Source: Kineococcus aurantiacus
GTDB lineage: Bacteria; Actinomycetota; Actinomycetes; Actinomycetales; Kineococcaceae
DNA: 64,000 nt
Reading direction: 5' to 3'
NCBI RefSeq assembly: GCF_013409345.1
Contig: NZ_JACCBB010000001.1
Location: 1,240,001 to 1,304,000, forward strand
The notes below the pieces were generated by a model. That model was not told the DNA's origin. It made no database searches and saw only the letters and a program-made list of their open reading frames with translations. A program made the position numbers and the translations under genes. Every line of letters starts with the position of its first letter. The first letter of the stretch is position 1. Below are positions 1 to 64,000 of this stretch, one piece after another.

Positions 1-867
1 GGCGGTCTCGAGGAACTCGATGCCGGCGATCTCGATCCCCGCGCCGCGCAGCAGCTCCTCGTACCGCTTCACCAGCGGGGTGTCGGCCGTGATCTCCTCG
101 CGCAGCGTGAACAGGCCCTGCGGGCCGTCGACGACGCACGCCTCCAGCGTCTGCCCGGAGGTCGGCACCTCGCACGCGTCGGCCGGGCACAGCTCGAAGC
201 TGCCCGCGGAGGTGTCCACCCGCACCGCGTACACGAACCGGCCCCCGACGAACTCGGCGCGGGTGATGAACGGCTGCGCCGAGCGCAGGTACTCCTGCAG
301 GAGGGTGATCCCGTCGGCCGGTTCCTCGAACTCCGCGGAGGCGACGTAGGCGTCGAACTCCTCGTGGGTGTCGAACCGGCGCACCCCCAGACCCTTGCCG
401 CCCTGGTTGTGCTTGGTGATGAACGGCGCCGCCAGCTCCCGGGCCCGCACGCCCAGCTCCTGACGGCCGAAGACCGCGAGCGTGCGCGGCACGTCGAACC
501 CGTGCCGGCGCAGCAGGGCGTGCTGGGCGACCTTGCTGACCTCCAGCTCCACGACGTGCGAGCCGCCCACGACGCGCCGGCCCCAGCCCTCCAGCCAGGC
601 CACCACCGCGCGGGTGTACTCCTTGGTGAAGCGGTGCTCGCGGGTGTGCGCGGAGGCGCTCAGCCGCGACCAGTACACGCCCGGAGCGGGCTCGGCGTCG
701 AGGTCCAGGGAGCCGTCGGTGAGCAGCACCTCCTGGAACGGCACGTCGGCCGCGCGGAAGGCGGACTCGAAGGGCGGGAACCACTCGGGGTTCTCGTGCA
801 GGACGTGGACGCGGGGCGCGGTGCCGGGCGCGAAGCTCCAGGCGCGGGTGTGCTCGACGACGGTCAC
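1..867 (-). CDS. ATP-grasp family protein (C-terminus cut by window edge)
   Basis: A GTG-started frame runs leftward off the window edge (289 codons visible). A good ribosome site (GGAGGAAC) precedes the GTG by a few bases. The protein reads like a RimK/carboxylate-amine ligase type ATP-grasp enzyme: a variable N-terminal part (TVVEHTRAWSF...), then SKVAQHALLRRHGFDVPRT, the usual start of the central ATP-grasp domain, and the nucleotide-binding FITKHNQGGKGLGV segment with a Lys and a Gly-rich loop. IEFLE near the visible end fits the metal-binding region. Such enzymes join a carboxylate to an amine or thiol using ATP; the substrate cannot be told here. It is divergent from the SAM-riboswitch operon that starts at about 990 and shares its 120-bp upstream region, so a role in the same sulfur/amino-acid context is possible but inferred. 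Confidence 0.75.
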   Translation of the reverse strand, partial: MTVVEHTRAWSFAPGTAPRVHVLHENPEWFPPFESAFRAADVPFQEVLLTDGSLDLDAEPAPGVYWSRLSASAHTREHRFTKEYTRAVVAWLEGWGRRVVGGSHVVELEVSKVAQHALLRRHGFDVPRTLAVFGRQELGVRARELAAPFITKHNQGGKGLGVRRFDTHEEFDAYVASAEFEEPADGITLLQEYLRSAQPFITRAEFVGGRFVYAVRVDTSAGSFELCPADACEVPTSGQTLEACVVDGPQGLFTLREEITADTPLVKRYEELLRGAGIEIAGIEFLETA

Positions 868-953
868 GGGGTTCCTCCGGTGCTCTCGGGAGTCCTGGGT
901 ACAGGGTGCCACCACGGGCGCGGTCCCGGCTCCCGGGCCGCCCCGGGGGCTGT

Positions 954-983
954 TTGGAGAAACACGGCCCGGTGGGCTACTTT
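954..983 (+). promoter_or_regulatory. Candidate promoter of first S-box operon
   Basis: TTGGAG (954-959) and TACTTT (978-983) are separated by 18 bp. This places a transcription start near 990, just before the riboswitch begins at 992. Pattern match only. Confidence 0.45.
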
Positions 984-991
984 CGTGGTGT

Positions 992-1080
992 CCATCCAGA
1001 GCGGCCGAGAGACCTGGCTCGTCGACGCCGCAGCAACCCCCTGAGCCGTCAGGCGCGGGTGCTTCCGCCAGGACCGATGG
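992..1080 (+). ncRNA. SAM-I (S-box) riboswitch A
   Basis: The S-box core is present in order: CCATCC (5' arm of P1), AGAG plus the P2 arm, ACCTGGCTCG, the closing P2 arm GCCGC, GCAACC, a variable P3 loop, GGTGCTTCC, GCCAGG and the P1 3' arm GATGG. CCTGGC (1012-1017) can pair with GCCAGG (about 1067-1072), matching the known L2-J3/4 pseudoknot of SAM-I RNAs. Two more copies in the window (11170-11258 minus and 12808-12888 plus) share the same core and differ mostly in the P3 loop, as expected for a folded RNA. Downstream lie a leader peptide, an FAD/NAD(P) protein and an ABC importer. The P1 3' arm abuts the leader's purine-rich ribosome site (GGGAG), which favours translational control. Confidence 0.92.
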
Positions 1081-1090
1081 GAGTGGCAGC

Positions 1091-1183
1091 GTGAACGGTC
1101 GAACCGCACCCGGCAGTCTCCTCGTCCGGCGTCGTCACGTCGACCTGGGCCGCCTCAGCTCGGCGGTCTGTGCGGGGGTCTGA
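1091..1183 (+). CDS. Leader peptide of the R-R-H-V-D-L type (30 aa)
   Basis: A GTG start lies 11 nt after the riboswitch's P1, followed by 30 sense codons and TGA. The peptide contains RRRHVDLGRLSSAVC. Two other short frames next to S-box riboswitches in this window carry the same motif (RRHVDLLRQSSAL at 12899-12979; RRVVDLCRRASSAC at 11052-11162), although their DNA and N-termini differ. That is strong evidence that the peptide is translated and selected. Peptides of this type are annotated in actinomycetes as 'putative leader peptide', often near sulfur genes. A single Cys codon sits near the end. The first structural gene starts 72 nt after the stop. A regulatory rather than a stable protein role is inferred. 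Confidence 0.8.
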   Translation: MNGRTAPGSLLVRRRHVDLGRLSSAVCAGV

Positions 1184-1255
1184 CCCCCCGTCCGTCGCGG
1201 CTGCGCCCGCGGACGTCCACTGCGCCGGTCCCGGCGCGGACCTCCGGAGCTGTTC

Positions 1256-3229
1256 GTGTCCCCCACCCCCGCTGTCCCCACCCGCTCGCTCGGCGTCGTC
1301 GGCGCCGGCCCCCGCACGCTCGTCCTGCTGCAGCGCCTGGGCGCGCGCTGGGCGGCCTCCGGCGACGACCGCCCGCTCGACGTCCACGTGGTGGACCCCT
1401 TCGACTCCGGCGCCGGCCGCGTCTGGCGGGAGGCGCAGGACCCGCTGCTGTGGATGAACTCGCGCGCCGCCGACATCAGCGTGCTGCCCGACGAGTCCGT
1501 CACGGGGCTGACCGAGCCCATCCTGCGCGGCCCCGGGCTGGCGCAGTGGGTCGCCGACCACCGCGCCGCCCTCGCGCACGAGGCCGCCCTCGCCGGCGAC
1601 GACCTGCTGCGCGAGGAGGTCCTGGCGCACGGGCCCGGCTCGTTCACCTCCCGGCGCCTGGCCAGCCGCTACTTCGCCGACGCCTGGCGGCGGACGCTGG
1701 ACGCGCTGCCCGCCGGGGTGCGGGTCCACCGGCACGCCCGGACGGTCCTGGACCTGACCGACGACCCCGTCGACGGGAGCCAGCACCTGCACCTGGCCGG
1801 GCGGGAGGACACCGTCCGGGTCGACGCCGTGCTGCTCGTGCAGGGCCACCTGGACGTGCGTCCCGGGCCGCGCGAGCGCCGCAACGAGGCGTTCGCCCGC
1901 ACCCACGGCCTGGCCCACGTCCGCCCGGGGTACACCAGCGACCAGGACCTGGACGTGCTGCGGCCCGGTGCGGACGTCGTCGTGGTCGGCATGGGCCTGG
2001 CCTTCGTCGACCTGGTGGTGCGGCTGACCGAGGGCCGCGGGGGCCGGTTCAGCGAGAACCCCGACGGGAGCCTGGAGTACCGGCCCAGCGGGCGGGAGCC
2101 GCGCCTGCACACCGGCTCGCGCCGCGGGGTGCCCTACCGCTCGAAGATCGACTACGACCTCCCGCGGGACCTCGGGCTGCCGCGCCACTACTCCGCGGCC
2201 ACCGTCCAGGCCCAGTTCGGCGACGCCGCCCTGGACCTGCGCGCGGACCTGTGGCCGCTCATCGCCAAGGAGCTGGCGGGGGCGCACTACCGCGAGCTGT
2301 TCCGCACCCACCCCCACCGCACGACGCTGGCCGCCGCGGAGTTCGACGCCCGCTTCTCCCGGGCCCCCTGGGGGTCGGCCGAGGTCGACGAGCTCGTCGA
2401 GCGGGCCGTGCCGGACCCGGCCGACCGGTTCGACCCCGCCGACCTGGACCGTCCCCTCGACGCGTGGTGGGGCACCTCCGGGGACGAGGTGCACGAGCGC
2501 GTCCTGGACCACCTCGAGCGGGACCGGGCCCGGCGCAGCGACCCGCGCCACTCCCCCGACGGCGCCGTCGTCGCGGCCCTGCTGTCGGCCTACGTGGTGA
2601 CCGCGGGCCTGCACGCCGCGGGGCGGCTCAACGCCCGCTCGTCCGCGCTCGACGTCGACGGCTGGTGGCACGGCTTCTTCAGCTACGTCGCCAGCGGCCC
2701 GCCGCCGCACCGGCTGCGGCAGCTGTCGGCCCTGGCGCGCGCGGGCGTGCTGCGGTTCCTGGGCGCGGGCCTGGAGGTCGTCGCCGACCCGGTGACGGGC
2801 ACGTTCACCGCCTCCTCCGCCAGCGGCCCGCACCAGGTGCGGGCGCGCGGCCTCGTGGAGGCCCGGCTGCCGGTCCCGGACCTGGAGTGGACCTCCGACG
2901 TCCTGCTGACGCGGTTGCGCGAACGCGGTGACGTGCGCGCCCACCAGGTCCTCGACGGCGAGGCCCGGCTGTCCAACGGCCGGCTCGTCGTGGACGAGCG
3001 GGCCCGGCTGGTCCGCGACGACGGCTCGGCGCACCCGCGCAGGTTCGCCACCGGGGCCTGGGTCTCCGGGGAGGGCGCGGCGCCCGCGTTCGCCCGGCCG
3101 GGCACGGACGCCGAGCTGTTCCGGCGGGCCGACCGGCTCGCCGCCGAGCTGCTGCGGGCCACGCGCGACGCACCGGCCGCCCCCGCCGGCACCACCACCC
3201 TGTCCGACCTGCCTGGAGAACGACGATGA
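1256..3229 (+). CDS. FAD/NAD(P)-binding protein (PF13454-type flavoprotein)
   Basis: 657 aa from a GTG preceded by CGGAG. The N-terminus [14 protein letters not shown] is a dinucleotide-binding beta-alpha-beta motif of the kind in 'FAD-NAD(P)-binding' proteins (NAD_binding_9), and [15 protein letters not shown] (around residue 240) looks like a second Rossmann motif, as in flavin monooxygenases. [15 protein letters not shown] follows the usual pattern in which an acidic residue at the end of strand 2 binds the ribose. The likely role is oxidation of a small molecule, possibly a sulfur or amine compound imported by the next three genes; the substrate is unknown. It is the first gene after riboswitch A and overlaps the permease by 4 bp (ATGA), so it is translationally coupled to the importer and should be SAM-repressed. 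Confidence 0.8.
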
Positions 3230-4191
3230 GCGAGACGACTCGCACCGGCACCGCCCCCCGCCCCGCCGCGGCGGCCGACCGACCCGCGGGCGCGGTCAAG
3301 GTGCTGCCCGCGCGCCACCCGTGGCGGTGGGTGGCGACCGCGGTCGTGGCGGTCCTGGCGGCGATGGCGGTCAACGCGCTCGTCACCAACCCCGCCTGGG
3401 AGTGGCCCACGGTCGGGGAGTTCCTGTTCTCCGCGACGATCCTGAGGTCGATGTGGCTGACGGTGGAGCTCACCATCGCCGGGACCGCGATCGGCCTGGT
3501 CCTCGGCACGGTGCTGGCCCTCATGCGGATGTCGCACAACCCGCTGCTGAAGGCCGTCAGCTTCAGCTACGTCAGCGTCTTCCGGTCGGTCCCGCTCATC
3601 CTGCAGCTGCTGTTCTGGTTCAACCTGGCGATCCTCTACAAGAGCATCGGGTTCGGGATCCCCTTCGGCCCGCAGTTCTGGTCGTTCGGCACCCAGGACC
3701 TCATCGGCCCGCTCACCGCGGCCTTCCTCGGGCTGGGCCTGCACCAGGCCGCGTACTTCGCCGAGATCGTCCGGTCCGGTTTCCTGGCGATCGACCCCGG
3801 GCAGCGGGAGGCGGCGGCGGCCCTGGGCATCCCGCAGGGCCGGCAGTTCTGGCGGATCCAGCTCCCGCAGGCGCTGCGCATCATCGTCCCCACGACGGGC
3901 AACGAGATCATCGGGCTGCTCAAGGGCACCTCGGTCGTCTACATCATGGCGCTGCCCGAGCTCTTCTACCAGGTGCAGGTCGTCTACAACCGGACCGGCC
4001 GGGTCATCCCGCTGCTGCTCGTGGCGGCCGTCTGGTACTTCGTCCTGACCACCGTCCTGTCCTGCTTGCAGTGGGTCGTGGAGCGCTACTACGGCCGGGG
4101 CAGTTCTCGCGCCCAGGACGAGCCGGCCCTGCTGAAGCTCTTCCGCAGCGTGCGCACCGCGCGCGCCCGCCGTCTGGAGGTCACCCGGTGA
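3226..4191 (+). CDS. Amino-acid ABC transporter permease (HisM/ArtQ type)
   Basis: 321 aa. A hydrophilic N-terminal tail of about 35 residues is followed by about five to six membrane helices. The region from [22 protein letters not shown] to the [24 protein letters not shown] segment is the typical BPD_transp_1 domain; EAAAALG...G is the EAA loop that docks the ATPase. [17 protein letters not shown] is characteristic of polar-amino-acid permeases. It likely works as a homodimer because only one permease gene is present. It overlaps its neighbours by 4 bp on each side (ATGA and GTGA). Riboswitch control suggests that methionine, cysteine/cystine or another sulfur amino acid is the cargo; this is inference. 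Confidence 0.9.
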
Positions 4192-4967
4192 GCACACCCA
4201 CCCTCACCCGCCCCGTCGTCCGCCTCGAAGGCGTCCACAAGCGCTTCGGCGCCCTGGAGGTCCTGCGCGGGATCGACCTGTCGGTCGCGGCCGGCACCGT
4301 CACCGTCGTGCTCGGCGCGTCCGGGTCGGGCAAGTCGACGTTGCTGCGCACCATCAACCACCTCGAGAAGGTCGACGCCGGCGTCGTCGAGGTCAACGGC
4401 GAGCTCATCGGCTACAAGCGGGCCGGGAACCACCTGCGTGAGCTCCACGAGCGCGAGGTGCTGCGCCAGCGGTCGAACATCGGGTTCGTGTTCCAGCACT
4501 TCAACCTCTTCCCGCACCTGACGGTGCTGGAGAACGTCGTCGAGGCCCCCGTCTCGGCGCAGCGCCGCAAGCGGCCAGAGGTGGAGGCCGAGGCGCGGGC
4601 GCTGCTGGAACGCGTCGGCCTGGCCGACAAGGCCGGTGAGTACCCGCGCCGGCTGTCCGGCGGGCAGCAGCAGCGCGTCGCGATCGCCCGCGCGCTCGCC
4701 CTCAAACCCTCCCTGGTCCTGTTCGACGAACCCACGTCGGCGCTGGACCCCGAACTCGTCGGTGAGGTCCTGGACGTGATCCGGGACCTCGCCGCGTCGG
4801 GGACCACCATGGTGGTGGTCACCCACGAGATCGGCTTCGCCCGCGAGGTCGCCGACCGCGTGCTGTTCATGCACGAGGGCGTCGTCCTCGAGGAGGGCAC
4901 CCCCACCGAGGTCTTCGACCACCCCCGGCACGAGCGCACCCGCTCGTTCCTCGCGAAGGTCCTCTGA
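4188..4967 (+). CDS. Amino-acid ABC transporter ATP-binding protein
   Basis: 259 aa from GTG at 4188, overlapping the permease stop (GTGA). All ATPase motifs are present: Walker [11 protein letters not shown]-loop ([18 protein letters not shown]), signature [15 protein letters not shown], Walker [15 protein letters not shown] and the switch His in [19 protein letters not shown]. The last stretch, together with [15 protein letters not shown], is typical of the GlnQ/HisP polar-amino-acid group. A slightly longer segment after the Walker A strand ([25 protein letters not shown]) also occurs in the HisP-like subgroup. It powers the permease encoded just before it. It does not look like MetN, which carries an extra C-terminal NIL domain. 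Confidence 0.93.
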
Positions 4968-4983
4968 ACCACCCCACCCCCGA

Positions 4984-5006
4984 CGGTCCGGCGATCCGCC
5001 GGACCG
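4984..5006 (+). promoter_or_regulatory. Intercistronic hairpin between importer ATPase and binding protein
   Basis: A perfect 10-bp stem CGGTCCGGCG/CGCCGGACCG with a 3-nt ATC loop and no U-tract. Hairpins at this place in importer operons often stabilise or split the transcript so that the binding protein is made in excess; that role is inferred here. Confidence 0.5.
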
Positions 5007-5052
5007 CGATGTCGGCCTGCTCCCGGGCGGGCCCGAGCACGAGGAGAACCCC

Positions 5053-6030
5053 TTGATCAGCCGACGTACCTGGCTCCTGTCGCTGGCCGCCACCCCCCTG
5101 GTGGTGTCGGCGTGCGCGTCGGGCAACGCCGACCCCGCCGCGGCCCCCGCCTCCACCAGCAGCACCAGCGGCGGGTCGGGTGTCGACACGAGCCCCGAGC
5201 AGAGCGGCCGCGTCACCGTCGAGGCCGTCCCGGAGATCGCGGCGAAGGTCCCCCAGGCGATCAAGGACCGCGGGACCCTCGTCATCGGGACCACCGGCAA
5301 CGGCGCCCCGCCGCTGAGCTTCAAGGCCGACGACGACAAGACCGTCATCGGCATCGAACCCGACATCGCCCTGCTCGTCGCCGGCGTGCTCGGGCTGAAG
5401 CCCGACATCCAGGCCACCAGCTGGGAGAACCTCTTCCTGTCGATGGACTCCGGCCAGTTCGACGTCGGGTTCTCGAACATCACCGTGACCGAGGAGCGCA
5501 AGGAGAAGTACGACTTCGCCTCCTACCGCGTCGACACCCTCGCCTGGGAGGTCGCGAAGGACTCGGGGATCACGTCGATCGAGGAGCCCAAGGACATCGC
5601 GGGGCTGACCGTCTCGGTCGGTTCGGGCACCAACCAGGAGAAGGTCCTGCTGGACTGGAACGAGCAGCTCAAGGCCGCCGGCGAGGAGGAGGCGACCATC
5701 CAGTACTACCAGCAGGCCTCCGACACCTACCTGGCGCTGAAGTCGGGCCGCATCGAGGCGAACTTCGGGCCGAACCCGACCGCCGCGTACCACGCGCTGG
5801 TCGCGGGCGACACGAAGATCGTCGGGACGGTCCCCGGCGGCGGCACCATCCAGGCCGACATCGCCGCGACGACGAAGAAGGACAACGGCCTCGTCCAGGC
5901 CCTGGCCGACGCGCTGAACCACCTCATCGAGAACGGCGCGTACGCCGAGACCCTCGAGCGCTGGAACCTGTCCAACGAGGCCGTGCCGACCTCGCAGATC
6001 AACCCGCCCGGTCTGCCGAAGACCAGCTGA
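5053..6030 (+). CDS. Amino-acid ABC transporter substrate-binding lipoprotein
   Basis: 325 aa. The start is TTG, preceded by GAGGAG at a good distance. The first 21 residues form a signal peptide (SRRTWLLSLAATPLVVSAC) with a twin Arg and lipobox Cys21. A Ser/Thr/Ala-rich linker follows, then a bacterial extracellular solute-binding family 3 domain (RGTLVIGTTGNGAPPLSF, DIALLVAGVLGLKPDIQ, SWENLFLSMDSGQFDVGFSNITVTEERKEKYDFASY). These are the standard motifs for binding amino acids outside the membrane. It completes the importer with 3226-4967. The operon ends with a strong hairpin right after the stop. Cargo is unknown; a sulfur amino acid is suggested by the S-box. Confidence 0.92.
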   Translation: MISRRTWLLSLAATPLVVSACASGNADPAAAPASTSSTSGGSGVDTSPEQSGRVTVEAVPEIAAKVPQAIKDRGTLVIGTTGNGAPPLSFKADDDKTVIGIEPDIALLVAGVLGLKPDIQATSWENLFLSMDSGQFDVGFSNITVTEERKEKYDFASYRVDTLAWEVAKDSGITSIEEPKDIAGLTVSVGSGTNQEKVLLDWNEQLKAAGEEEATIQYYQQASDTYLALKSGRIEANFGPNPTAAYHALVAGDTKIVGTVPGGGTIQADIAATTKKDNGLVQALADALNHLIENGAYAETLERWNLSNEAVPTSQINPPGLPKTS

Positions 6031-6034
6031 CCCC

Positions 6035-6080
6035 GACGCACGACGGCCCACCCGCTGCGGCGGGTGGGCCGTCGTGCGTC
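6035..6080. terminator. Strong hairpin terminator between convergent operons
   Basis: A near-perfect 20-bp stem (GACGCACGACGGCCCACCCG and its complement) with a short loop lies between the stop of the binding protein and the end of the convergent methyltransferase gene. It can serve both strands. No clear U-tract, as is common in high-GC actinomycetes. Confidence 0.8.
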
Positions 6081-6108
6081 CGCCCCGGCACCGGGCCGGG
6101 CCGGGGTC

Positions 6109-6705
6109 TCAGTCGCCGTGGCGGCGGGCGACCAGGTGCCAGTGCGACACCCCGCTCACCTCGTCGACGACGTCCCGCTCCTCGTGCACGATCTCGCACC
6201 CGCTGGCCAGCAGCGCACCGCGCACGAGGTCGCGCTCCAGCCGCAGCAACCCGGTGCGGGCGGGGCGGCCGACGGGGGCCAGGAGGGAGACCGCACCCCC
6301 GGCGTGGACGGAGGAGGTCAGGGCCGCGACGTCCGCCACGACCTGCGCGAGGGTCCCCCGCGCGGGCAGCACGTCGTGGCACAGGACCAGGTCGAACGAG
6401 CCCGACCCGCCCGCCCGGTGGTGCGTCAGGGCGGCCAGCGCCGCGATGTCGTCCAGGTCCGCGTCGACCGTGCGGACCCGGTGGGCCACACCGGCCTCGG
6501 CGGCCCGTTCCTGGGCCGCCGCCAGGGCCCGCCCCGAGGAGTCCAGCACGGTCACGTCGTGGCCCAGGCGGGCCAGCTCGACCGCGTCGCGGCCGTCGCC
6601 GCCACCGGCGTCCAGGACGCGCAGCGGCGGGGCGCCGAGGCCGGCCAGGACGGGGGCCAGCGTCCCGGCGACGAGCGCGCGGCGCGACCGGGTGCCGGTC
6701 CTCAC
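6109..6705 (-). CDS. Class I SAM-dependent methyltransferase
   Basis: 198 aa from GTG at 6705, overlapping the stop of the cystathionine beta-synthase gene by 4 bp. The motif VLDAGGGDGRDAVELARLGHDVTVLDSS contains the glycine-rich SAM loop (motif I) and the acidic end of strand 2. VDADLDDIAAL and FDLVLCHDVLP match motifs II-III. The C-terminal ...VVDEVSGVSHWHLVARR resembles the SmtA/CmoM-like group, but the substrate is not evident. It is last in the riboswitch C operon (rhodanese, aminotransferase, GNAT, CBS). A role in SAM turnover to SAH, feeding transsulfuration, would fit but is only inferred. Confidence 0.82.
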   Translation of the reverse strand: MRTGTRSRRALVAGTLAPVLAGLGAPPLRVLDAGGGDGRDAVELARLGHDVTVLDSSGRALAAAQERAAEAGVAHRVRTVDADLDDIAALAALTHHRAGGSGSFDLVLCHDVLPARGTLAQVVADVAALTSSVHAGGAVSLLAPVGRPARTGLLRLERDLVRGALLASGCEIVHEERDVVDEVSGVSHWHLVARRHGD

Positions 6706-8189
6706 GCCCCGTCCTCCGGGGTGCGGGGCAGTCCCAGGCGCGCCCGCCGGACCCAGCCGGCGACGCGGCCGTCGACCAGCACCCACGCGGCCGGGAACTC
6801 CCCCAGCGCCTCGCGCGCCTCCTGCGCGCCCTGCCCGACCCCCACGTGCGGCAGGGGCGGGTCGGCGACCTCGCGCAGCGGGGAGCGCGCCCGCGCCGGG
6901 TCCTCGCGCACGAGGGCGCGCAACCCCGCCAGGGTCGTGGCGGCCACGACGTCGCCGAGGGCGCGCGGCCGGCGGGCCTGGTGGCGCGGCAGGACCACCG
7001 CGAGCGGTGTGCGCCCCAGGGCCCCTTCCGCGATGGCCTGCTCGACGGCCTGCCCGACGGTCAGGTCGGCGGCCAGGGCGATGGGGCCGGGGGCGTCCAG
7101 GGCGCCTTCCGGCAGCAGGTCGCGCACCGGGTCCTCGACGCCCTCCTCGAGGAAGCCGTTGTGGCGCAGCCAGTCGTCGTCGAAGTTCTTCGACAGGTAG
7201 GCGCGCCCGGAGTCGGGCAGCAGCACCACGACGACGTCCTGCGGGCCCAGGCCCTCGGCCTCGCGCAGCGCCACCGCGACGGCCGCGGCCGCCGAGCCCC
7301 CGACGAGCAGCCCCTCCTGCCGGGCGAGCCGGCGGCCGGTCAGCAGGGCGTCGCGGTCCTCGAACGGGACGATCGCGTCGAGCACGCCGGGGTGGTAGGA
7401 CTCCGGCCAGACGTCCTCGACGGTGTCGGGGTGCAGGTAGTGGCCGATGGACTCGACCGCCCACGGGCTGCCGTCACCGCCGGAGTACGTCGAGCTCGCC
7501 GGGTCGACCCCGACGACGCGGACCCGGCCGCCGCTGACGGACTTCAGGTACTCCCCCGTGCCGGAGACGGTGCCGCCGGTGCCGACACCGGCGACGAACG
7601 TGGTGAGGCGCCCCCGCGTCTGGGCCCAGATCTCCGGGCCCGTCGTCTCGCGGTGGGCGGCGGGGTTGGCCGGGTTGTCGTACTGGTTCGCGAGCCACCC
7701 GCCGGGGATCTCGGCGGCCAGCCGGACCGCGGTGCTGTGGACGTGCCGCGGGTCGTCGCGCGGCACCCCGCCGGGGACGACGACGACCTCGGCGCCGTAG
7801 GCGCGCAGGACGGCGATCTTCTCCCGGCTCGTCTTGTCGGGGACCACCACGACGACGGGGTGGCCGAGCTGGGCGCCCACGACGGCCAGCCCGACCCCGG
7901 TGTTCCCGGAGGTCCCCTCGACGATCGTTCCGCCGGGGCGCAGCGAACCGTCGGCGCGGGCCCGGCGGACCATCCACAAGGCGGCGCGGTCCTTGACGCT
8001 GCCGCCGGGGTTGTTCTGCTCCAGCTTGACGTAGACGGCGGCCTGCAGGTGGGACGCGGTGCGCCGCAGGCGGATCAGCGGGCTGGAACCGATGGCGTCG
8101 AGGACGGACTCGTGGACGGGGCCGGCGCTCACCCCCAGGCGGAGGTCGTCGGTGGTCCCGGTGATCGGCAGCCGTTCGAGGGTGCTCAC
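6702..8189 (-). CDS. cbs: Cystathionine beta-synthase (PLP enzyme with C-terminal CBS domains)
   Basis: 495 aa from GTG at 8189, which follows GGAAGG by about 7 nt; an ATG 63 nt upstream lacks such a site. The N-terminal two thirds form a fold-type II PLP enzyme: IGSSPLIRLRR, NNPGGSVKDRAALWM (Schiff-base Lys), GTSGNTGVGLA and GVGTGGTVSGTGEYLK (phosphate-binding Gly loop), with SGRAYLSKNFDDDWL near the end of the catalytic domain. The C-terminal about 150 residues carry two CBS motifs (LTVGQAVEQAIAEG...; ALGDVVAATTLAGL). It condenses homocysteine with serine (or related substrates) to cystathionine in reverse transsulfuration. A cysteine-synthase-like activity cannot be excluded. Fourth gene of the riboswitch C operon; 173 bp separate it from the GNAT gene. 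Confidence 0.9.
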   Translation of the reverse strand: MSTLERLPITGTTDDLRLGVSAGPVHESVLDAIGSSPLIRLRRTASHLQAAVYVKLEQNNPGGSVKDRAALWMVRRARADGSLRPGGTIVEGTSGNTGVGLAVVGAQLGHPVVVVVPDKTSREKIAVLRAYGAEVVVVPGGVPRDDPRHVHSTAVRLAAEIPGGWLANQYDNPANPAAHRETTGPEIWAQTRGRLTTFVAGVGTGGTVSGTGEYLKSVSGGRVRVVGVDPASSTYSGGDGSPWAVESIGHYLHPDTVEDVWPESYHPGVLDAIVPFEDRDALLTGRRLARQEGLLVGGSAAAAVAVALREAEGLGPQDVVVVLLPDSGRAYLSKNFDDDWLRHNGFLEEGVEDPVRDLLPEGALDAPGPIALAADLTVGQAVEQAIAEGALGRTPLAVVLPRHQARRPRALGDVVAATTLAGLRALVREDPARARSPLREVADPPLPHVGVGQGAQEAREALGEFPAAWVLVDGRVAGWVRRARLGLPRTPEDGA

Positions 8190-8303
8190 GGTGGGCCTTC
8201 CGGTGGTGGGGCGGGGACGGGGGGCGAGGGCCGGGCCCGGCGACGAGGGCACCGGGACGGCACCGGCGGACCGCGCGGGGTCCGGCGGTCACGCGGACGG
8301 GGT

Positions 8304-8360
8304 CCACCGTCCCGGGCGGGAGCACCCGCGCCCGCGGTCGCCGGGGCGGCGCGGCCCAGG
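8304..8360 (-). other. Possible degenerate S-box remnant upstream of cbs
   Basis: Read on the minus strand, this stretch has CCTGGGC, then GGCGACC, then GGTGCTCCCGCCCGGG and CGGTGG, in the order and spacing of the 3' two thirds of the three S-box RNAs here. CCTGGGC can pair fully (one G-U) with GCCCGGG, as in the SAM-I pseudoknot. The conserved AGAG and GCAACC are missing or changed, and the P1 5' arm would lie inside the GNAT gene. It is either a decayed copy or chance. Confidence 0.25.
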
Positions 8361-8362
8361 GG

Positions 8363-8881
8363 TCAGTCGAAGTCCTTGCCGAAGCAGCGGCTGTGCGCGA
8401 CGGCGTCGTAGGGCGGGTAGACGGGGACGGGTGCCCAGCCCTCGCGCTCGTACAGCGCGATCGCCTCGGGTTGCCGGTCGCCGGTCTGCAGCACGAGGCG
8501 GCGGACGCCGAGCTCCCGGGCCGACCCCTCGACCCGGCGCAGCGCCTGCGCCGCCAGGCCCCGCCGCCGGTGCGCGGGGCCGACGAAGACGCGCTTCACC
8601 TCGTGCCGCAACGGCTCCCCCGCGACGGACAGCCGGCGCAGGCTGGCCGTCGCGGCCGGTTCGCCGCCGGCCAGCGCGAGCCACGCCACGTCGACCTCAC
8701 CGGCGGACGGTGCCGGCGGGTAGGACCGGGGGGCGCCGTCGGGGTGGGCGTACCGGGGGCCGATCTCGGCGTCCATGAGGGCGCGCAGGGCCGCGACGCG
8801 CGGGTCGTCCCAGCCCGTGGCCACCCACGTGACCACGGCCGGCCCGCCCGTCCCGGCACCCGTCTCGAGGCGGACGGTCAC
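8363..8881 (-). CDS. GNAT family N-acetyltransferase
   Basis: 172 aa from GTG at 8881, overlapping the aminotransferase stop by 4 bp. The acetyl-CoA-binding motif A is seen as VKRVFVGPAHRRRGLAAQAL (pattern R/Q-x-x-G-x-G/A). RLVLQTGDRQPEAIALYEREGW is the common C-terminal GNAT segment in which a Tyr sits near the thioester. It transfers an acetyl or acyl group to an amine; the target is unknown. Its place between an aminotransferase and cystathionine beta-synthase in a SAM-controlled operon suggests a sulfur amino acid, an analogue, or detoxification of one. Confidence 0.87.
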   Translation of the reverse strand: MTVRLETGAGTGGPAVVTWVATGWDDPRVAALRALMDAEIGPRYAHPDGAPRSYPPAPSAGEVDVAWLALAGGEPAATASLRRLSVAGEPLRHEVKRVFVGPAHRRRGLAAQALRRVEGSARELGVRRLVLQTGDRQPEAIALYEREGWAPVPVYPPYDAVAHSRCFGKDFD

Positions 8882-10107
8882 CGGCGGGCCAGCGGGGAGG
8901 CGAACGCGACCGCGACGCGGTGCACGGCCTCGCGCAGCTCCTGCGGCGTCAGGTCCGAGAACCCCCAGCGGAAGTGGTCGGGGAACTCGTGCGGGCCGAC
9001 GGGGCTGAAGTACCGGCCGAGCGGGAAGTCGACGGCGTTCTGCCGGGCCGCCTCCAGCGCCCTCTCCAGGTCGATCGCGGGGTCGACGACCCGACCCCAG
9101 ACGAAGATGCCGCCGTCGGCCGGCGGGACCTCCAGGACCCCGGTCAGTTCCTCCGTGACCGCGGCCAGCAGCGCGTCGTGCCGCTCCCGCAGCACGGACC
9201 GGCTGTGCCGCAGCGCCTCGACCAGGTTCCCCGGCGTCGCCAGGAAGCGGTGGACCGCCCGCTGCACCACGAGGGAGGTGTGCTGGTCGGAGTCGCGGCG
9301 GGCGTCCAGGACGGCGCCGATCAGCCACTCGGGGCCGGCGATCCAGCCCAGCCTCAACCCCGGCCCCAGCGTCTTGGAGAAGGTGTTCACGTGCAGGACC
9401 TGCTCGGAGGCCAGGTCCAGGTCCTCGGCGGGCGTGCCGTCGAAGCGCAGCTTGCGGTAGGGGTCGTCGGACAGCACGAGGAAGCCGTACCGCTCGGCGA
9501 GCTCCACGAGCCGCCGGCGCGAGGCCGTCGGGGCGCTCGTGCCCGTGGGGTTCTGGAAGTCCGGGATCGTGTAGACGAGCTTGGGGCGCAGCCCGGCCCG
9601 CAGCTGGGACTCCAGGTCGTCCAGGTCGATGCCGTCGGGCCCGGTGGCGACCGGCCGGGTGTCGACGCGCCGCTGGCGCAGCAGCGTCAGGACGAGCGGG
9701 TACGTCGGGTTCTCGACGAGCACCACGTCGTCGCTGTCCAGCAGCGCGTCGAACACGAGCGCCAGGGAGTGCAGGGCCCCGTTGGTGACGGCGACGCGCT
9801 GGGGCGCGGTGCCCTCGTCGGCCGCGATCCACTCGCGCAGCTCGGGCAGACCCAGCGGCACCGAGTAGCGCAGCGACGGCGCGGCCGGGTCGGCCAGCTC
9901 CTCGGCGAAGGCGCGCGACAGCCCGGCCAGCGGCAGGGCCGCCGCCCCGGGGACCCCGCCGTGCAGGCCGATGGTGCCCTCGACGGGGCTGGCCGGGCGC
10001 GGCCCGAACCCCACGGCGGGCAGCACGTCCCGGGCCCGCCGCGACAGCAGGTGCGGGCCGCTGAGCAGTTCGGGGTCGAGCCCCGCCCCGTCCTCCAGGA
10101 GCGTCAC
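8878..10107 (-). CDS. PLP-dependent aminotransferase, class I/II fold (2-aminoadipate/MocR-like group)
   Basis: 409 aa from GTG at 10107, overlapping the rhodanese stop by 4 bp. The fold-type I core is clear: [43 protein letters not shown] (substrate Asn-Pro-Thr-Gly), [13 protein letters not shown] (Asp and Tyr that contact PLP) and [15 protein letters not shown], where the Lys forms the Schiff base. Sequence style matches the LysN/2-aminoadipate aminotransferases and the catalytic half of MocR regulators, but no GntR domain is attached. In this sulfur operon it could interconvert methionine or cysteine with its keto acid; the substrate is inferred only. Confidence 0.88.
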
Positions 10108-11006
10108 CGGGCCACCTGCCCCGGCTCGGCGCCGACGGCGATGGGCACGCGGACCGCGTTGCCCCACTCGGTCCAGCTGCCGTCGTAGTTGCGCACGTCG
10201 GGCAGGCCGAGCAGGTGGGTCAGCACGAACCACGTGTGGCTGGAGCGTTCCCCGATGCGGCAGTACGCGATCGTCGGCTGATCGGGGTCCAGGTGCGCCC
10301 CACCGGTGGTGTAGAGGGCTTCGAGGGCGGCGCGGTCCTTGAACCGGCCGTCCTCGGCGGCGGCCTGCGCCCAGGGGACGTTCGCCGCCCCGGGGACGTG
10401 GCCGCCGCGGACGGTGCCCTCCTGCGGGTAGTCGGGGATGTTCGTGAGCTGGCCGGAGTACTCCCCAGGGGAGCGCACGTCGATGAGCTGACCGCCGAGG
10501 TGCGCGCGCACGTCGGGCAGGAAGGCGCGGATCGTGCTGTCGTCGCGGTCCACCACGGGGTAGTCGGTCGGGGTGCGCTCGACGGTGTCGGTCGTCAGCT
10601 CCCGCCCCTCGGCGGCCCACGCGGCCCGGCCGCCGTCGAGCAGCCGGACGTCGGGGTGCCCGAACAAGCTGAAGACCCACAGCGCGTAGGCCGCCCACCA
10701 GTTGTTCTTGTCGCCGTACACGACGACGGTGTCGTCACGGCTGATCCCCTTGCGGGACAGCAGCTCGGAGAAACCCTTGCCGTCGAGGTAGTCGCGGGTC
10801 ACCTGGTCGTTGAGCTCGGTGTGCCAGTCGACCTTCACGGCGCCGGGGACGTGGCCGGTGTCGTACAGGAGGACGTCCTCGTCGCTCTCGACGACGACGA
10901 GGCCCTCGCGGCCGAGGTTCTGCGCCAGCCAGGCGGTGCTGACGAGGCGGTCGGGGTGGGCGTAGGCGGCGAACTTGGGGTCGCTGGTGTCGGCGGGGGT
11001 GGGCAT
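10104..11006 (-). CDS. sseA: Thiosulfate/3-mercaptopyruvate sulfurtransferase (two-domain rhodanese)
   Basis: 300 aa from ATG at 11006. Two rhodanese domains: the inactive N-terminal one ([25 protein letters not shown]) and the C-terminal catalytic one with [15 protein letters not shown]. The Cys carries the persulfide and the CRIGERS loop matches thiosulfate sulfurtransferases. The length is typical of the family. It moves sulfane sulfur from thiosulfate or mercaptopyruvate to a thiol acceptor or cyanide. First structural gene of the riboswitch C operon, 45 nt after the leader peptide stop, and translationally coupled to the aminotransferase. A keto acid made by that aminotransferase (such as mercaptopyruvate from cysteine) would be a natural substrate; this is inference. 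Confidence 0.92.
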
Positions 11007-11051
11007 GGGTGTGCTCCGGGGATCGGTGGGACGAGGACGCTGGGCCGGGCC

Positions 11052-11162
11052 TCAGCGACAGGCGCTGCTGGCGCGGCGGCACAGGTCCACCACGCGCCGG
11101 CTGCGGGCGTGGAAGGGCCTGCCCGGACGGCGCCGGGGAGCACGGGACGTGCGGTGCTGCAT
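11052..11162 (-). CDS. Leader peptide of the R-R-x-V-D-L type (36 aa)
   Basis: ATG at 11162 follows GGAGG, which directly abuts the 3' arm of riboswitch C. The peptide is very basic at first (RAPRRRPGRPF) and ends with RRVVDLCRRASSACR. It shares R-R-x-V-D-L-x-R-x-x-S-A with the two other leader peptides here. It has two Cys codons in the last ten. The distance to the rhodanese gene is 45 nt. Conservation among three independent S-box operons supports translation; its purpose is likely regulatory. Confidence 0.78.
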   Translation of the reverse strand: MQHRTSRAPRRRPGRPFHARSRRVVDLCRRASSACR

Positions 11163-11169
11163 CGATCCT

Positions 11170-11258
11170 CCATCGTTCCCGGCGGAAGCACCCGCACCCG
11201 TTCGCACGGGGGGTTGCTGCGGCGTCACGGAGCCAGGTCTCTCAGCCGCTCTTGATGG
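11170..11258 (-). ncRNA. SAM-I (S-box) riboswitch C
   Basis: Minus-strand copy with P1 CCATC/GATGG, AGAGCGGCTGAGAGACC, the GCCGC closing arm, GCAACC, a P3 stem loop and GGTGCTTCC before GCCGGG. CCTGGC pairs with GCCGGG (one wobble) as the pseudoknot. The P1 3' arm reads CGATGG and continues into the AGGAT of the leader's ribosome site, so SAM-stabilised P1 should limit leader translation. It controls sseA, aminotransferase, GNAT, cbs and methyltransferase genes. Confidence 0.92.
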
Positions 11259-11268
11259 TTGCCCCACC

Positions 11269-11298
11269 ACTCTCGCGGGACCGCGAACCGGTTGTCAA
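11269..11298 (-). promoter_or_regulatory. Candidate promoter of riboswitch C operon
   Basis: On the minus strand a perfect -35 TTGACA (11298-11293) is followed after 18 bp by GAGAGT. This places the start about 10 nt before the riboswitch. The -10 is weak, the -35 is good. Confidence 0.45.
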
Positions 11299-11308
11299 TC
11301 CCCCGCCC

Positions 11309-12679
11309 TCACAGGGCCTTGCCCGGGTTGAGCAGGCCCAGCGGGTCGAACACGGCCTTGATGCCGGCCTGCAGCTCGCGCACGCGCGGGGCGAGCTCGT
11401 CGGCCAGCCACCGCTGCTTGGCCGTGCCGATGCCGTGCTCGCCGCTGATGGTCCCGCCCAGGCGCAGCGCCGTCGCGACCACCTCGTCGGCGGCCGCCTC
11501 CAGGCGCTCGGCGGCACCGGGGACCTCGTCGGCGAACAGCAGCGGGTGGAAGTTCCCGTCCCCGGCGTGGGCCACCGCGCGCACCGAGACCCCGTGCGCC
11601 GCACCGATCCTGGTGATCTCCCGGTGGAACTGCCCGATGCGCGAGAGCGGGACCGCGACGTCCTCGCCCACGGCCAGCTCGTCCTCCAGCGGACCACGGC
11701 CGGTCCGGCGCAGCTCCCAGTGGAACTCCGCGTCGTCGCCGTGCAGGCGGCGGGTGCGCCCCCCGGCCCCGGCCAGCGCCGCCTCCACCTCGGCCGCCTC
11801 GGCCTCGGCCCCGTGCCCGTCGGTCTGCACGAGCAGCAGCGCGTCGCCGTGGGCGGCCAGGGACGTGCCCGAGTGGGCGTCGACGTCGCCCAGCGTGGGG
11901 CCGTCCAGCAGCTCGACGACGGCCGGTCGCGCCGTCCCCGCCGTGATCGCCAGCAGGCCCTGCGCGGCCGCGTCGACGGAGTCGAACCAGGCCGCGACGG
12001 TCTCCTCCCGGACCGGCCGGGGCCGCAGCCGCACGGTGATGCCCACGACGACCCCGAGCGTCCCCTCCGAGCCCGTGAACAGCCCCACGAGGTCCAGCCC
12101 GGTGACCCCCTTGATGGAGCGGTGCCCCGTCGAGACGAGGGTCCCGTCGGCCAGCACCACGTCGAGGGCCAGCACCGACTCGCGGGTGACGCCGTACTTG
12201 GCGCACCGCAACCCCCCGGCGTTGGTGGCGACGTTGCCGCCGATGCTGGAGACGCGCCAGCTCGCCGGGTCCGGGGCGTAGCGCAACCCCAGCGGCGCGA
12301 GCGCGGCGTCGAGGTCGGCGCCCAGCACGCCGGGTTCGACCCGGGCCACCTGGTCGGCGGGGGCGATCTCGAGGATCCGGTCCAGCCGCTCGGTGGACAG
12401 CACGATCCCGCCGGCCACCCCGACCGCTCCGCCCGACAACCCCGTTCCGGCCCCGCGCGGCACCACCGGCACCCGGTGCCGGGTGGCCCAGCGCAGCACC
12501 GCCTGGACGCCCTCGACGTCGGCGGGGCGGACGACGGCCAGGACCCCCGCGGGGGCGTCGACGCGGGACCGGTCCGTCACCTCGTGCGCGGCGAACCGGA
12601 CGTCCACGGCACCCGGGAGCGCGGCGTCGAGCTCGGCCAGCGGGCCCGTCAGGACGTCGGGGAGCAGTTCGGTCGTCAT
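11309..12679 (-). CDS. FAD-linked oxidase, GlcD / D-lactate dehydrogenase family
   Basis: 456 aa. The start is taken at ATG 12679, which follows GGAGAAACC; an in-frame start 33 nt upstream has no such site. The N-terminal FAD_binding_4 (PCMH) domain shows VPVVPRGAGTGLSGGAVG and SSIGGNVATNAGGLRCAKYGVTRE. The C-terminal FAD-oxidase domain ends with GTISGEHGIGTAKQRWL, where the His-Gly-Ile-Gly region closes the active site, then FDPLGLLNPGKAL. These are diagnostic of the glycolate oxidase GlcD / D-lactate / D-2-hydroxyglutarate dehydrogenase family, which oxidises 2-hydroxy acids to 2-keto acids. The exact substrate is not determined. It is divergent from the riboswitch B operon and has no S-box of its own. 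Confidence 0.9.
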   Translation of the reverse strand: MTTELLPDVLTGPLAELDAALPGAVDVRFAAHEVTDRSRVDAPAGVLAVVRPADVEGVQAVLRWATRHRVPVVPRGAGTGLSGGAVGVAGGIVLSTERLDRILEIAPADQVARVEPGVLGADLDAALAPLGLRYAPDPASWRVSSIGGNVATNAGGLRCAKYGVTRESVLALDVVLADGTLVSTGHRSIKGVTGLDLVGLFTGSEGTLGVVVGITVRLRPRPVREETVAAWFDSVDAAAQGLLAITAGTARPAVVELLDGPTLGDVDAHSGTSLAAHGDALLLVQTDGHGAEAEAAEVEAALAGAGGRTRRLHGDDAEFHWELRRTGRGPLEDELAVGEDVAVPLSRIGQFHREITRIGAAHGVSVRAVAHAGDGNFHPLLFADEVPGAAERLEAAADEVVATALRLGGTISGEHGIGTAKQRWLADELAPRVRELQAGIKAVFDPLGLLNPGKAL

Positions 12680-12771
12680 GGGTTTCTCCGATCGGGTGGG
12701 GACCTGGAGCACCCGGGGTCGTCACGGGTGCGGTGGGGGGAACACCATCGCACACCGGGGCGGGCGGGAGA

Positions 12772-12800
12772 TTGACGACGGCTGAGAACTCTGCCACGCT
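12772..12800 (+). promoter_or_regulatory. Candidate promoter of riboswitch B operon
   Basis: TTGACG (12772-12777), 17-bp spacer, CACGCT (12795-12800). The start would fall right at the beginning of the riboswitch (12808). Confidence 0.45.
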
Positions 12801-12807
12801 CCCACCA

Positions 12808-12888
12808 CCATCCAGAGCGGCTGAGAGACCTGGCTCGACGACGCCGCAGCAACCTCCTTCGGGAAGGTGCTACCGCCAGGACCGATGG
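12808..12888 (+). ncRNA. SAM-I (S-box) riboswitch B
   Basis: CCATCC/GATGG P1, AGAGCGGCTGAGAGACC, CTGGCTCGACGACG, P2 closure GCCGC, GCAACC, a tight P3 hairpin (CCTCCTTCGGGAAGG), GGTGCTACC, then GCCAGG, which can pair with CCTGGC as the SAM-I pseudoknot. It is the shortest and cleanest of the three copies. GATGG runs straight into GAGG of the leader's ribosome site. Downstream is a leader peptide, then an ABC importer and a riboflavin kinase. Confidence 0.93.
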
Positions 12889-12898
12889 AGGAAACCTG

Positions 12899-12979
12899 AT
12901 GCGGTCCCCGCTGTTCCTGACGACACGTCGCCACGTCGACCTGTTGCGCCAGTCCAGCGCGCTCCCACCCCGGCGCTGA
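12899..12979 (+). CDS. Leader peptide of the R-R-H-V-D-L type (26 aa)
   Basis: ATG at 12899 is preceded by GGAGG eight bases earlier, overlapping the end of riboswitch B. The peptide contains TRRHVDLLRQSSALPPRR. It is the third family member in the window and the only one without Cys. The importer's first gene begins 102 nt after its stop. The shared motif, the fixed place behind an S-box and the good ribosome site support a translated regulatory leader. Confidence 0.8.
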   Translation: MRSPLFLTTRRHVDLLRQSSALPPRR

Positions 12980-13081
12980 GCCCCCACCGCGGACCGGCGA
13001 CCGGCCGCGGCCAGCACCCTCCCCGCCGCGCCGGAGACACCCCGGGCGGTCCACCCCGCACGTCCGAGGAGCCACGTCCCC

Positions 13082-14761
13082 ATGTCCAGCAGCACGTCCG
13101 GCACCGGAGCCGACAAGCACCACCCGTCCCGCCGCACGGTCTCCGCCGCCCTGGGAGCGGGAGCCGTCGGGACCCTGCTGTCCGCCTGCGGCGGCGGCGC
13201 GTCGGGCGCGGACTCCGCGTCGGGCTCCGGGAAGGCGAAGCAGGGGGGCGACATCGTCTTCCTCATCGACTCCCTCGGCGACACCTGGATCCCCGACAAC
13301 AGCGCCATCTCCAGCTTCCAGGGGAACGTCTGGGGGCACGTCACCGACAAGCTCGTGTACGTCGACGGCGAGGGGGAGGTGACCCCGTGGCTGGCGGAGA
13401 AGTGGGAGCAGAACGAGAACGCCACCGAGTTCACGCTCCACCTCAAGAGCGGCGTGACGTTCTCCGACGGCACCGCCCTGGACGCCGCGGCCGTCGTGGC
13501 GAACCTCGACTACTGGGCCAAGGGCCAGGCCGACAAGGGCGTCAACCCGATCGGCCTGTTCCCCAAGACGTACCTGCAGGCCTCAGCCGCCGACGCCTCG
13601 ACCGTCGTCGTCGAGTTCAGCGCCCCGACCCTGGGGTTCATCCCCACGCTGGGGTACCACGGGTCGATCCTCATCTCCCCCAAGACGATCGCCCTGCCGA
13701 CCGAGGGCCAGGCCGACCTCTCCCAGGTCAGCGGCTCCGGCCCGTTCACCGTGAAGAGCTGGAAGGAGGGCGACAACGTCGTCCTCACCAAGCGCGCCGA
13801 CTACGCCTGGGGACCGCAGGCCCTCGGCAAGACCGACGCCGCCACCCTCGACACCATCACGTACAAGATCGTCAAGGAGAGCTCGCTGCGCACCGCGAGC
13901 CTGCAGTCCAACCAGGCCGACGTCGTCTTCAACGCCACGCCGCAGGAGCTCGACGGCCTCAAGGGGGCCGGGTTCACCGTCGCCACGCCGCGCTACCTGG
14001 GGTTCGTCCACGGCTACCGGCTCAACGCGTCCGTCGCGCCCTTCACCGACGTCCTCGTCCGCCAGGCCTTCCAGCACGCCGTCGACCGCGACGAGATCCT
14101 CTCCACCGTCTACACCAGCGACTGGAAGAAGGCGGAGTCCTTCATCCAGTCCAACGTGCCCGAGGCGACCGACCACTCCGCCGAGTTCACCCACGACGCC
14201 GCGAAGGCAAAGGCGCTGCTGGACCAGGCCGGCTGGGTGGCCGGGGCGGACGGCAAGCGCAGCAAGGACGGCCAGCCGCTGGCGGTCACGCTGTTCCCCA
14301 ACCCCTACCTCGTCACGTCGCAGGCGATCGACGAGCTCGTCGCCCAGCAGCTCGGCGCGGTCGGCTTCACCGTCGACCTGCAGACCTTCGACGTCGTGAC
14401 CTACGGCCAGCGGGTCACCGGCAACAAGACCCTGTCGAACTACGAGGTGACCCGCAGCTTCATCGACGTCGGCACCGTCGCCAGCATCCTCACCAGCGCC
14501 AACAAGGGCGAGGACTGGTTCGGCCTCGGCGAGAGCGACCAGACGCTGAACCAGCTGCGCGACGACGTCGCGGGCGCGGTCGACGAGGACGCCCGCACCA
14601 CCTCGGTCGACCAGCTGCAGCAGTACGTCCTGGAGCAGGGGCTGTTCATCCCGCTGGAGCAGATCGTCCAGCGCATCTACGCCTCCCGCCCCGACCTCAA
14701 GGGCGTCAGCTACAACGGGGTGGCGTACGCGAACTTCTACACCGCCCACCTCGAGGGCTGA
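13082..14761 (+). CDS. ABC transporter substrate-binding lipoprotein, family 5 (peptide/opine/nickel type)
   Basis: 559 aa from ATG at 13082. The signal sequence has a twin Arg (SRRTVSAALGAG, residues 16-27) and a lipobox ending at Cys36, suggesting Tat export and lipidation. The family 5 solute-binding fold follows: VWGHVTDKLVYVDGEGEVTPWLAEKWE, FTLHLKSGVTFSDGTALDAAAVVANLDYW, YKIVKESSLRTASLQSNQADVVFN and DVLVRQAFQHAVDRDEI. The length is typical. It captures a peptide-like or other medium-sized ligand outside the cell for the permeases at 14765-16587. S-box control suggests a sulfur-bearing ligand. Confidence 0.92.
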   Translation: MSSSTSGTGADKHHPSRRTVSAALGAGAVGTLLSACGGGASGADSASGSGKAKQGGDIVFLIDSLGDTWIPDNSAISSFQGNVWGHVTDKLVYVDGEGEVTPWLAEKWEQNENATEFTLHLKSGVTFSDGTALDAAAVVANLDYWAKGQADKGVNPIGLFPKTYLQASAADASTVVVEFSAPTLGFIPTLGYHGSILISPKTIALPTEGQADLSQVSGSGPFTVKSWKEGDNVVLTKRADYAWGPQALGKTDAATLDTITYKIVKESSLRTASLQSNQADVVFNATPQELDGLKGAGFTVATPRYLGFVHGYRLNASVAPFTDVLVRQAFQHAVDRDEILSTVYTSDWKKAESFIQSNVPEATDHSAEFTHDAAKAKALLDQAGWVAGADGKRSKDGQPLAVTLFPNPYLVTSQAIDELVAQQLGAVGFTVDLQTFDVVTYGQRVTGNKTLSNYEVTRSFIDVGTVASILTSANKGEDWFGLGESDQTLNQLRDDVAGAVDEDARTTSVDQLQQYVLEQGLFIPLEQIVQRIYASRPDLKGVSYNGVAYANFYTAHLEG

Positions 14762-14764
14762 GCC

Positions 14765-15742
14765 GTGCGCGGGTACCCGGGTTTCGCCGCCCGGCGCGTC
14801 GGCCAGGCCGTCGTCGTCGTCCTGCTGGCGTACGTCGCGACGTTCGTCGTCATCAGCGTGCTGCCCGGGGACCCGGTCACGAACACGCTGCGCAACCCCG
14901 AGAACGGGTTCACCGAGGACCAGATCGCGCGCATCGTCTCCTACTACGGGCTCGACCGGCCCGTGCCGGTGCAGCTGTGGGAGTCGCTGTCGCGGTTCCT
15001 CACCGGTGACCTCGGGGTGTCGCTGCGCAGCAACCGGCCGGTGTCGGAGTCGCTGCTGGAGGTGCTGCCCTCGACGCTGACCCTCGCCGGCGCAGCCCTC
15101 GTGGTCGCCGTCGTCCTGGCCGCCGCCATCGCCGTGGGCACCCAGGTCCTGCCCCGCGGCGCCGGCCAGGGCGTGCTGCGCTCGCTGCCGTCGCTGTTCC
15201 TGTCGGTGCCGAACTTCGTCATCGGCCTCGTGCTCATCCACGTGTTCGCGCTCCAGCTGAGCCTGTTCCGCATCATCGAACCCGACTCGGCGTGGGCGAC
15301 GACGTTCGCGGCGGTGGCGCTGGGGATCCCCGTCTCGGCGCAGCTGGCTGAGGTGCTCATCGCCGGGCTGGACCACGAGTCGCGGCAGGAGTACGCCGCG
15401 GTGGCCCGCTCGCGCGGGCTCGGCCGGGGCCGGCTGCTGCTGCGGCACCTGCTGCGGCCCAGTTCGCTGCCCGTGGTCACGGTCCTGGCCCTGACCGTCG
15501 GGGAACTGCTGGGCGGCGCCCTCATCACCGAGACGATCTTCGGGCGCGCCGGCGTCGGCAGCCTCGTGGAGTCGTCGGTGACGACGCAGGACCTGCCCGT
15601 GCTGCAGGCCGTCGTGTCGCTGGCCGCCGTCGTGTTCGTCGTGGTGAACCTCGTCGCCGACCTCGTCTACCCCCTGCTGGACCCCCGGGTCCGCACCCCC
15701 CGCAGCACGGTCGTCCCCCGCGAGGAGCTGAGCCCGGCATGA
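14765..15742 (+). CDS. ABC transporter permease, DppB type
   Basis: 325 aa from GTG at 14765, 3 nt after the binding-protein stop. It has about six membrane helices with the DppB layout: the N-terminal RRVGQAVVVVLLAYVATFVVISVLPGDPV helix, the periplasmic IARIVSYYGLDRPVPVQLWESLSRFLTGDLGVSL segment, then the core with the EYAAVARSRGLGRGRLLLRHLLRPSSLPV loop that binds the ATPase. TETIFGRAGVGSLVESSV is diagnostic of this family. It pairs with the DppC-type permease, overlapping it by 4 bp. Confidence 0.92.
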   Translation: MRGYPGFAARRVGQAVVVVLLAYVATFVVISVLPGDPVTNTLRNPENGFTEDQIARIVSYYGLDRPVPVQLWESLSRFLTGDLGVSLRSNRPVSESLLEVLPSTLTLAGAALVVAVVLAAAIAVGTQVLPRGAGQGVLRSLPSLFLSVPNFVIGLVLIHVFALQLSLFRIIEPDSAWATTFAAVALGIPVSAQLAEVLIAGLDHESRQEYAAVARSRGLGRGRLLLRHLLRPSSLPVVTVLALTVGELLGGALITETIFGRAGVGSLVESSVTTQDLPVLQAVVSLAAVVFVVVNLVADLVYPLLDPRVRTPRSTVVPREELSPA

Positions 15743-16587
15743 GCGGCACCATCACGGCCACCCGGGCGCAGACCCCGGCGATCACCCGCGGCTCGGCGTT
15801 CCGCGTCCCGCCGACCGTCGTCCTGTCCTTCCTCGTGCTCGCCGTCGTCGTGGCCTGGTCGCTGGCCCCGGGCCTGTTCACCCACCAGGACCCCGTCAAC
15901 GGCGTCACGGCCGACAAGCTCCTGGGTCCCAGCGCCGCGCACTGGTTCGGCACCGACCACCTGGGCCGCGACGAGTTCTCCCGCGTCGTGCACGGGACGG
16001 CCAGCTCGGTCACGAGCGCGCTCGTGGCCGTCGGCATCGGCGTCGTCGTCGGCGGGCTCGTCGGGCTGCTCGCCGGGTTCCTCGGCGGCCTCGTCGACGT
16101 GGTCCTGGCCCGCGTCGTCGACGTCCTGCTGGCCATCCCCAGCTTCCTGCTGGCCGTCATCGTCGTCAGCTCGCTGGGGTTCCAGACCATCAACGCCGCC
16201 ATCGCCACCGGCGTCTCCGCCGTCGCGGTCTTCGCCCGCGTCATGCGCTCGGAGGTCCTCAAGACGCGGCGGTCGGTGTTCGTCGAGGCCTCCTTCCTGC
16301 AGGGCGGCTCGCGCACGCACGTGCTGCTGCGGCACGTGCTGCCCAACGCCTCCCGCACGGTACTGGCCCTGGCCGTGCTGCAGTTCGGCCTGTCCGTCCT
16401 CGTGATCGCCGGCCTGGCCTTCCTCGGCTACGGCGACCCGCCGCCGGCCTCCGACTGGGGCTTGCTCGTCTCGGCGGGCAAGGACTACCCGACCGCGCCG
16501 TGGCTGGTCTACGCCCCGGCGGCCGTCACCATCGCCACCGTCCTGTCCGTCAACCGCATCAGCCGCTGGCTGCGCGGCACCGACTGA
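15739..16587 (+). CDS. ABC transporter permease, DppC type
   Basis: 282 aa from ATG at 15739 (ATGA overlap). The DppC pattern is clear: FTHQDPVNGVTADKLLGPSAAHWFGTDHLGRDEFSRVVHG before the transmembrane core, then SFLLAVIVVSSLG, VMRSEVLKTRRSVFVEASFLQGGSRTHVLLRHVLPNA (ATPase-docking loop) and GYGDPPPASDWGLLVSAGKDY. About six helices. It forms the heterodimeric channel with the preceding gene. A ribosome site GAGGAG for the ATPase gene lies right at its stop. Confidence 0.92.
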   Translation: MSGTITATRAQTPAITRGSAFRVPPTVVLSFLVLAVVVAWSLAPGLFTHQDPVNGVTADKLLGPSAAHWFGTDHLGRDEFSRVVHGTASSVTSALVAVGIGVVVGGLVGLLAGFLGGLVDVVLARVVDVLLAIPSFLLAVIVVSSLGFQTINAAIATGVSAVAVFARVMRSEVLKTRRSVFVEASFLQGGSRTHVLLRHVLPNASRTVLALAVLQFGLSVLVIAGLAFLGYGDPPPASDWGLLVSAGKDYPTAPWLVYAPAAVTIATVLSVNRISRWLRGTD

Positions 16588-16596
16588 GGAGATCCC

Positions 16597-18201
16597 GTGA
16601 GCGAACCCCTGCTGCAGGTGCAGGACCTGTCGGTGGCCTACGGCCGCACCCGGGTCGTGTCCGACGTCTCCTTCGAGATTCCCGTGGGCGGCAGCCTCGC
16701 CCTCATCGGCGAGTCCGGGTCGGGCAAGTCGACCATCGCCCGTTCCGTCCTGCGCCTGCTGCCCCGCCACCAGGCCCGCGCCTCCGGGGCCGTCCGGCTG
16801 CACGGCACCGACGTCCTGTCGATCCCCGAGCGCCGGTTCCGCCCGTTGCGCGGGCGCACCCTCGGGTTCGTCCCGCAGGACCCGGCGACCTCGCTCAACG
16901 CCGTGCGCCGCATCGGGTCCCAGGCCCAGGAGGCCGCGGCCCTCACGGGTGAGCGGGACCGTCGCGCGCGCCGTCGCGCCGTCCTGGACGTGTTCGAGCG
17001 GGTGGGCCTGCCCGACGCCGAGCGCGTCTACGACGCCTACCCGCACGAGCTGTCCGGCGGGATGCTGCAGCGCGTCCTCATCGGGCTCACCGTGCTGCCC
17101 CGACCGGACCTGCTCGTGGCCGACGAACCCACCAGCGCCCTCGACGTGACCGTCCAGCGCCGCGTCCTGGACCTGCTGACCGGGCTGCGCACCGAGCTGG
17201 GCATCGGGTTGCTGCTCATCACCCACGACCTCGCCGTCGCCGCCGAGCGCACCGACCGGATCGTCGTGCTGCGCGAGGGCCGGGTCGAGGAGGCGGGCCC
17301 GACCGCCCAGGTGTTCACCGCCCCCCGCTCGCAGTACGCCCGCGACCTGCAGGCCGACGTGCCCGCCCTCAACCCGGACCGCTACCGAGGGGACCGGGTC
17401 CCCTCGCCGGGGCCGGCCCGGCTGGAGCTGCGCGGGGTCACCAAGACGTTCGCCACGGGCACCCGCGCCCTGGACGACGTGTCGTTCTCCGTCCCCGCCG
17501 GCACCACCCACGCCCTCGTCGGGGAGTCCGGGTCCGGCAAGACGACCGCGGTGCGGGTCCTGCTGGGCCTGGAGCAGCCCGACGCCGGGCAGGTGCTGGT
17601 CGCCGGGGAGGAGGTGCAGGGGCGCTCGCACGCGCAGCTGCGCGGCACGCGCCGGCACCTGCAGCTCGTCTACCAGAACCCCTTCACGTCGCTGGACCCC
17701 ACGTGGCGGCTGGACGCGCTCGTGCGCGAACCGCTGGACCGGTACGGGATCGGCGACCGCGCCGAGCGCGAGCGCCGGGTGGCGCACGCGCTGACCGCGG
17801 TGGGGCTCGCCGAGCACCTGTGGCGGCGACGGCCGACCGCGCTGTCCGGCGGGCAGCGCCAGCGCGTGGCGATCGCACGCTCGCTCGTGCTGCGCCCCGA
17901 CGTCGTCGTCCTCGACGAGCCGACGTCCGCGCTCGACGTCTCGGTGCAGGCCGACATCGTGGAGGTCCTCGTGGCGCTGCAGCGGGACCTGGGCCTGACG
18001 TACCTGTTCGTCTCCCACGACCTGGCGCTCGTGCGGCAGTTCGCCGACACCGTCACCGTGCTGCGGCACGGCCGCGTGGTCGAGGAGGGGCCCGTCGAAC
18101 GCGTCCTCACCGACCCGCGCGAGGAGTACACCAAGGCCCTCGTCGCGGCGGTCCCGCGTCCCGCGCTGCCCGCCGAACCCGCCCTCGGAACCTGGAGGTA
18201 G
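16597..18201 (+). CDS. Fused double ABC ATPase (DppD-DppF type)
   Basis: 534 aa containing two complete nucleotide-binding domains in one chain. Domain 1 (about 1-260) has Walker A GESGSGKST, signature LSGGMLQRVLIGLT and Walker [14 protein letters not shown]. Domain 2 (about 270-530) has GESGSGKTT, LSGGQRQRVAIARS and [14 protein letters not shown] short oligopeptide-transporter segment (TAQVFTAPRSQYARDLQADVP) links them. Most systems use two separate proteins; the fused form is common in actinomycetes and in opine/glutathione-type systems. It energises the importer encoded just upstream and precedes the riboflavin kinase gene by 4 nt. Confidence 0.93.
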   Translation: MSEPLLQVQDLSVAYGRTRVVSDVSFEIPVGGSLALIGESGSGKSTIARSVLRLLPRHQARASGAVRLHGTDVLSIPERRFRPLRGRTLGFVPQDPATSLNAVRRIGSQAQEAAALTGERDRRARRRAVLDVFERVGLPDAERVYDAYPHELSGGMLQRVLIGLTVLPRPDLLVADEPTSALDVTVQRRVLDLLTGLRTELGIGLLLITHDLAVAAERTDRIVVLREGRVEEAGPTAQVFTAPRSQYARDLQADVPALNPDRYRGDRVPSPGPARLELRGVTKTFATGTRALDDVSFSVPAGTTHALVGESGSGKTTAVRVLLGLEQPDAGQVLVAGEEVQGRSHAQLRGTRRHLQLVYQNPFTSLDPTWRLDALVREPLDRYGIGDRAERERRVAHALTAVGLAEHLWRRRPTALSGGQRQRVAIARSLVLRPDVVVLDEPTSALDVSVQADIVEVLVALQRDLGLTYLFVSHDLALVRQFADTVTVLRHGRVVEEGPVERVLTDPREEYTKALVAAVPRPALPAEPALGTWR

Positions 18202-18205
18202 TCCC

Positions 18206-18649
18206 GTGTCCCTGCGCGTCCCCGGTCCCCGCACCCGGACCGGCCCGCCCGCCGCGGTGGTCCCCGCCGTGCTCCGGGGGGTCGTCGAGCACGGCGACGC
18301 CCGCGGCCGGCTCCTGGGGTTCCCGACCGCCAACGTGACGATCACCGGGACCGGCCCGGCCGACGGCGTGTGGGCCGGGACCGTCCAGGTCGACCCCGGC
18401 CAGGACGGCCCCGTGCACGTCGCCGCGGTCTCGGTGGGCCGCCGGCCCACGTACTACGCCGACGGGGAGCGGCTGCTGGAGGCGTTCCTGCTCGACGTCA
18501 CCCTGGACCTGTACGACCACGAGGTCCTCGTGACCCTGCACCGGCACCTGCGCCCGCAGCTGGCGTTCGCGGGGTCGGACGAGCTCGTCGAGCAGATGCA
18601 CCGCGACGTCGCCGCGACACGCGAGTGGGCCGCCGCGGCGGTCCGCTGA
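18206..18649 (+). CDS. Stand-alone riboflavin kinase domain protein
   Basis: 147 aa from GTG at 18206; TGGAGG precedes it within the ATPase gene's end. LRGVVEHGDARGRLLGFPTANVTI holds the riboflavin-kinase signature (G-R-x-x-G-F-P-T-A-N), followed by ADGVWAGTVQV, SVGRRPTYYADGERLLEAFLLD and DLYDHEVLVTLHRHLRPQLAF, matching the C-terminal kinase half of RibF. The N-terminal FMN adenylyltransferase half is absent, so it should make FMN from riboflavin and ATP but not FAD. It is the last gene of a SAM-riboswitch importer operon. This suggests FMN supply for a flavin-dependent (FMNH2-using) sulfur-compound monooxygenase encoded elsewhere. Confidence 0.85.
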   Translation: MSLRVPGPRTRTGPPAAVVPAVLRGVVEHGDARGRLLGFPTANVTITGTGPADGVWAGTVQVDPGQDGPVHVAAVSVGRRPTYYADGERLLEAFLLDVTLDLYDHEVLVTLHRHLRPQLAFAGSDELVEQMHRDVAATREWAAAAVR

Positions 18650-18660
18650 CGTCGTCCCGG

Positions 18661-18740
18661 GGTCGGTGGGGTTCGCACCGTTGTGACAACGCTGCCGGTG
18701 AACGCGAGCGTTGTCACAACGATCCGAACCCCGACCGACC
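18661..18740. repeat. Long imperfect inverted repeat with nested palindromes
   Basis: The left arm (18661-18693) and right arm (18707-18740) match over about 33 bp with a few mismatches or a 1-nt bulge and a 13-nt loop. The inner 15 bp match perfectly. Each arm also contains its own 6+1+6 palindrome (CGTTGTGACAACG left, CGTTGTCACAACG right). It follows the riboflavin kinase stop by 11 bp and precedes a GNAT gene by 40 bp. It may terminate the S-box operon, or the twin palindromes may be operators for a dimeric regulator such as the LacI protein encoded 360 bp away. Confidence 0.75.
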
Positions 18741-18780
18741 CGCGCGGAAGCCTCCCGGCGCCCGCGGTGTTGGCACCGGC

Positions 18781-19071
18781 ATGAGCACCGCTGACGACCT
18801 GGTCGTGACGCACGACGAGCAGGCGCACCGCTGGGAGGGCCGGCTCGACGGGGAGGTCGTCGCGCTCGCGGACTACGTCCCGCGGGGGTCCTCGATCGCG
18901 ATGGTCCACACCGAGGTCGACCCGCGGCACGAGAACCAGGGGCTGGCCACGAAGGTCGTGGACGCTGCCCTGGCCGACGTCCGCGCCCGGGGCCTGAAGG
19001 TCGTGCCCGCGTGCTCGTTCGTGCGCCTGCACGTGCGGCGGCACGCCGAGGAGTACGCCGACATCCTCTGA
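18781..19071 (+). CDS. Small GNAT-like N-acetyltransferase (Gcn5-related, YjdJ type)
   Basis: 96 aa from ATG at 18781. The whole protein is a mini GNAT domain (PF14542 type): DEQAHRWEGRLDGEVVALADYV, then AMVHTEVDPRHENQGLATKVVDAALADVRARGLKVVPACSFVRLHVRRHAEEYADIL. The H-x-N-x-G-L-A loop corresponds to the acetyl-CoA pyrophosphate loop, and the conserved Cys-Ser/Pro-x-V and final H-x-E-Y are typical. Targets of this group are mostly unknown. It lies just downstream of the inverted repeat at 18661-18740 and 25 bp before the LacI gene on the same strand. Confidence 0.87.
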   Translation: MSTADDLVVTHDEQAHRWEGRLDGEVVALADYVPRGSSIAMVHTEVDPRHENQGLATKVVDAALADVRARGLKVVPACSFVRLHVRRHAEEYADIL

Positions 19072-19096
19072 GCACCGGACAGGGCACGATGTCCCC

Positions 19097-20176
19097 GTGG
19101 TCAACGCACAACCGCGACGTCGCGCCCGCCGCAGCCGCCCCGACGGGCCGGTGACGCTGGACGACGTCGCCCGCGAGGCGGGGGTCTCCCTCGCGACCGC
19201 GTCACGGGTGCTGAACGGCAGCACCCGCGTCGTCGGGGAGGCGCTGCGCGAACGCGTGCACGCCGCCGCGGCCCGGCTGGACTACAGCGCCAACGCTCAG
19301 GCCCAGGCGATGGCGCGGGGCCGTTCCGACGTCGTCGGGCTCGTCGTCCACGACATCGCCGACCCGTACTTCTCGTCCCTGGCGGCGGGGGTCATGAACG
19401 CCGCCGAGGGTTCGGGGGCCATCGTGACCCTCTCGGTCAGCCGCGGCGACGCCGCCCGCGAGGTGGCGCACGTGGCCGCGCTGCGCCGCCAGCGGGTGCG
19501 CGCGGTGATCCTCGCCGGGTCCCGCTGGGCCGACGGCGCGAGCACCGACGCCCTGCGCGCCGAGCTCGAGGCGTTCCGCGCCGGCGGCGGGATCGTCGCC
19601 GCCGCCACGCAGGACCTCCTCGGGGTCGACAGCGTGCTGGTCGACAACGCCGGGGGCGCGCGGCGGCTGGCCGAGGCCGTCGTCGGCCTGGGGTACCGGG
19701 AGTTCCTGCTGCTGGAGGGGCCCGGGGACCTGCTGACCGCCCGCGAGCGCGCCGAGGGGTTCCTGGCGGGGCTGGCCGCCCACGGCCTGGCGCCGGTGCA
19801 CCGGCTGAGCGCCCCGTTCACCCGCGACGGCGCCTACGACGGCGTGGCGGAGTTCCTGGCCCGCGACCCGTTGCCGCGCACCGCAGGACGTCCCCCGGTG
19901 CTGCTGGCGGCGAACGACGTCATGGCGGTGGGGGCCGTCGCGGCGGCCCGGGACGCCGGGCTGGACGTGCCGCGCGACCTGGCCGTGGCCGGTTTCGACG
20001 ACATCCCCACCCTGCGCGACATCGCCCCCGCGCTGACCACCGTCCGCCTGCCCCTGACCGACATCGGCGGCCGGTTGTTCGCCCTGGTCGACTCCGCCGA
20101 CGGCGGCGCGGCCCGCCGCGAGCACGTCGAGGGCGAGGTCCTGGTGCGGGCGAGCACCCCGGACCTGCGGGGCTGA
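19097..20176 (+). CDS. LacI family transcriptional regulator
   Basis: 359 aa from GTG at 19097. The N-terminal helix-turn-helix reads VTLDDVAREAGVSLATASRVLNGSTRVVGEALRERV and is followed by the hinge helix region RLDYSANAQAQAMARGRS. The periplasmic-binding-protein-like effector domain starts with VVGLVVHDIADPYFSSLAAGVMNAAE and includes LLAANDVMAVGAVAAARDAGLDVPRDLAVAGFDDIPTLRDIAPALTTVRLP, typical of sugar-responsive repressors. Its effector is unknown. No sugar operon adjoins it directly; candidate operators are the nested palindromes upstream at 18661-18740. Its 3' end lies in a short tandem repeat. Confidence 0.93.
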   Translation: MVNAQPRRRARRSRPDGPVTLDDVAREAGVSLATASRVLNGSTRVVGEALRERVHAAAARLDYSANAQAQAMARGRSDVVGLVVHDIADPYFSSLAAGVMNAAEGSGAIVTLSVSRGDAAREVAHVAALRRQRVRAVILAGSRWADGASTDALRAELEAFRAGGGIVAAATQDLLGVDSVLVDNAGGARRLAEAVVGLGYREFLLLEGPGDLLTARERAEGFLAGLAAHGLAPVHRLSAPFTRDGAYDGVAEFLARDPLPRTAGRPPVLLAANDVMAVGAVAAARDAGLDVPRDLAVAGFDDIPTLRDIAPALTTVRLPLTDIGGRLFALVDSADGGAARREHVEGEVLVRASTPDLRG

Positions 20177-20211
20177 CGACCTGCGGGGCTGACGGCCTGC
20201 GGGGCTGACGA
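20165..20211 (+). repeat. Short tandem repeat at the 3' end of the LacI gene
   Basis: Three near-identical 16-bp units (GACCTGCGGGGCTGAC, with one G-for-A change) overlap the LacI stop codon. Each unit contains a TGA, so the stop is reiterated downstream. Likely replication slippage; no function is evident. Confidence 0.7.
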
Positions 20212-20260
20212 CCCGGTCGACGCGGGTTCCGCGGACGGCCGGGCCGTGGAACCATCGTCC

Positions 20261-21484
20261 ATGGACGCCGAGGACCGACCGCGACCCACCGCGCCCGCAC
20301 CGCTCGACGTTCCCGGGGGTGTGCCCCGGGACGTGCCCGACGACCTGGCCGGGCGGGTCGTCACCCTCCTGGGTTCCCCCGACGTCCCCGGGGAGGTCGG
20401 CGACCGGTTGCGCCGGCTCCTGCACGACCTGCCCGCGCGCCGGGACCGCGCGTGGCGGGAGGAGGTGCAGCACCTGCGCACCGTGGCCTCCGTCCCCTGG
20501 CTGCGCGCCCCGCAGGGGTGGCGGGAGCACCGGGACCTCAGCGCGGCGGTGGACCGGGAGCTGCACCGGCACCGCGGTGCGCGTCACGCCGGGCAGGTGT
20601 TCGTGGAACACGCCGCGCTGCGGGCGTTCCGCAACCGCCCCGCGGTGCGCTCGGGGTCCGGTGGCCGGCTGGGGACGGCGATGCTGCTCGTCGGTCCGCC
20701 CGGGGTCGGCAAGACGCGGCTGGCCGGGGAACTGGCCCGGGCCGCCGGCACGGGTTTCAGCACGATCGGCCTGGCCGGGCAGTCGGACGGCACGGCCCTG
20801 CGGGGTTTCCCCCGGACGTACGCGCGGTCCCAGCCCTCGGTGGTGACGACGGCCCTGGTGCGCGCGGGCCGGCGCGACGCGGTGATCCTGCTCGACGAGG
20901 TCGACAAGCTCGGCCCCGGCGGGTCCGAGGGCCGGCCCGCGGACGCGCTCCTGGAGGTCCTCGACGGTCGCGGGGAGTTCCGCGACGACCACCTGGACCT
21001 CCCGCTGCCGTTGTCGGAGGTGTGCTGGATCGCGACCGCGAACGACCTCGGCGCGGTTCCCGCGCCGCTGCTGGACCGCGTGGAGGTCGTCCACGTCACC
21101 GGGTTCGCCCGCCTCGAGCGCGAACTGCTCGTCGTCGAGCGGCTGTGGCCGCAGGTCCTGCAGGACGTGGGCCTGTGGCCCGTCGACGGCGTCCGGCCCG
21201 AGACCCGTCTCGTCCTGCGCCCCAGCGCGGCGCGGCTGCTCGCCGCGGGCAGCGGGACGCGCGACGAGGAGGGGCTGCGGACCACCGAGCGGCGCCTGCA
21301 CCGGCTGCTGGCCGTCCTCGCCGCGCGGATCCCGCACGCCCTGGAACTGCTGGTCCGCCGGCCGGAGGTGCCCGCGCTGGAGATCGACGAGGGTGCCGTC
21401 GCCGACCTCCTGCCCGAGCTGCGGGCGCACCGGGACCCCGGCGAGGTCGGCGGGCCGGGACCGATGCGGTTCGGCTACCTGTAG
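20261..21484 (+). CDS. Lon-like AAA+ ATPase without protease domain
   Basis: 407 aa from ATG at 20261; a GTG 15 nt upstream is an alternative and neither has a strong ribosome site. Residues about 145-330 match the Lon AAA module: Walker A GPPGVGKTRLAGELA, the Lon-type GTALRGFPRTYARSQPSVVTTALVRAG, Walker B VILLDEVDKLG, ALLEVLDGRGEFRDDHLDLPLPLSEVCWIATANDL and PAPLLDRVEVVHVTGF. The C-terminus ends at MRFGYL, which aligns with the AAA/protease boundary of Lon (consensus near R-F-R-Y). The Ser-Lys protease domain is absent, and the N-terminal about 100 residues do not resemble Lon's substrate domain. It may act as an unfoldase or adaptor. The partner is unknown. Confidence 0.78.
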   Translation: MDAEDRPRPTAPAPLDVPGGVPRDVPDDLAGRVVTLLGSPDVPGEVGDRLRRLLHDLPARRDRAWREEVQHLRTVASVPWLRAPQGWREHRDLSAAVDRELHRHRGARHAGQVFVEHAALRAFRNRPAVRSGSGGRLGTAMLLVGPPGVGKTRLAGELARAAGTGFSTIGLAGQSDGTALRGFPRTYARSQPSVVTTALVRAGRRDAVILLDEVDKLGPGGSEGRPADALLEVLDGRGEFRDDHLDLPLPLSEVCWIATANDLGAVPAPLLDRVEVVHVTGFARLERELLVVERLWPQVLQDVGLWPVDGVRPETRLVLRPSAARLLAAGSGTRDEEGLRTTERRLHRLLAVLAARIPHALELLVRRPEVPALEIDEGAVADLLPELRAHRDPGEVGGPGPMRFGYL

Positions 21485-21508
21485 GGCGGGTCGCCCGTCA
21501 GCGGCCCG

Positions 21509-23410
21509 TCAGCTCAGCCACGTCAGCGGTGAGGAGCTCAGCGGCCGCCAGTCGGGCGTCGTCCCGCCCAGGACCATGAGCAGCGCGGCGAACGCGACGA
21601 GCAGCAGGACGCCGATCGCGACGCCCGTCTCCCGCTCACCGCGCAGGACGCTGCGGACGGCGGTCCGGGTGCCCCGCTGCAGCGACCGGCCGCCGGGACC
21701 GTGCCAGGCGACGAGGGTCCCGGCCAGGCCGCTGAGGGCCAGGGTCCACGGGCTGGCGTACCCGCCGAGGAAACCCCGCCCGAAGGTGCCGAGGATGAAG
21801 GCGACGCTCACCCCGACGAGCAGCGGGATGATCGAGGCGAACACCGTCGACAGGGCCGCGCGCAGCGCGTGCCACGGTGTCGCGGCCCCCACGGCGAGGG
21901 CGTCGGTGGACCGCGGGCCGGCCTCCCAGCGCCGGCGGAACAACCCGGCCGCGGCGCGGTCGACGGTGCGGGCGAGCGTGGCGCCCGCGACGGCGAGGAC
22001 GACCCCGGCGGCCGGGGCCACGGCGAACACCCCCAGCAGCGCGAGCAGCCCGGCGAGCAGCGTCCAGGACCGTTGCGGGCGCGCGGGTTCGCCGTTGGTG
22101 CCCAGGCGCGGCGCGGGTTCGGCGGGCCGGCCCGCGGGGTGCTGGGGGTGGGGCTGGGCTGCGGCCGGCTGCTGCGGGCCGGGGCCCGGCACGCGCGGGA
22201 TCCAGCCGGGGGGTGCCTGCTGGGCGGGCGGGCGCTGGGCGGCGGGCTGCGGGAAGGGGGCGGTCGGCGGGGCCGGCCGGACGGGCGGCAGCACGCTGGT
22301 CGCCTCGGCGGAGGACTCGGCGGAGGGCCCGGCGGGCGGCACGGCGGGCAGCTGCGCCGTCCCGCCGGGCGCCTCGTCGGCGATGAGCGACTCGAACCGC
22401 GAGCGCGGCGCCCGCTGCGGCGGGGCCGCGGGCGCGGGCACCGCGGTGGTGCGGGCCGCGTGGTCGGTGCGGGCCTGCGGGCCGGTCGTCGCGCCGTCCA
22501 GGGCCCGCAGCAGCGCCTCGGGGTGCGGGCGGTGCGCCGGGTTGACCGCGAGCGCCGCGAGGATGGGCCCGCGCAGGTCGGCGGGCACCCCGGACAGGTC
22601 GACGTCGGCGCGGCGGACGCGGTCGAGGACGACCTCCATGGGGCCGCCGCCGAAGGGCGGGCGGCCGCTGGCGGCGTAGGCGACGGTGGCGGCCCAGCCC
22701 CACCAGTCGGTGGCCGGGGACACGAGCCCGCCGGCGACGACCTCCGGCGAGAGGTACCCGGGGGTGCCCATGACGAGGCCGGTGGAGGTGAGCCGGACGT
22801 CGTCGGCGACGTGGGCGATGCCGAAGTCGATGACGACGGGCAGGCCGTCCAGGAGCAGGACGTTGCTGGGCTTGAGGTCGCGGTGCACGACGCCGGCGGC
22901 GTGGATGGCGTGCAGGGCCTCGGCCAGGCCGTGGCCGAGGTCGCGCAGGGTGCTGCCGCGCAGCGGTCCCCGCGTCTGGACGACGGTCTCCAGCGGCGGG
23001 CCGGGCACGTAGCGGGTCACGAGGTGGGGCCACTGGCCGTCGACGTCGGCGGCGAGGACCTCGGCCACGCGCGGGGAGCGGACCCGTTCGAGGGTGGCGA
23101 CCTCGCGGGCCAGCCGCTGGCGGGCCTGCGGGTCGGCGGCGATGTGCGGTTTGAGGACCTTCAGGGCGACGGCGCGGTGCTCGTCGTCGAGGCCGAGGTA
23201 GACGATGCCCATGCCGCCCTGGCCGATCTCGCGGTCGAGGCGGTAGGGGCCGAGCCGGTCGCCGGGGGCGGGCGCGTGCAGGTGGGGGCGCCAGTCCTGG
23301 GCGGGGGTGGGCTCCACCCGCAGGTCCGGGCGGGGACCGGGGCCACCCGCGCCCGTGTCGACGGCGCGCGTGCGCGCCTCGCCGCCGGAGTGCGGGTAGG
23401 GGGTGACCAC
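21509..23410 (-). CDS. Membrane-anchored Ser/Thr protein kinase (PknB-like kinase domain)
   Basis: 633 aa from GTG at 23410. The kinase domain (about 45-310) is complete: Gly loop IGQGGMGIVYLG, VAL-K-VLK, catalytic HRDLKPSNVLL, DFG (VIDFGIAHV), GTPGYLSPEV and DWWGWAATVAYAASGRPPF. A long Pro/Ala-rich linker (about 310-430) leads to several membrane helices (about 440-630: LLAGLLALLGVFAVAPAAGVVLAVAGA, FASIIPLLVGVSVAFILGT, VAIGVLLLVAFAALLMVL). No PASTA repeats are present. It phosphorylates proteins on Ser/Thr; targets are unknown. It converges with the Lon-like gene, with only about 24 bp between the stops, and is divergent from otsA. Confidence 0.92.
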   Translation of the reverse strand: MVTPYPHSGGEARTRAVDTGAGGPGPRPDLRVEPTPAQDWRPHLHAPAPGDRLGPYRLDREIGQGGMGIVYLGLDDEHRAVALKVLKPHIAADPQARQRLAREVATLERVRSPRVAEVLAADVDGQWPHLVTRYVPGPPLETVVQTRGPLRGSTLRDLGHGLAEALHAIHAAGVVHRDLKPSNVLLLDGLPVVIDFGIAHVADDVRLTSTGLVMGTPGYLSPEVVAGGLVSPATDWWGWAATVAYAASGRPPFGGGPMEVVLDRVRRADVDLSGVPADLRGPILAALAVNPAHRPHPEALLRALDGATTGPQARTDHAARTTAVPAPAAPPQRAPRSRFESLIADEAPGGTAQLPAVPPAGPSAESSAEATSVLPPVRPAPPTAPFPQPAAQRPPAQQAPPGWIPRVPGPGPQQPAAAQPHPQHPAGRPAEPAPRLGTNGEPARPQRSWTLLAGLLALLGVFAVAPAAGVVLAVAGATLARTVDRAAAGLFRRRWEAGPRSTDALAVGAATPWHALRAALSTVFASIIPLLVGVSVAFILGTFGRGFLGGYASPWTLALSGLAGTLVAWHGPGGRSLQRGTRTAVRSVLRGERETGVAIGVLLLVAFAALLMVLGGTTPDWRPLSSSPLTWLS

Positions 23411-23580
23411 GCCCCCACGGTACGGCAGGCGGGCGCGCCCGCCGGGGCGCGCACGGGCTCTTCACACGGTCGTGATCGCCGCGGGACGGAGCGCTCACGC
23501 CCCGCGGTGGGGATCACGGCGGGTGCTCACGCGCGGTCACCGATAGGGTCGCCGCACAGCTACCCCGAGGAGGATCACCC

Positions 23581-25005
23581 GTGGCCGGCGATTACGACCT
23601 GGTGGTGGTGGCCAACCGGCTCCCGGTGGACCGCGTGGAGGAGCCCGACGGTTCGACGTCGTGGCGGCGCAGCCCCGGTGGTCTGGTGACCGCGCTGGAA
23701 CCGGTGATGCAGCGCGAGGACGGCGCGTGGGTCGGGTGGGCCGGTGCGCCCGGCGAGCCGCCGGAGCCGTTCGACGCCGAGGGCGTGCGCTGCGTCCCCA
23801 TCGGCCTGTCCGCGGAGGAGGTCGAGGACTACTACGAGGGCTTCTCCAACGGCACGCTGTGGCCGCTGTACCACGACGTGATCGTGGCGCCGGGCTACCA
23901 CCGCAGCTGGTGGGAGGCGTACGTGCGCGTCAACGAGCGGTTCGCCGAGGCCGCGGCCGAGCAGGCCGCCGAGGGCGCGACGGTCTGGGTGCAGGACTAC
24001 CAGCTGCAGCTGGTGCCGCGGATGCTGCGCCGGCGACGGCCGGACCTGCGCATCGGGTTCTTCAACCACATCCCGTTCCCGCCGTTCGAGATCTTCGCGC
24101 AGCTGCCGTGGCGCAAGGCGATCATCGACGGGCTGCTGGGCGCGGACCTGGTCGGTTTCCAGCGCGCGGCCGACGCCAGCAACTTCACGCGCGCGTGCCG
24201 CCGGGCCTCGAACCTGCCGGCGCGCTCGGGCCGCATCCGGCTCGACGACGAGGGCGGCCGCGAGGTGCGGGCCGCGTCGTTCCCCATCTCCATCGACTTC
24301 GGCGCGCTGGACGAGCTGGCCCAGCGCGAGGACGTCAAGGCGCGGGCGGCGGAGATCCGCCGCGACCTGGGCAACCCCGAGCACGTCCTGCTGGGGGTGG
24401 ACCGGCTGGACTACACCAAGGGGATCCTGCACCGGCTCAAGGCGTTCGAGGAGCTGCTCGACGACGGCGCGGTCAAGGTCGAGGAGGCCTCCCTCATCCA
24501 GGTGGCGACGCCGTCGCGCGAGCGCGTCGAGCAGTACATCCAGCTGCGCCAGGACGTCGAGGTGACGGTCGGGCGGGTCAACGGCACCCACGGGACGATC
24601 GGGAACACCGCGGTGCACTACCTGCACCACTCCTACGGCAAGGAGGAGATGGCGGCGCTGTTCCTCGCGGCGGACGTCATGCTGGTGACGGCGCTGCGCG
24701 ACGGCATGAACCTCGTCGCCAAGGAGTACGTCGCGGCCCGCCACGACGAGCGCGGGGTGCTGGTGCTCAGCGAGTTCACCGGCGCCGCGGACGAGCTGGG
24801 GCAGGCCCTCATGGTCAACCCGCACGACATCGACGGGCTGAAGGGGACGATGCTGCGGGCGCTGCGGATGTCCTCGCGCGAGTCCGGCCGCCGCATGCGG
24901 TCGATGCGCCGGCGCGTCGCCGAGCACGACGTGCAGCGGTGGGCGGCGTCGTTCCTGCAGGCCCTCGGTGAGCACGCGTCGCGGTCGGGGGCGGGCCGGG
25001 AGTGA
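23581..25005 (+). CDS. otsA: Trehalose-6-phosphate synthase (GT20)
   Basis: 474 aa from GTG at 23581 (GAGGAGGATCACCC before it). Family signatures: [11 protein letters not shown] at the N-terminus, [12 protein letters not shown] (UDP/phosphate loop), [47 protein letters not shown] and [17 protein letters not shown] near the nucleotide-sugar site. It makes trehalose 6-phosphate from glucose 6-phosphate and a nucleotide glucose (GDP- or UDP-glucose in actinomycetes) in the cytosol. It overlaps otsB by 4 bp, so the two-step OtsAB route is translationally coupled. Trehalose gives osmotic and desiccation protection. A -10-like TAGGGT (23544-23549) lies upstream. Confidence 0.95.
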
Positions 25006-25802
25006 ACGCCACCGGGCCCGGGACCACCCCGGACGCCGAGCTGGACGCCGCGCTGCGGGCCTTCGCGGCGCGGCCGCGGGTGCTCGTGGCGCTGGACTTC
25101 GACGGGGTGCTGTCCCCCCTCGTCGACGAGCCGTCGGCGGCGCGGCCGCTGCCGGAGGCCGTCGCGGCGCTGGAGCGGCTGGTCACCACGACGGACGTGG
25201 CGCTGGTCTCCGGCCGCGACCTGGACGACCTGCGCGCGTGCGCGGACCCCCCCGAGGGGGTGGTGCTCGTCGGCGGGCACGGCACGCAGAGCTCCCTGGA
25301 GGGGGCCGCGGGCGGGCAGGCGCTGACGGCCGGGCAGCAGGACCTGCTGCAGCGGCTGGGGGCGGCCCTGGACGGGATCGCCGCCGGCCGCGACGGGGTG
25401 CACGTGGAGCGCAAGCCGATGTCGGCGGTCCTGCACACCCGGCGGGCCTCGCGCCCGGACGCCGAGGCGGCCACCGAGCAGGCCCTGGCCGGGCCCGCGC
25501 GGTGGGAGGGCGTGCACCCGCTGCGCGGCAAGGAGGTCGTCGAGCTGGGGGCGGTGGAGCTGGGCAAGGGCGCGGGGCTGCTGCGGCTGCGCGAGCGGCT
25601 CTCGGGCGAGGGCCGGCCCGTGGCGGCGGTGCTGTTCGCCGGTGACGACGTGACCGACGAGAACGCCTTCGCGGCGCTGTCGCCGGCCGACGGGGACGTG
25701 ACGGTGAAGGTCGGGCAGGGCCCGACCGCGGCGGCGCTGCGGGTGGGTTCGCCGGTGGAGGTGGCCCGGCTCCTGCACGCCCTGGCGGACCTGCGGGGCT
25801 GA
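25002..25802 (+). CDS. otsB: Trehalose-6-phosphate phosphatase (HAD superfamily)
   Basis: 266 aa from GTG at 25002 within the otsA end. HAD motif I is [17 protein letters not shown] (nucleophile and acid/base Asp), motif [10 protein letters not shown], and motif [23 protein letters not shown] and [13 protein letters not shown] are typical of OtsB cap and core. It removes the phosphate from trehalose 6-phosphate to give trehalose. The neighbouring gene converges from the right with about 32 bp between them. Confidence 0.95.
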
Positions 25803-25834
25803 GGGGACCGCCACCGGGGGCCGGGGCGGGCGGG

Positions 25835-26518
25835 TCAGTGCTGCAGCGTCGTGCGCAGCCAGGCCTCGACGTTCGCCACGTGCAGCAGGGCCGCGGCGTG
25901 GGCGCGCTCGCGGTCCCCGTCGCGCACCGCGGCGTGGATGGCCGCGTGCTCGGCGATGGTGCGCTGGCGGGAGTCGGCGACGGTCAGGGCCCGCCAGACG
26001 CGGGCGCGCACGGTGGCCCCGGAGATGCCGCGCAGGATCGCGGCGAGCGCGTCGTTGCCGCTGGCGGCGGCGACGGCCCCGTGGAACTGCTCGTCGTGGG
26101 CGACGAGGGTCTCCTCGTCGGCGGCCTCCTCCATGCAGCGCAGGTGGTGGGCGACCAGCTCCAGGGCGTCGGCGTCGGCGCGGGCCGCGGCCAGGGCGGT
26201 GGCCTGCGGCTCGATGAGCCGGCGGCACTCCATGACGGCCAGCAGGTGCTCGTCGGCCATGAGGTCGACGGCTTCGCCGATCCCGGTGAACAGCAGGTCG
26301 GGGGTGAGGCTGGTGACGTAGGTGCCGTCGCCGCGGCGCACCTCCAGGACCCCGGCGGTGGCCAGGGCGCGGACGGCCTCGCGCAGCCCGGAGCGGGAGA
26401 CGCCGAGCTGCTCGGACAGGGCCGCCTCGGCCGGCAGGCGCTGCCCGGGGCGCAGGTCCCCGCGACGGACCAGCTCGCGGATGCGCTCGATGGCGGCCTC
26501 CGTCAGCGGTGCGGCCAC
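25835..26518 (-). CDS. GntR family regulator, FadR/FCD subfamily (likely fucose-cluster regulator)
   Basis: 227 aa from GTG at 26518. The N-terminal winged helix is clear: ERIRELVRRGDLRPGQRLPAEAALSEQLGVSRSGLREAVRALATAGVLEVRRGDGTYV. The C-terminal FCD domain has the metal-binding pattern: VMECRRLIEPQATALAA, EAADEETLVAHDEQFHGAVAAASGN and RQRTIAEHAAIHAAVRDGD. FCD regulators bind small carboxylates (sugar acids, fatty acids, amino acids). It is divergent from the L-fuconate dehydratase operon and shares a 290-bp region that contains a perfect palindrome (26595-26609). A sugar-acid effector such as L-fuconate is a reasonable inference. Confidence 0.9.
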   Translation of the reverse strand: MAAPLTEAAIERIRELVRRGDLRPGQRLPAEAALSEQLGVSRSGLREAVRALATAGVLEVRRGDGTYVTSLTPDLLFTGIGEAVDLMADEHLLAVMECRRLIEPQATALAAARADADALELVAHHLRCMEEAADEETLVAHDEQFHGAVAAASGNDALAAILRGISGATVRARVWRALTVADSRQRTIAEHAAIHAAVRDGDRERAHAAALLHVANVEAWLRTTLQH

Positions 26519-26594
26519 ACCCACCCCCTGCTCCCCCGCGCCGGGGCACGGCGTCCCGGCGGCGAGCTCATTCTGCCCCGACCGCCCGCACCCT

Positions 26595-26609
26595 AGACAT
26601 CTGATGTCT
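26595..26609. promoter_or_regulatory. Candidate GntR operator (AGACATCTGATGTCT)
   Basis: A perfect palindrome with 7-bp arms and a 1-bp centre lies in the divergent region (26519-26809) between the GntR regulator and the L-fuconate dehydratase operon. Related sequences lie before the fucoside importer (GTCATCTGATCAATGAC at 36241; CGTCTGATGT at 36381). The rest of the divergent region has no other clear feature. Confidence 0.65.
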
Positions 26610-26809
26610 GCGCCGGTTAGGTTCGACGCCAGCAGCTCAGCCCACGAGCCGGGAACCGGAGAGCCCCCCACCCAGACCCCGCACCACCCGCGCGGACGGC
26701 ACCGTGGCCGCCCCGCACCCCCCCCGCACCCGTCCCGGCGGACCCGCCTCGCGACCACCCCGCCACCCCGCCACGCGGTGAGGGGAATCGTCAGATGCCT
26801 GGAGGAACC

Positions 26810-28162
26810 TTGTCGACCCGTCCCGCCGTGTTCACCAGCCTGGACGTCCACGACGTCCGGTTCCCCACCTCCGAGCACCTCGACGGCTCGGACGCGATGA
26901 ACCCCGAGCCGGACTACTCGGCCGCCTACGCCGTCCTGCGCACCGACGCCGGCGACGGGCACGAGGGGCACGCCCTGGCCTTCACCACCGGCCGCGGCAA
27001 CGACCTGCAGACCGCGGCGATCCGCGCCCTGGCGCCCTTCGTCGTCGGCCGCCGCGTCGACGACGTCCTCGGCGACCTCGGCGCGTTCTCCAAGGAGATG
27101 GTGCACGAACCGCAGCTGCGCTGGCTCGGCCCGGAGAAGGGCGTCGTGCAGATGGCCGTCGGCGCCGTCCTCAACGCCGCCTGGGACCTGCGCGCCAAGC
27201 GTGCCGGCCAGCCGCTGTGGCGGCTGCTGGCGCACCTGGACCCCGAGGAGGTCGTCTCCCTCGTCGACTTCCGCTGGCTCACCGACGCCATGACCCAGCG
27301 CGAGGCCCTGACCCTGCTGCGGCGCGCCGTGCCCGGCCGCGCCGAGCGCGAGCAGGAGCTGCTGCGCCGCGGGTACCCCGCCTACACCACCACCCCCGGC
27401 TGGCTGGGCTACTCCGACGAGAAGCTGGAACGGCTGGCCAAGCAGGCCGTCGCCGACGGGTTCACCCAGATCAAGCTCAAGGTCGGCGCCGACCTGCTCG
27501 ACGACGTGCGCCGCATGCAGGTCGCCCGCGCCGCCGTCGGCGACGGCGTGCGCATCGCCGTGGACGCCAACCAGCGCTGGGACGTCGGCGAGGCCATCAC
27601 CTGGATGCGGGCGCTGGCCCCCTTCGACCCCTACTGGATCGAGGAACCCACCAGCCCCGACGACGTCCTGGGGCACGCGACGGTCCGCCGGGCGCTGCAC
27701 CCCGTCAAGGTCGCCACCGGCGAGCACGTCGCCAACCGCGTCGTGTTCAAGCAGCTCCTGCAAGCCGGCGCGGTGGACGTCGTGCAGATCGACGCCGCGC
27801 GCGTCGCCGGCGTCAACGAGAACCTCGCGATCCTGCTGCTGGCCGCCCACCACGGCGTCCCCGTCTGCCCGCACGCCGGCGGGGTGGGGCTGTGCGAGAT
27901 GGTGCAGCACCTGTCGATGGCCGACTACGTCAGCGTCTCGGGGACCTGGACCGACCGCGTCGTCGAGCACGTCGACCACCTGCACGAGCACTTCGTCACG
28001 CCCGTGCAGCTGGAGAACGGCCGCTACCGGGCGCCGCTGGCCCCCGGCGGGGGCGGGCAGATGCTGGCGGCCTCCATCGCCGAGCACACCTTCCCCGACG
28101 GGCCCGTGTGGGTCGCCCGCCGCGCCCCGCAGGCCGTCGCCGTGGAGGGGATCCTGGCGTGA
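26810..28162 (+). CDS. L-fuconate dehydratase (enolase superfamily)
   Basis: 450 aa from TTG at 26810; GGAGG lies just before it, inside the reach of an upstream in-frame ATG (26795), so the TTG start is preferred. The enolase-superfamily barrel is clear: [39 protein letters not shown] (catalytic Lys in KLK), VAVDAN (metal Asp), IEEP, ATGEH, and [21 protein letters not shown] near the end. [12 protein letters not shown] and the [11 protein letters not shown] region are hallmarks of the L-fuconate dehydratase group (FucD/ENOSF1). It dehydrates L-fuconate to 2-keto-3-deoxy-L-fuconate. It heads an operon with two dehydrogenases and faces the GntR regulator. Confidence 0.92.
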
Positions 28163-29217
28163 GCACCACCACGCAGCTCACCACCCACCTCGCCGCCCGG
28201 TACCACCGCGCCGGGGACGTGCGCGCCGACCGCGTCGAGCGCCGCTCCCCCGGCCCCGGCGAGGTCGAGGTCGCCCCCCTGTTCACCGGCATCTGCGGCA
28301 CCGACCTGCACATCGCCGCCGGCCACATGGACGCCCGGGTCAGCACGCCCGCCGTCATCGGGCACGAGACCGTCGGCACCGTCAGCGCCCTCGGGCCGGG
28401 CGTGACGGGGTGGTCCGCGGGCGACCTCGTCACCGTCGTCCCGCTGCGCCCCGACGGCACGTGCGCCACCTGCCGCAACGGGTTCCCCCACGTGTGCGAC
28501 CACCTCGACTTCCTCGGCATCGACTCCCCCGGCGCCCTCGCCGAGCACTGGGTCGTCCCCGAGCACACCCTCGTCCGCGTCCCCGACGGCACCGAACCGC
28601 GCGACGCGGCGCTGCTCGAACCGACCTCCGTCGCCGTCCACGACGTGCGCCGCTCCCGCCTGGCCCCCGGGGAGTTCGCCGCCGTCGTCGGCGGCGGCCC
28701 CGTCGGCCTGCTCATCGCCCTCGTCGCCCGGCGGGCCGGCGCCGAGGTCGTCCTGTCCGAACCCGACGCCACCCGCCGGGAGCTGGCCGCGACCCTCGGC
28801 CTGGAGGTCGTCGACCCGCTGGCCCAGGACCTCGCCGCCCTCACCCGCGAGCGCACCGGCGGGGCCGGGGCCGCCGTCGCCTTCGAGGTCTCCGGGTCCG
28901 CGCCCGGCCTGGACGCCGCGATCGGCGCCCTCGCCGTCCGCGGGCGCCTGTGCCTGGTCGGCATCCACGCCGCGCCCCGCGAGGTCGACCTGCACCCCTT
29001 CTTCTGGCGCGAGCTGGAACTGCTCGGCGCGCGCCTGTACGAGCGCCGCGACGTGGAGGAGGCCGTGCGGCTCGTCGCCGGCGGCGAACTGCCCGTCGCC
29101 GCGCTCGTCTCGCACGTCCTGCCGCTGGCCCGCGTCGACGAGGCCTTCGCGGCGCTCGCCGACGGCGGGGCGGTCAAGGTGCTCGTGGACTGCCGCCCGG
29201 CCCGGGGCGGCGCGTGA
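28159..29217 (+). CDS. Zinc-dependent alcohol dehydrogenase (MDR; threonine/sorbitol-dehydrogenase-like)
   Basis: 352 aa from GTG at 28159, overlapping the dehydratase stop by 4 bp. Catalytic-zinc residues: Cys in [15 protein letters not shown] and the GHE motif (VIGHETVG). The structural-zinc lobe reads [15 protein letters not shown], where the usual first Cys is Asp, so this site keeps three of four Cys. The NAD(P) Rossmann motif is [26 protein letters not shown]. It oxidises an alcohol or sugar hydroxyl. In this operon it could be an L-fucose dehydrogenase or act on a late intermediate such as lactaldehyde; the sequence does not decide. Confidence 0.87.
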
Positions 29218-29966
29218 GCGGCCCCTTCGACCTGACGGGGCGCCTCGCCGTCGTCACCGGCGCCAGCCGCGGCATCGGGCGCGCCTGCGCGGTGGCCCTG
29301 GCCGCCGCCGGGGCCGACGTGATCGGCGTCGCCACCGCTCCCCCGGAGGGCGGGGTCGCCGACGACGTGCGCGCCGCGGGCCGGCGGTACGAGGCGCTGG
29401 GCTGCGACTTCGCCGACCCGGCCGCCGTGGCCGCGCTCGGGGACGCCCTCGCGCAGCGGGAGGTGGACGTGCTCGTCAACAACGCCGGCACGATCCGCCG
29501 CGCCCCGGCCGCCGAGCACCCCCAGGCCGACTTCGACCACGTCGTCCAGGTCAACCTCACGAGCCAGTTCGCGCTGACCCAGCGCGTCGGGGCGACGATG
29601 CTGGCCCGCGGCCGGGGCAAGGTCGTCTTCACCGCGTCGCTGCTGAGCTTCCAGGGCGGGATCAACGTGCCGGGGTACACCGCCTCCAAGCACGCCGTCG
29701 CGGGCCTGACCCGCGCCCTGGCCAACGAGTGGGCCCCGCGCGGGGTGAACGTCAACGCCGTCGCCCCCGGGTACGTCGTCACCGACAACACCGCCGCGCT
29801 GCGCGCCGACCCCGACCGCTCCCGCGCCCTCCTGGAACGCATCCCCGCCGGGCGCTGGGCCACCCCCGAGGACGTCGCGGGCCCCGTCGTGTTCCTGGCC
29901 AGCCCCGCGGCCGACTACGTCCACGGCGTCGTGCTGGCCGCCGACGGGGGCTGGCTCGCCCGCTGA
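29214..29966 (+). CDS. SDR oxidoreductase, KduD-like (2-keto-3-deoxy sugar acid dehydrogenase)
   Basis: 250 aa from GTG at 29214, overlapping the alcohol dehydrogenase stop. The SDR motifs are TGASRGIG (NAD binding), NNAGTIRRAPAAEHP, the catalytic Ser in TASLLSFQGGINVPGYTASKHAV (Tyr and Lys of Y-x-x-x-K) and VAPGYVVTDNT. FQGGI-VPGYTASKHAVAGLTRALANEWAPRGVNVNA and ERIPAGRWATPEDVAGPVVFLAS with final DGGWLAR match 2-dehydro-3-deoxy-gluconate dehydrogenase KduD closely. Next to L-fuconate dehydratase it most likely oxidises 2-keto-3-deoxy-L-fuconate to the 2,4-diketo acid. The operon ends in the repeat array at 29976. Confidence 0.88.
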   Translation: MSGPFDLTGRLAVVTGASRGIGRACAVALAAAGADVIGVATAPPEGGVADDVRAAGRRYEALGCDFADPAAVAALGDALAQREVDVLVNNAGTIRRAPAAEHPQADFDHVVQVNLTSQFALTQRVGATMLARGRGKVVFTASLLSFQGGINVPGYTASKHAVAGLTRALANEWAPRGVNVNAVAPGYVVTDNTAALRADPDRSRALLERIPAGRWATPEDVAGPVVFLASPAADYVHGVVLAADGGWLAR

Positions 29967-29975
29967 CGGAGCGGC

Positions 29976-30130
29976 GTGCTCGATCACGAGAGTGCTTGAT
30001 CACGAGAGTGCTTGATCACGAGAGTGCTTGATCACGAGAGTGCTTGATCACCGTGGGGGTTCCTCGCGGTGATCAAGCATTCGGTGATCAAGCACTTCGG
30101 TGATCAAGCACTTCGGTGATCAAGCACTTC
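29976..30130. repeat. Head-to-head array of 16-bp repeats (five + four units) between convergent operons
   Basis: The left half has five tandem units of GTGCTTGATCACGAGA: the first has C for T, the last is cut to GTGCTTGATCAC. The right half has four units of GGTGATCAAGCACTTC (first one base short). The core GTGATCAAGCAC is the exact reverse complement of GTGCTTGATCAC, so the halves can fold into one long hairpin or cruciform across a 16-bp gap (30052-30067). Each unit contains the palindrome TGATCA. The array lies between the SDR stop (29966) and the convergent fucosidase stop (30135), so it may be a bidirectional terminator or a multi-site binding array. There are no variable spacers, so it is not CRISPR. 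Confidence 0.9.
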
Positions 30131-30134
30131 CGGG

Positions 30135-32528
30135 CTAGCGGGTGGCCTCGACGAGGTACTCGGCCCCGGCGCGGGCGGTCCACGCGAGGTCCTCGTCCCC
30201 GCCCTTCGCGACGGGTTCGCCGTCGGCGGTCGTGACGGTGACGGGGACGCCGTGGACGCGGACGGCCAGCTCGCCGTCGCGGCCGGCGACGACGCGGGCG
30301 CGGGTCAGCGCCGAACCGGCCCACGTCAGGTCCACGACGTGCCCGCCGCGGGCGCGCAGCCCGCGCACCGACCCGGCCACCCACGCCGGGGGCAGCGCCG
30401 GCAGCAGGTCCAGCGCCCCGTCGTGGCCCTGCAGCAGGGTCTCGGCGATGCCGGCGACGGCGCCGAAGTTGCCGTCGATCTGGAAGATCGCCCCGCCCGG
30501 CCAGTCGCTGTGCGGGTGCAGGTCGAGCAGGGACTCCGACATGAGGTCGGCGACGAGGACGCGCAGGTGCTCCTCGGCGGCGGCGCCGTCGCCGAACCGG
30601 GCCGCCAGGCACACGACCCACGACCGGCTCCAGCCGGTGTGGCCGCCGCCGTGGCTGAGCCGCCCCTCCAGGGCCCGGCGGGCGGCGTCGAGCCGCTCGG
30701 GGGTGCGGCGGCGGGTGGTGCTCGTCCCGGGGAACACGCCGTACAGGTGCGAGACGTGCCGGTGCCCGGGTTCGGCCGAGACCAGGCCCGGGCCCCACTC
30801 CTGCAGGACGCCGTCGACGACGGCCGGCTCGGCCAGCCGCGCCAGCGCCGCGCGCACCTCGGCGGCCAGCGCCACGTCCTCGTCCCCGGCGGACCCGGCC
30901 CGCTCCAGCAGTTCCAGGTAGTGGGTGAACACCTCGCGGGTCAGCTCGCGGTCCATCGTCGACCCGGCCGTGACGGCGGCCTGCGACCCGTCGGGCAGCA
31001 GGAACGTGTTCTCCGGCGACGTGGAGGGGCTGGGCAGCAGCAGACCGGTGGCGGCGTCCTCCACGAGCAGGTCCAGGGCGGCGGCCGCGGCCGCGCGGTG
31101 CACCGGCAGGGCCACCTGCCCCAGGACGTCGTCGGCGGCGGAACCGAAGTCGAGGTGGTCGAACGCGTGGGCCGCCAGCCACGGCAGCGCCGAGGGCCAG
31201 TTCGACCACAGCGGGCGCCCGTTCACCGCGCGGGTGAACCGCCAGACGTCGGTGTTGTGGTGCACGACCGCCCCGCGCGCGCCGTAGTCCAGCCGGGCCG
31301 TCTCGCGCCCCGCCTCGGCCAGGTCGCGGGCCAGTTCCAGCAGCGGGCGGTGCAGCTCGGCCACGCCGGTCGTCTCGGCCGCCCAGTAGTTCATGGTGGC
31401 GTTGATGTTCGTCGTGTAGTTGCTGCTCCAGCCGGGGCGGACGTCGACGTTCCAGATGCCCTGCAGGTTCGCGGCCTGCGTGCCGGGCCGGGAGGAGGCC
31501 ACGAGCAGGTAGCGGCCGAGGTCGAAGACCTGCTGGGCCACGGCGACGTCCTGCTCGTGACCCGGCGCGGCCGTCAGGTCCAGGTCCACCCGGGCGAAGA
31601 ACCGGCGGTGCTCGGCCGCGGTGCGCTCGCGCAGCTGCGCGGCCGGGACGTCCGCCGCGGCCAGGACCTGCTCGCGCGCCCGTCGCGCCAGCAGCTCGAC
31701 GTCGGCGAGCGGTCGTTCCCGCCAGCCGCGGAACCCGGTGACGACGGTGGCCGTCAGCCGGGCGGTCGCGCCGTCACCGTCCGCGTGCACGAGCGCGGCG
31801 ACGGCGAAACCTCCGCCGCGCGCGACGGTGCCGTCGGCGGCGGGGTCGTCGTCGGCGTAGCGGACCGGGTCGTCGGAGGGGACGTAGTTGGGCACCACCG
31901 TCGCCGGGACGCGGCCCGCGGCCAGCAGCAGGGTGCCGCCGGGGACCTCCTCGACCCGTTGCAGCAGCAGCGGGTGCGGGCTGGTGAACTCCACCGCGGG
32001 CAGGTCCGTGCCCGTCCGCGGCGCGAGGGCGACGAGGGCGCTGACGCCGGGGGCGACGAACGCCTCGACGGTGCGCTCGACGCCGGCGCGGGAGTACCGG
32101 GTGCCGGCCACGGCGCGGGACAGGTCCAGGTCGCGGACGTACCCCTCCACCTCCCCGGTCCCCGCCCCCGGATCAGCGCCGGGGTCAGCGCCGGGGTCGT
32201 GGTGCCAGGCCAGCCGACCGACGGGCTGGTAGGACTCCGTCCAGCCGGGGGCGTGCAGCTGCACGGCCAGCTCGTCGGCGCGGTGGTGGTCCCCGGCGGC
32301 GACGGCCTCGCGCAGGGCGGGCAGGACGTGCGCGGCACCGGCGTCGTCGCGGAGCCCGATCGGCCCTCCGGACCACAGGGTGTCCACGTTGAGGTCGAAG
32401 GTCTCCGCCCCGACGCCCCCGGCGACGGTCGCCCCCAGCCGCCCGTCCCCCAGCAGGAACGCGTCGGCGAAGCGGGTGGCGGGGCGGTCGCAGGCGATGA
32501 CGTGCCGGGGGCTGGGCAGGCGGGTCAT
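30135..32528 (-). CDS. Alpha-L-fucosidase, glycoside hydrolase family 95
   Basis: 797 aa from ATG at 32528, with CCGGAGAG before it. The open frame extends far upstream by chance, but this ATG gives the family length. The N-terminal domain (FADAFLLGDGRLGATVAGG, DTLWSGGP...) and the (alpha/alpha)6 barrel with LQGIWNVDVRPGWSSNYTTNINATMNYWAAETT, VHHNTDVWRFT, PSPSTSPENTF, STMDRELTREVF, HRHVSHLYGVFPG, GHTGWSRSWVV and QIDGNFGAVAGIAE are the standard GH95 blocks; Asn and Asp in the barrel act with Glu as catalytic residues. No signal peptide, so it acts inside the cell on imported oligosaccharides. It releases L-fucose (typically alpha-1,2-linked) from fucosides. Confidence 0.92.
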   Translation of the reverse strand: MTRLPSPRHVIACDRPATRFADAFLLGDGRLGATVAGGVGAETFDLNVDTLWSGGPIGLRDDAGAAHVLPALREAVAAGDHHRADELAVQLHAPGWTESYQPVGRLAWHHDPGADPGADPGAGTGEVEGYVRDLDLSRAVAGTRYSRAGVERTVEAFVAPGVSALVALAPRTGTDLPAVEFTSPHPLLLQRVEEVPGGTLLLAAGRVPATVVPNYVPSDDPVRYADDDPAADGTVARGGGFAVAALVHADGDGATARLTATVVTGFRGWRERPLADVELLARRAREQVLAAADVPAAQLRERTAAEHRRFFARVDLDLTAAPGHEQDVAVAQQVFDLGRYLLVASSRPGTQAANLQGIWNVDVRPGWSSNYTTNINATMNYWAAETTGVAELHRPLLELARDLAEAGRETARLDYGARGAVVHHNTDVWRFTRAVNGRPLWSNWPSALPWLAAHAFDHLDFGSAADDVLGQVALPVHRAAAAAALDLLVEDAATGLLLPSPSTSPENTFLLPDGSQAAVTAGSTMDRELTREVFTHYLELLERAGSAGDEDVALAAEVRAALARLAEPAVVDGVLQEWGPGLVSAEPGHRHVSHLYGVFPGTSTTRRRTPERLDAARRALEGRLSHGGGHTGWSRSWVVCLAARFGDGAAAEEHLRVLVADLMSESLLDLHPHSDWPGGAIFQIDGNFGAVAGIAETLLQGHDGALDLLPALPPAWVAGSVRGLRARGGHVVDLTWAGSALTRARVVAGRDGELAVRVHGVPVTVTTADGEPVAKGGDEDLAWTARAGAEYLVEATR

Positions 32529-32560
32529 GTCTCTCCGGGATCGGTGCGGCGGTCGGTGGG

Positions 32561-34189
32561 TCACTTGGTGGCGTCGTACGCCTTCTGCTGGATCTCCAGG
32601 TAGCGGGCCAGGCCGGTGCTGTCCAGCTCGTCGACGTAGGACGCCCACGCCGCGTCGTCGTCGACGTCCCGGGTACCGGTGACGAACTCGGCGCTGGCCT
32701 GACTGACGAGGTTCTGGATGTTGGTGGTGAGCTCGGCCACCTCGGCCGACTCCTCCTGCGGCACCCAGACCGACCAGTACGGGAAGACCTGGTCCTGCGG
32801 CACGTACGGCTCGTAGAGCTTGCTGGCCTCGAACAGCTTGCGCTCGTACCCGTCGGCGGGCTGCACCTGGCCGTTGCGGAAGTCGGCGTTGGAGTTGTAC
32901 TGCGCCAGCGGGCCCCAGCCGTCGTTGGCGGGTTTCACGTTCGGGTCGGCCTCGGGGACGCGGGCGAACGGGGTGAGGCTCTCGTCGAGGGCGACCTCCC
33001 CCGGCTCGGGCTTGAACCAGTCCTTGCCCTCGATGCCGAACTCGGCGCGGGCGTGCTGGTCCTGGGGGAACATGTAGTCGATCATCTTGACGGCCGCCAC
33101 CTGCTCGTCCTCGCTGGCCTTGTTCGTGACGGCGAAGGTGGCCCCCGGCATGCTGGGCAGGTTGTAGGAGGCGAACTGCACGCCGTCGGGACCCTTGAGC
33201 GGCGGCACCGCCTGGTACGCCTCGTCGCGCCCGTCGTCCTGCCCGGTGGTGACGAAGATGTTCGGGTGCAGGGCCGTCGCGGCGCCCACGAGCGGCGCTT
33301 CGGCGTTGTCGCCCTTGGCGATGAGGGCGTCGCGGTTCTGGGTGAAGGCGGCGGGGTCGATGAGGCCGGCGGCGTACAGCTTCGCCATGTAGGCCAGGGC
33401 CTCGCGGTAGGCGTCCTGCCGGGCCTGCAGGGTCACCTTCCCGTCCTGCAGCGCCAGGGTGGAGAGGTAGGTCCCGCTGCCCTGGGGGTCGTAGAGGAAG
33501 GCGTTGACGAAGTACGGCAGCAGCAGGTCGTCGACGCTGGAGGTCAGCGGGATCTCGTCGGCCTGGCCGTTGCCGTTGGGGTCCTGGGTCTTGAAGGCCA
33601 CCATGACGTCGTAGAACTCGTCGGTGGTGGTGGGCATCTTCAGCCCCAGCTTGTCCAGCCAGGCGGTGTTGATCCACAGCTTGGCCTGGTAGGAGCAGTG
33701 GTAGCAGTCGTTCCACTGCGGCAGGCCCCAGATCTTGCCGTCGGGCGCGGTGGCGAGCTTCGCGTAGTCGGGGTTCTCGGCGAACGTCTCCTTGATGTTC
33801 GGCGCGTGCTCCTCGATGAGGTCGTTCAGCGGCTGCAGGACGCCCTGCTGGCCGTAGCGCAGCAGGTCCTGCTGGGAGAACTGGTCGACCCACGGCACCA
33901 TGAGGAACACCTCGGGGTAGTCCCCGCCGGCGAGCTGGATGCGCCGCGCCTCGGCGGCCGTGGTGCCGTCCCAGGTCGTCGTCTGCCACTCGAACGTGGT
34001 GCCGGTGAGCTTCTCCATCTCCTTGCTGAACGAGTTCGTGGCCAGGTCGGTGTCCGGTCCCTGGGCGGCGAAGATCGTCAGCTTCTGCGCGTCCTCCCCC
34101 GCGTCCTCCCCCGACGAGCAGGACGTGGCGAAGAGGGTGAGCGCGGCCAGGGCCAGGGCCAGGGCGCGGGGACGTCGTCGTGCGGACAT
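32561..34189 (-). CDS. Sugar ABC transporter substrate-binding lipoprotein (LipO/YtcQ-like)
   Basis: 542 aa from ATG at 34189. The signal peptide ends at lipobox Cys24 (LFATSCSSG). The mature part is a family 1 solute-binding protein of the large LipO/YtcQ kind: LTIFAAQGPDTDLATNSFSKEMEKLTGTTFEW, RIQLAGGDYPEVFLM, KIWGLPQWNDCYHCSYQAKLWINTAWLDKLGLKMPTTTDEFYDVMVAFKTQDPNGNGQADEIPL (Ca-like D-x-N-x-D loop) and ASEDEQVAAVKMIDYMF. These proteins pair with LplB/YtcP permeases and take oligosaccharides. Placed between those permeases and the GH95 fucosidase, its ligand is probably a fucosylated oligosaccharide. Confidence 0.9.
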   Translation of the reverse strand: MSARRRPRALALALAALTLFATSCSSGEDAGEDAQKLTIFAAQGPDTDLATNSFSKEMEKLTGTTFEWQTTTWDGTTAAEARRIQLAGGDYPEVFLMVPWVDQFSQQDLLRYGQQGVLQPLNDLIEEHAPNIKETFAENPDYAKLATAPDGKIWGLPQWNDCYHCSYQAKLWINTAWLDKLGLKMPTTTDEFYDVMVAFKTQDPNGNGQADEIPLTSSVDDLLLPYFVNAFLYDPQGSGTYLSTLALQDGKVTLQARQDAYREALAYMAKLYAAGLIDPAAFTQNRDALIAKGDNAEAPLVGAATALHPNIFVTTGQDDGRDEAYQAVPPLKGPDGVQFASYNLPSMPGATFAVTNKASEDEQVAAVKMIDYMFPQDQHARAEFGIEGKDWFKPEPGEVALDESLTPFARVPEADPNVKPANDGWGPLAQYNSNADFRNGQVQPADGYERKLFEASKLYEPYVPQDQVFPYWSVWVPQEESAEVAELTTNIQNLVSQASAEFVTGTRDVDDDAAWASYVDELDSTGLARYLEIQQKAYDATK

Positions 34190-34261
34190 GGGGATCCCTT
34201 CGGTGGGCGGCGACGACCGTGTCGCCGGCGGTGGTGGGACGAGCAGGGGGCGGGTGCCGGG

Positions 34262-35251
34262 TCAGCCCTTGACCGCGCCGACGAGGATGCCCTTCGTGAA
34301 GTAGCGCGCCACGAACGGGTAGACGAGCAGCAGCGGGACGGTCGCGATGACGATGAGGGAGTACTTCAGCAGGTTGGCCAGCTGCTGGCGCTCCATCATC
34401 GCGGCGGCGTCGGTGCTGCCGCCGGAGGTGTTGAGGATGAGGATGTTGCGCAGGACGATCTGCAGCGGGGCCAGGTCGGGGTCGCGCAGGTACAGCAGCG
34501 CGTCGAAGTAGGAGTTCCACTGCGCGATGCCGTACATGAGGGCGATGACGGCGATGAGCGGTTTGGCCAGCGGCAGGACGACGGTGAACAGGATGCGCAG
34601 GTCGCTGGCCCCGTCGAGCTGCGCGGCCTCGTGCAGCTCGTCGGGGATGGAGGAGCGCAGGAAGGCGACGGCGATGATGACCTGCCAGACGCCGATGGCC
34701 TGCGGCAGCAGCAGCGCGCCGCGGGTGTCGAGCAGGCCGAGGGCCTGCACGACGAGGTAGGTGGGGATGATGCCGCCGGCGAAGAGCATGGTGAACACGA
34801 CGAACTTGGTGATCGCCTTGCGTCCCCACAGGTCGGGGATGGACAGCGGGTAGGCGATCATGATCGTCAGGGTCACGCTGATGGCCGCGCCGACGACGGT
34901 GTAGAAGAGCGAGTTGAGGAAGCCGGTGACGATCGCCGAGTTGCTCAGGGCCACCTGGTAGCCGCGCAGGCTGAAGTCCACCGGCCACAGGAACACCCGC
35001 CCGGCCGAGACGGCCGCCGGGGAGCTGAGGGAGCTGGCGAGGATGTACAGCAGCGGCACCAGGACCACGACGAGCGCGGTGACCAGCAGGACGTAGACCC
35101 CCACCATGAACACGCGGTCGACCGCGGGGTCCTTCACCTGCCGCGCCCGGCGCACCTGGCCCGAGGACCGCCCCGGCCGGCCCGCGGACCGCTGCCGGGT
35201 CGGGGACGTCCCGGGCGTCCCGGACGTCGAGGACCGCGTCGTCCCGCTCAC
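34262..35251 (-). CDS. Carbohydrate ABC transporter permease (CUT1, YtcP/LplC-like)
   Basis: 329 aa from GTG at 35251, overlapping the first permease's stop. A hydrophilic, Arg/Ser/Thr-rich tail of about 45 residues is followed by six membrane helices. VFMVGVYVLLVTALVVVLVPLLYILASSLSSPAAVSAGRVFLWPVDFSLRGY and ILVGAVKG at the end are typical of YtcP/LplC. The EAA loop (HEAAQLDGASDLRILFTVVLPLAKP) contacts an ATPase. It is the second half of the channel. No ATP-binding gene is in this operon. Confidence 0.92.
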   Translation of the reverse strand: MSGTTRSSTSGTPGTSPTRQRSAGRPGRSSGQVRRARQVKDPAVDRVFMVGVYVLLVTALVVVLVPLLYILASSLSSPAAVSAGRVFLWPVDFSLRGYQVALSNSAIVTGFLNSLFYTVVGAAISVTLTIMIAYPLSIPDLWGRKAITKFVVFTMLFAGGIIPTYLVVQALGLLDTRGALLLPQAIGVWQVIIAVAFLRSSIPDELHEAAQLDGASDLRILFTVVLPLAKPLIAVIALMYGIAQWNSYFDALLYLRDPDLAPLQIVLRNILILNTSGGSTDAAAMMERQQLANLLKYSLIVIATVPLLLVYPFVARYFTKGILVGAVKG

Positions 35252-36216
35252 CACAGACCACTCCCGGTGACTCGTCTGGCGACCCGGTTGACCGTCACCA
35301 GCAGCACGAGGTTGATGGCGGAGTTGAACAGGCCGATGGCACTGGCGAGGCTGAAGTCGGCGTTGATGAGGCCGACCTTGTACGTGTAGGTCGCGATGAC
35401 TTCCGACTGCGACAGGTTCAGCGGGTTCTGCAGCAGGAAGGCCTTCTCGAAGCCCAGCGACATGACGTTGCCGACGCCGAGGATGAGGATGATCACGGCG
35501 GTGGGCGCGATGCCGGGCAGGTCGACGGCGATGATCTTCTGCAGCCGGTTGGCCCCGTCGACCCGGGCCGCCTCGTAGAGCGTGGGGTCGATGCCGGCCA
35601 GGGCGGCGAGGTAGATGACCGCCGAGTACCCGGCCGTCTGCCACACGTCGGTCCAGACGTAGACGTGCCGGAAGGCGTTCGGGTCGCCCAGCACGTTGGG
35701 CTGGTCGGCGCCGAAGAAGCCGAAGACGTCCGAGAGCAGCCCGATGCGCGGGGAGAGCACGAGGATCGTCATCGAGACGATGATCACCGTGGAGATGAAG
35801 AACGGCGCGTAGGTGACGAGCTGGACGGTGCGGGCGAAGAAGCGCAGCCGCACCTCGTTGATGGCCAGCGCCAGGACGATCGGCACCGGGAAGCCGGCCA
35901 GCACGGCGTAGACCGACAGGATGAACGTGTTGGAGACGATGCGGCCGAAGACCGGGTTGTCGAAGAAGCGCTGGAAGTTGGCCAGGCCGACCCAGTCGCT
36001 GCCCCAGATGCCGTCGACGACGTTGTACTGCTTGAAGGCGATGACGGCGTTGACCATCGGGACGTACTTGAAGACGACGAACCACAGCAGCGGCACGGCG
36101 AGCATGACGTAGAGCTGCCAGTGCCGGCGCAGGCTGCGCCGGGCCGCCGAGCGGCCGCGGGTGCCGGTGTCCGCCGCGCGGGCGACCGCCGTCGGCCGCA
36201 GCGGGGTCAGCGCCAC
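35248..36216 (-). CDS. Carbohydrate ABC transporter permease (CUT1, LplB-like)
   Basis: 322 aa from GTG at 36216. Six membrane helices with LplB landmarks: HWQLYVMLAVPLLWFVVFKYVPMVNAVIAFKQYN, WVGLANFQRFFDNPVFGRIVSNTF, then the EAA loop YEAARVDGANRLQKIIAVDLPGIAPTAV and VISLGFEKAFLLQNPLNLSQSEVIATYTYKVGL-like text near the end. It is the first gene of the importer and fucosidase operon. A palindromic CTGATCA-type site lies 25-41 bp upstream of its start, a position suited to repression by the cluster's GntR protein. Confidence 0.92.
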   Translation of the reverse strand: MALTPLRPTAVARAADTGTRGRSAARRSLRRHWQLYVMLAVPLLWFVVFKYVPMVNAVIAFKQYNVVDGIWGSDWVGLANFQRFFDNPVFGRIVSNTFILSVYAVLAGFPVPIVLALAINEVRLRFFARTVQLVTYAPFFISTVIIVSMTILVLSPRIGLLSDVFGFFGADQPNVLGDPNAFRHVYVWTDVWQTAGYSAVIYLAALAGIDPTLYEAARVDGANRLQKIIAVDLPGIAPTAVIILILGVGNVMSLGFEKAFLLQNPLNLSQSEVIATYTYKVGLINADFSLASAIGLFNSAINLVLLVTVNRVARRVTGSGLW

Positions 36217-36479
36217 GGACGACCCCTGCCGTCGCCGTCAGTCATCTGATCAATGACCTGACGTCGCCATCGGGAGGGGGCGGCTCGCCGAACCCTCTCG
36301 ACGCTTCGGCCCGCCACGAGCACGAACACTGTGCCTCCTCGTTGAGTGCAGCAGGGGGTGGTGTGTTCGCCGACGCTATTCGTCTGATGTTTGGGGTGTC
36401 AACCCGTCTCCGCGACGGTGACCGGGGAGATCGGGCGGGCGCGCGGGAACGCCCCCGCGGCGCACCGGGCGGTGAGGGG
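36217..36479. other. Upstream region of the fucoside importer with candidate operator sites
   Basis: About 260 bp between the divergent importer operon and the end of the antiporter gene. It holds GTCATCTGATCAATGAC (36241-36257), an imperfect palindrome around TGATCA with GTCAT/ATGAC ends, and CGTCTGATGT (36381-36390). Both share CTGAT with the perfect palindrome at 26595-26609. No gene was seen in it. A promoter for the importer should lie here. Confidence 0.5.
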
Positions 36480-37664
36480 TCAGCGGGCGGTGGTGGCCGC
36501 GCGCTCGCGCTGCCGGCGGACCCAGGCCCGCGCCCAGGGGTCGGCGAAGCGCGCCAGCACCGGCCCCAGGACGGCCATGGCCAGGACGTAGGCGGCGGCG
36601 AGCGCCGCGAGCCGGGCGTCGACCCCGGCGGCCGTGGCCAGGCCCGCGATGACGATGGAGAACTCCCCGCGCGGGATGAGCGCGGCGCCGGCGCGGACGC
36701 GGCCGGGGACGGCGATGCCGGCCCGCTTCGCCGCGACCCAGCCGGTGACGAGCTTGGTGAGGACGCCGACGACGACGAGGCCCAGCGCGGGCAGCAGCAC
36801 CGGCGGCAGCGAGCCGGGGTCGGTGGACAGGCCGAAGGAGACGAAGAAGACGGCCGCGAACAGGTCGCGCAGCGGTTCGAGGCGGTGGTGGGTCTCCTCC
36901 TCCAGGTCGCTGGCGAGGCTGATGCCCAGCAGGAACGCCCCGACGGCGGCGGAGACGTGGAGCCGCTCGGCGACCCCGGCGACCAGGAGGGCCAGGCCCA
37001 GGACGCGCAGCAGCGTGACCTCGCTGGACCCGGCGGAGACGAACTTCGACACGAAGCGCCCCCAGCGCAGGGCCACGACGAGGGCCACGGCGAGGCAGGC
37101 CAGGGCGATGAGGACCGACCCGGTGGCCTCCCAGACCCCCGAGGCGGCCAGGACCGCGGTGAGGATCGGCAGGTAGACCGCCATGCCGAGGTCCTCCAGG
37201 ACGAGGATGCCCAGGACGGAGGGGGTCTCGCGGTTGCCCAGCCGGCCCAGGTCGGCGAGCACCTTGGCCACGATGCCGGAGGAGCTGACGGCGGTGATGC
37301 CGAACATCGCCAGGGCGCCGACGGGCCCGAAGCCCAGCAGGAGCCCGGCGGCGGCGCCGGGCAGGCCGTTGAGGAACAGGTCGAGCACCCCGACGGGGGC
37401 CTGCCGGCGCAGGTTGCCCAGCAGGTCGCCGGCGGAGTACTCCAGCCCCAGCAGCAGCAGGAGCATGACGACGCCGATCTCGGAGGCCGCCTCGAGGAAG
37501 CCCTCGGGGGCGTTCAGCGGGACGACGCCGCCGGCGCCGAACGCGAGGCCGGCGAGCAGGTAGAGCGGCACCGGGGAGATCCCCAGGCGCCCGGCGAGGC
37601 GACCGACGAGACCGAGCCCGAAGATGATCGCACCGAGCTCGATGAGCAGAGCAGCGGTGTGCAC
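36480..37664 (-). CDS. Cation:proton antiporter, CPA2 family (KhtU-like)
   Basis: 394 aa, about 11-12 membrane helices, from a GTG start at 37664. The CPA2 fold shows LGLVGRLAGRLGISPVPLYLLAGLAFG, MLLLLLGLEYS, ALAMFGITAVSSSGIVAKVLADLGRL, a LVLEDLGMAVYLPILTAVL unwound-helix region with acidic residues, and AALIPRGEFSIVIAGLA. It exchanges K+ (or Na+) for protons. The next gene encodes a free TrkA-C regulatory protein, the arrangement of Bacillus KhtTU, so it is probably a K+/H+ antiporter whose activity is gated by the partner. Confidence 0.88.
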   Translation of the reverse strand: MHTAALLIELGAIIFGLGLVGRLAGRLGISPVPLYLLAGLAFGAGGVVPLNAPEGFLEAASEIGVVMLLLLLGLEYSAGDLLGNLRRQAPVGVLDLFLNGLPGAAAGLLLGFGPVGALAMFGITAVSSSGIVAKVLADLGRLGNRETPSVLGILVLEDLGMAVYLPILTAVLAASGVWEATGSVLIALACLAVALVVALRWGRFVSKFVSAGSSEVTLLRVLGLALLVAGVAERLHVSAAVGAFLLGISLASDLEEETHHRLEPLRDLFAAVFFVSFGLSTDPGSLPPVLLPALGLVVVGVLTKLVTGWVAAKRAGIAVPGRVRAGAALIPRGEFSIVIAGLATAAGVDARLAALAAAYVLAMAVLGPVLARFADPWARAWVRRQRERAATTAR

Positions 37665-37695
37665 CTGTCGAGTTCCGTCCTTCCGTCAGCGGGCG

Positions 37696-38178
37696 TCAGC
37701 CGTGGGCGAGCAGCTCGGCGGTGGCGCGCACGCCCTCCTGGGTGCCCACGACGACGATCTTGTCACCGGAGCGGAACCGCTGGGACGGCGCGGGCGAGGG
37801 GACGACCTCGCCGTTGCGCACGAGGGCCACGACGGAGGCCCCGGTGCGGCTGCGGACGGCGGCGTCGGCCAGGGTCCGGCCGACGAACGGCGAGCCGTCC
37901 TCGAGGTAGATGCCCTCGGTGGCCAGGCCCTCGATCTGCTCGCGCAGGCGGGCCAGCCGCTCGATGACGCGCGGCTGCCCGAGCAGCTCGGCGAGCACCT
38001 CGGCCTCGTCGCCGTCGAGGTCGACGACGGCGTGGCAGGCGTCGGGGTCGTCTTGGGAGTAGACGAGCAGCTCCCGCTCGCCGCCGCGGGTCGAGATGAC
38101 GCCGATGCGGCGGCCGCGGGCGGTGGTGAAGTCGTGCCGCAGCCCCACGCCGGGCAGCTTGGTCTCTTCCAGGTCCAC
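37696..38178 (-). CDS. TrkA-C domain regulator of the antiporter (KhtT-like)
   Basis: 160 aa from GTG at 38178; the frame is open further upstream, but no good start is there. The N-terminal part (LEETKLPGVGLRHDFTTARGRRIGVISTRGGERELLVY) and the C-terminal RCK_C domain (GLATEGIYLEDGSPFVGRTLADAAVRSRTGASVVALVRNGEVVPSPAPSQRFRSGDKIVVVGTQEGV) match KhtT/YhaT. RCK_C domains bind small ligands, in several cases cyclic di-AMP, to open the antiporter. It lies 31 bp before the antiporter gene on the same strand and is the first gene of the pair. Confidence 0.87.
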   Translation of the reverse strand: MDLEETKLPGVGLRHDFTTARGRRIGVISTRGGERELLVYSQDDPDACHAVVDLDGDEAEVLAELLGQPRVIERLARLREQIEGLATEGIYLEDGSPFVGRTLADAAVRSRTGASVVALVRNGEVVPSPAPSQRFRSGDKIVVVGTQEGVRATAELLAHG

Positions 38179-38307
38179 AGGGATCAGTGTCCTCCACGTT
38201 CGGGGGAGCCGACGACCAGGGCGCCAGCTGTCCCCCGGACGCCGCACCCGCGCGGCGTCCCACGGTGTGCAACACCGCGCGGGCCCGCCGACATCCCGGC
38301 GACACCC

Positions 38308-38336
38308 TTGCCGCATCCCCGATCGTCGTGCATAGT
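38308..38336 (+). promoter_or_regulatory. Candidate promoter of the sugar ATPase gene
   Basis: TTGCCG (38308-38313), 17-bp spacer, CATAGT (38331-38336), about 110 bp before the start at 38450. A long leader without another clear feature follows. Confidence 0.5.
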
Positions 38337-38449
38337 CCGGGGGACCGCGCGCAACGGTGCAGCGATGCAGTGGTGCGGTGGACAACTGAAGACACCCATT
38401 CCACGACGGATCGTCCGGCACGTACCTGCCGGTGGAAGGACACACGACG

Positions 38450-39526
<1,077 letters not shown>

Positions 39527-39555
39527 CGCGCCGATCGTCGTCCTGACCGTCCGAG

Positions 39556-39596
39556 CGAGAGGGTCGTCACTCCCCCCGGGAGTGGCGGCCCTCTCG
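39556..39596 (+). terminator. Hairpin terminator after the sugar ATPase gene
   Basis: CGAGAGGGTCGTCACTCCC and GGGAGTGGCGGCCCTCTCG form a stem of about 19 bp with two or three mismatches and a CCC loop, 30 bp after the stop, followed by TCGTCCCC. Confidence 0.75.
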
Positions 39597-39622
39597 TCGT
39601 CCCCGCCTGAGAGGATGGGCGC

Positions 39623-40888
39623 GTGAGCACCGAGACGGCGGCGTCGCTGCAGATCACCGCGGCGCGCCCCTACCCCCAGCTCCTCGACCTGCCGTGGGAC
39701 ATCCCCCTGGAGGAGTGGCCGCAGGAGCACCTGGCCGCGCTGCCGCGAGGCATCTCCCGGCACGTCGTCCGGTTCGTGAAGCTGGGCAACCGGGTGCTGG
39801 CGGTCAAGGAGACGAACGCGCCGATCGCGCACCGCGAGTACCGGATGCTGCGGCTGCTGAACCGGCTCGAGGTGCCGTCGGTGGCGCCCGTGGCGGTCAT
39901 CACCGGCCGCGTCGACCGCCACGGCGAACCGCTGAACGCGGTGCTCGTCACGCGCCACCTGCAGTACTCGCTGCCCTACCGCGCGCTGTACAGCCAGATG
40001 CTGCGCCCGGACACCGCCAAGCGGGCCGTCGACGCGCTGGCCGTGCTGCTCGTGAAGCTGCACCTGACGGGTTTCTACTGGGGCGACGTGTCGCTGTCGA
40101 ACGCGCTGTTCCGGCGCGACGCGGGGGCCTTCGCGGCGTACCTCGTCGACGCCGAGACCGGCGAGCTGTACGACGAGCTGTCCACGGGGCAGCGGGCGTA
40201 CGACCTGGACCTGGCCCGCACCAACATCGCGGGCGAGCTCATGGACGTCGTGGCCTCCGAGGCCCTCGACGCCGACATGGACGAGGTCCTCGCGATCGCG
40301 GACCGCATCGTCTCCCGGTACGAGGCGCTGTGGGTGGAGCTGACGGAGCCGGAGTCCTTCGAGCGGGGTGAGCGCTGGCGCGTCGAGGCCCGCATCCGGC
40401 GCCTGAACGACCTGGGGTTCGACGTCGGCGAGCTGGCCATCACCACCGACATCGACGGCACGACGGTCCGCATCGAGCCGAAGGTCGTCGACGCCGGTCA
40501 CCACTCCCGGCGCCTGCTCCGGCTGACGGGCCTGGACGCGGAGGAGAACCAGGCGCGCCGGCTGCTCAACGACCTGGACTCCTACACCGCGGCGAAGGAC
40601 CGGCAGGGCGAGGACGAGGAGATCGTCGCGCACGACTGGGTCGCGGACGTGTTCGAACCCGTGCAGCGGGCGGTGCCCCGCGAGCTGCGCGGCCGCATGG
40701 AGGCCGCGGAACTGTTCCACGAGGTGCTCGAGCACCGGTGGTACCTGTCCGAGAAGGCCAGCCGTGACGTGGGGCTGGAGGAGGCGGTGCACTCCTACGT
40801 CACCGGCGTGCTGCCGGGCAAACCCGACGAGCGAGCCGTGCTCGGCGTCGACACCCAGGCGATCCGCGTGATCGCCGACGACGACTGA
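39623..40888 (+). CDS. DUF4032 domain protein with kinase-like fold
   Basis: 421 aa from GTG at 39623. The N-terminal two thirds resemble a protein/small-molecule kinase fold: RFVKLGNRVLAVKETN (likely nucleotide-binding Lys), EYRMLRLLNRLEVPSVAPVAVITGR, LHLTGFYWGDVSLSNALFRRD (catalytic-loop-like G-D-x-S-x-x-N) and AYLVDAETGEL (metal-binding Asp, DFG-like). The C-terminal part fits DUF4032 (DLGFDVGELAITTDIDG, EHRWYLSEKASRDVGLEEAVHSYVTGVLPG), a domain found mainly in actinomycetes. No biochemical role is established to my knowledge. It is followed 19 nt later by an SDR gene in the same direction. Confidence 0.8.
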   Translation: MSTETAASLQITAARPYPQLLDLPWDIPLEEWPQEHLAALPRGISRHVVRFVKLGNRVLAVKETNAPIAHREYRMLRLLNRLEVPSVAPVAVITGRVDRHGEPLNAVLVTRHLQYSLPYRALYSQMLRPDTAKRAVDALAVLLVKLHLTGFYWGDVSLSNALFRRDAGAFAAYLVDAETGELYDELSTGQRAYDLDLARTNIAGELMDVVASEALDADMDEVLAIADRIVSRYEALWVELTEPESFERGERWRVEARIRRLNDLGFDVGELAITTDIDGTTVRIEPKVVDAGHHSRRLLRLTGLDAEENQARRLLNDLDSYTAAKDRQGEDEEIVAHDWVADVFEPVQRAVPRELRGRMEAAELFHEVLEHRWYLSEKASRDVGLEEAVHSYVTGVLPGKPDERAVLGVDTQAIRVIADDD

Positions 40889-40907
40889 CGAACCCTGGAG
40901 GACACTG

Positions 40908-41792
40908 GTGTCTGCTGCTCAACCCCGCGTCGCGCTGACCGGGGCGGCCGGCAAGCTCGGCCGCGTGGTCCTGCGCGACCTGCTCGACCACGGCTGGTCG
41001 GTGCTGGCCCTGGACCAGACCCCGCCGCCCGGCCTGAGCGACCGCGACGACGCGCAGTTCGTGCGGATCGACCTGTCCGACCACGGCCAGGTCACCGAGG
41101 CGCTGACGGGGCGGATCGAGGAGCGCGGGGGCCCCTTCGACGCCGTCGTCCACCTGGCCGCGATCCCGGCGCCGGGGCTGGCCCCGAACGCGACGACGTT
41201 CCGGAACAACTCCGCGGCGACGTGGAACGTCTTCGACGCCGCGCGCGCGGCGGGGATCAAGCAGGTGGTGTGGGCCTCCAGCGAGACGGTGCTGGGCCTG
41301 CCCTTCGAGGCCGCTCCCCCGCCGTACGCGCCGCTGGACGAGGAGTACGCGGTCCGGCCGGAGTCGACGTACTCGCTGGTGAAGTCCCTCGAGGAGGAGA
41401 TGGCCCGGCACTTCTGCCGCTGGGTGCCCGACCTGACGATGACGGGGCTGCGGTTCTCGAACGTCATGCACGTCGAGGACTACGCGAGGTTCCCGTCGTT
41501 CGACGCGGACCCGGCGCTGCGCAAGTGGAACCTGTGGGGCTACGTCGACGCCCGCGACGGCGCGCAGGCCGTGCGGCTGGCGCTGCACCGCGAGGGGCCG
41601 GGTGTCGAGGTGTGCGTCGTGGCGAACGCCGACACGGTGATGACCCGCTCGTCGGCGTCGCTGATGGCGGAGGTGTACCCGGGCGTGGAGGTGCGCAAGG
41701 AGCTCGGCGAGCACGAGACGCTGCTGTCGATCGACAAGGCGCGCCGGGTGCTGGGGTACGAACCCCAGCACTCCTGGCGCGACCACGTGTAG
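40908..41792 (+). CDS. NAD-dependent epimerase/dehydratase family (extended SDR)
   Basis: 294 aa from GTG at 40908 (GGAGGACACTG before it). GAAGKLGRVVL is the NAD(P)-binding loop (G-x-x-G-x-x-G), VVHLAAIPAPG matches the extended SDR pattern, and YSLVK carries the Y-x-x-x-K catalytic pair with the upstream WASSETVLG serine. The C-terminus (WGYVDARDGAQAVRLAL) lines the substrate pocket. The exact sugar or alcohol substrate is unknown. It converges with the MarR gene, whose stop comes 1 nt later. Confidence 0.88.
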   Translation: MSAAQPRVALTGAAGKLGRVVLRDLLDHGWSVLALDQTPPPGLSDRDDAQFVRIDLSDHGQVTEALTGRIEERGGPFDAVVHLAAIPAPGLAPNATTFRNNSAATWNVFDAARAAGIKQVVWASSETVLGLPFEAAPPPYAPLDEEYAVRPESTYSLVKSLEEEMARHFCRWVPDLTMTGLRFSNVMHVEDYARFPSFDADPALRKWNLWGYVDARDGAQAVRLALHREGPGVEVCVVANADTVMTRSSASLMAEVYPGVEVRKELGEHETLLSIDKARRVLGYEPQHSWRDHV

Positions 41793-41793
41793 G

Positions 41794-42294
41794 TCAGACC
41801 TCGCGGGCCAGGGCGGTCGCGGCGAACTTGGCGTCCGGGTCGAGCACGTCCAGCAGCTTGACCATCACGGCGTCGAGGACGCCGAGGTCGTCCCCGGCCA
41901 GCGGGTCGAAGACGAGTTCGCGGACGCGCTCGACGTGCCCGGGGGCCGAGGCGACGACCTTGTCGTAGCCGGCGTCGGTGAGGACGGCGACCTGCCCGCG
42001 GCCGTCGTTGGGGCTCTTCTCCCGGCGGACCCAGCCGTCCTTCTCCAGCCGAGACACGACGTGCGAGATGCGCGACGGGCTGGCGTTGGAGCGGGCCCCG
42101 AGCTCGCTCATGCGCAGGCTGCGGGTGGGTTCCTCCGAGAGCATGGCCAGGGTCAAGTAGGCCGTCTTGGTGAGGTCGGCGTCGCGCTGGAGCTGGGCGT
42201 CCAGCGCGGCCGGGAGGAGTTCCATCAGCGCGCTGAGCCGCAGCCAGACCCGGCGCTCGTCGGGGTTCAGCCAGCGGGGAGTCTGCTCGGTCAT
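41794..42294 (-). CDS. MarR family transcriptional regulator
   Basis: 166 aa from ATG at 42294; the frame is open 36 nt further up to an in-frame ATG within the operator, but this start fits the family length. The winged helix has LTKTAYLTLAMLSEEPTRSLRMSELGARSNASPSRISHVVSRLEKDGWVRREKSPNDGRGQVAVLTDAG, with the D-x-R wing loop typical of MarR. It is preceded by a perfect 9-bp-arm palindrome, so it probably represses itself. The frameshifted methyltransferase gene lies just upstream on the same strand. Confidence 0.92.
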   Translation of the reverse strand: MTEQTPRWLNPDERRVWLRLSALMELLPAALDAQLQRDADLTKTAYLTLAMLSEEPTRSLRMSELGARSNASPSRISHVVSRLEKDGWVRREKSPNDGRGQVAVLTDAGYDKVVASAPGHVERVRELVFDPLAGDDLGVLDAVMVKLLDVLDPDAKFAATALAREV

Positions 42295-42310
42295 CCGCGC
42301 AGCGTACCAT

Positions 42311-42330
42311 GTGTTTGAAGATTCAAACAC
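42311..42330. promoter_or_regulatory. Candidate MarR operator (GTGTTTGAAGATTCAAACAC)
   Basis: A palindrome with two perfect 9-bp arms and a 2-bp centre lies 17 bp before the MarR start and is AT-rich in an otherwise GC-rich setting. Size and position fit a MarR dimer site that overlaps the promoter. Confidence 0.8.
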
Positions 42331-42348
42331 TTTCCCCCGCGAACCCCC

Positions 42349-43219
42349 TCAGGATGTCACACCCGTTCCCGCGGACCGCACCCCGTCCACGCCGACCTCG
42401 GCCGTCAGCAGCAGGTACTCCCAGTCCATCACCCCCTCGTCCGCCCCCGCCCCGCGGGCCAGCGCCACGAGGGCCTCGTCGAGGGCGGCGGTGCGCTGCG
42501 GGTCGTCGGCGACGTTGCGGTAGACGGCGATGGTCGGGCCGTAGTGGCTGCGGAAGTAGTCCCGGAAGGCCTCCGCCCCGCTGAACGCGTCCACCCGCAA
42601 CGACTCCCGCCGGGAGCTCGTGACGCGCGCGCCACCGGCCAGCAAGCCCGGCCACGTGCTGCTCGTCCCCCCAGCGCGGCGCCGGCTGCGCGCCGGGCGG
42701 GGGCGGCGGGGCGAACGGCGCCAGGGTCCGGAACAGCTGACCGATGAAACCCTCCGGGGTCCAGCTCAGCAGCACCAGGCGGCCCCCGGGCCGCACGACG
42801 CGGACCAGCTCGGCCGCCGCGAGCTCGTGGTGGGGGGCGAACATCACCCCGACGCACGAGATCGCCACGTCGAACTCGCCGTCGGCGAACGGCAGGTGCT
42901 CGGCGTCGCCCTCCAGCCACTGCAACCGCAGACCCTCCGCCTCCGCTTGGGCCCGCCCGACGGCCAGCAGCTCGGGGGCCAGGTCGACCGCGACGACCCG
43001 CGCCCCGGTCCGCGCCGCCGGCAGGGACGCGTTGCCCGACCCGGCGGCGACGTCCAGGACGTGGTCGGCGGCGCCGATCCCCGCTTCCCGCACCAGCACC
43101 GGGCCCAGGGCGGCGATCACCTCCCGGGCCAGGGCCGGGTAGTCCCCGGAGGCCCACATGGCGCGGTGCCTGGCCTTCAGCGCCCGGTCGGCGGACTCGT
43201 CGATGTCGGTGACGGTCAT
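42349..43219 (-). pseudogene. Class I SAM methyltransferase, frameshifted near 42645
   Basis: ATG at 43219 starts a normal methyltransferase: LALAREVIAALGPVLV-like helix, DHVLDVAAGSGNASLPAARTGARVVAVDLAPELL (SAM motif I), FDVAISCVGVMFAPHHELAAAELVRVVRPGGRLVLLSWTP. After about 190 residues the frame turns into low-complexity Arg/Gly text. A +1 frame then picks up LAGGARVTSSRRESLRVDAFSGAEAFRDYFRSHYGPTIAVYRN...YLLLTAEVG, the usual C-terminus, and stops at 42349. The shift falls at about 42644-42645, where removing one A on the plus strand (a T on the coding strand) restores GLLAGG. It is either a true disabling mutation or a sequencing error. Confidence 0.8.
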
Positions 43220-43368
43220 GGTGTGCTCCTCGAACGGTGGTCCGGGACCCTCCCGGGGCGGCTCCGTCGCCGCCGCCGCCGAGCCTAGGAACCCCGCCCC
43301 GGACGGCTCCAGTGCACGATCTGTACCGGCTCTGGCCGCCGGCCGCCGCGCGGGCCTACCCTCTCGGC

Positions 43369-44292
43369 GTGGGGTCGCCCTACCACCAGTTCTGCCCCGT
43401 CGCGAAGGCGCTCGAACTCCTCGACGAACGCTGGACGCTGCTCGTCGTGCGCGAGCTCCTGGTCGGCAGCGACCGCTTCAGCCAGATCCGCCGCGGGAAC
43501 CCGCGCATGTCCCCGACCCTGCTGTCGCGCCGGCTGCGGCAGCTCGAACGGGCCGGGGTCGTCGAACGGCGGCAGGACGCCCGCGGCATCACCTACCACC
43601 TCACCCCCGCCGGCCGGGAGCTCGAACCGGTCGTCACGGCCCTGGCCGTCTGGGGGACGCGCTGGGTGCCCGAACTCACCGACTCCGACGTGGACCCGCG
43701 GTTGCTGGTGTGGGACCTGCACCGCAACCTCGACGCCGCCAGGGTCCCGGTGGGACGCACCGTGGTCCGCTTCGACTTCGCCGACGCGGCGCCCCGGGCC
43801 AGGACGTGGTGGCTGGTGCTGGACTCCGACGGCTCGGCCCCCGTGGCCGACGTCTGCGACCGGGACCCCGGCGCACCCGTCGACGTCACGGTCTCGACGA
43901 CCGTGCGCGCCCTGACCGACGTGTGGCGCGGGGCCCGCGACTGGCGCGGTGCGAGCGCTCACGGCGACGTCGTGGTGGACGGGCCGGCCGCGTTGCGGCG
44001 CGCGCTGCCCGGCTGGTTCGTGCTCCCGGCCTTCGCCGCGGTCCCCCGCCCCGGGCCGGCGGGGGCTCAGCCGGCGAGGAAGGCGTCGAACTCCGCCACC
44101 GTGGTGACCACGACCGCCCCCGGGCGCAGGTCCGCCGGGAGGTCGGCCAGCGCCGCCGCGTCGGTCACCGCGACCGGCCCGGCCTCCAGGGTCATCGCGG
44201 CGCCGGTGCGCCGGGCCAGGTCCAGCGCGAGGACGCGCACGTCGTCGCCGCCGTCGACCTCGAGCATGAGGGAGTCCACCGCGTCGCCGTAG
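43369..44292 (+). CDS. HxlR family regulator with C-terminal SCP2-like domain and antisense tail
   Basis: 307 aa from GTG at 43369. The HxlR winged helix is clear: YHQFCPVAKALELLDERWTLLVVRELLVGSDRFSQIRRGNPRMSPTLLSRRLRQLERAGVVERRQDARGITYHLTPAGRELEPVV. An SCP2-like domain follows (VVRFDFADAAPRARTWWLVLDSDG, DVTVSTTVRALTDVWRG, VDGPAALRRALPGWFVLPAFAAVP). Proteins of this family end about here, but the frame continues for about 75 more codons of Ser/Ala/Arg-rich text that is antisense to the gene at 44067-44453. A -10 TACCCT sits 6 nt before the GTG, so the mRNA may be leaderless. Confidence 0.83.
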   Translation: MGSPYHQFCPVAKALELLDERWTLLVVRELLVGSDRFSQIRRGNPRMSPTLLSRRLRQLERAGVVERRQDARGITYHLTPAGRELEPVVTALAVWGTRWVPELTDSDVDPRLLVWDLHRNLDAARVPVGRTVVRFDFADAAPRARTWWLVLDSDGSAPVADVCDRDPGAPVDVTVSTTVRALTDVWRGARDWRGASAHGDVVVDGPAALRRALPGWFVLPAFAAVPRPGPAGAQPARKASNSATVVTTTAPGRRSAGRSASAAASVTATGPASRVIAAPVRRARSSARTRTSSPPSTSSMRESTASP

Positions 44293-44453
44293 CCGTAGAC
44301 GTCGAGGCGGTCGTCCTCGACGCCGACCCGGACGTACAGGTGCTCGGGGTCCCGCTCGGTCACGACGGGGTCGACGACCGCGCGGACGGCCGCGGCGTCG
44401 AGGGGGACCTCGACGCCGCCGGCGTACCGCGTCAGGAAGACGTCCAGGCTCAC
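44067..44453 (-). CDS. Conserved hypothetical protein (128 aa)
   Basis: GTG at 44453 overlaps the rlmB stop by 4 bp (TCAC on the plus strand). The protein is acidic with alternating strands and helices ([74 protein letters not shown]). I do not recognise a family. It follows rlmB in the cysS-rlmB operon and overlaps the HxlR frame tail-to-tail. Codon use (strong third-position GC) and the coupled start support it as real. Confidence 0.7.
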
Positions 44454-45415
44454 CGGTGCCGCGCGACCTCGTACAGCGCGATCCCCGCCGCGACACCGGC
44501 GTTGAGGGACTCCACCGCACCGGCCATCGGGATGCTCACGACCTGGTCGCACTTCTCGCGCACCAGCCGCGACAACCCGGCGCCCTCGGCCCCCACCACG
44601 ACCACGAGCGGGCCGTCGGCCAGCTGCAGGTCGGGCAGGTCCACGTCGCCGTCGGCGTCGAGGCCGACGACGAACAGGCCCGCCTTCTGGTACTCCTCGA
44701 TCGCGCGGTTGAGGTTGGCGGCGCGCGCGACGGGGACCCGCGCCGCGGCACCGGCCGACGTCTTCCACGCCGAGGCCGTCATGCCCGCGGCCCGGCGCTC
44801 GGGCACGACGACGCCGTGACCCCCGAACGCGGCGACCGAGCGCACCACGGCGCCGAGGTTGCGCGGGTCGGTGACCCCGTCGAGGGCGACGACGAGGGCG
44901 GGGCGGCCGGAGTCGGCCGCCGCCTCCAGCAGGTCCATCGGGTGCTGGTAGTCGTACGGCGGCACGGTGGCCGCGACACCCTGGTGGACGGCGCCGTCGG
45001 TGAACCGGTCGAGGTCCTGGCGGGAGGCCTCCAGCAGCGGGATGCCCCGGTCACCGGCGATCTTGAGGATCTCCCGGACGCGGTCGTCGGTCTCCAGGCG
45101 CGAGGCGACGTAGATGCCCGTGACGGGCAGCTCGGCGCGCAGGGCCTCGACGATGGAGTTGCGCCCCGCGATCCACTCGGTCTCGCCGGTCGACTTGCGC
45201 CGCACCGGCGGACGGCCGCCCGGGCGGCCGTTCGTCGTCGCCGCCTTGTGCGCGGCCTGGCGGGCCGCCTTCGCGGCCGGGTGGTACGGGCGGTCGACGG
45301 CCTTGGGCGTCGGCCCCTTGCCCTCCAGCGCCCGGCGGCCCTTGCCGCCGCTGCCGACGCCCGGACCCTTCTTGCCCTTGCTCGTCGCGCCGCGGCGCTG
45401 GGAGTTGCCTGCCAC
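44450..45415 (-). CDS. rlmB: 23S rRNA 2'-O-methyltransferase (RlmB/TrmH, SPOUT family)
   Basis: 321 aa from GTG at 45415, overlapping the cysS stop by 1 nt. A basic, Gly/Lys-rich N-terminal tail of about 75 residues leads into [26 protein letters not shown] (substrate-binding domain). The SPOUT catalytic domain shows [22 protein letters not shown] (motif 1 Asn and Arg), [27 protein letters not shown] (motif 2) and [18 protein letters not shown] (motif 3). It methylates a ribose in 23S rRNA (G2251 in E. coli numbering). Pairing with cysS is common in actinomycetes. Confidence 0.93.
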
Positions 45416-46833
45416 TACTGCTCACCTTCCAGAACCCACCGCGCACCGGTGGGGGTGTCCTCGATCACGATGCCCGCGCGCTTGAGGGAGTCGCGCACGG
45501 CGTCGGCGGTGGCGAAGTCCCGGGCCGCCCGGGCGGCGGCGCGGTCCTCCAGCCGGGCGCGCACCAGCACGTCCAGCGCGGCGCGGGAACCGTCGGCCCC
45601 CTGCGCCTGCGACGCCCACGGGTGGGCGAACGGGTCCAGACCCAGCACGTCCAGCCCCGCGCGGACCTCCTCCAGCGCCGTCCGCAGGGCCGCGTCGTCA
45701 CCGGCCGCGAGCGCGGAGTTCCCGGCGCGCACGGCGTCGTGCAGGACCGCGAGCGCCGCGGGGGTGCCCAGGTCGTCGTCCATGGCGGCCGCGAACGCCG
45801 CCGGCACCGCGGCCGCCTCCCCGGGGGCGCCCAGGCGCTCGGCGGCGCGGCGCACGAAACCCTCCAGGCGGGAGTACGCCGCCTCGGCCTCGACGAGGGA
45901 GTTCTCCGACCACTCCAGGTGCGAGCGGTAGTGCCCGGCGACGAGGTAGTAGCGCAGGACGACGGCGCGGTGGCTGCGCAGCAGGTGCGGGATGCCCAGC
46001 ACGTTGCCCAGCGACTTGCTCATCTTCTCGCCCGACATGGTGACGAAGTAGTTGTGCAGCCAGAAGTTCGCGAACCCGTCGCCGGCGGCGCGGGACTGGG
46101 CCTGCTCGTTCTCGTGGTGCGGGAACCGCAGGTCCAGTCCACCGCCGTGGATGTCGAACCGGGGCCCGAGGTAGCGGCCGATCATGGCCGAGCACTCCAG
46201 GTGCCAGCCGGGGCGGCCGCGTCCCCAGGGGGTGTCCCAGGAGGCGCTGGCCGGTTCGGTGGCCTTGGCGCCCTTCCACAGCGCGAAGTCGCGCGGGTCG
46301 CGCTTGCCGCGCGGGTCGGCGTCGGTGGCCGGTTCCATGTCGTCGAGCTTCTGGTGGGTCAGCTCGCCGTAGGCGGGCCAGGAGCGCACGTCGAAGTAGA
46401 CGTCGCCCGAGCCGTCGGCGGCGGCGTAGGCGTGGCCGCGCTCGACGAGGCGGGCGATGAGCTCGACCATCTCCGGGACGTGGCCGGTCGCGCGGGGCTC
46501 GACGGTGGCGGGCAGGACGCCCAGGGCGTCGTAGGCGGCGGAGAACTCCCGCTCGTGGCGGTAGGCGTGGGCCCACCACTCGACCCCGGCCTCGGCGGCC
46601 TTGGCGAGGATCTTGTCGTCGATGTCGGTGACGTTGCGGACCATCGTCACGGCCAGCCCGGAACGCTCCAGCCAGCGGCGCAGGACGTCGAAGGCGACCT
46701 GGCTGCGGACGTGGCCGAGGTGCGGTGACCCCTGCGGCGTGGGACCGCAGACGTAGATGCCGACCTGCCCGGGGACGAGCGGCGCGAACTCGCGCACCGC
46801 GCCGCTGGCGCTGTCGTGCAGGTGGAGGGTCAC
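45415..46833 (-). CDS. cysS: Cysteinyl-tRNA synthetase
   Basis: 472 aa from GTG at 46833. Class I synthetase signatures: [15 protein letters not shown] (HIGH motif as HLGH, with the zinc-binding Cys) and [13 protein letters not shown] (KMSKS). [45 protein letters not shown] (zinc ligands) and the C-terminal DALR domain complete it. It charges tRNA-Cys in the cytosol. It is not the MshC homologue, which has GINMAY-type changes and a different tail. It is divergent from the mycothiol-dependent dehydrogenase gene, with a 56-bp gap. Confidence 0.95.
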
Positions 46834-46877
46834 GGGCTCCAGGCTACCGGGGCGGTGCGGGTGTCCGGGCGCCTCGT

Positions 46878-46883
46878 TAGGGT
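46878..46883 (+). promoter_or_regulatory. -10 box TAGGGT of a likely leaderless mRNA
   Basis: TAGGGT is exactly 6 nt before the ATG at 46890, so transcription should start at or next to the start codon. No ribosome site is seen. Confidence 0.6.
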
Positions 46884-46889
46884 CCCCCC

Positions 46890-48008
46890 ATGGCCTGGAC
46901 CGTTCCCGCAGTGATCTCCCGCCGCAAGGGCGCCCCCGTCGAGACCGTCGACGTCGTGGTGCCCGAACCGGTCGCCGGTGAGGTCGTCGTCGACGTCGCC
47001 GCGTGCGGCGTCTGCCACACCGACCTGCACTACCGCGAGGGCGGCATCAACGACGACTACCCGTTCCTGCTGGGCCACGAGGCCGCCGGCACCGTCTCGG
47101 CGGTCGGGGAGGGCGTCACGAACGTCGCCGTGGGCGACACCGTGGTGCTGAACTGGCGCGCGGTGTGCGGGCAGTGCCGGGCCTGCAAGCGGGGCCGGCC
47201 GCAGTACTGCTTCGCCACCCACAACGCCACGCAGAAGATGACGCTGACCGACGGGACGCCGCTGTCGCCGGCGCTGGGCATCGGCGCCTTCGCCCCCAAG
47301 ACCCTCGTGGCGGCCGGGCAGGCCACCCGCGTGGACACCTCGATCTACGACGGCACCGGCCGCTCCTACGACCCGGCCGTGGCCGGGCTGCTGGGCTGCG
47401 GGGTCATGGCCGGCCTGGGCGCGGCCGTCAACACCGCCCCGGTGCAGCGCGGGGACACCGTCGCGGTCATCGGCTGCGGCGGCGTGGGGGCGGCCGCGGT
47501 GGCCGGGGCGGTGCTGGCCGGGGCGCGCCGGATCGTCGCGATCGACCTGGACGACCGCAAGCTGGGCTGGGCCCGGCAGCTGGGCGCGACCCACACCGTG
47601 AACTCGCGCGGGCTGGACGAGGCCGGGGTCGTCTCGGCGGTGCAGGAGCTCACCGACGGTTTCGGCGCCGACGTCGTCATCGACGCGGTCGGGCGCCCGG
47701 AGACGTGGCGGCAGGCGTTCTACGCCCGCGACCTGGCCGGCACGGTCGTCCTGGTGGGGGTGCCCACCCCGCAGATGCAGCTGGAGGTGCCCCTGCTGGA
47801 CGTCTTCGGCCGCGGCGGGGCGCTGAAGAGCTCCTGGTACGGCGACTGCCTGCCCGAGCGGGACTTCCCGCAGCTGCTGGAGCTGCACGCGCAGGGGCGG
47901 CTGCCGCTGGACGCCTTCGTCTCCGAGCGCATCGGCCTGGGCGACGTGGAGGAGGCCTTCGCCACGATGGCGCGCGGTGAGGTCCTGCGCAGCGTGGTGG
48001 TCCTGTGA
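46890..48008 (+). CDS. mscR: S-(hydroxymethyl)mycothiol dehydrogenase (class III-like zinc ADH)
   Basis: 372 aa from ATG at 46890. Zinc ADH motifs: [14 protein letters not shown] (catalytic Cys), [23 protein letters not shown] (full set of four structural-zinc Cys) and [35 protein letters not shown] (NAD binding). Length and the pattern [41 protein letters not shown] match the mycothiol-dependent formaldehyde dehydrogenase (also called AdhE2/MscR). It oxidises S-hydroxymethyl-mycothiol (formed from formaldehyde) with NAD, and reduces S-nitrosomycothiol. The overlapping next gene is its usual partner. Confidence 0.9.
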
Positions 48009-48631
48009 GCGCGCGGGTCGAGCACCTGGTGACGTCGGGCACGTTCTCCCTGGACGGGCAGACGTTCGACGTCGACAACAACGTCTGGATCGTGGGCGAC
48101 GACCAGCAGGTGGTCGTCGTCGACGCCCCGCACGACGCCGACGCCATCGCCGCCGCGATCGGGGACCGGCGCCTGCTGGCGGTGGTCTGCACGCACGCCC
48201 ACGACGACCACGTCCGCGAGGCCCCCCGCCTCGCGGCGCGGTTCGGAGCCCCGGTGCTGCTGCACCCGGCCGACCGCGAGGTCTGGGACCTGACGAACGC
48301 GGGGACCGCCACCCAGGACCTTGCCCACGGCGAGGTGATCACCGTCGCCGGCACGGACCTGCACGTCCTGCACACCCCCGGGCACACGCCCGGGTCGGTG
48401 TGCCTGTACGCCCCGGAGCTGGCCACGGTCTTCACCGGCGACACCCTGTTCGCCGGCGGGCCCGGGGCCACCGGGCGCTCCTTCTCCAGCTTCCCCACGA
48501 TCGTCGACTCGCTGCGCGACGTGCTGTTCGAGCTGCCCGCCGAGACCCGCGTCCACACCGGCCACGGCCAGGACACGACGATCGGCGACGAGAGCCCGCA
48601 CCTGCGGGAGTGGGTCGACCGGGGCCACTGA
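48005..48631 (+). CDS. MBL-fold metallo-hydrolase paired with mscR
   Basis: 208 aa from GTG at 48005, overlapping mscR by 4 bp. The metal-binding motif is CTHAHDDHV (H-x-H-x-D-H), with later ligands in [17 protein letters not shown] and [30 protein letters not shown] is the usual start of the fold. This glyoxalase-II-like type is found next to mscR in mycobacteria and other actinomycetes and probably hydrolyses the S-formyl-mycothiol made by MscR. That reaction is inferred from context. Confidence 0.87.
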
Positions 48632-48661
48632 GGCCCCGGCCTCCGCGGCGGCCCCGCGGGG

Positions 48662-48685
48662 GCCCGGCGCCGCGAGGTGCCGGGC
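48662..48685 (+). terminator. Hairpin after the mscR-MBL operon
   Basis: CCCGGCGCC and GGTGCCGGG form a 9-bp stem (one G-T) with a GCGA loop, 30 bp after the stop. No U-tract. Confidence 0.55.
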
Positions 48686-48711
48686 TGGGTGTCTCCTGAG
48701 ACCATCCCCGG

Positions 48712-49935
48712 GTGAGTGATCAGCCGGACACCCCGCCCACCACCGCGTCCCGCGGCCCCCGCGAGCGCCCCACCCGGGTCGTGGAGCGCGGGGTCACCGA
48801 GGCCTCCCGCTGGACCCTGCGCCTCCTCGTGATCGGGGTCGGCGTCGCGGGCCTGGTCTGGCTGCTCGGCAAGGGCTGGTCGCTGCTCCTGCCGCTGCTG
48901 CTGGCGATCCTGCTCAGCGCGATCCTGTGGCCGCTGGCGCAGGTGCTGCGGGCGGTGCTGCCGCGCTCCCTCGCCGCGCTGGTGTCGCTGCTGCTGCTCA
49001 TCGCCGTCGTGGTGGGCATCTTCGCGGCCCTCATCCCCAACGTGGCCGGGCAGGCCGGGGAGGTGGCCGACTCCGCCGTCGCGGGCCTGGACAAGGTGCA
49101 GGTCTGGGTCACCGGCCCGCCGCTGAACCTGGGCGACGACGAGATCGGCAACCTCGTCGACCAGGGCATCACCGAGCTGCAGACGAACGCGCAGACCATC
49201 GCCCTCAGCGTGGTGGGCGGCGTCGGCACGGTCGGGGCCAGCATCGGGTCCGGCGTCGTGACGTTCCTGCTGGTCCTGGTCCTGGCGTTCTTCTGCCTGT
49301 CCGACGGCGACCGCCTGCTGCCGTGGTCGCGGCGCTGGATGAGCGCGGAGGCGCACCGGCACACCACGGCGCTGGGCACGCGCGTGTGGGCCGCCGTCCG
49401 CGGCTACATCCTGTCCCAGGCGGCCGTCGCGCTCGTCGACGCCCTGTTCATCGGCATCGGCCTGGCCGTCGTCCGGGTGCCGTTCGCCCTGCCGCTGGCC
49501 GTGGCCATCTTCTTCGCCGCCTTCATCCCCATCGTCGGGGCCGTCGTGACCGGCGTCGTGGCCGTCCTCGTGGCGCTGGTGACGCTGGGCTGGGTGCAGG
49601 CGCTCATCGTGCTGGGCATCGTGCTCCTGGTGCAGCAGCTGGAGGGCAACGTCCTGCAGCCGCTGCTGGTCGGCAAGTCGCTGGCCCTGCACCCCGCGGT
49701 CGTCATCGGCTCGGTGACCGTCGGCGGCACCCTGTTCGGCATCACGGGCGCGTTCCTGGCGGTGCCGGTGGCGGCGATCATCACGGTGGTCCTGCGGTAC
49801 GTGCACCACGAGCTCGTCCCGGACGAGCCGGAGAACCCGCAGGCCGAGGAGTCCAACCGCCGCCGCCGGCGGGTCCGGCACCCGCAGGAGTCGTCCCCGC
49901 AGGCGCCGTCCGGTGAGGCGCCCGGGCAGGGCTGA
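48712..49935 (+). CDS. AI-2E family transporter (PerM-like membrane protein)
   Basis: 407 aa from GTG at 48712. It has about eight membrane helices in the usual order: LRLLVIGVGVAGLVWLLGKG, LLPLLLAILLSAILWPLAQVL, SLAALVSLLLLIAVVVGIFAALIPNV, a long soluble segment, then SGVVTFLLVLVLAFFCLSDG, FALPLAVAIFFAAFIPIVGAVVTGVVAVLVALV, ALIVLGIVLLVQQLEGNVLQPLLVGKSLALHPAVVIGSVTVGG and FLAVPVAAIITVVLRY. The QQLEGNVLQPLLVG block is the family hallmark. The substrate is uncertain; the family includes autoinducer-2 exporters and ion transporters. The tail is basic and Ser/Pro rich. Confidence 0.9.
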   Translation: MSDQPDTPPTTASRGPRERPTRVVERGVTEASRWTLRLLVIGVGVAGLVWLLGKGWSLLLPLLLAILLSAILWPLAQVLRAVLPRSLAALVSLLLLIAVVVGIFAALIPNVAGQAGEVADSAVAGLDKVQVWVTGPPLNLGDDEIGNLVDQGITELQTNAQTIALSVVGGVGTVGASIGSGVVTFLLVLVLAFFCLSDGDRLLPWSRRWMSAEAHRHTTALGTRVWAAVRGYILSQAAVALVDALFIGIGLAVVRVPFALPLAVAIFFAAFIPIVGAVVTGVVAVLVALVTLGWVQALIVLGIVLLVQQLEGNVLQPLLVGKSLALHPAVVIGSVTVGGTLFGITGAFLAVPVAAIITVVLRYVHHELVPDEPENPQAEESNRRRRRVRHPQESSPQAPSGEAPGQG

Positions 49936-49950
49936 GGACCTCCCGCGCAG

Positions 49951-49980
49951 GACGGGCCGGGCCCTGGCGCCCGGCCCGTC
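49951..49980 (+). terminator. Hairpin terminator
   Basis: GACGGGCCGGG and CCCGGCCCGTC form a perfect 11-bp stem with an 8-nt loop, 16 bp after the transporter stop. Confidence 0.75.
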
Positions 49981-50034
49981 GCGGTGGGACCCTGGGAGCG
50001 GCGACGACACTGGCGACGACGCTGGAGGTGCCCC

Positions 50035-50463
50035 GTGGACAGACGACGAGTCGGACGTGGCGGGTTGCGCGCGGAGCTGTCCCCCGACCCGCACGAACCC
50101 CGGCTGGTGCTGCGCGACGAGGACGGGATCGTGAGCGTCCTGCACGTGCGCCACGACCGGTTGCCGGAGGTGCGCGAGGCGCTGGGCCGGGCGGCGCCGG
50201 AGTGCTCGTGCGTCCTGGAGGTCGTCGACGACCACGGGGACGTGCAGACCTGGGGACGGTTCGTCGCCCCGCACCACGCGGCCGCCACCGGCCTGGTCCT
50301 GCTCGCGTGCGACCGGCACTCCGACCACGCCGTCGTGCGCGCGGTGCGGCCGCGCCCGGTGGGGGCGCAGGACCTGGGCCGGGGTTCGGAGCGGCTGGGC
50401 GAGGAGCTGGTCCGCGTCACGACGGCCCGGCCCCCGGCGTGGTGGGAGCCCCAGCGGCTGTGA
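50035..50463 (+). CDS. Conserved hypothetical protein (142 aa)
   Basis: GTG at 50035, preceded by GGAGG at 6 nt. The protein starts VDRRRVGRGGLRAELSPDPHEPRLVLRDEDGIVSVLHVRHDRLPEVREALGRAA and has a Cys pair (PECSCVLEVVDDHGDV). It ends RPPAWWEPQRL. I do not recognise a family. No signal peptide or membrane helix. It lies between two hairpins and converges with ispF. Confidence 0.65.
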   Translation: MDRRRVGRGGLRAELSPDPHEPRLVLRDEDGIVSVLHVRHDRLPEVREALGRAAPECSCVLEVVDDHGDVQTWGRFVAPHHAAATGLVLLACDRHSDHAVVRAVRPRPVGAQDLGRGSERLGEELVRVTTARPPAWWEPQRL

Positions 50464-50484
50464 CGGCGGCCCGCCACGACCCCC

Positions 50485-50508
50485 GGGACCGGCCCGGGGG
50501 GCGGTCCC
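50485..50508. terminator. Hairpin between convergent genes
   Basis: GGGACCG and CGGTCCC form a 7-bp stem with a 10-nt G-rich loop between the hypothetical gene and the ispF stop. Confidence 0.5.
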
Positions 50509-50988
50509 TCAGCGGGGGACGACGAGCGCGGTGGCGACGGCGGCGATGCCCTCGCCGCGGCCGGTGAGCCCCAGGCCGTCGGTCGTGGTGCCGGCGACGG
50601 AGACGGGCGCGCCGACGGCCGCGCTGAGCGCGTCCTGCGCCTCGGCGCGGCGGCGGCCGATCTTCGGCCGGTTGCCGACGACCTGCACCGAGACGTTGCC
50701 GATCTCGAACCCGGCCTCGCGCACCAGCCGCGCGGCCTCGCCCAGCAGCCGGGCCCCGGAGGCCCCGGCGAGCTCGGGGCGCGCGGTGCCGAAGTGCGCG
50801 CCGAGGTCGCCGAGCCCCGCGGCGGCGAACAGCGCGTCGCAGCAGGCGTGCGCCGCGACGTCGCCGTCGGAGTGCCCCTCGGGACCGGACGTCTCCTCCG
50901 GCCACAGCAGGCCCGCGACCCAGCACGGCCGGCCCAGCGCCAGGGGGTGGACGTCGATCCCGGTGCCCACGCGCGGCAGCGCGTTCAC
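50509..50988 (-). CDS. ispF: 2-C-methyl-D-erythritol 2,4-cyclodiphosphate synthase
   Basis: 159 aa from GTG at 50988, overlapping ispD by 4 bp. Signature segments: [12 protein letters not shown] (metal-binding Asp and His), [35 protein letters not shown] (Gly-His-Ser-Asp-Gly-Asp and trimer metal site), [18 protein letters not shown] and [26 protein letters not shown]. It cyclises CDP-methylerythritol 2-phosphate in the MEP isoprenoid pathway. The carD-ispD-ispF order is classic for actinomycetes. Confidence 0.96.
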
Positions 50989-51668
50989 GCGGTGACCTCC
51001 GCGGCCAGCAGCGCCTCGGCCAGCAGCAGGTCGAGCGGGCGGGTGACCTTGAAGGCCCGGTCGTCGCCGGGGACGGTCACGACGGGGTGGCCGAGGGCTT
51101 CGAGCATCCCGGCGTCGTCGGTGGCGGCGGCCCCGGGCACGGCCGCGGCGTGCACGGCGCGCAACACGGGCGCGGAGAAGCCCTGCGGCGTCTGCACGGC
51201 GACCAGTTCGCTGCGGTCCACGGTCTCCAGCACGCGCCGGCCCGCGACGCGCTTGACGGTGTCGGAGACGGGCAGCACCGGGACGACCCCGGGTGCCCCG
51301 GCGCGCACGGCGTCCACCACGGAGGCGAAGACGGCCGGGGGCGTCAGGCAGCGGGCGGCGTCGTGCACGAGGACGACGTCGACGTCGGCGGGCAGCGCGT
51401 CCAGACCGCACCGGACGGAGTCCTGGCGCTCGGTCCCACCGGCCACCACGACGACGTCGGGCACCACGGGGCGGAGCAGCTCGCGGACCTCCTCGCACGC
51501 GCCGGCGGGCGCGACCACGACCACGGCGTCCAGGACACCGGAGGCCGTGGCGCGCTGCACGGCGTGCACGAGCAGGGGAACCCCGTCGAGGGGTACGAGA
51601 GCCTTGGGGCGGTCAGCGCCGAGGCGGTCGCCCCGGCCGGCGGCCGGGACGACGAGCGCCGAGCTCAG
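50985..51668 (-). CDS. ispD: 2-C-methyl-D-erythritol 4-phosphate cytidylyltransferase (CTG start?)
   Basis: 227 aa. The nucleotidyltransferase start motif [26 protein letters not shown] lies at once after the carD stop. No ATG, GTG or TTG is in frame near it; the likely start is CTG at 51668, which overlaps the carD stop (CTGA). Other motifs are [33 protein letters not shown] (substrate and CTP binding) and [16 protein letters not shown]. It makes CDP-methylerythritol from MEP and CTP. Translational coupling to carD probably drives the weak start. Confidence 0.92.
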
Positions 51669-52147
51669 GAGGCCAGGACCTCGTCGAGCAGCGACTCGGC
51701 CTTGTCCTCGTTGGTGTTCTCGGCGAGCGCGAGCTCGGAGACGAGGATCTGCCGCGCCTTGGCGAGCATGCGCTTCTCGCCGGCCGAGAGGCCGCGGTCC
51801 TGGTCGCGGCGCCACAGGTCGCGCACGACCTCGGCGACCTTGACGACGTCGCCGGAGGCCAGCTTCTCGAGGTTGGCCTTGTAGCGGCGCGACCAGTTGG
51901 TCGGTTCCTCGGCGTACGGGGTGCGCAGCACCGAGAACACCCGGTCCAGCCCCTCGCGCCCCACGACGTCGCGGACCCCGACCAGGTCCACGTTGTCCGC
52001 CGGCACCTCGATGGTGAGGTCGCCCTGGGCGACCTTCAGCACGAGGTACAGCTTGTCCTCACCCTTGATGGTGCGGGTCTTGATCTCTTCGATCAGTGCT
52101 GCCCCGTGGTGGGGGTAGACGACCGTTTCGCCGACCGTGAAAGCCAT
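51665..52147 (-). CDS. carD: CarD family RNA polymerase-binding regulator
   Basis: 160 aa from ATG at 52147, the length of mycobacterial CarD; a longer in-frame start has no support. The N-terminal Tudor-like RNAP-interaction domain reads [60 protein letters not shown]. The helical DNA-binding domain contains [58 protein letters not shown], including the conserved Trp that props open the promoter bubble. It stabilises open complexes at rRNA and other promoters and is usually essential. It leads the carD-ispD-ispF operon. Confidence 0.97.
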
Positions 52148-52457
52148 AGAAGGTGACCCCTTTCCCTGCACCCAGGTTACCACGCTGGAAAGGGGCTGGA
52201 CAGCCCCGGCCGGAGCGTTTGCGCAGGTCAGAGGCACGCGGGGAGGAAATCGGGGCTTGACAGCGCCGGATCTCCGTGCTGCGCAGGGGGTCCGCGGGGT
52301 CGCGCACGGTGATCACGCAGGCACGCGCCGCTGCGCGGGGGGTGCGTCCGTGTCGTGACGGGGCCGTGATCGCGACGTGATCGACGCGACCGACGTCACG
52401 GCGGCACCGACCCGCCTCACCTGCGGCGGCCACGACGACAGCCGGTAGTGTGACCGC
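52148..52457. other. Divergent intergenic region carD / lipoprotein
   Basis: About 310 bp with promoters at both ends. For carD (minus) TGTCCA (52202-52197) and TAACCT (52179-52174) are 17 bp apart. For the lipoprotein (plus) TAGTGT (52446-52451) ends 6 nt before the GTG, implying a leaderless mRNA. Between them GCCGTGA/TCACGGC (52363-52402) flank two direct GTGATCG motifs. No gene seen. Confidence 0.5.
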
Positions 52458-53150
52458 GTGACGCTCCAGACCCGTTCCCTGCCCCGTCGCGAGTGGACCC
52501 GCAGCGCGTGGACCCGGACCGCTCGCCGGTCGGCCGCCGGTGTCGTGACCGCAGCCGCTGCCCTGGGGCTCGCGGGCTGCTCGGTCTTCTCCCCCGCCAC
52601 GGTCCTCAAGCCGTACGACCCCAGCGACGGCGTGAGCGCCTCCCTCGGCGAGGTGCAGATCCGCAACGTCCTGCTCGTCTCCAGCGGGGTCGACGAGCCC
52701 GGCGTGCTGTCGGCGGTCCTGGTGAACTCCGGCGCCCAGCCGCAGGACGTGTCCGTCTCGGTCGACGTGGACGCCGGGGCCCCGACGTCGCAGTCCTTCT
52801 CCCTCGAGGGGAACACCTCGCTGCGCCTGGGCGACCCCTCGGCCGTCGACGCCGACACCTCCGCGGCCGACACCTCCGACAGCCGGGAGCCGGTCGGTTG
52901 GCTCCAGGTCCCCCAGCTCCCCGTCACCCCCGGCCAGACCGTGCCGGTGACGTTCAGCGTCGGCGACCAGCGGGCCGAGGTCGACGCCCAGGTCATGCTC
53001 CCCTGCTTCGAGTACGCGACCGTCACCCCGACGGCCCCGGCCCCCGAGGCCACCGCCACCGCCCCCGCCGCGGCGACCCCGACGGAGTCGGTCACCTGCG
53101 GCCCGCAGGTCGGCGAGACCAGCAGGCTCGGCGACTCCGAGCAGGACTGA
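52458..53150 (+). CDS. Conserved secreted lipoprotein
   Basis: 230 aa from GTG at 52458 (leaderless-type start). A basic N-terminus with several Arg and a hydrophobic stretch end at lipobox Cys41 (LGLAGCSVF). The mature part (EVQIRNVLLVSSGVDEPGVLSAVLVNSGAQPQDVSVSVDVD) looks like a beta-sandwich, followed by an Ala/Thr/Pro-rich tail with two Cys (LPCFEYAT; VTCGPQ). Similar lipoproteins occur beside carD or phosphate genes in actinomycetes, and the fold resembles copper-chaperone-like (PCuAC) domains, but the H/M metal motif is not visible. Function unknown. Confidence 0.8.
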   Translation: MTLQTRSLPRREWTRSAWTRTARRSAAGVVTAAAALGLAGCSVFSPATVLKPYDPSDGVSASLGEVQIRNVLLVSSGVDEPGVLSAVLVNSGAQPQDVSVSVDVDAGAPTSQSFSLEGNTSLRLGDPSAVDADTSAADTSDSREPVGWLQVPQLPVTPGQTVPVTFSVGDQRAEVDAQVMLPCFEYATVTPTAPAPEATATAPAAATPTESVTCGPQVGETSRLGDSEQD

Positions 53151-53160
53151 GCACGTCAGC

Positions 53161-53198
53161 ACGAGGGGGGCGGTCCCGGCCGGGACCGCCCCCCTCGT
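53161..53198. terminator. Perfect 38-bp palindrome, bidirectional terminator
   Basis: ACGAGGGGGGCGGTCCCGG is followed directly by its exact reverse complement (19 + 19 bp) between the lipoprotein stop and the convergent regX3 stop. The stem ends in a CGTCGT tail rather than U's. Confidence 0.85.
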
Positions 53199-53211
53199 CG
53201 TACCGCCCCGC

Positions 53212-53892
53212 TCAGCTCTCGAACTTGTAGCCGAGCCCGCGCACGGTCACGAGGTGGCGCGGGTTGGCCGGGTCCGGCTCGATCTTGGCCCGCAGCCGCT
53301 TGACGTGGACGTCGAGGGTCTTGGTGTCCCCCACGTAGTCCGACCCCCAGACGCGGTCGATGAGCTGGACCCGCGTCAGCACGCGGCCGGCGTTGCGCAG
53401 CAGCAGCTCCAGGAGCTCGAACTCCTTCAGCGGCAGCGGCACCCGCTCCCCGCGGACCGTCACGACGTGCCGGTCGACGTCCATCCGCACCCCGCCGGCC
53501 TCGACCGTGGTCTGCACCAGCTCCTCCGGTTCGGCACCGCGGCGCAGCACCGCCCGGACCCGGGCCAGCAGCTCGCGCGAGGAGTAGGGCTTGGTGACGT
53601 AGTCGTCGGCGCCGATCTCGAGCCCCACGACCTTGTCGATCTCCGAGTCCTTCGCCGTCAGCATGATCACCGGGACGCTGGAGCGCGTCCGCAGCTGCCG
53701 GCACACCTCCGTCCCGGGCAGGCCCGGGAGCATGAGGTCGAGCAGGACCAGGTCGGCGCCGGCCTTGTCGAACTCCTCCAGGGCGTCCGGGCCGTTCTCG
53801 GTGACCGCCACGTCGTAACCCTCCCGCCGCAGCAGGTAGGACAGCGGGTCCGAGAACGACTCCTCGTCCTCGACCACCAGGATGCGCGTCAC
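53212..53892 (-). CDS. regX3: Response regulator RegX3/PhoP (OmpR family)
   Basis: 226 aa from GTG at 53892. The receiver domain starts TRILVVEDEESFSDPLSYLLRREGYDV (acidic pocket); the phospho-acceptor is Asp52 in LVLLDLMLPG, and VIMLTAKDSEIDKVVGLEIGADDYVTKPYSSRELLARV contains the Thr/Lys switch. The C-terminal winged helix has PLKEFELLELLLRNAGRVLTRVQLIDRVWGSDYVGDTKTLDVHVKRLRAKIE. It is the phosphate-starvation regulator of actinomycetes. It overlaps senX3 by 4 bp, and phoU is divergent. Confidence 0.95.
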   Translation of the reverse strand: MTRILVVEDEESFSDPLSYLLRREGYDVAVTENGPDALEEFDKAGADLVLLDLMLPGLPGTEVCRQLRTRSSVPVIMLTAKDSEIDKVVGLEIGADDYVTKPYSSRELLARVRAVLRRGAEPEELVQTTVEAGGVRMDVDRHVVTVRGERVPLPLKEFELLELLLRNAGRVLTRVQLIDRVWGSDYVGDTKTLDVHVKRLRAKIEPDPANPRHLVTVRGLGYKFES

Positions 53893-55145
53893 GGTCGGAC
53901 CTCCAAGGGGGTGTTCGGTGCGGTGCGCCGGCCGGCGGGAGCCGCCGTCCCGGGCGTTCGGGCGGTGGGTCGCTCGGCGGGGCCGGCGTCGGGGTCGGGC
54001 AGCCGCAGCGTGAAGGTGGACCCCTCGCCCTCGGCGCTCCAGACCTTGACGTCGCCACCGTGGTTGCCGGCGATGTGCTTGACGATGGACAGCCCCAGGC
54101 CCGTGCCCCCCGTGGACCGGGACCGGGCCGGGTCCACGCGGTAGAACCGCTCGAAGATGCGGTTCAGGTCGGCCTGGCTGATGCCCACCCCGCGGTCGGA
54201 GACGGCGAGGTCGATCGTCGGGACCTGCTGGCCCGCGGGGGTGCCGATGACGCGGCCGACGCCCCGGCGCACCTCCACCACGACGCGGCTGCGCTCGGGG
54301 GAGTACGCCAGGGCGTTGTGCACCAGGTTGCGCAGGGCCGTGACGAGCAGCTCCTTGTCGCCCTGCACGTGCAGCCCCCGCTGGCCCGTGACGACCACCT
54401 CCGAGCCGCGCTGCTGCGCCACGGTGCTGACCCGGTCCACGGCCTCGGCGACGACCTGGTCGACCTCCAGCGTCTCGGGCCGGAAGACCGTCTCGGCGGC
54501 CTGCAACCGCGACAGGTCGATGATCTCCTTGACGAGGGTCGCCAGCCGGGTCGACTCCCGGCGCATCCGGCCGGCGAAGTGCCGCACGGCGTCCGGGTCG
54601 TCGGCGGCGTCCTCGACGGCCTCGGACAGCAGCGACAGCGCCCCCACGGGCGTCTTCAGCTCGTGGCTGACGTTGGCGACGAAGTCGCGGCGCACGGCCT
54701 CGACCCGGCGCGACTCGGTGCGGTCCTCCAGCAGCAGCAGGACGTGGTGCGGCCCCAGCGGCGTCACCCGGGCCAGCACGACGGCGGGCGGGCGGCCCAG
54801 CCCCGTGCCGAGCTCGGTCTCGGTCTCGCGCACCCGCCCGTCGCGGCGGCAGGCGCGCACCATCTCGCGCAGCTGGGCGTCGACGAGCTCACCCCCGGAG
54901 ACGACACCGGTGGCGTAGGAGGCGGCGCTGGCCTTGACGACCTGGTCGTCGGCGGCGAGGACGACGGCCGAGGACCGCAGCGCCATGAGGACCTCGCTCA
55001 CCCCCGGCGGCAGGGCCCCCACGGGGCGCGAGTCCTCGGGCGAGGCGTGCTGCAGGCGCTCGGAGAGCCGGAACGCGAGGACACCCGCGGCACCGGCCAG
55101 CACGCCGACCGCCGCGGCGATCGAGACGGAGACCTCGCCGAGCAC
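53889..55145 (-). CDS. senX3: Sensor histidine kinase SenX3/PhoR
   Basis: 418 aa from GTG at 55145. A short N-terminal helix (SIAAAVGVLAGAAGVLAFRLSERL) anchors it. A PAS-like domain (MALRSSAVVLAADDQVVKASAASYATGVV) leads into the dimerisation/phosphotransfer box FVANVSHELKTPVGALSLLSEAVEDA (His). The ATPase domain has LRNLVHNALAYS (N box), DRGVGISQADLNRIFERFYRVD (G1/F) and GTGLGLSIVKHIAGNHGGDV (G2). The frame is open further upstream, but this start gives the family length. It phosphorylates RegX3 under phosphate limitation. Confidence 0.93.
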   Translation of the reverse strand: MLGEVSVSIAAAVGVLAGAAGVLAFRLSERLQHASPEDSRPVGALPPGVSEVLMALRSSAVVLAADDQVVKASAASYATGVVSGGELVDAQLREMVRACRRDGRVRETETELGTGLGRPPAVVLARVTPLGPHHVLLLLEDRTESRRVEAVRRDFVANVSHELKTPVGALSLLSEAVEDAADDPDAVRHFAGRMRRESTRLATLVKEIIDLSRLQAAETVFRPETLEVDQVVAEAVDRVSTVAQQRGSEVVVTGQRGLHVQGDKELLVTALRNLVHNALAYSPERSRVVVEVRRGVGRVIGTPAGQQVPTIDLAVSDRGVGISQADLNRIFERFYRVDPARSRSTGGTGLGLSIVKHIAGNHGGDVKVWSAEGEGSTFTLRLPDPDAGPAERPTARTPGTAAPAGRRTAPNTPLEVRP

Positions 55146-55216
55146 AGGACCAGCGTACGGTTGCCGCAGGACCACCTCGGGCCGACGCCGTGACGCCGGC
55201 CACCGGGCGGGCAGAT

Positions 55217-55249
55217 GTTCACCCACCGGGGGCCGCCCGTTCACCCTGC
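55217..55249 (+). promoter_or_regulatory. Candidate Pho box (GTTCACC direct repeats, 22 bp apart)
   Basis: GTTCACC occurs at 55217-55223 and 55239-55245, exactly 22 bp (two 11-bp units) apart, with a degenerate middle unit. PhoP/RegX3 boxes of actinomycetes are 11-bp direct repeats starting GTTCACC. It lies between senX3-regX3 and phoU, so it could control both. Confidence 0.75.
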
Positions 55250-55332
55250 CCTGACAGCGTGGTCCGGGCAGCATGACCGCGGAACGTCCCCCGAGCGCGG
55301 GGGCGGTCCCACCGAACGCCCTGGAGGCACCC

Positions 55333-55998
55333 GTGCGCAACGTGTACCACGACGAGCTCAGCGGGCTGGTGGACACCCTCGTCGAGATGACGCAGCTCGC
55401 GGAGTCGGCCATGACGCGCGCCACCACCGCCCTGCTGGACACCGACCGCGAGCTCGCCGAGACGGTCATCTCCGCCGACCGGCGCATCGACGACCTGCAG
55501 CGCGACCTCGAGGACCGCGCCGTGGGGGTCCTGGCCCGCCAGTCCCCCGTCGCGACCGACCTGCGGGTCGTCGTCACCGCGCTGCGCATGAGCTCCAGCC
55601 TGGAGCGCATGGGCGACCTGGCCCGGCACGTCGCCAAGCTGGCCCGGCTGCGCTACCCCGACCCCGTCGTCCCCGCCGAGCTGCGCGCGACCGTCCTGGA
55701 GATGGGGCAGGTCGCCGAGCGGATCGTCGCCAAGGCCGGCAGCGTCATCGCCAGCCGCGACCTCGCCCTGGCCGCCGAGATGGAGCTCGACGACGACCAG
55801 ATGGACGCCCTGCACCGGCAGGTCTTCGAGCAGGTCCTGGGCCGCACCTGGGACCACCCCACCGAGGTGGCCGTCGACCTGACGCTGTGCAGCCGCTACT
55901 ACGAGCGCTTCGCCGACCACGCGGTGTCGGTGGCCAAGTCGGTGCTGTTCCTGGTGACGGGCTCGCGCGACGAGGACGTTGCCGCGCAGCACTTCTGA
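55333..55998 (+). CDS. phoU: Phosphate uptake regulator PhoU
   Basis: 221 aa from GTG at 55333, placed 5 nt after GGAGG; an upstream in-frame ATG would add 20 residues without a good site. Two three-helix bundle repeats carry the metal-binding motif E-x-x-x-D: LSGLVDTLVEMTQLAESAMTRATTALLDTDRELAETVISADRRIDDLQRDLED and ELRATVLEMGQVAERIVAKAGSVIASRD. LRVVVTALRMSSSLERMGDLARHVAKLA is a strong PhoU signature. It down-regulates the Pho response via the Pst transporter and the SenX3 kinase. Confidence 0.94.
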   Translation: MRNVYHDELSGLVDTLVEMTQLAESAMTRATTALLDTDRELAETVISADRRIDDLQRDLEDRAVGVLARQSPVATDLRVVVTALRMSSSLERMGDLARHVAKLARLRYPDPVVPAELRATVLEMGQVAERIVAKAGSVIASRDLALAAEMELDDDQMDALHRQVFEQVLGRTWDHPTEVAVDLTLCSRYYERFADHAVSVAKSVLFLVTGSRDEDVAAQHF

Positions 55999-56058
55999 GC
56001 CCGCGCGGGGGTCCGCACGGACGCGCCGCCCCCGGGGGCGAGGTGTAGCGTCGAGCCC

Positions 56059-56751
56059 GTGATCACGCGATGGCGCGCCACCGGCGCGCGCCCGGCGGCG
56101 CGGGGCCGCGCGCTGGGGACGGCGGCCGCGGTGGTCGCCGGGCTGGCCGCCTGCGGCGGGGGTGCGCCCGACCCCGCGCCCACGACGACCACCGCCTCGG
56201 CCGCCCCGACGACGGCCCCCACGACGGCGACGGTCACGTCGGCCTCCGCCGGCCCCACCAGCACCGGGCCCGGCTTCGACTGCCCGTCGGTCCAGGCCGC
56301 GCAGGAGGTGCTCGACGAGGACTACTCCGCCGAGCTGGACCGGCTCGGGATCAAGCGCGGGGACCCGCGGGCCCAGTCGGTGTTCACCGTCGTGACGACG
56401 AACGAGGGACCGACGTACTACGCCGCGGTCCTGGCCGCCGCGCCGCCGGAGGCCACGCCGGACGCGCAGGTCGTGCTCGACTACTACGCCCGGCTCGCCA
56501 CCCAGGTCGGCACGCTGGACGCCGGGACCGGCTCGGCGGAGGACCTGGCGGCGGCCATGGACGCCCTCGACGAGGCGAGCGTGGTCGTCAACCCCGACCC
56601 CGCGGCCGCCACGCGGGTGGTGGAGGCGCAGGAGCGGTTGCAGGCCGCGGTGGAGCAGGCCTGCGCGGAGGCCTCCTCCAGCCCCTCCTCCACGCCGTCC
56701 GGGTCCACCGGCAGCCCCGGCGGTGCCGCGACGGGCACCACGGACAGCTGA
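56059..56751 (+). CDS. Secreted hypothetical lipoprotein
   Basis: 230 aa from GTG at 56059; a TAGCGT -10 box lies 7 nt before it (leaderless type). A signal sequence with lipobox Cys32 (VAGLAACGGG) is followed by a Thr/Ala/Pro linker. A small acidic domain has one Cys at each end (FDCPSVQAAQEVLDEDYSAEL ... EQACAEA), which may form a disulfide. The C-terminal tail is Ser/Gly/Thr rich. I do not recognise a family. Confidence 0.75.
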   Translation: MITRWRATGARPAARGRALGTAAAVVAGLAACGGGAPDPAPTTTTASAAPTTAPTTATVTSASAGPTSTGPGFDCPSVQAAQEVLDEDYSAELDRLGIKRGDPRAQSVFTVVTTNEGPTYYAAVLAAAPPEATPDAQVVLDYYARLATQVGTLDAGTGSAEDLAAAMDALDEASVVVNPDPAAATRVVEAQERLQAAVEQACAEASSSPSSTPSGSTGSPGGAATGTTDS

Positions 56752-56777
56752 GCGGCGACCCCAGCTGACCGGCGACG

Positions 56778-57926
56778 TCAGCTGAGCAGCGAGGCCAGCA
56801 CCCGCGCCGACGCCACGGCGGCCTGGTCCTGGTCGAAGTCCCACGCCCGCGCCGGACCACGCAGCGCCTTGCGCCGCAACGGCCCGGGGTCGGCGAGGAA
56901 GTCCAGGACGGCCCCGGCGAGCGCGGCGGGGTCCTCGGGGGCGACGAGGTCGCCGACCTCGCCGTCGCGCAGCACGTGGCGCGGGCCCGTGGGGCAGTCG
57001 GTCGCGACGACGGGGGTCCCGTGCGCCAGCGCCTCCAGGAGCACGAGGCTGCCGTTGCCCTCGTACCGCGAGGACAGGACGAACAGGTCGGCCCCGGCGA
57101 GCAGGTTCTGCAGGTTGCCGACGTGACCGGCGAAGTCGACGCGGTCGGCGACGCCGAGCAGGTCCGCCCGCGAGCGCAGGTCCGCCTCGTCCTCCCCCGC
57201 GCCGACCAGGACCAGCTCGACGTCGCCGCCGGCCGAGACGACGCGCGCGAGGGCGTCGAGCAGGACGTCGAAGCCCTTCTGGGCCGTCAGCCGGCCCGCC
57301 GCCACGAGCCGGGTGCGCCCGGACGTCGAGCGCACCGGCCCGCCCGTGGCGCTCACCCGCGCCAGCGTGGCGGCGACGTCGATGCCGACGTCGACGCTGT
57401 GGACGCGCTCGGCGGGCACGCCGACCTCGAGGACGTCGGGCACCAGGCCGGGCGAGACGCAGACCGCGGCGTCGACCCGCTGGTGGACCTGGGTCAGCAG
57501 CGGCCGCAACCGGGCCGGGGTCCACGCCGCGACGGCGCGCGGCAGCGAGCTCTGCACGAGGACGACGAAGGGTTTGCGGGCCAGCCGGGCCGCGGCCCAG
57601 CCGATGAGCACGCCGTAGCCGACCTCGCTGCCGGAGACGACCACGTCGGCCCGGCGGGCGTGCCGCAGCGTGCTGGCCACGACCCGCGGGGCGGCCGAGC
57701 GGAAGCGCCGCACCCGGTCGCTGCCCCACCGGGTGTCCAGCGCGGGGTCGGGCGCGAGCATCGGCCCGTCGGGCTCGACGTCCTCCAGGACCAGGAAGCG
57801 CACGCGGGCGCCGAGGTCCTGCCAGCGGCGGGCGAGGTCCAGGGAGACCCGCAGGCCCCCGTTGTCCCGCAGCGCGCCCTCGATGAGCAGGACGCGCGGC
57901 CCGGGGGCCGCGGGCGGCTGCGTCAA
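56778..57926 (-). CDS. Glycosyltransferase family 4 protein
   Basis: 382 aa from TTG at 57926, one base after the gpm stop. GT-B fold: N-terminal VLLIEGALRDNGGLRVSLDLARRWQDLGARV (acceptor half), then [88 protein letters not shown] (the E-x7-E nucleotide-sugar motif is E...E in RYEGNGSLVLLEA). It transfers a sugar from a nucleotide donor to a lipid or glycan; the acceptor is unknown. Its link to gpm and mshA is by position only. Confidence 0.87.
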   Translation of the reverse strand: MTQPPAAPGPRVLLIEGALRDNGGLRVSLDLARRWQDLGARVRFLVLEDVEPDGPMLAPDPALDTRWGSDRVRRFRSAAPRVVASTLRHARRADVVVSGSEVGYGVLIGWAAARLARKPFVVLVQSSLPRAVAAWTPARLRPLLTQVHQRVDAAVCVSPGLVPDVLEVGVPAERVHSVDVGIDVAATLARVSATGGPVRSTSGRTRLVAAGRLTAQKGFDVLLDALARVVSAGGDVELVLVGAGEDEADLRSRADLLGVADRVDFAGHVGNLQNLLAGADLFVLSSRYEGNGSLVLLEALAHGTPVVATDCPTGPRHVLRDGEVGDLVAPEDPAALAGAVLDFLADPGPLRRKALRGPARAWDFDQDQAAVASARVLASLLS

Positions 57927-57927
57927 C

Positions 57928-58680
57928 TCAGCGGCCCTGGTTGGCCACCGCCGCCGCGGCGGCGGCCGCCGCGGCCGGGTCCAGGTACTCCCCGCCGGGG
58001 ACGAGGGGCTTCAGGTCGGCGTCGAGCCGGTACACCAGCGGGATGCCCGTGGGGATGTTCAGGCCCGCGATGTCGGTGTCGGAGATGCCGTCGAGGTGCT
58101 TGACCAGGGCGCGCAGGGAGTTGCCGTGGGCGGCGAGCAGGACGGTCCGGCCGGCGCGCAGGTCCGGGACGACCTCCTCGGTCCAGTACGGCAGCATCCG
58201 GGCGACGACGTCGGCCAGGCACTCGGTGCGCGGCGCGTCCGCGCCGAGGCCGGCGTAGCGGGGGTCGCCGTCCTGGGAGAACTCCGAGCCGAGCTCGATG
58301 GGCGGCGGCGGGGTGTCGTAGGAGCGGCGCCACAGCATGAACTGCTCCTCGCCGAACTCGGCGAGCGTCTGCTTCTTGTCCTTGCCCTGCAGCGCACCGT
58401 AGTGGCGCTCGTTGAGGCGCCAGGACCGCTTGACGTCGATCCAGTGGCGGTCGGCCGCGTCGAGGGCCAGGAACGCCGTGGTGATCGCGCGGCGCAGCAC
58501 GGAGGTGTGGACGACGTCGGGCAGGACGCCGGACTCGACGAGCATCTTCCCGCCCGCGGTGGCCTCGGCCCGCCCCTTCTCGGACAGGGCCACGTCGACC
58601 CAGCCGGTGAAGAGGTTCAGGGCGTTCCACTCGCTCTCGCCGTGGCGGAGGAGGACGAGGGTGTGCGCCGCTTCAGTCAT
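57928..58680 (-). CDS. gpmA: 2,3-bisphosphoglycerate-dependent phosphoglycerate mutase
   Basis: 250 aa from ATG at 58680. [33 protein letters not shown] has the catalytic RHGE; the later His lies in [49 protein letters not shown] and [16 protein letters not shown] are typical. The C-terminus has a run of ten or so Ala. It interconverts 3- and 2-phosphoglycerate in glycolysis. The neighbouring mshA is on the same strand 47 bp upstream. Confidence 0.96.
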
Positions 58681-58727
58681 GGGCGGCACCCTACCGAGGG
58701 CGGGCGCCGCTCCTGCGCACGCCCGTC

Positions 58728-60002
58728 CTACGCGCGCCTGGCCTCGACGGCGCGCGCGTACAGCTCCAGCGTCGCCTCGGCGGTCGCGCCCCACCCGAAG
58801 CCCCGGGCGCGGGCGGCGGCGCGCCGCCCCAGGCCGGCGCGCCGGTCGGGGTCGTCGAGCAGGTCGGCCAGGGCCCGCGCCCACGTCCGCGGGTCGTGGT
58901 CGGGCACCAGGACGCCGGTGCCGGTCAGCGGGTCGGCGTCCACGGCGGTGCGCAGACCGCCCACGGCGGCCGCCACGACGGGCGTCCCGCAGGCCTGGGC
59001 CTCCAGGGCCACCAGCCCGAAGGACTCGTTGTACGAGGGGACGGCCACGAGGTCGGCGGCGCGGTAGTGGTCGGCCAGCACCTCCCGCGGCGTGGGCGGG
59101 GCCAGGTGCACGACGTCGTCCAGGCCGAGCTGGGCGACGAGCTCGGCCAGCGACTCCGGGTGCGCCGTGCCGGACCCGCTGGGGCCGCCGAGGACGACCA
59201 CGCGCAGCCGCTCGCGGCGCCACGGCTGCTCGCGCAGCAGGACCGCGGCGGCCCGCACGAGCAGGTCGGGCGCCTTGAGGGGCTGGATGCGGCCCACGAA
59301 GAGCAGCACGTGCGCGTCGGCGGGCCAGCCGAGCCGTTCCCGGGAGGCGGCGCGGCCGGGCCCGGGGCCGAAGGTGTCCAGGTCGACGCCCGGCGGGACG
59401 ACGGCCACCTTGGCCGGGTCCGCGCCGTACAGGGTCACCAGGTCGTCGCGCTCGGCGCCGGTGTTGGCCACGAGCCGGTCGGCGGCGTCGACGACCTGCT
59501 GCTCGCCGATGACGCGGCCGGCCGGTTCGGGCACGTCCCCCTCGGCGAGGGCGGCGTTCTTCACCTTGGCCATGGTGTGCATGGAGTGCACCAGCGGCAC
59601 GTCCCAGCGGTCGGCCGTCAGCCAGCCGACCTGCCCCGAGAGCCAGTAGTGGGAGTGGACGACGTCGAAGTGGTGCTCGTCCTGGTGGGCCTCGGCGTGC
59701 AGCACCCCGGCGGTGAAGGCGCACAGCTGCCCGGGCAGGTCCTCCTTGGCCAGCCCCTCGTAGGGGCCGGCGGCCACGTGCCGGACGCGGACGCCGGGGA
59801 CGTCGTCGACGACGGGCGGCTGGTCGGAGGAGGTGCGGCGGGTGAAGACCTCGACCTCCACGCCCCGGCGGGCCACCTGCCGGGCCAGCTCCAGGACGTA
59901 CACGTTCATGCCGCCGGCGTCCCCCGTGCCCGGCTGGGCCAGCGGGGAGGTGTGGACGGAGACGACGGCGACGCGCGAGAGCGCGCGTGAGCTGCCGTGC
60001 AC
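58728..60002 (-). CDS. mshA: D-inositol-3-phosphate glycosyltransferase (mycothiol step 1)
   Basis: 424 aa from GTG at 60002 (GAGAGG upstream), matching the known length; the longer open frame is not needed. [47 protein letters not shown] is the family-specific N-terminus with the DAGGMNVY donor/acceptor loop. [31 protein letters not shown]-like text, [29 protein letters not shown] and [32 protein letters not shown] complete the GT4 core. It joins GlcNAc from UDP-GlcNAc to inositol 3-phosphate. Confidence 0.96.
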
Positions 60003-60057
60003 GTGCCCCCCTCTCCCCCGCGGTCGCACCCGTGGCCGGGCCTCGTAGTGTCCCGCC

Positions 60058-60900
60058 GTGCCCCGGCAGTCTGCCTCCCGCGTCCGCAGCGGTGGTGCGG
60101 GGGTCGCCGCGGTGGGTGCGGTGACCCGCGGCACGACGGGGCCGGACCGGTTGCGGCGGGTGGAGCGCTGGCTGGCGCAGACCCAGGGGGCCCGCCTGCG
60201 CCGGGCGGTGGACCCCCTCGTCGTCGACCTCGGCTACGGCGCCTCGCACGTGACCGTCACCGACCTGCAGCGCTGGGTGCGCCGCGTCCGGCCGGACGTG
60301 CGGGTCGTGGGGCTGGAGATCGCCCCCGAGCGCGTCGCCTCGGCGCGGGCGGCCCTGGCGGGGGTGCCGGGCGCCCCGGAGTTCGCGGTCGGTGGTTTCG
60401 AGGTCCCCACGGACGGCGACCCCGTGCTCGTGCGGGCGTTCAACGTGCTGCGGCAGTACGAGTCCGACGAGGTGGAGCGGACCTGGGGGCTGCTGCGGTC
60501 CCGGCTGGCCCCCGGCGGGCTGCTCGTCGACGGCACGTGCGACGAGCTGGGGCGGCGCGCGACGTGGGTGGCGCTGGAGCGCGACGCCGGCCCGGTGTCG
60601 CTGACGCTCTCGGTGCGGCTGGCGGACCTGCCGGCCCCCTCGGCGGTGGCCGAGCGGCTGCCGAAGGTCCTCATCCACCGCAACGTGCCGGGCGAGGGCG
60701 TGCACGACCTGCTGCGGGCCGCGGACGCGGCGTGGGCCCGGGCCGCCCCGGCCGGCACGTTCGGGGTGCGGCAGCGGTGGATCGCGACCTGCCGGGACCT
60801 GGCCCGCGACTGGCCCGTGCGCGGCGGCCCGTCGCGGTGGCGGCTGGGTGAGCTGACGGTGGACTGGGCGTGCGTCGCCCCGGCCCGTCGCCCGGGGTGA
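60058..60900 (+). CDS. Class I SAM-dependent methyltransferase
   Basis: 280 aa from GTG at 60058; TAGTGT ends 6 nt before it (leaderless type). [46 protein letters not shown] is the SAM-binding region with an acidic residue at strand 2. [51 protein letters not shown] follows as the catalytic half. The sequence is conserved next to mshA in many actinomycetes, but I cannot name the substrate. It is divergent from mshA, with a 55-bp gap. Confidence 0.8.
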
Positions 60901-60976
60901 GGCCGGCTCGGGTCCGGCTCGGGTCCGGCGCGGGTAGGGCGCGGGTGTGGCGCGCCGCTGAGGGGCCCGGCCGGGC

Positions 60977-61402
60977 TCAGGCCTCCAGCCAGATCGTCGT
61001 CGGGCCGTCGTTGACGAGCTCGACGGCCATGTCGGCGCCGAAGCGCCCCGTCTCCACCCGCAGGCCGTGCCCGCGCAGGGCGTCCGCGACGGCCTCGACG
61101 AGCGGTTCGGCCACGGGGCCGGGCGCCGCGGCGTTCCAGGTGGGCCGGCGGCCCTTGCGCGTGTCGGCGTAGAGGGTGAACTGGCTGACGAGCAGGACCG
61201 GGGCGCCGACGTCGACGGCGGCCTGCTCCCCGCGCAGGACCCGCAGCTGGGCCACCTTGCGCGCCACGAGCTCCACCTGGGCCGGCCCGTCGTCGTGGGT
61301 GACGCCGAGCAGCACCAGCAGGCCCGGCTCGTGGAGGGCGCCGACGACCTCCCCGTCGACGGTGACCTGCGCGCGCGTCACGCGCTGCACGACGGCTCTC
61401 AC
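60977..61402 (-). CDS. dtd: D-aminoacyl-tRNA deacylase
   Basis: 141 aa from GTG at 61402. [23 protein letters not shown] is the standard start; [23 protein letters not shown] contains the catalytic Ser-Gln region, and [14 protein letters not shown] holds the Gly-Pro motif that selects D-amino acids. It hydrolyses D-aminoacyl-tRNAs and mischarged Gly-tRNA-Ala. The length is normal. Convergent with the methyltransferase at 60058. Confidence 0.95.
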
Positions 61403-61503
61403 GGCGCGCGCTCCTCCTCCGACCGGGTGGACGTCCGGTGACGATCTGGCGGACCGGGGGCGAACCTCACCCCACGGCAGGGTTGCGAGCTTAGGATCGG
61501 CGG

Positions 61504-61815
61504 GTGCTCCAGACCCTCCTCGACGCGCCCGTGGTGATCCCCGTGACCCTGCTGGCCCTCGGGGTCTGCGCCCTCGGGGCGCTCGTGCGGCCGCGGCTGG
61601 ACGGCGCCGTCGTGCTGGGCCTGCTGGCCGCGATCTGGACGCGCGTCAACCAGCCCGTCGAGGGGCGCGTCCTGCACGCCTGGACCGCCGACCGCGGGTT
61701 CACCGAGGCCGACCTGGTGTCGGCCGCGGCGCTCGTGGTCGTCGCGGTCACGCTCGTGCGGTGCGCGCGGGGCCTGGCGCACCGCCGCGCGGGCGGGGTC
61801 GCCTCCGCCCGCTGA
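61504..61815 (+). CDS. Small membrane protein, hypothetical
   Basis: 103 aa from GTG at 61504, with TAGGAT ending 6 nt before it (leaderless type). It has three hydrophobic segments ([57 protein letters not shown]), probably three membrane helices, and a basic C-terminus. No family recognised. It is divergent from dtd and converges with the DUF2516 gene (4-bp gap). Confidence 0.7.
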
Positions 61816-61818
61816 CCC

Positions 61819-62154
61819 TCACCAGGGGCCGTAGGGGCCCTGGTGACCGCCGCGGTCGCGGCGCGGGCCGCCGCCGTACTGGCGGACCGCCGGGCGGACG
61901 TCGGCGAGGTACACCGCGGCCCCGACGACCGCGAGGATGCCGAAGATCCCCAGGACGGAGAACACCGACACGAAGCCGACGGCGGTGGCGACGGCCGTGA
62001 TCGCCGTCCAGAACGTCTTGGTCCGCTTGCCGGCGGCGGTGAACGCCGCGGCCGGCCGGCGCAGGCAGTCGAGCAGGGCCCAGACCTCCAGGCCCAGCGC
62101 TGCGACGCCCAGGACCAGCAGCACGCCGTTCTGCAGGTTGCTGAGGAGCTCCAC
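61819..62154 (-). CDS. DUF2516 family membrane protein
   Basis: 111 aa from GTG at 62154. Two to three membrane helices: LQNGVLLVLGVAALGLEVWALLDCLRRP, TFWTAITAVATAVGFVSVFSVLGIFGILAVVGAAVYLADVRPAV. The LEVWALLDCLRRPAAAFTAAGKRTKTFW segment is typical of DUF2516, an actinobacterial family of unknown function. The tail is rich in Gly/Arg/Pro/Tyr. It lies 10 bp after the FUSC gene on the same strand. Confidence 0.83.
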   Translation of the reverse strand: MELLSNLQNGVLLVLGVAALGLEVWALLDCLRRPAAAFTAAGKRTKTFWTAITAVATAVGFVSVFSVLGIFGILAVVGAAVYLADVRPAVRQYGGGPRRDRGGHQGPYGPW

Positions 62155-62163
62155 GTCAGGACT

Positions 62164-63717
62164 CTACGGTCGAGGGGCCCGGTGAGTTCCGCGCTCGCCC
62201 CCGTCCGCGCGCAGCAGGTCGCCCAGCCGGCGGTACCCGTCGTGCTCGTCGGCGCGCGCCGCCCGGGGCGCGGGGACGCGCCACTCGTCGTCCTCGAGCA
62301 GGGTGCGCGCCTCGGCCAGCGCGAGCAGCCGCGCCCGCAGGACGTGCGGTTCGGCGGTCCCCGCGACGCTGTCGCGGGTCTGCTCCAGGGCGCGCTCCAG
62401 GGCGTGGTGGGCGTACCGGTTGCGGACCAGGACCGCCACGACGACGCCGAGCGCGACGCCCAGCACGGTGTCGCCGACGCGGTCGACGACGAGGCGCTCG
62501 ACGCCGGCGCCGTGCGCGCCCAGCCGCGTCAGCACCAGGGACAGCCCGGTGATGGCGACCGTCCCGAGCGCGTAGTTGCGGGGCATGCACAGCTCGACGG
62601 CGAACATGCAGACGACCGTCAGGACCCAGACCCGCACGTCGTCGGTGGCCAGGTGCACCAGGAGCGCGGCCAGCACGACCCCCACGAGGGTGCCCGCCCC
62701 GCGCTGCACGGCGCGCTGGGTCGTCAGGCCCGCCGACGGCGCCTGCAGGGCCGCGGCCGCCCCCACGGCGGCCCAGTAGACGTGCCCGAACCCCAGCGCC
62801 GTCGCCACCAGCACGGCGGCACCGCAGGCCAGCCCCACCCGCAGCGCCGGGACGTGCAGCACCCCGGGGGTCCGCAGCGCGGTCCACACGCGCCGGCGCG
62901 GCCAGGCGAGCGGGACGGGGGCGGGCCCGGATGGGGCGGCGGGGACGGGGCCCCGGCCGGCGAGCGCGGGGAGCACCGCGCGCAGCGGTGCGGCGTCGGC
63001 GCGGGCGTGCAGGACGCGCTCGGCGTGGACCAGCCAGCCCCCCAGCGGGCCCCGCGCCCGCGGCCCGAGGACGGCCCAGGCGGCGTGCAGGGCGGTGCTG
63101 GCCCGGTGCCGGGCGGAGGCGTCGTGCCCGCCGGCGCCGAGGACGGCGCCGACCGCGCGGGCGACGGCCACCCGTTCGGGGCCGTCGGTGCGCCACAGGA
63201 CGGCCGCCCCGGAGACGGCGACGCCGAGCGCCGCGCAGGCGAGCGTGACGGCGGCGACGGCCGGCAGGTCGCCTCCGCGCAGCGGTTCGGCCGTCAGGGT
63301 GCCGGCGGCGAAGACGGGGATGAGGCCGCCGGGCGGCCCGGTCCGGGCGGCGTCGGTGGTGAACTTCGCGACGGTGGCCACGAGGGCGACGACCGCGGCC
63401 GGCACGACGACGTCGGCCCAGCCGGTCAGCGGCAGCGCGGCGGCCACGGCGCCGGCGAGGACGGCCAGGGTGAGCCCGAGACCGGTCCACGCCTGGGTCC
63501 GCCACCGGCGGGCGTAGACCTCGTGGCGGCCGTAGAGGCTGGTCAGGGCCCCGAAGGTGGCGGGGGCGGCCAGCAGGGGGGCGTCGGCGGCCAGGGCGAC
63601 GGCCAGCGGCAGGGCCAGGGCGGTGGTGGCGCTGCCGGCCGCCCACCAGGGGTGGCGGCCGGGAGCGATGCGGGACCACCCGCGGACGGACCGGTGCAGG
63701 TGCGCGGGCAGGCTCAC
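62164..63717 (-). CDS. FUSC family integral membrane protein
   Basis: 517 aa from GTG at 63717. It has two blocks of membrane helices, each about six long: ALALPLAVALAADAPLLAAPATFGALTSLYG..., LTLAVLAGAVAAALPLTGWADVVVPAAVVALVATVAKF, and after a soluble middle part VGLACGAAVLVATALGFGHVYWAAVGAAAALQAPSAGLTTQRAVQRGAGTLVGVVLAALLVH, VWVLTVVCMFAVELCMPRNYALGTVAITGLSLVL, DRVGDTVLGVALGVVVAVLV. The QRAVQRGAGTLVGV box is the FUSC (AaeB/YccS-like) core. Family members export aromatic acids or act in efflux. It is divergent from the MarR gene, which may control it. Confidence 0.85.
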   Translation of the reverse strand: MSLPAHLHRSVRGWSRIAPGRHPWWAAGSATTALALPLAVALAADAPLLAAPATFGALTSLYGRHEVYARRWRTQAWTGLGLTLAVLAGAVAAALPLTGWADVVVPAAVVALVATVAKFTTDAARTGPPGGLIPVFAAGTLTAEPLRGGDLPAVAAVTLACAALGVAVSGAAVLWRTDGPERVAVARAVGAVLGAGGHDASARHRASTALHAAWAVLGPRARGPLGGWLVHAERVLHARADAAPLRAVLPALAGRGPVPAAPSGPAPVPLAWPRRRVWTALRTPGVLHVPALRVGLACGAAVLVATALGFGHVYWAAVGAAAALQAPSAGLTTQRAVQRGAGTLVGVVLAALLVHLATDDVRVWVLTVVCMFAVELCMPRNYALGTVAITGLSLVLTRLGAHGAGVERLVVDRVGDTVLGVALGVVVAVLVRNRYAHHALERALEQTRDSVAGTAEPHVLRARLLALAEARTLLEDDEWRVPAPRAARADEHDGYRRLGDLLRADGGERGTHRAPRP

Positions 63718-63730
63718 CGCAAGAGGTTAA

Positions 63731-63745
63731 CAGGTGTTTCACCTG
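63731..63745. promoter_or_regulatory. Candidate MarR operator (CAGGTGTTTCACCTG)
   Basis: A perfect palindrome with 6-bp arms and a TTT centre in the 53-bp gap between the divergent FUSC and MarR genes. It overlaps the likely -35 of the MarR promoter, whose TAGACT -10 (63759-63764) is 6 nt before the GTG. Confidence 0.6.
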
Positions 63746-63770
63746 CGAAGCACTTGCGTAGACTGGGCCC

Positions 63771-64000
63771 GTGACCAGCACCTCCCGCTCCCCCGCCCCC
63801 GACGGCCGGGACGACCCGGGCGACCCGGGCGACCCCGCGGACGCGGTGGACGCCGTCCGACGGGAGTGGGCCACCGTCCACCCCGACCTCGACACCGCAC
63901 CCATGGCCGTCGCGGGCCGCCTGCGCCTGGTGGCCGCGGCCCTGGCGCGCGCCACCGACCCCGTCGTCAAGGCCGAGGGCCTGACCCGGCCGGAGTTCGA
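63771..64000 (+). CDS. MarR family regulator (C-terminus cut by window edge)
   Basis: GTG at 63771; 76 codons are visible. After a Pro/Asp-rich start with repeated DPGD text it reads AVRREWATVHPDLDTAPMAVAGRLRLVAAALARATDPVVKAEGLTRPEF. That is the first helix region of the MarR group in which W-x(5)-P-x-x-D-T-x-P-M precedes the winged helix. TAGACT ends 6 nt before the start, so the mRNA is probably leaderless. It likely regulates itself and the divergent FUSC gene through the palindrome between them. Confidence 0.82.
   Translation, partial: MTSTSRSPAPDGRDDPGDPGDPADAVDAVRREWATVHPDLDTAPMAVAGRLRLVAAALARATDPVVKAEGLTRPEF

Follow-up and report, generated by a model that had tools for sequence, protein, structure and literature searches.

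Why would a SAM-I riboswitch lead into a tiny open reading frame and not directly into a structural gene? The question arises three times in the window analysed here, a stretch of 64,000 nucleotides from the soil bacterium Kineococcus aurantiacus. An earlier note had described three SAM-I aptamers, each followed by an SD-led micro-ORF of 26-36 aa and, 45-102 nt further on, by the structural genes. Both claims are borne out. In a cmscan of the window, the Rfam covariance model RF00162 matched all three loci above its gathering score of 44.4 bits, and the peptide stops lie 72, 45 and 102 nt from the structural genes at sites 1, 2 and 3. The features are these:

989 to 1083, plus strand: SAM-I (S-box) aptamer of site 1 (RF00162, 51.4 bits)
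1076 to 1083, plus strand: 3' arm of P1 at site 1, GATGGGAG, carrying the SD GGGAG (1079-1083) of leader peptide 1
1091 to 1183, plus strand: leader peptide 1, VNGRTAPGSLLVRRRHVDLGRLSSAVCAGV, 30 aa (NF042934, 31.8 bits, cut-off 27)
1169 to 1171, plus strand: conserved UGU cysteine codon of peptide 1, by sequence position
1184 to 1255, plus strand: C-rich spacer of site 1, by composition (C 47%, G 33%)
1256 to 3229, plus strand: FAD-NAD(P)-binding protein, first structural gene of site 1 (PF13454)
11167 to 11261, minus strand: SAM-I aptamer of site 2 (RF00162, 55.0 bits), the SD GGAGG being its final 5 bases (11167-11171)
11052 to 11162, minus strand: leader peptide 2, MQHRTSRAPRRRPGRPFHARSRRVVDLCRRASSACR, 36 aa (NF042934, 14.9 bits, below cut-off; the peptides precede orthologous genes)
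11058 to 11060, minus strand: conserved UGU cysteine codon of peptide 2 (UGU CGC UGA), by sequence position
11007 to 11051, minus strand: C-rich spacer of site 2, by composition (C 53%, G 24%)
10104 to 11006, minus strand: rhodanese-type sulfurtransferase of site 2 (PF00581; NF008557 below its cut-off)
12805 to 12891, plus strand: SAM-I aptamer of site 3 (RF00162, 64.1 bits), the SD GGAGG being its final 5 bases (12887-12891)
12899 to 12979, plus strand: leader peptide 3, MRSPLFLTTRRHVDLLRQSSALPPRR, 26 aa, without cysteine (NF042934, 30.9 bits, cut-off 27)
12980 to 13081, plus strand: C-rich spacer of site 3, by composition (C 53%, G 30%)
13082 to 14761, plus strand: ABC solute-binding protein of family 5, site 3 (PF00496; TIGR04028 below its cut-off)

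Downstream of the FAD-NAD(P)-binding gene of site 1 lie an ABC permease (PF00528) and a solute-binding protein (PF00497).

The SDs had been said to abut the P1 stem. Their tie to the 3' arm of P1 stands, but the word is too weak: the P1 3' arm, as Rfam draws it, ends in precisely these bases (GGGAG, GGAGG and GGAGG), and all three SDs therefore overlap P1. The SD of the upstream ORF is hence found inside the switching helix, as in the uPPE2 type, at 3/3 window sites. A ribosome-binding site within the 3' side of P1 is a described direct SAM-I platform in the sections of PMC2258182 compared here. Unlike in the platform as presented there, 7 of the 13 SAM-I sites of the Kineococcus genome have a leader peptide as their first ORF, and 6 of them (all but L011) have an SD that overlaps P1. 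The three loci of the earlier note are thus all real, yet the architecture goes beyond them.

This layout recurs. Among 97 SAM-I loci, 42 carry a VDL-type leader peptide. None of the 42 has lost any of the five core pairs of P1, and all have an SD ahead of the peptide start; it overlaps the P1 arm in 39 and lies just outside it in three (L073, L076 and L011, the one from the K. aurantiacus genome). Two loci (L085, L089) have neither ATG nor GTG where the start is normally found. The structural gene start has its own SD at 34/42 loci. With P1 holding the peptide SD at all three window sites, this favours the earlier proposal that P1 would occlude the start of the peptide and not that of the gene. 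A TANNNT motif lies 0-16 nt upstream of the aptamer at 68/97 loci against 5/1940 random upstream places, a placement suggesting that the aptamer probably opens the mRNA.

Are these frames maintained as coding sequence? Over eight ortholog groups, whose pairs are not independent, the in-frame pN/pS of 0.51 compares with 0.96 and 2.57 when the frame is shifted, with in-frame values for single groups from 0.32 to 0.90. GC3 is 0.88 in the 42 peptides against a flat 0.80-0.82 over the 60 nt past the stop. The lower in-frame pN/pS indicates that the micro-ORFs are conserved as coding sequence. Conservation concerns the core RR..VDL, while length and N-terminus vary freely. The presence or absence of the peptide follows the gene family. 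In a table that omits the 6/97 loci without a called gene and includes some doubtful starts (e.g. L074, L091, L105), the peptide precedes solute-binding family 5 (8/8), Cys/Met PLP enzymes (8/8), solute-binding family 1 (7/8), FAD (5/5) and sulfurtransferase (4/4) genes, and is absent before MTHFR (0/10), small rhodanese (0/10), luciferase-like monooxygenase (0/10), ABC ATPase (0/7) and MFS (0/6) genes. One gene group is mixed, with a peptide at 1/3 luciferase-like loci (L007, L087, L109).

These patterns bear on two alternatives. The riboswitch might act on the transcription or mRNA stability of the operon, the micro-ORF being a passive remnant of an older attenuator. Such a remnant would suit a peptide that occurs at less than half of the SAM-I loci and whose family is found elsewhere without an aptamer, but purifying selection on the frame, an SD kept in 42/42 loci, a UGU codon kept in 44/47 and the strong gene-family pattern make this explanation very doubtful. 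The peptide might otherwise work in trans as a small protein, and the conserved RR..VDL core could be invoked for this. Yet its length and N-terminus are free to vary, and selection extends to a synonymous position (UGU) and to the position in cis; we give this idea next to no credence.

The synonymous position is the cysteine eight residues past VDL. It is encoded by UGU in 36/39 SAM-linked copies (41 distinct peptides among the 42, identical repeats being dropped), against 3/36 for the other cysteines of the same peptides and 8/97 for those of downstream genes filtered for GC3 > 0.9. Once loci of the order are joined, the count becomes 44/47. The order sample includes 60/61 further loci, drawn from those among the matches listed; peptides occur at 8/80 order loci by a narrow motif and at 13 by a wider one, or 12 after removal of a chance frame (L157). 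All 12 have a cysteine at this position, and the four found after the 44/47 count (L170, L188, L190, L196) use UGU too. So do 33/34 stand-alone members of the peptide family. This near-invariant UGU, in SAM-linked and stand-alone peptides alike, is new, as are the C-rich, G-poor stretch past the peptide stop and the distribution of the architecture by gene family. UGU could also be an RNA motif rather than a codon effect.

Cysteine sensing would not apply everywhere. Close to their stop codons, peptides 1 and 2 carry a putative regulatory cysteine codon, UGU in both, and peptide 3 carries none. Since neither peptide 3 nor its one ortholog (L035) has any cysteine, the cysteine step cannot hold at site 3. 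In the L006-type family the UGU lies at least 15 codons upstream of the stop, too far for a ribosome pausing there to cover the spacer. Might the peptide then be a mere relay, which senses no cysteine at all, SAM controlling its translation and this in turn lifting the operon because ribosomes reinitiate after termination or keep Rho away? Peptide 3 would suit such a relay, as would metF-type loci, where the micro-ORF ends on the start codon of the gene (A/GTGA) in 17/21 cases tried; the same overlap works by termination-reinitiation for uPPE2 of M. tuberculosis, according to the part of PMC11260477 compared. However, the VDL-type peptides mostly lie 40 to about 190 nt upstream of a gene that has its own SD, and a mere relay leaves the class-wide conservation of UGU and of the RR..VDL core without reason. 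We regard it as unlikely, if the most serious of the alternatives.

How would the signal pass from peptide to gene? The earlier note had offered coupling, attenuation or ribosome stalling. The spacers and the gene SDs could be studied at 34 of the 42 loci, the other eight having no clear gene start and SD. The spacers contain 52% C and 28% G, with C above G in 34/34, against 38% of each in 27 control segments, these controls coming from one window and the spacers from many genomes. Past the stop, C exceeds G by 0.24 for the peptides and by 0.03 for 44 window genes, a matter of composition and not a mapped rut site. A terminator scan of the window's three leaders found no intrinsic terminator around them. 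Hence, what is expected of Rho-type attenuation, a C-rich, G-poor stretch with no intrinsic terminator, is what composition and scan return, and the genome has a gene with a Rho RNA-binding domain.

In a classical translational attenuator, by contrast, the SD of the gene would be hidden in a hairpin and opened by a ribosome stalled at UGU, a type reported for cysteine genes of M. smegmatis in the passages of PMC13236596 compared. Against shuffles of synonymous codons and spacers (60 per locus), pairing of the gene SD was no stronger than expected over the 34 loci (mean z -0.23), and its relief by a stall at UGU was not significantly above them (mean z 0.15, SE 0.17). Single loci do fit, mainly in one family: among Cys/Met PLP enzymes, 3/6 usable loci (L010, L095, L108) combine strong SD pairing and relief that no more than 10% of shuffles equal in each case, with L107 tending in this direction; relief is also seen at L043, L078 and L092 in other families. 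Yet two other members of the PLP family, L085 and L089, point the opposite way. The failed test counts against a hairpin relay, which we consider improbable as the general device, but it is no proof of Rho. Among the relays offered earlier, the SD hairpin is thus unsupported overall and a Rho-type relay fits better.

We incline slightly towards the view that a SAM-I riboswitch has here been put in series with an attenuator that existed before it, a leader peptide of the cysteine type that reads UGU and acts in the manner of Rho-type attenuation. The two-tier device of the earlier note, with its putative relay, remains the best reading of an SD in P1, a gene with its own SD and a recurrent layout. 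Read directly from the sequence are the aptamers and the SD within P1, peptides that are coding and conserved, the preference for UGU, the C-rich spacers, the gene-family pattern and the lack of an aptamer at the family members sampled elsewhere. On these the model builds when it infers that the leader responds to SAM, that ribosomes pause at UGU, that Rho takes part and how the two signals combine. Bound SAM would stabilise P1, whose 3' arm holds the peptide SD, and block peptide initiation; with the leader untranslated and the spacer C-rich and G-poor, Rho would halt transcription ahead of the structural gene. At low SAM the peptide would be translated. If Cys-tRNA were also short, the ribosome would linger at UGU, shield the spacer and allow expression of the operon; if cysteine were plentiful, it would depart and expression would drop. 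With the two gates in series, peptide-bearing genes would switch on only if SAM and cysteine were low together, and sister genes without the peptide would respond to SAM alone.

Parts of this scheme have precedents. Riboswitch-controlled upstream ORFs are published for other ligands, B12 and Mbox, in M. tuberculosis (PMC11260477, PMC12810186); in the open-licence literature searched we found none under SAM-I. In the uPPE2-ppe2 B12 riboswitch and in Mbox-rv1805A, as these accounts present them, a riboswitch of the translational platform type also governs a small upstream ORF first and the operon second. Rho is involved in Mbox-rv1805A, as we would propose for Kineococcus. Those systems are described for single loci, with relay by an overlapping AUGA in uPPE2 and no amino-acid codon sensing in the portions compared, whereas Kineococcus has SAM-I at seven sites of one genome and peptides with cysteine codons. 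The models Ms4527A and Ms5788A, which we take to represent mycobacterial cysteine attenuator leader ORFs, gave weak matches to two or three of the window peptides (12.4 to 20.7 bits), all below the cut-off of 45, Ms4527A having no match to peptide 2. In the tna operon, it is a ribosome arrested at the end of the TnaC leader that denies Rho access to the spacer, and tryptophan induces the arrest. The barring of Rho proposed for Kineococcus would be alike, but the pause would come from a shortage of cysteine. TnaC is cited as a model in PMC1262725, which, in the part compared, predicts mycobacterial cysteine leader ORFs; a role of Rho at cys leaders had been suggested by Seliverstov et al. 2005. 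In M. smegmatis, leader ORFs have been reported to respond to cysteine (Canestrari 2020, as cited in PMC9094748 and PMC13236596). They share cysteine codons near the stop with our peptides, but in these partial accounts they are leaderless (by the cited title), have runs of cysteine codons and no riboswitch, whereas those of Kineococcus are SD-led, under SAM-I and poor in cysteine.

Where do the peptides come from? Taken earlier as parts of the device, they belong or are related to a catalogued family, NF042934, NCBI's 'putative leader peptide', with a curated cut-off of 27 bits. Peptides 1 and 3 pass this cut-off and peptide 2 fails it, being called a relative only because of its VDL core, UGU codon and context. 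The genome has 12 matches to the family (E <= 1), of which 6 lie just 3' of one of the 13 SAM-I sites, a coincidence with a chance of about 1e-20 (binomial). SAM-IV was rejected as another driver: no VDL peptide was seen among the ORFs listed within 60 nt after the genome's 7 SAM-IV sites. Outside the genome, the narrow motif found the fusion at 0/30 of the best-scoring SAM-I loci class-wide, and by eye we saw no further SAM-I/peptide pairs close together on the same strand among the matches listed. Among named relatives of the site-3 gene the nearest is that of K. indalonis (82%), and the flank examined there showed neither aptamer nor peptide.

In a class-wide sample of stand-alone members, an Rfam RNA was present at 0/35 loci and 25/35 look leaderless, unlike the SD-led SAM-linked peptides. 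More tentatively, with somewhat less than even confidence, we suggest that the whole forms an RNA NOR gate in one mRNA leader, reading SAM by the riboswitch and cysteine by pausing at UGU, in series, with the second gate added or omitted per gene family and the SAM aptamer grafted onto an ancestrally leaderless attenuator by placing the SD inside P1. If true, this would show how an older attenuator can acquire a riboswitch, so that a peptide once leaderless comes under the control of a ligand. With UGU nearly invariant in genomes whose genes use UGC, a widespread peptide family would allow a direct test of how codon choice matters in attenuation. It would also be a natural two-input sulfur gate with its controls built into one genome: genes with both elements, a paralog of the FAD gene with only the leaderless peptide, and sister genes with SAM-I only. 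Of the six SAM-I sites of this genome without a peptide, five run directly into the structural gene.

The window carries three SAM-I aptamers, each followed by a leader peptide:

989-1083, plus strand, SAM-I aptamer of site 1 (RF00162)
1091-1183, plus strand, micro-ORF of peptide 1, 30 aa
11167-11261, minus strand, SAM-I aptamer of site 2 (RF00162)
11052-11162, minus strand, micro-ORF of peptide 2, 36 aa
12805-12891, plus strand, SAM-I aptamer of site 3 (RF00162)
12899-12979, plus strand, micro-ORF of peptide 3, 26 aa

The earlier note had claimed three S-box aptamers, each trailed by a micro-ORF of 26-36 aa and, 45-102 nt past it, by structural genes. All of this held: the RF00162 scores (51.4 to 64.1 bits) exceed the gathering score of 44.4 bits, the peptides have the expected lengths, and their stops lie 72, 45 and 102 nt (sites 1, 2 and 3) before the structural genes. 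Site 1 precedes the gene of an FAD-NAD(P)-binding protein, itself followed by ABC transporter genes; site 2 precedes that of a rhodanese-type sulfurtransferase, and site 3 that of a family-5 solute-binding protein. It had also placed a ribosome site contiguous with the closing stem P1. Here contiguity must be amended to overlap: the SD is itself the terminal part of the P1 3' arm (3/3). The window also holds an msiK RNA (38387-38447, RF01747, 57.8 bits).

The same genome has 13 SAM-I and 7 SAM-IV sites. An SD-led peptide with an RR..VDL core (VDL-type) stands behind seven of the 13 SAM-I sites; at five the structural gene begins 5-11 nt past the aptamer, without peptide; at the remaining one a 20-codon ORF has its stop overlapping the start of metF (MTHFR). 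These layouts within one genome suggest that the riboswitch acts on whichever ORF stands first, a place that the peptide may or may not occupy. SAM-I and SAM-IV lie back to back on opposite strands at three places of the contig: 1219913-1220218, 1225918-1226260 and 1524612-1524942.

SAM-I was present in 15 of the 19 genomes searched, this one included, and a VDL-type peptide lies 4-12 nt past the aptamer at 42 of their 97 loci, all fetched (motifs were found by pattern searches, start codons are inferred and some genomes are fragmentary). By taxon, the peptide occurs at 40/86 loci in the genus, 1/4 in another genus of the family, 1/5 in another family of the order and 0/2 in two more. Further loci of the order have it in 12/80 cases among the matches listed; outside the order a narrow form of the motif was found at none of the 30 loci read, the best-scoring ones outside the own genome. 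The site-3 solute-binding protein has an 82% match in K. indalonis, which puts the genome in Kineococcus; aptamer and peptide are both missing from the fetched flank of that relative and from those of nine others.

Presence of the peptide goes with the gene family.

VDL-type peptide by gene family (Pfam naming)
MTHFR: absent at 10/10 loci
Small rhodanese: absent at 10/10 loci
Luciferase-like monooxygenase: absent at 10/10 loci
ABC ATPase: absent at 7/7 loci
MFS: absent at 6/6 loci
Solute-binding family 5: present at 8/8 loci
Cys/Met PLP enzyme: present at 8/8 loci
Solute-binding family 1: present at 7/8 loci
FAD: present at 5/5 loci
Sulfurtransferase: present at 4/4 loci

A further luciferase-like group is mixed (peptide in 1/3), one pair of loci has none, five of ten ungrouped loci have it, and six loci are without called gene. 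L042, the one solute-binding locus of the table that lacks the VDL-type peptide, carries in its place a minimal 8-codon leader, VS[SAP]CM..R with adjacent Cys and Met codons, which stands behind SAM-I at three more loci of the order as well (L158, L162, L212). At metF-type loci (L002 and 16 others; 17 of 21 tried) an ORF of 11-22 codons ends on the gene start (ATGA or GTGA), an overlap that would provide a second, termination-reinitiation-like output. Four loci (L180, L203, L207, L229) have an ORF of 78-88 codons with the common stretch YRLLTGPDD..FC, preceding a small rhodanese-like gene at the last three.

The five core P1 pairs are intact at all 42 peptide-bearing loci. Their outer three positions are paired in 51/126 cells, a value reached by 0/1000 shuffled arms, against 48/165 at the 55 peptide-less loci, without excess over shuffles (283/1000). 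The SD overlaps the arm at 39/42 loci and lies 2 nt beyond it at the others (L011, L073, L076).

Peptides 1 and 3 score above the cut-off of the NCBIfam model NF042934 ('putative leader peptide'), peptide 2 below it; weak matches come from Ms4527A for peptides 1 and 3 and from Ms5788A for all three. The peptides are under selection as proteins, with a pN/pS of 0.51 in frame against 0.96 and 2.57 in the shifted frames (pairs not independent), and their GC3 is 0.88. Among 41 distinct SAM-linked peptides, the Cys eight residues past VDL (VDL+8) is UGU in 36/39, against 3/36 for their other Cys and 8/97 for downstream genes filtered at GC3 > 0.9 (Fisher, 2e-14 and 1e-21, p-values overstated because the sequences are related); ten window genes have UGU in 0/5. 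Including eight order peptides gives 44/47, and the rule is visible in 8/10 groups defined within the genus set. Peptide 3 and that of L035 are the two VDL-type peptides that lack Cys; they have CCA and TCA at this position. UGU is decoded via G.U wobble, and we take it as a putatively slow or starvation-sensitive codon. It may instead reflect an RNA motif, on whose side one can count the short leaders without VDL, 11/17 of which have UGU as their final Cys codon.

The rule extends to 35 NF042934-family peptides without aptamer (three own and 32 from elsewhere in the class; mostly a genome's best-scoring match): VDL+8 is Cys in 34/35, of which 33/34 UGU, against 19/20 UGC for Cys directly after VDL and 15/57 UGU for all other Cys after VDL pooled. 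None of these 35 loci has an Rfam RNA over gathering score. With several starts tried per locus, 25/35 have the leaderless TANNNT 5-10 nt ahead of the start codon and 2/35 an SD, against 0/42 and 42/42 at SAM-linked loci (one start each). The genes behind them (10 proteins named) include rhodanese, nitrite/sulfite reductase, PAPS reductase and solute-binding protein; the window sulfurtransferase is 51% identical to one behind a stand-alone peptide, and the window FAD protein 60% identical to an own-genome paralog behind a leaderless, aptamer-free peptide. Given such copies and their homologous genes, an older leaderless attenuator most likely acquired the aptamer together with an SD within P1. 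Two leaderless-looking own copies, at contig positions 895401 (L017, preceding the FAD paralog) and 923743 (L016), end in UGU CGC UGA.

A ribosome site within P1 is common to these loci and to SAM-I as described in PMC2258182. The riboswitch-first, uORF-second order is shared with the M. tuberculosis B12 and Mg cases (PMC11260477, PMC12810186), the ligand here being that of SAM-I; Cys attenuation in M. smegmatis is reported according to citing papers (PMC9094748, PMC13236596). As far as our searches of open-licence literature show, the SAM-I and leader-peptide combination would be new, as would its distribution among gene families, the passage from leaderless to leadered peptides and the UGU rule.

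The evidence is all sequence; a relay to the structural gene and the reading of two signals are proposals made from it, and site 3 is without Cys. Folding across loci gave no support for a general SD hairpin; single loci, mainly of the Cys/Met PLP family, fit one. Scans for intrinsic terminators around the three leaders of the window came up empty. Our best guess is a TnaC-like relay that would work in the opposite sense. Rho was weakly proposed for cys leaders by Seliverstov et al. 2005 (PMC1262725), and the genome has a gene with a Rho RNA-binding domain. The spacers are C-rich and G-poor, with C>G in 34/34 full SAM-linked spacers, in 41/42 over the first 70 nt and in 34/35 stand-alone loci, which sets them apart from 27 control segments and from the stretches of 70 nt that follow 44 genes of the window.
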